Positions 1-11,855 of a DNA stretch of 11,855 nt are shown here, in pieces. The stretch comes from Promethearchaeota archaeon (lineage in GTDB: Archaea > Asgardarchaeota > Lokiarchaeia > Sigynarchaeales > SOKP01): positions 1 through 11,855 of the forward strand of contig JAEOTL010000439.1 in the NCBI GenBank assembly GCA_016839845.1, in the 5' to 3' direction. The number at the start of each line of letters is the position of its first letter. Position 1 is the first letter of the stretch. Below the pieces are notes generated by a model, which did no database searches, had not been told where the DNA came from, and saw only the letters and a list, made by a program, of their open reading frames with translations. The position numbers were made by a program, and so were the translations under genes.

Positions 1-116
1 ATCTAATAGTGAATAGGCATAAAAATTTAATTTCTAGTGAGAGGTCTAATAAAGATTTAATAATCAATGTTTCCTTGTTAACCTTGTAATTTAAAGAAAA
101 TGAGTCTAAAACACAG

Positions 117-791
117 ATGGATATAACGAAATTCAATAAAGAACTAAAGACAAAAGTTTCACTGGCAAGAAGTTATGAGAAACGCAATGAGATAGATTCT
201 GCGATAAAGCTCTGGTTAGAAATTTCAGAAATGGCCTTAAAATTCTCAAAATCCCGTAATATCGATGCTAGATATAAAAATATGCTATTAAATAGAACAA
301 AGGGGATAATTGAGCATATAAAAAGTTTGAAAGCAGGTCAATATGAAAAGGCTCTATTTGAGGATGAAAGTATTAAGCAAACTGAAGAAGTCCGAGATGT
401 CGAAATCTCTAAAGATGATGAACTAAATGAAATAATCCCTCCCAAGGGAATCAAAAAAGAAAGAACAATTGAAGAAACGGGAGAAAATAAAACTGTTGAA
501 ATATTAGAAGATACCGAGATTAAAAACTTACCAGAGGGTTTCAAAGAGCTTAAGACATCATCTGAATTTACGATTGTCACCCCTCATGATGAGGAATATG
601 TGAAAAAACAATTAGCTCGATACCGAGAATCAAGTAAACTCAATCAGGATGATGAAAACAAAAAGAAAGACGAAAGAGTTGAATTTAACAAATCACCTGA
701 CGACGGGATATTAATTTGTTTTGCCTGTGGATATGATAAAAATCCTAGAAACTCTAAAGTCTGTAAGAATTGCGGAACTGAATTAAATTAA
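117..791 (+). CDS. Helical (TPR/MIT-like) protein with C-terminal zinc ribbon
   Basis: A 224-residue protein of unknown function. Residues about 5-80 look like a bundle of three amphipathic helices, with a TPR- or MIT-like pattern (a run of Y-E-K-R-N-E-I-D-S-A-I-K-L-W then a further helix). Residues about 85-195 are highly charged and probably disordered. The C-terminus carries C201-x2-C204 and C216-x2-C219, a classic zinc ribbon. Such ribbons bind protein or nucleic acid; nothing here decides which. The start is the first ATG after an in-frame stop at 87-89; no clear Shine-Dalgarno site precedes it, so the message may be leaderless. It converges with the LmbE-like gene, and the two stop codons overlap. 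The MIT idea is attractive because Asgard archaea carry ESCRT genes, but it is inference from helix pattern only. Confidence 0.75.
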   Translation: MDITKFNKELKTKVSLARSYEKRNEIDSAIKLWLEISEMALKFSKSRNIDARYKNMLLNRTKGIIEHIKSLKAGQYEKALFEDESIKQTEEVRDVEISKDDELNEIIPPKGIKKERTIEETGENKTVEILEDTEIKNLPEGFKELKTSSEFTIVTPHDEEYVKKQLARYRESSKLNQDDENKKKDERVEFNKSPDDGILICFACGYDKNPRNSKVCKNCGTELN

Positions 792-1477
792 AAATTTACA
801 AACTGATTTATATCATTAAAATTAAAGATCGCAAATCTCTCACTTCTTCTTCTTTTGAGCATCTCAAGACCCATTTTAGTTTCCTTTATACAAAGCTGGG
901 TTTTATAATTCTTCATCATTTCAAGAATTTTCGGTCTAAACTGAACAACATTCACCTTAATCTGTTTTTCCTTCGGAATTTTTAAAGCACCACGGATGTT
1001 GTAAACATAAAATTCCACTTCCTTTAGATCTAGTTCTTCTGCTGCTTTTTTTGCTATTGTGTGAGTTGCTTGATGATCTGGATGGGAATTATTATCACTC
1101 GGTAACACTATTCTATTAGCGTCAAAAATAATTTTCTTGGATAATTTCACTCCTTTTTCAATATTGTTCATTGCTTCTTGATCATAGAATTTAAAGAAAT
1201 GAACATTATTTTGTGTTAATCCTAACTTCTGTGAAACCACACTAGCTTCTTCCAGAGCAATTTTCGCTATTTGATCCTCACTTAATTGTAGATAATCTCT
1301 TGCTTGTTCTTGTATCAATTGATCTTCTTGTTGTCCCCAACTAATGAGGGCTCTATTATCTGTTACATAAATTAGGTGAACATCATGTTCTTCTTTTATC
1401 CATTTTATAATAGTGCCTCCACAAGCAAATATTTCATCATCAGGATGAGGTGCAAAAATAACGATTTTATTCTTCAT
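788..1477 (-). CDS. LmbE/PIG-L family N-acetylglucosaminyl deacetylase-like protein
   Basis: A 229-residue protein of the LmbE/PIG-L family, zinc hydrolases that usually remove the acetyl group from N-acetylglucosamine linked to a lipid or small thiol carrier. The N-terminal metal and catalytic motif A-P-H-P-D-D-E lies at residues 9-15, followed by C-G-G-T. A second metal-site motif S-H-P-D-H lies near residues 131-135. The length matches the family. It lies 18 nt downstream of the 184-residue gene on the same strand, so the two are probably cotranscribed. The substrate cannot be told from sequence: candidates are GlcNAc-phosphoinositol, a bacillithiol-like compound or a sugar nucleotide. It has no signal peptide or membrane segment, so it is likely cytoplasmic. 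Confidence 0.9.
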   Translation of the reverse strand: MKNKIVIFAPHPDDEIFACGGTIIKWIKEEHDVHLIYVTDNRALISWGQQEDQLIQEQARDYLQLSEDQIAKIALEEASVVSQKLGLTQNNVHFFKFYDQEAMNNIEKGVKLSKKIIFDANRIVLPSDNNSHPDHQATHTIAKKAAEELDLKEVEFYVYNIRGALKIPKEKQIKVNVVQFRPKILEMMKNYKTQLCIKETKMGLEMLKRRRSERFAIFNFNDINQFVNF

Positions 1478-1495
1478 AAATGATGGGTAGCATCT

Positions 1496-2050
1496 TCAGT
1501 ATTTTGATCTCTTATCTTTTTTTATTTCTTCATATTTTTTAATAGCCCTATCTCTCCACACAGTATTCCACTTCTTGAAACCTGATTTCACGTAGTGACT
1601 CCTGCGAGGAAAATTATAGCACACCCAATTAAATAAAATAAAGAATCGTTTTGCCCCACTTTTCGTTGTTAAATTCCGAGACCTTACCCCCAAGTCATTT
1701 CTGAGGTGATCAATTAATTTTTCCTCAACAGCGTTCTGTAATTCCCCTTCAACAACAGCATCCTCAAAATTTATTCCCTGTTCTAAAAAATATTCACGTA
1801 CTTTATCAAATACGTTCCCTCGACAGAGTTTGATTAGTTCATTATCTTTCTGGAAATTTAATTCACTTAATCCCTCTCTGACGAGGTTTACAGTTTCTTT
1901 TAAATATGTTTTATTCCTCCAATCTTCTCCCTTGAACAGACTTACGGGTAAAGTTTTAAAAATTAATTCCCCCGATCCTTTTCTAAGAAGACCAATAAAT
2001 GCATCTCCAACAAGGTCTCCTGTTCCCGCATCGTCTATTTCGATTGTCAT
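1496..2050 (-). CDS. Uncharacterised 184-residue protein with N-terminal IDDAGTGD motif
   Basis: I do not recognise this protein with certainty. It opens directly with I-E-I-D-D-A-G-T-G-D at residues 3-12, a hydrophobic strand ending in acidic residues and glycines. This recalls the first strand of RNase H-like folds (compare the D-E-A-G-R-G of RNase HII). A further acidic stretch, V-V-E-G-E-L-Q, lies near residues 100-106. The C-terminal third is rich in Lys, Arg and Trp, with a basic tail, which would fit nucleic-acid binding. Start at ATG 2050; there is no obvious Shine-Dalgarno site. It is the first gene of a likely two-gene unit with the LmbE-like gene and is divergent from the CinA-like gene across 147 nt. 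An RNase H-like nuclease is a guess only. Confidence 0.7.
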   Translation of the reverse strand: MTIEIDDAGTGDLVGDAFIGLLRKGSGELIFKTLPVSLFKGEDWRNKTYLKETVNLVREGLSELNFQKDNELIKLCRGNVFDKVREYFLEQGINFEDAVVEGELQNAVEEKLIDHLRNDLGVRSRNLTTKSGAKRFFILFNWVCYNFPRRSHYVKSGFKKWNTVWRDRAIKKYEEIKKDKRSKY

Positions 2051-2182
2051 AGGTTCTTAATAATAATCGTTTTTACATTGATTGCATTTTTTCAAGTTTC
2101 ATAAAAATAAAGAATTATGAAAATTAAATGAATTTAAGGAATTATTACAGTTATTCTACTATACAAAGGATTATGATCATTT

Positions 2183-2190
2183 AAAGGAGA
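2183..2190 (+). promoter_or_regulatory. Shine-Dalgarno site of the CinA-like gene
   Basis: The sequence AAAGGAGA lies 7 nt before the ATG at 2198. It fixes that start and is one of the clearest ribosome binding sites in the window. Confidence 0.75.
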
Positions 2191-2197
2191 TTAATAA

Positions 2198-2983
2198 ATG
2201 GATATTGAACTTTTAATTATCGGGAATGAGATTTTAATCGGAAAAACACTAGATAGCAATTCTAACTGGATGGCAAAACGAATAAGTCGTTACGGTCATC
2301 ATTTAAAAAGAATTACGTCAGTAGATGATGACCTTGATACAATTTCCAGCGCGTTAAAGGAAATGATTAAGCGTAACCCAGATATCATCATAACTTCAGG
2401 TGGATTAGGGCCAACTTTCGATGATATGACATTAGAGGGTATCGCATTGGGTCTCGACCGAAAATTGGAGTTAAATCAACATGCATATAGTTCTATAAAA
2501 AAAGCTTATGAACATGCTCACAAACAAGGGATCTTGAAACTTGAAGGAATGACAAAGGAACGGGAAAAAATGGCATATCTACCCCAAGGTTCAATTCCAT
2601 TACCTAATACGGTTGGGACTGCTCCAGGGGTTAAAGTGAAGGAAGGAGATATTTCTATATTTATATTACCGGGTGTACCAACTGAGATGAAATCCATTTT
2701 CAGAAATATTATAAATCCAATATTAAAAGACAAAAAAGGTAAATTCTTAGAAAAAGGATTTCTCTTCAGTGGAATTGGTGAATCACAAATTGCACCGTAT
2801 ACAAACGAACTGGCACAAAAATATCCGCAGCTCTGGATAAAAACTCACCCAAGAATTGGATTATCTGTTGAAGTGGAAATTTCTATTACTGCTTTCAATG
2901 TAGAAAATGGGGAAGAATTAGTGGAAGAAGTCCTCAGTGAAATAAAAAAAATAATAATCCAACTTGGTGGAACTATAATATAA
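2198..2983 (+). CDS. CinA-like MoaB/MogA-fold molybdopterin-binding domain protein
   Basis: A 261-residue protein matching the N-terminal domain of CinA, found as a stand-alone protein in archaea. The fold is the one that binds molybdopterin in MoaB/MogA. Diagnostic motifs are G-N-E-I-L-I-G-K-T-L-D-S-N at about residues 9-21, T-S-G-G-L-G-P-T-F-D-D near residues 66-76, and L-P-G-V-P-T-E-M near residue 157. The C-terminal nicotinamide-nucleotide amidase domain of bacterial CinA is absent. Bacterial relatives have pyrophosphatase activity on ADP-ribose-type compounds, but the role of the archaeal short form is not settled. The start is supported by a strong ribosome binding site. It converges with the selD-1 transcript, leaving only about 59 nt between its stop and the selD-1 SECIS element. 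Confidence 0.88.
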   Translation: MDIELLIIGNEILIGKTLDSNSNWMAKRISRYGHHLKRITSVDDDLDTISSALKEMIKRNPDIIITSGGLGPTFDDMTLEGIALGLDRKLELNQHAYSSIKKAYEHAHKQGILKLEGMTKEREKMAYLPQGSIPLPNTVGTAPGVKVKEGDISIFILPGVPTEMKSIFRNIINPILKDKKGKFLEKGFLFSGIGESQIAPYTNELAQKYPQLWIKTHPRIGLSVEVEISITAFNVENGEELVEEVLSEIKKIIIQLGGTII

Positions 2984-3042
2984 CATATTTCTAAACCTAT
3001 TCATACTGATCTATTCTTTAGGAATAGAAAGTATTATTTATT

Positions 3043-3113
3043 GATGCCACCTTGCGAGTGGAATTCTCAATAAGCTACCACATGCTAGTGTTTCTGCTTA
3101 TCTCATCAACATC
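3043..3113 (-). promoter_or_regulatory. SECIS element of selD copy 1
   Basis: This 3'-UTR RNA structure starts 1 nt after the selD-1 stop codon. Read on the minus strand, a GAUG/CAUC helix closes a junction of two hairpins. Hairpin 1 has AUGA on the 5' side and GA on the 3' side flanking the stem GAUAAGC/GCUUAUU, then an internal loop AGAAA opposite GUA, then CAC/GUG with a six-base loop. Hairpin 2 is CCAC/GUGG. GAAA is typical of archaeal SECIS elements; AUGA opposite GA is the eukaryotic SECIS core (tandem G.A pairs). The element recruits the factors that let the ribosome insert selenocysteine at UGA codon 18. A near-copy follows selD-2. Boundaries come from base pairing by eye, not a folding program. 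Confidence 0.85.
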
Positions 3114-3114
3114 T

Positions 3115-4172
3115 TTAATATTTAGTAATTTCTATGTTCCTAACATCTCCGGAAATTCTAACAAGATCGGGTGTCTCTTTGTCTATTCTACCGACGATCC
3201 AATTACTAATCCCATTCCTTGCTAGTCTCTCTGAAAATTCATTGATTTTCTCTGGATCTATAGCCATAAGCATTCCTCCTGCTGTTTCAGAGCATTTACA
3301 TTCATCAAAAGCGTAGCCCAGATCTTTAGACAAAGCTTCTGAAAGTTTGATAGAAGGTATAGTTTCAATAAGTGCTGACAAATTGGAATTCTGAAGCATT
3401 TCACTTAAATGACCAGCAAACCCAAAACCAGTCACGTCAGTCATTGCATGAATAAATGAGAAGTCTTCAAAAGAATGGATAGTTTCTACAACATTCTGAT
3501 TGGATGTAGTCATTATTTTCACAGCAATTTTTATCGATTTTCTTAATTGTTTTTCAGAATAAGTATCAAGCATTTCAGGGATATCTTTGAGAATCCTATA
3601 TGCGGACATAATGGGTTGTAGACCTACGGGTTTTGTTAATAGTAATTGGTCACCATTCTTAACTCCATATTTGGGAATCATTGCATTTTTATTTACGAAT
3701 CCAGATGCTTCTCCTCCGATTTCCTTTCGAAAGGGATTTCCTTATCGAACAAAGGCCATTTTGAATAGATTGTGTGCCCCCCAACTATCTTCGAATTAAT
3801 TTTTTTCTCAACGAAATTTTTAATTCCTTTAAGAATGCCTTCAGCTATGTACATAGGAGTATTCTTATTAATAGCTAAGAATACCAGCATTCCAGAGATT
3901 TCAGGGACGTTTAATGCAAAAATATCGTTAGTCACATTGTTTGCAGCTATCTGACCCATTATTTCAGGCTCATCAATGATAGGTGTGAATACATCCAAAT
4001 TTTTAACTTGAACTATTTCTGAATTCGGCACGGGTATAATAGCAGCATCTTCGATATCTCCTACCAATCCAGCATTAAACAACAGTTCTTCTAATTTATT
4101 TGGTCCAAGTTTACAGGCTCATCCATGAATTTTAACCGATGCAGTAAGTCTATACTGTTTATCTTTTTTCAT
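3115..4172 (-). CDS. selD: Selenophosphate synthetase, copy 1 (Sec-containing, interrupted by a 29-nt BHB intron)
   Basis: Makes selenophosphate from selenide and ATP, the selenium donor for Sec-tRNA. The reading has two exons: 4172-3750 (141 codons) and 3720-3115 (201 codons plus stop), giving 342 residues, the usual SelD length. The catalytic motif is H16-G17-U18-A19-C20-K21, where U is encoded by UGA at 4121-4119 in the position of the catalytic Cys/Sec. Other family motifs are N-L-D-V-F-T-P (D60), T-N-D-I-F-A-L (D83), G-G-H-T near residue 131, and T-D-V-T-G-F-G at 235-241. Read without splicing, the frame stops at 3693, losing the C-terminal half. Joining the exons restores WPL-IGGEASGF. 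A GAGGTG ribosome binding site precedes ATG 4172. Everything but the intron reads as an intact gene, so decay is unlikely. It lies downstream of a close paralogue of identical layout. Confidence 0.9.
3721..3749 (-). other. BHB (archaeal splicing-endonuclease type) intron in selD copy 1, 29 nt
   Basis: On the minus strand the exon end CCUU pairs with AAGG near the intron end (4-bp central helix). UGU forms the 5' bulge and AAA the 3' bulge. The inner hairpin is UCGA-(U)-AAGG with CCUU-UCGA, 8 bp with one bulged U and the loop AAAUC. Cutting after the second base of each bulge gives the boundaries stated and joins UUG to AUC in phase 0, restoring W-P-L-I-G-G-E-A-S-G. The outer helix is short (UGG with UCG, two wobble pairs) and constrained by coding, so it is the weak part of the model. 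Ligation would be expected from RtcB, as for archaeal tRNAs. Structure and cut sites are inferred from the sequence; no RNA evidence is available here. Confidence 0.85.
4119..4121 (-). other. Selenocysteine UGA codon (Sec18) of selD copy 1
   Basis: An in-frame TGA falls between GGA (Gly17) and GCC-TGT-AAA (Ala-Cys-Lys). This is the catalytic Cys/Sec position of SelD. The open frame continues on both sides, a SECIS element follows the stop codon, and the paralogue has TGA at the same codon number. Confidence 0.93.
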
Positions 4173-4176
4173 TTTT

Positions 4177-4182
4177 CACCTC
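4177..4182 (-). promoter_or_regulatory. Shine-Dalgarno site of selD copy 1
   Basis: GAGGTG lies 4 nt before ATG 4172 on the minus strand. It fixes the start upstream of the UGA codon, and the same GAGGTGA occurs before selD copy 2. A TATA-like AATTTATATC lies just upstream at 4201-4210, but it is too near the ribosome binding site for the usual spacing, so I do not call the promoter. Confidence 0.75.
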
Positions 4183-4328
4183 ATCTTTTGATGTAATGCT
4201 GATATAAATTTTGATTAAGTTATTTTTTATTGTTGTTAATATTTCATATAGGGGAGAAAGACTATTTTAATTTTTCAAATCCCTATTTTATTTATAATTA
4301 TTAATTTTTTTTATAATTAATTAATAAT

Positions 4329-4360
4329 TTCGATATAATTTATCGAAGAGTTCGATAAAT
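4329..4360. repeat. Operator-like inverted repeat (three TTCGATA units) between the selD genes
   Basis: A perfect inverted repeat with 10-bp arms, ATTTATCGAA and TTCGATAAAT, separated by GAG, lies at 4338-4360. A third unit, TTCGATA at 4329-4335, makes a second overlapping inverted pair with 7-bp arms. The array lies about 55 nt beyond the SECIS of copy 2 and about 157 nt upstream of the copy 1 ATG. It could be a regulator-binding site for selD-1 or a 3'-end hairpin for selD-2. No clear U-tract follows it, which favours the first idea slightly. Confidence 0.45.
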
Positions 4361-4412
4361 AAAATTATTTACACAATTAAAGTAAGATAAAATAAAAATA
4401 CAAACAAACGTT

Positions 4413-4485
4413 ACGATGCCGTTTCGCGACGGACCTTTCAATAAGCAACCACAAATAGTGTTTCTGCTTATTTCATCAACATCGT
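4413..4485 (-). promoter_or_regulatory. SECIS element of selD copy 2
   Basis: Same architecture as the copy 1 element, starting in the selD-2 stop codon itself if the extended closing helix ACGAUG/CAUCGU (6 bp) forms. The AUGA and GA core flanks AAUAAGC/GCUUAUU. The internal loop is AGAAA opposite GUU, and the apical stem is CAC/GUG with loop UAUUU. The second hairpin is CCGU/ACGG, where copy 1 has CCAC/GUGG. Two of the four pairs differ by compensatory changes, which supports real selection on the second hairpin. The element directs Sec insertion at UGA codon 18 of copy 2. Confidence 0.87.
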
Positions 4486-5544
4486 TAGATTTTTGTTATT
4501 TCTAGATGCTCAATATCATCAGAGATATGAACAGTTTTGGGTTTGTGTTTGTTATCGATTGTACCAACAATCCAATTTTTTACCCCGTGTTTCTTGAGGT
4601 TTTCGGAAAATTCTTCCGCTTGGGTATGATCAACAGAAAGGAGCATTCCTCCAGCTGTTTCTGGCATTTCAAGTGTATCAAATTTATAGCCAAAATCATG
4701 GGCTAAATCTTCAGTTAGTCTGATAAGGGGTACTTTGTCTATGGTAGCTGAATATTTGGAGTCCTGAAGCATCTCTCTTAAGTGTCCACTTAAACCAAAT
4801 CCTGAAACATCAGTCATTGAATGTACGAAATTGACGTCAGAATATGAATGGATTACCTTTACTACGTCTTGTAGAGGTGTAATCATTAATTCAATTGCGA
4901 GATCGATCGATGTATCAAGTTCTGCGGATGAGTAGTTTTCAATTAGTTTAGGATTATTTTTTTGTAATCGGTATGCTGCCATAATGGCTTGATTCCCAAT
5001 TGGTTTGGAAAGAATTAATTTATCTCCGTTTTTAACGTAATTTTTTCTGATAATTTTATTCTTGTCTACGAACCCCGAAGCTTCTCCTCCGATTTCCTCT
5101 CAAAAAAGAAATTTTTTTGATTAAAGGCCACTCGGAATAGATGGTATGACCACCCAAGACTTTGGAGTTTATCTTATTTTCCATGAAATTCTTAACCCCT
5201 TTCAATATATCCTCTGCTACGTATAGGGGCATATTCTTTTTCAATCCCAGAAACACAAGCATTCCAGAAATGTCTTTGACGTTTAAGGCAAAAACATCGT
5301 TTGTTACGTTAGCGGCGGCAATTTCTCCCTGAATATCAGGCTCATCCAAAATTGGTGTGAAGATATCAATGTTTTTTACCATAACCAGATCTGTATTTGG
5401 CACCGGAATTACAGCAGAATCTTCAATGTCTCCTTTTAAACCTGCGTTAGAAAGAAGTTTGTCTAGTTTTTCACTTGAAAGTTTGCAGTTTCAACCAAAA
5501 AGTTTCGTTTGGAGCGTTAGTCGATAACTCTCTAATTCTTGCAT
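4485..5544 (-). CDS. selD: Selenophosphate synthetase, copy 2 (Sec-containing, interrupted by a 28-nt BHB intron)
   Basis: Second selenophosphate synthetase, upstream of copy 1 on the same strand. The exons are 5544-5122 (141 codons, exactly as in copy 1) and 5093-4485 (202 codons plus stop), giving 343 residues. The N-terminal motif is F16-G17-U18-N19-C20-K21, with U from TGA at 5493-5491. Further motifs are N-I-D-I-F-T-P, T-N-D-V-F-A-L, G-G-H-T-I-Y, and T-D-V-S-G-F-G with D236. Unspliced, the frame stops at 5056. The protein is clearly homologous to copy 1 along its whole length but substantially diverged, so the duplication is not recent. Intron site, Sec codon number, GAGGTGA ribosome binding site and SECIS are shared, implying that all predate the duplication or were exchanged by conversion. 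Whether the two copies differ in substrate or expression cannot be told here. Confidence 0.9.
5094..5121 (-). other. BHB (archaeal splicing-endonuclease type) intron in selD copy 2, 28 nt
   Basis: On the minus strand CCUU (exon) pairs with GAGG (intron end) as the central helix. UAA is the 5' bulge and AAA the 3' bulge. The inner hairpin is a perfect 8 bp, UCAAAAAA with UUUUUUGA, with loop AUUUC. Cutting after the second base of each bulge joins UUA to AUC and restores W-P-L-I-G-G-E-A-S-G-F in frame. The inner hairpin shares almost no sequence with that of copy 1 but has the same 8-bp stem and 5-nt loop. Copy 1 has one extra bulged base, which accounts exactly for the 29 versus 28 nt difference. 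As in copy 1, the outer helix is weak. Confidence 0.87.
5491..5493 (-). other. Selenocysteine UGA codon (Sec18) of selD copy 2
   Basis: TGA sits between GGT (Gly17) and AAC-TGC-AAA (Asn-Cys-Lys), the catalytic position of SelD. It has the same codon number as in copy 1, and a matching SECIS element follows the stop codon. Confidence 0.93.
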
Positions 5545-5548
5545 CCTT

Positions 5549-5554
5549 CACCTC
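5549..5554 (-). promoter_or_regulatory. Shine-Dalgarno site of selD copy 2
   Basis: GAGGTG followed by AAGG lies 4 nt before ATG 5544. It places translation start upstream of the UGA codon and matches the site before copy 1. The roughly 280 nt between here and the HEAT-repeat gene are AT-rich; I see no gene or RNA in them. Confidence 0.75.
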
Positions 5555-5834
5555 GAATTTATTATTTACCAATATTTCTGGTAGATTTAAAATAAAGCCA
5601 AGTTATATTAACATTTTCAATATAATTTATTTAAAAAATGAATAAAACAACTCATTATTTCAACTAATCTAGGAAAAGTTATTATAAAAATTTATGCGTA
5701 ATTCAGTAGTAATTTACTCAGCGAAATAGGTGATAGGACTTCTGTTCTTAGACAATTTGTTAGAATAGGAACTAATTAGAATATAAAGATATATTTAAAA
5801 CTTATACGGTTGAGAGGCTTAGCTTTATCATGAA

Positions 5835-8765
5835 CTATGGTAAGAAAATTTCGAGATGTTTAGTTGTTTTTCTTGTATTATCGAATTGATCTTTATAAGT
5901 TAGCTCTAGTCTAATTTCATCTGCTTTTGGATCAAATAAGTTCTTTTTTAGTTCTTTCTCTTTATCTACCTTCAACACATAATTAAATTTGAAAGCTTTT
6001 CCAGATTTCAACTCATTTAACTGAAGAAACTTTGGAAAACTTTCTTTCCTTTGAATGATAACATAGCTAGGGACCTTTAAAGATATTCGAAAATCCATAA
6101 AATTAAAATTTGAAGGATTAGTCAATTTGAAATTTAAATAAATCTCGCTTCCAATTGTTTTGATATTTTTAAAAAAGAGGATTTCTTTGGAATCAGTAAT
6201 ATCGGGTTTAATTTCTTCGAAGTGGAGTTTATCGTTCATAATTTTTGCATTGAGTTTATTTTTGTTTATGTATTTCAATGCCAAATCCTTAACCCTCCCT
6301 ACATCTAGATCAAGATATTCAGATAAGAGATCCAATTTAATTGGATTTATCATTTTTCTATAAAACTTTATTTGACTCAAATATAACTTCTCTTGGCTTT
6401 TTTGCACGAAATTTTTAAGCCGATTTATAAGTAAATCTTTTGATGTATTAAATTTATTAATATAGGGTCTAACATATAAATTAAATACGTTATTATCTTC
6501 TATTAATTTCTCCTTCCCTAGGATTCCTTCTATTTGGAGTTCGGTTTCTTCTAAAAAGTTTTGTATTTGAGTAGTATTTAATTCAATTAACTTTCTTCCA
6601 TCAGAAAAATCATTTGTTTCAATTAGGAAGTCTAACTTTGAGTTTAAATTTGCAAAGTTATCATTCAATTTTTTTACTCCCCCTATTCTCTCCGAAATAA
6701 TCGATTGGATGTGCCCTTGAAGAAGTTGAAATCTAAGTTCATTACTTATTCCATTGATCTCCTGATTGTCAAATGTTTCCCCACTTTGTTGGATTTGCAT
6801 CATATAATCAAGTAAATCATCTTTAATTGTTTTAAATTGCCTATCTAATTCACTTAAATATTCTTGAATTTCAACTTTTACAGTTACCCAAACAGTCAAT
6901 AAATCTTTAAAGATCTCATCAAATTCTACGTTGTTAACTAGAAGTTCTCTAATTTCTCCATCTAATTTAAACAATTTTTTTCTGAGTTGGGTAATATAAA
7001 CAAAGGTTTCATTTTCTTCATCACTTACATTCATTTCTAGGTGATTCTCTTTAAGGTAATCAAACTCAGCTTGTATTACACTGATCCGATCTCCTAATAA
7101 TTTGATTTCTTCTTGTAGGTTTAGCTCAAAATCTCTTTTCTTCTCTTCACAAATTTCGGTAATAAAACTTTTAATAATACTTAATTCATCAATGATTTGA
7201 ACCTTAGTATCCTCCCACTCCTCAATTAATTCAAATGCCAATCGCTTATATTCGAACTGGTTAATAAGATTGTCAAATTTTTTAATTTTCTTTAAGATCT
7301 TATCATATTTTCTATTTAGTTGAATTTCAGTGTCATCAAATTTAAAATTATCAATATACGAATTTAATTTTTCTCGAAATTCTGCAGGTATCTTTTGAAA
7401 TCTTTCAATTTCCTCTTGAAATAAGACCAACTCTTTGTTTATCTTATCAATTGCAGAATCGATATCCTTAAAGTTTGCCTTAATACTCTCCAAAGTGTAT
7501 AAAATTTCTTCTTTCACTTCAGGATCTTTTTCATTTCGTAGAATATTATTTAGTTCAATAGTAATCCATACAGCAATTTTATAATTTTTCAAAATGAAAC
7601 AAATTCGGTTTAATAGATTTACGGTTTGTTTTCTTTCACGCCAATATCGAGATTCAAGCTTATACAAGATTCTAGTTATCTCATTCTCTATTTCAATTTG
7701 ATATTCCTCGAATAGACGTTTAAATACAAGTGCTATTCCTTCCCGAACGTTTTCTGAGGGATTTTCTAATTCTTCAAACAAATAGGGGAATATTTCAATA
7801 ATGTTTTTTTGACATAGTTGAAAAATAGCATTAGTTAATGAATTTCTAAAGTAGGATGGGCCTGTTTCGAGCATAGAATGTATAAGATTGGCCCATATCT
7901 GGTCAAAATTATTTTCTGCTATATTCACTAATGCTTCAATTACTTTTAGTTGAATTCGGTAATCCTCTTCTCTTAATAGATTTATTAACTTAGGTATAAT
8001 CGAGATTATTTGCAATGCGGAGGATTTTTCTTTACCTATCTCTCCAAATAGCCATATTACTAATTCTTTTACTCTACTTTCTTCATTGTATAGAAGATTT
8101 AAAAGGACGTAGAATAATTTTTCTTTTGAAAGAAAATATGTGCCATGAACTTCAAGAAGTTCAGCAGCAGCTTTAGCTACATCATCATCTTCATCTCTTA
8201 GATTAATTATAACCATTGAGAGTAAGGGTTCTAAATTTTTTATTTTGGTGTAGTCTTGGTTCAGAATTCTTTGAATTGTTTTAATTACAGATAGTTTTAC
8301 TTTCCAGTCCCCGTCCATCAATTTTTCAGTGTATTCTTCTATGATTTCTTGTGTTTCTTCCAAATCAATATGGATTGTTAAAATTAAAGTACCAATAATT
8401 TTGACAGTAAATCTTCTTACAGCTGGATCTTGGTCGTATAAACGTCCTCTGATTTTACTGATTAGATCTATTAATAAATTTGGTCTAAATAGGCTGATTT
8501 GATATAGTATCTCAAGTGAAACTAATCTTATCCATGAATCAGCGTCATTTATAAATTCGTTAACATTCTTTACTGTTCTTTCCGCTATTGCTGGGGATTT
8601 ATCACAAATAAGGTTTAAAAGGTTAAGACATCGATATATTAGATCTTTATCGAGATGATTTTGATATTCCTCAATGATTTTGAATAATTCTTCAGCTGCT
8701 TTTTCATTATAACCATTTAATATCAAGCGTTCAATTTTTTCAGTATCCAGAGCGAGAGATGTCAA
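5835..8765 (-). CDS. Large HEAT-repeat / coiled-coil / winged-helix protein with C-terminal beta domain
   Basis: A 976-residue protein I cannot name. Residues about 60-420 contain about ten HEAT-type repeats, each with a short acidic or turn segment before a second helix (for example D-Q-D-P-A-V-R-R and D-E-D-D-D-V-A-K). Residues about 430-790 are long, charged helices, probably coiled coil. Residues about 800-850 look like a winged helix of PCI type (K-L-D-L-L-S-E-Y-L-D-L-D-V, then K-L-N-A-K-I). Residues about 855-976 are strand-rich, with N-P-S-N-F and a Y-K-D-Q-F-D-N turn, resembling an Ig-like or appendage-type beta-sandwich. No signal peptide or membrane segment is present. The start is TTG 8765: no ATG lies between it and an upstream in-frame stop. 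There is no Shine-Dalgarno site, and an A/T-rich TATA-like stretch lies about 23 nt upstream, so a leaderless message is plausible. A scaffold or trafficking role is only inferred from architecture. Confidence 0.8.
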   Translation of the reverse strand: MTSLALDTEKIERLILNGYNEKAAEELFKIIEEYQNHLDKDLIYRCLNLLNLICDKSPAIAERTVKNVNEFINDADSWIRLVSLEILYQISLFRPNLLIDLISKIRGRLYDQDPAVRRFTVKIIGTLILTIHIDLEETQEIIEEYTEKLMDGDWKVKLSVIKTIQRILNQDYTKIKNLEPLLSMVIINLRDEDDDVAKAAAELLEVHGTYFLSKEKLFYVLLNLLYNEESRVKELVIWLFGEIGKEKSSALQIISIIPKLINLLREEDYRIQLKVIEALVNIAENNFDQIWANLIHSMLETGPSYFRNSLTNAIFQLCQKNIIEIFPYLFEELENPSENVREGIALVFKRLFEEYQIEIENEITRILYKLESRYWRERKQTVNLLNRICFILKNYKIAVWITIELNNILRNEKDPEVKEEILYTLESIKANFKDIDSAIDKINKELVLFQEEIERFQKIPAEFREKLNSYIDNFKFDDTEIQLNRKYDKILKKIKKFDNLINQFEYKRLAFELIEEWEDTKVQIIDELSIIKSFITEICEEKKRDFELNLQEEIKLLGDRISVIQAEFDYLKENHLEMNVSDEENETFVYITQLRKKLFKLDGEIRELLVNNVEFDEIFKDLLTVWVTVKVEIQEYLSELDRQFKTIKDDLLDYMMQIQQSGETFDNQEINGISNELRFQLLQGHIQSIISERIGGVKKLNDNFANLNSKLDFLIETNDFSDGRKLIELNTTQIQNFLEETELQIEGILGKEKLIEDNNVFNLYVRPYINKFNTSKDLLINRLKNFVQKSQEKLYLSQIKFYRKMINPIKLDLLSEYLDLDVGRVKDLALKYINKNKLNAKIMNDKLHFEEIKPDITDSKEILFFKNIKTIGSEIYLNFKLTNPSNFNFMDFRISLKVPSYVIIQRKESFPKFLQLNELKSGKAFKFNYVLKVDKEKELKKNLFDPKADEIRLELTYKDQFDNTRKTTKHLEIFLP

Positions 8766-8825
8766 TATTGTAGAGGGTGTTTTATTTTTAAGATAACATC
8801 AATTCAAAGATCCTTCTATAAAAAT

Positions 8826-8855
8826 TATCTTTCAACTAGTATAAATATCTTTCAA
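8826..8855. repeat. Direct repeat TATCTTTCAA, 20-nt period, upstream of the HEAT-repeat gene
   Basis: The 10-mer TATCTTTCAA occurs at 8826-8835 and again at 8846-8855, exactly two helical turns apart. The second copy also forms one arm of a 6-bp inverted repeat (TTTCAA, ACCG, TTGAAA) at 8850-8865. The pair lies about 60-90 nt upstream of the TTG start of the HEAT gene and just past the hydratase stop. It could be an operator for the HEAT gene; the hairpin could instead mark the 3' end of the hydratase transcript. Confidence 0.35.
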
Positions 8856-8924
8856 ACCGTTGAAAAAAAGAATATTTTTGTAAAATTCTGAAAATTTAAT
8901 AAAAAGTAAAAATATTAATTTTGA

Positions 8925-9473
8925 TTATTCAAAAAGTTCGATAACTGCTGTACCCGGAATAGCAATTCTTTCTCGATAAGTTAAAGTACCATTCTCAACT
9001 TCTTTGGTTTTTATTAATCCACGTGCTATGTCTTTTTCAGAAATATATCCTCTTTCACCCGCTTCAAATTGTTTCACGATTTTTCCATCAGTATCCTTAA
9101 TCTCGACATTTGTAAAGCTAGTTTGTTTAATATTAAATATTATTCTTTTGTCTTCGATCTTCTCGATAGTGGCCTCAGTTAAAAGAAGATCTCCAACCCT
9201 TACCATTCCTCTCATTTCTACAGTGAATTCAATTATATTACCGAATTTTCCATGTTCAAGAAAATCTTCAAAAAGCTTAGAAATAAAACCAAATGAGAAT
9301 AGTCCATGTGCAATAACTCCTTTTAATCCCGCAGCCTTTGCTACAGCATCGTTCACATGTATAGGATTCGTATCTCCAGAAGACTTAGCATATTGTTTTA
9401 ATAAATCTCTTGTAAGTCCATTAAATTCACTTTTTAGAACTTGTCCAACTTTTAAATCTGATATTTTGACCAT
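8925..9473 (-). CDS. MaoC-family hydratase/dehydratase, catalytic subunit
   Basis: A 182-residue hot-dog-fold protein of the MaoC (R-specific enoyl hydratase) family. The hydratase motif is complete: S-G-D34-T-N36-P37-I-H39, followed by A-A-G-L-K-G-V-I-A-H56-G. D34 and H39 are the expected catalytic pair. It would hydrate a trans-2-enoyl thioester or dehydrate the (R)-3-hydroxyacyl form; the carrier (CoA or ACP) is unknown. The start is ATG 9473. Its ribosome binding site GGAGGT is encoded within the last Gly-Gly codons of the upstream gene, and the gap between the two genes is only 4 nt. Tight coupling to a MaoC-N-like partner suggests a heterodimer like mycobacterial HadA-HadB. Length beyond the core is slightly long, with an extra 40-residue C-terminal part. 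Confidence 0.88.
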   Translation of the reverse strand: MVKISDLKVGQVLKSEFNGLTRDLLKQYAKSSGDTNPIHVNDAVAKAAGLKGVIAHGLFSFGFISKLFEDFLEHGKFGNIIEFTVEMRGMVRVGDLLLTEATIEKIEDKRIIFNIKQTSFTNVEIKDTDGKIVKQFEAGERGYISEKDIARGLIKTKEVENGTLTYRERIAIPGTAVIELFE

Positions 9474-9477
9474 TATA

Positions 9478-9981
9478 TTAATAACCTCCTTTTCTTATTC
9501 CTGCTGTAACTACCACATTACACACGGTTTCGTCATCTTGATTTTTAATGGTAGTTATTAATTCAGCAAATAGCATCATGTTTTCTTCAACTAACCAAAC
9601 TTTACCCCATTTCGCAGTTCCTGTTAATTTATCTCTGGGTTTTACATCTACACACCCTTCCCAATTATATTTGTTTCCCGCATGAAGTATCATTCTTGGA
9701 TCTTTAATAAGAGGGCGTTCTTCTCCATTTTTAGTTAATCTTACACCGGGAGCCAAGGTGTAGAGACTTTTTATAGTGTAAGCATTAGCATACGCATGGC
9801 AGGCTACGATACCCTCTTCTTCCGAGCCAACATATTTTGGGTCTTTTATACCAAAACATTTAGCGAAATTCACCAAATTTTTGTAACGTACATTAATTTT
9901 AGCGGTACCAGGTAAATCCGTTCCTGGAAGGTTTTCAATGAGAAATTCAGCATTATTCTTTATTTCTTCTATACTTGACAT
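9478..9981 (-). CDS. MaoC-like N-terminal-type dehydratase domain protein (non-catalytic partner)
   Basis: A 167-residue hot-dog-fold protein resembling the N-terminal dehydratase domain of FAS1/HadA-type enzymes. The region near residues 99-125 (L-H-A-G-N-K-Y-N-W, then V-K-P-R-D-K-L-T-G-T-A) matches the usual hot-dog helix and strand pattern of that family. It lacks the D-x-N-P-x-H catalytic motif, which its neighbour has. The pair therefore probably forms a heterodimer, with this subunit shaping the acyl pocket. ATG 9981 follows GGTGAT about 6 nt upstream. About 62 nt separate it from the MfnE-like gene upstream, so it may share a transcript with it, though the functions are not obviously linked. 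Confidence 0.78.
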   Translation of the reverse strand: MSSIEEIKNNAEFLIENLPGTDLPGTAKINVRYKNLVNFAKCFGIKDPKYVGSEEEGIVACHAYANAYTIKSLYTLAPGVRLTKNGEERPLIKDPRMILHAGNKYNWEGCVDVKPRDKLTGTAKWGKVWLVEENMMLFAELITTIKNQDDETVCNVVVTAGIRKGGY

Positions 9982-10043
9982 TTTATTATCACCATTATTT
10001 TAAATTGGTTTAATAATATTTCAGATTCATCATAATTAAAGCT

Positions 10044-10775
10044 TTAAATTGATTTAATAACGGTGCAAATTTTTTCTTCAGGAGATATTTTTTCATCGAA
10101 AAATTCAAGTATTCTTTGTTTCTTAGATGTCCCATTTAGAATCACGCACGGCATTTTGTATTTATCAATTAAATATAATACGTATGGATCCACTGGCCGT
10201 GATAAGGTTTTCAAGTGATTATTAACTCCCTCAAATTGCGAAATTTTACCAGATTGCCTCATAGTATTGAAATGTGAAGTGCTTATCTCTCTAATGACTT
10301 GGTTATTGTTGTTTAATATGCCATCAACCTCTTTAATTAAGATGCACGTGTTTATTCCTAGTCTCTTTGTTAAATATAAAGCTATAGAATCTGAGGTAAC
10401 TTCCCAACTATGAGGTAATTCATCCCTTTTCTTCAAAAATTGAAATGGTAAAAATAAACAAAAAGTTTTACTTTCTTTTTTTAATTTCCTTGAGCTTTCA
10501 ACGGGTTTAATGTGAAGGAATTGCTTAGATAGTTCAATTCCATTATAGTTCATGGAAAATATGCTCATCCAATGAGCGATATCTTCTGTAAAATTAAGTT
10601 CACTATATAACTTTCTGATAAAGTTAACAGGGGTTCCTCCTCCCGGAATTAAGACGATTTTTTGGATTTTATTTGTATTATACAGCTGTTCTAATTGAGA
10701 AATTACAGAGGATAAATTAGTATGATTCTCTAAAATACCTCCTCCAATCTTAAATAAAACAGATTTAGATTTCAT
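10044..10775 (-). CDS. mfnE: Amino acid kinase family protein, MfnE-like (methanofuran biosynthesis kinase)
   Basis: A 243-residue protein of the amino acid kinase (AAK) fold. Seen motifs are F-K-I-G-G-G-I at residues 8-14, V-L-I-P-G-G-G-T-P-V near 41-50, and V-T-S-D-S-I-A-L-Y-L-T-K-R-L-G in the middle, which match the nucleotide and phosphate loops of this fold. MfnE of methanogens phosphorylates aminomethylfuran-methyl phosphate to its diphosphate, which MfnF then couples to gamma-glutamyltyramine. The assignment rests on the AAK fold plus the adjacent MfnF-like gene 13 nt upstream. Related AAK proteins (uridylate, aspartate or isopentenyl phosphate kinases) are less likely in this context. 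The central region carries two basic segments not typical of small kinases of this type. Confidence 0.7.
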   Translation of the reverse strand: MKSKSVLFKIGGGILENHTNLSSVISQLEQLYNTNKIQKIVLIPGGGTPVNFIRKLYSELNFTEDIAHWMSIFSMNYNGIELSKQFLHIKPVESSRKLKKESKTFCLFLPFQFLKKRDELPHSWEVTSDSIALYLTKRLGINTCILIKEVDGILNNNNQVIREISTSHFNTMRQSGKISQFEGVNNHLKTLSRPVDPYVLYLIDKYKMPCVILNGTSKKQRILEFFDEKISPEEKICTVIKSI

Positions 10776-10788
10776 AATTTTATTATTT

Positions 10789-11855
10789 TCATTTTACCTG
10801 ATAATATAGTGCTCCCGCTACGGCAAAAGCAGATGAACTAATCCTATTAGGTATTTGGGTTATTTCCTCATAATTAGTGATATTTTTATATCCTAGATTT
10901 ACAAGGCTGTTTCTAATTAAAAAATCTGCTGCAACACCAGTTATAATAAATTTAGGATTTGTATCGAATTCATTGAATCTAGTTAAAAGATTGTCCATGA
11001 ACATTTCGATTTCCCTACAAATAATCATAATTTGTTTATCATAAATGAATTTTGCAATTTTTTTTAAATCTTCTTTTGATATACTCTCAATATCCATACA
11101 AATTATTCTAGAGAGTCGTGCATAGCAATCATCTAACGATTTTGAACGATTATCAGCAGTATAATTGATATACTCTGCACCCGAAATATTACCCAAAATT
11201 CGATGAACATCTGCAATCAGAGCAAATTTCTCAAAGGAAACTCGTATTGATTTTCCTAAGTAAGGAACATGATGGGTAATCGAAGGTATTGTTGCCCTTA
11301 AACCACCTGTATAGATTAATTCATGGTTCATCAATCTTTCGATGTCTGTTTTTCCACAAGATACTGGAAGTGAATTAAAAATTGGTATTAGGTCTACAGT
11401 TGTCGATCCTGCATCAATTAATATACAAATAGTTTCAAATCTTCCCAAAAATAGAGCGGTAGAAACCCAATTGGACGCAGAAATTGAGGAGTAATTATTT
11501 TGAGCCTCAGTAAAACTAATGAATTTATTACTTGTACTTATAAAACGTAGTTTTTGTCTATCAAATACCGCGTCAAGCGCGTTTAATATAGTATTTAATC
11601 CCTCTCTTTTTGTTTGAAAGGCATCTGAAAGCTCTGCAGTAATCGTTACAGCAATGAAATCAAGATTTATTAATAACGATGAGTTTTGTTCTGTCAGGTT
11701 CATGACCACTCTTTTCAGCATTTCTGGGATTTCTGGTATTGTTTTTTCCCAAAAAGGAAAGTATTCGATATACGATACACTTTCTTCGATTTTTTCATCC
11801 TGAAATTTTAGTACTGCTGCTTTTGTATTGGCACCTCCAATGTCCAGACCCAAAA
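10789..11855 (-). CDS. mfnF: MfnF-like protein of the ASKHA/hydantoinase-like fold (partial at window edge)
   Basis: The 5' part is cut by the window end; the visible 354 residues run from the first phosphate loop to the natural stop. G-L-D-I-G-G-A-N-T-K-A-A lies at the very start, and family members normally begin a few residues earlier, so the apparent TTG start at 11853 is probably internal. A second phosphate-type loop, L-I-D-A-G-S-T-T-V-D-L, lies in the first half. The C-terminal I-T-G-V-A-A-D-F-L motif is also typical of the actin-like ATPase fold. MfnF joins the furan diphosphate to gamma-glutamyltyramine in methanofuran synthesis. The neighbour downstream is an MfnE-like kinase, which supports the pathway. 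Methanofuran-type carriers serve the formyl step of the archaeal Wood-Ljungdahl or C1 pathway. Confidence 0.78.
   Translation of the reverse strand, partial: LGLDIGGANTKAAVLKFQDEKIEESVSYIEYFPFWEKTIPEIPEMLKRVVMNLTEQNSSLLINLDFIAVTITAELSDAFQTKREGLNTILNALDAVFDRQKLRFISTSNKFISFTEAQNNYSSISASNWVSTALFLGRFETICILIDAGSTTVDLIPIFNSLPVSCGKTDIERLMNHELIYTGGLRATIPSITHHVPYLGKSIRVSFEKFALIADVHRILGNISGAEYINYTADNRSKSLDDCYARLSRIICMDIESISKEDLKKIAKFIYDKQIMIICREIEMFMDNLLTRFNEFDTNPKFIITGVAADFLIRNSLVNLGYKNITNYEEITQIPNRISSSAFAVAGALYYQVK

Follow-up and report, generated by a model that had tools for sequence, protein, structure and literature searches.

Predicted BHB-type mini-introns in the tandem selD genes of a Lokiarchaeial genome

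Introns in archaeal messages are known from the crenarchaeal cbf5 pre-mRNA (Watanabe 2002, cited in Yokobori 2009, PMC2738675), and according to the accessible text of the latter paper cbf5 was in 2009 the only archaeal gene with a confirmed mRNA intron; others may have been reported since. The same text describes the cbf5 motifs as mostly unconventional BHB structures with predicted cuts between the second and third base of a 3-nt bulge, and links the hetero-oligomeric type of EndA both to unconventional motifs and to cbf5 splicing. BHB introns are also found in archaeal tRNA and rRNA; within the Asgard archaea, the accessible part of one report gives introns in 92-95% of the tRNA genes of Atabeyarchaeia and Freyarchaeia (PMC11291895). 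In addition, the accessible text of PMC2738675 cites Peng et al. for 12-bp putative introns in an archaeal virus.

Here we describe two short inserts in the tandem selD genes of a Promethearchaeota archaeon. With a probability of roughly 0.88, the insert at positions 5094-5121 is a BHB mini-intron cut from the selD pre-mRNA by EndA, the exons likely being sealed by RtcB. The finding is real and stronger than the initial annotation had stated. Its reading as a predicted BHB-type mRNA intron is supported by a single rule that explains both selD copies, by compensatory stem changes and by other insert-bearing genes, and it is the only reading found that accounts for both copies by one rule.

The selD inserts work like, and most likely belong to, the EndA-spliced archaeal mRNA introns. 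As in crenarchaeal cbf5 (PMC2738675, accessible text), a BHB-like hairpin with the same predicted cut rule interrupts a conserved catalytic codon region and is gained and lost patchily, and the cutting of an unconventional BHB by hetero-oligomeric EndA would be a further likeness. Unlike the cbf5 introns, which measure 33-39 nt where that text names a size, the inserts described here are 28-31 nt long, and whereas cbf5 was the one gene confirmed by 2009, the Lokiarchaeial inserts lie in several unrelated genes, namely selD (both paralogs), rtcB, a dehydrogenase gene and that of a RadA paralog. With the viral introns they share very short length and a place in protein-coding genes; the viral ones are 12 nt, a multiple of three, and in the accessible text splicing is not demonstrated for them. 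With the BHB introns of archaeal tRNA and rRNA they share the predicted splice signal and the predicted enzymes, but the host RNA is a message and the intron is nearly a bare recognition element. In eukaryotes, the XBP1 and HAC1 mRNAs are cut by the non-spliceosomal IRE1 under stress regulation and sealed by tRNA ligase (RtcB for XBP1); the likeness lies in non-spliceosomal mRNA cutting and tRNA-ligase sealing, and no homology is claimed.

Among the open-access papers listed by the literature searches, none deals, as far as titles and abstracts go, with introns in selD or in Asgard protein-coding genes. The accessible text of a paper on the Asgard selenoproteome (PMC11227280) contains selD 34 times, but never intron, splic or frameshift. 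Within that literature, the inserts described here are new by size, host lineage and gene spread.

The window, i.e. the whole stretch of DNA that was analysed, is 11,855 nt long (contig JAEOTL010000439.1, assembly GCA_016839845.1) and its minus strand carries selD twice in tandem, as copy 2 at 5544-4485 and copy 1 at 4172-3115. Both lose frame between the conserved blocks GGHTIYS.WPL and IGGEASGF, and both have an in-frame TGA near the N-terminus, at the expected place of the selenocysteine. Their parts are as follows.

5122-5544, minus strand: selD copy 2, exon 1, with an in-frame TGA (predicted selenocysteine) at 5491-5493
5094-5121, minus strand: predicted 28-nt mini-intron of copy 2, an exact-rule BHB whose removal restores the frame
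4485-5093, minus strand: selD copy 2, exon 2; spliced protein 176.7 bits against TIGR00476 (cut-off 125)
3750-4172, minus strand: selD copy 1, exon 1, with an in-frame TGA (predicted selenocysteine) at 4119-4121
3721-3749, minus strand: predicted 29-nt mini-intron of copy 1, at the same codon, with one bulged T in the stem
3115-3720, minus strand: selD copy 1, exon 2; spliced protein 167.9 bits against TIGR00476 (cut-off 125)

Against a second SelD model, NF010705, the spliced copies score 258.7 (copy 2) and 252.7 (copy 1), under the cut-off of 291. Just past both selD stops (window 3030-3125 and 4410-4495, minus strand) lie similar stem-loops with GATGTTGATGA...AAGCAGAAAC; in shape they resemble SECIS elements, and they matched no Rfam family at its cut-off.

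The elements of the copy 2 motif, for which coordinates and fold were recomputed, are these.

5124-5127, minus strand: 5' strand of the central helix, CCTT, in exon 1, from the sequence; pairs with GAGG
5121-5123, minus strand: first bulge, TAA, from the sequence, with a predicted cut at 5122/5121 by the BHB rule (PMC2738675, accessible text)
5100-5120, minus strand: inner hairpin with 8-bp stem and 5-nt loop, from the fold and the shape scan
5120-5113, minus strand: 5' strand of the stem, TCAAAAAA, from the sequence
5112-5108, minus strand: loop ATTTC, from the sequence
5107-5100, minus strand: 3' strand of the stem, TTTTTTGA, from the sequence
5096-5099, minus strand: 3' strand of the central helix, GAGG, in the intron, from the sequence and the fold
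5093-5095, minus strand: second bulge, AAA, from the sequence, with a predicted cut at 5094/5093 by the BHB rule

With slashes for the predicted cuts, copy 2 thus reads CCTT-TA/A-TCAAAAAA-ATTTC-TTTTTTGA-GAGG-AA/A-TCGG, and the insert at 5094-5121 with its 4-bp central helix, two 3-nt bulges, 8-bp stem and 5-nt loop is as the initial annotation had drawn it. The central helix CCTT/GAGG is dominant in the partition function, with pair probabilities of 0.95-0.98. Copy 1, CCTT-TG/T-TCGA(T)AAGG-AAATC-CCTTTCGA-AAGG-AA/A-TCGG, can adopt the same arrangement, with each element of the same size; its central helix has a probability of only 0.23-0.43, the minimum being another fold. In both copies the outer helix beyond the second bulge is weak (UGG/UCG pair probability 0.01-0.02), and when folded within 101 nt, copy 2 gains an outer helix whose 4 x 3 internal loop brings the shape closer to a bulge-helix-loop. 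The weak outer helix of both copies, together with the low central-helix probability of copy 1, favours a relaxed motif over a strict BHB. Since the cbf5 motifs are themselves mostly unconventional, the weak outer helix bars the label of strict BHB and not membership of the cbf5 kind.

Removal of 28 nt from copy 2 and of 29 nt from copy 1 gives WPL/IGGEASGF and an open SelD frame in each, so that the junction restored is identical in the two genes, as had been claimed, and in both the predicted cuts fall exactly where the frame is repaired. The pairing exceeds chance: of 200,000 shuffles made of each insert, one paired as well at the precise junction. When the window was scanned for this compact shape combined with repair of an otherwise broken frame, it returned the two selD sites only, in 1-2 registers each; with loops up to 30 nt there was one extra, unconvincing match on the plus strand at about 9698-9743.

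One element of the earlier interpretation, that the inserts are of independent sequence, is wrong. The stems of copies 1 and 2 differ in three of eight pairs, from G-C to A-T on both sides, and are identical in the other five. By sequence comparison, the inserts are homologous hairpins, and the stem changes are covariation within one hairpin.

Other kinds of intron fit poorly. The insert ends read AT...AA in copy 2 and TT...AA in copy 1, not the GT-AG of the spliceosomal type. A group I or II intron was rejected, 28-29 nt being too short; an Rfam scan of the window gave zero matches at the curators' cut-offs.

In the proposed mechanism, the end of exon 1, CCUU, would pair with the intron end GAGG as the central helix, and each 3-nt bulge would set one EndA cut, between its second and third bases. 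RtcB would join the exons at the junction CCU UUA AUC GGA GGA (PLIGG), and the mature selD message would then be read through its UGA as selenocysteine. Copy 1 is predicted to be handled in the same way. We infer that splicing occurs, that both enzymes are present in this organism and that the insert is left untranslated.

Among 83 relatives, EndA-family matches were found in 82, mostly two per genome (two in G030, one in G066), and RtcB in 75. In G046 and in G030, one EndA copy keeps LEHS and VRKK and the other is without the His; judged by the catalytic triad, these copies would fit a catalytic plus structural pair, as in the hetero-oligomeric type. In the 24 stretches fetched, ARAGORN found four tRNA genes and reported none with an intron, so tRNA introns gave no comparison.

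The spliced copy-1 query returned six loci, all in Lokiarchaeota or Lokiarchaeia records. Within the class to which one of these belongs (83 genomes), 81 matched at E 0.001 or better, many of the matches being distant family members, and the site was read at the DNA level in matches of about 57% identity and up, at 59 loci in 57 genomes. None of the 87 selD genes so read carries an insert (81 sites were found intact by pattern, four variants by eye and two were added later). An insert-bearing protein query against the phylum matched 60 of 227 genomes at E 1e-60 or better with no in-frame insert among the matches listed, and the full-length matches listed have open frames of 321-326 residues. 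With 87 of 87 DNA sites free of it and no longer frame among the phylum matches listed, the presence of the insert is patchy. The two selD paralogs themselves are old, being separated by a fully supported split in the tree and standing in tandem in many genomes. At one locus (L053, G001:C283), where the contig ends inside the gene, selD has TGA for a Trp codon that lies three residues ahead of the position of the inserts, perhaps an error or a recoding.

Three protein searches (36, 52 and 88 matches) gave 142 distinct SelD proteins, 125 of which show the site by pattern: 15 with an insert and 110 without, the latter including one ended by its contig and two GGTA variants. The proportion 15/125 is no frequency, because part of the searching was directed at SelDs that are truncated or hold an insert. 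P0001 matches copy 2 closely (98%; NCBI; a cluster of 14 sequences, not necessarily separate assemblies), P0009 matches the copy-1 query (97%; JGI; a cluster of nine sequences, likewise not necessarily separate assemblies), and P0017 repeats the insert of P0059; beyond these three, 12 proteins carry 11 different insert peptides. Insert lengths inferred from the translations are 29 nt (P0011, P0033), 30 nt (P0059-P0066) and 31 nt (P0004, P0021), so that selD inserts overall span 28-31 nt; they interrupt one and the same codon, occur in both paralogs and fall in all three frames. The frame-broken forms fall into six protein clusters, two of which are the window's own kinds. The eight proteins P0059-P0066, with seven different insert peptides, are predicted with the 30-nt insert read through, and they stand out in a search aimed at them (58-73 bits vs 40 for the next match).

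Random indels with no pairing in the homologues would have told against an intron. At the protein level this was looked for by degenerate back-translation, and 14 of 14 insert peptides (the window's own two kinds included, P0017 left out as a repeat) allow both the central helix and the inner stem at the junction that repairs the frame, without any mismatch being forced, and are thus compatible with the BHB. Shuffled insert peptides had means of 2.9-4.2 forced mismatches and zero in 0.3-7.3% of trials, tests that are not independent because the inserts are mutually related. In a quick tree of 169 SelDs, 14 insert rows need 11 changes, at least five of them forced by well-supported branches. 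P0059, a 30-nt in-frame form, is the sister of copy 1 (99 support), and this relationship points to the loss of one base from copy 1 and, by extension, of one base pair from copy 2.

The initial annotation had proposed that the BHB shape be sought in other mRNAs, and exact-rule cases did appear in rtcB, an alcohol dehydrogenase and a RadA paralog. In G030 and G066 a short gap breaks rtcB in two, as was noticed while the ligase was being sought.

G030 L175 4232-4260 (also L124 333-361) and G066 L163 16484-16512: 29-nt exact-rule BHB insert in rtcB, at VGY/DINC
L173 1422-1451 (G030:C200): 30-nt insert with in-frame TGA in a zinc alcohol dehydrogenase, at GICGSD/VHM
L199 3716-3746 (G030:C120): 31-nt BHB-type insert in a RadA paralog, at AIGGN/IVAHG

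The rtcB layout is TTGG-AT/A-CATAAGAGC-loop-GCTTTTATG-CCAA-A(C or A)/A, and removal of the insert repairs VGYDINC. The inserts of G030 and G066 are identical at 26 of 29 positions, the rtcB exons being 74.5% identical with a dS of 2.4, and the two split pieces are the only rtcB matches in these genomes. The dehydrogenase (437.4 bits to scyllo-inosose dehydrogenase, cut-off 450) has a strict BHB with a full outer helix in the minimum-energy fold. The RadA paralog scores 324.2 bits to PRK04301 (cut-off 259), and G030 has two intact RadA genes besides this broken one. A further rtcB gene, at L123 (G081:C300), holds a 30-nt in-frame hairpin insert with a TGA at LPD/AHQGYG, its donor one base off the BHB rule and its outer helix long.

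The tight scan covered 948,767 bases in 147 loci, including many selD and EndA regions as well as the window and the rtcB contigs, which were put in because their inserts were already known. It asked for a 4-bp central helix flanked by two 3-nt bulges, an inner stem of at least 6 bp, loops of 3-9 nt, 80 open codons on each side after the join, and an unjoined frame that stops within 40 codons. Six exact-rule cases resulted, namely copies 1 and 2 of the window, rtcB of G030 and of G066, the alcohol dehydrogenase and the RadA paralog; only the last two, both in G030, were found blind. Apart from one gene overlap (L182), every off-register join was a shift equivalent in frame or another register of the same sites. 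The tight scan gave zero joins in reversed sequence, a weak control where the frame condition is concerned, since such sequence seldom holds long open frames, and hairpins scoring 13 or more numbered 203 in real vs 188 in reversed sequence, so that hairpins as such are not enriched.

A looser scan of 1,545,150 bases in 187 loci, which allowed loops up to 30 nt and flanks of 45 codons, had a clear background. With flanks of 80 or more codons, exact joins numbered 6 vs 3 (-1) and 2 (+1) at scores of 13 or more, and 4 vs 4 (-1) and 3 (+1) at scores of 11-12; with flanks of 45-79, they numbered 9 vs 8 and 7, and 17 vs 11 and 17. Reversed sequence gave 10 exact-rule matches in total. The looser scan being unspecific, only the tight class was used. 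Inspection by eye assigned the looser matches L138, L152, L154, L160, L161, L169 and L182 to gene borders, terminator-like hairpins or short frames; the candidate L113 (27 nt, three G-U) is weak; and 400 kb of G048 held no exact-rule match with a loop under 12 nt. At L217 6316-6341 (G030:C191), a compact 26-nt BHB candidate would lead from a ribbon-helix-helix-like ORF into a zinc-finger-like ORF, with a weak CdrS match only.

Lokiarchaeial cbf5 is unbroken in nearly all genomes listed, G081 alone having a short gap. There (L250, G081:C151) a 32-nt BHB with 131 + 261 open codons around it, a score of 13 and an 11-nt loop was found under the looser limits, which also gave five lower-scoring matches elsewhere in the locus. 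The join reads GGG ACA CTA GAT CCC AAG (GTLDPK) and places the cut in the codon of the catalytic Asp, which is also the site of the crenarchaeal cbf5 introns in the accessible text of PMC2738675. G081 may include foreign contigs.

Of the rival explanations, the one that survives best, improbable as it is, takes the 30-nt in-frame inserts for normal insertions of a 10-residue peptide, and the copies with a broken frame for pseudogenes. P0059-P0066 are indeed predicted with the insert read through, and the dN of copy 1 (0.118-0.134) is somewhat above that of one intronless copy-1 pair (0.076, at lower dS); an intronless copy-2 pair has a dN of 0.133. However, against G046, at saturated dS, copy 1 has a dN of 0.118 (exon 1/exon 2, 0.094/0.131) and copy 2 of 0.128 (0.059/0.165), and such low dN on both sides of the insert in both copies points to constraint. 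Pseudogenes would also leave unexplained the covarying stem pairs, the six clusters of frame-broken forms and the exact-rule, frame-breaking inserts in rtcB, for which G030 and G066 have only the two pieces. A local gene-conversion tract between the copies was considered and is unconvincing, 25 of 30 positions being identical just past the junction vs 13-23 elsewhere.

Translational bypassing is, if anything, slightly less probable again. Here the ribosome would leave the message at a take-off codon, skip the hairpin and resume at a landing codon that matches, as it does in gene 60 of phage T4; mitochondrial byp elements are a further example. A hairpin does lie within the gap, and in copy 2 matched ATC/ATC triplets would give PLI/GGEASGF. 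Copy 1, however, is without a matched take-off and landing pair among the codons tested, the rtcB, dehydrogenase and RadA-paralog inserts follow the BHB cut rule in different sequence, and bypassing leaves the central-helix pairing without a role.

Programmed ribosomal frameshifting across the insert, with the extra residues staying in SelD, is very unlikely. Both inserts break the frame and hold a stem-loop, but the offsets are +1 (28 nt, copy 2) and -1 (29 nt, copy 1), so the copies need opposite shifts, an argument already made in the initial annotation that stands and is extended by the inferred 30- and 31-nt inserts of other lineages. In addition, the unspliced frames of rtcB and the dehydrogenase stop within 3-4 codons. 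An assembly or sequencing artefact is scarcely credible, since, in line with the earlier argument against sequencing error, closely matching inserts are carried by the P0001 (NCBI) and P0009 (JGI) records and errors would not keep pairing.

If, then, the inserts are mRNA introns spliced by EndA, the RtcB product would be needed to splice rtcB's own message, which suggests a self-regulating splicing ligase, and archaea close to eukaryotes would possess a spliceosome-independent mRNA intron system. We consider the chances evenly balanced that Lokiarchaeia harbour a multi-gene population of EndA-spliced mRNA mini-introns of about 26-32 nt, rtcB included, that invade conserved active-site codons and pass between paralogs. 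With such mini-introns, the question of how mRNA introns arose close to the lineage of eukaryotes becomes testable. Gene callers would misread spliced genes of this kind, with frame-broken copies appearing as fragments and 30-nt copies gaining ten false residues.

A last observation concerns P0066 and P0050, both from NCBI, each of which has a longest contig of 9602 bases. They possibly stem from the same contig, with an insert-bearing selD of the copy-2 type adjoining an insert-free one of the copy-1 type.
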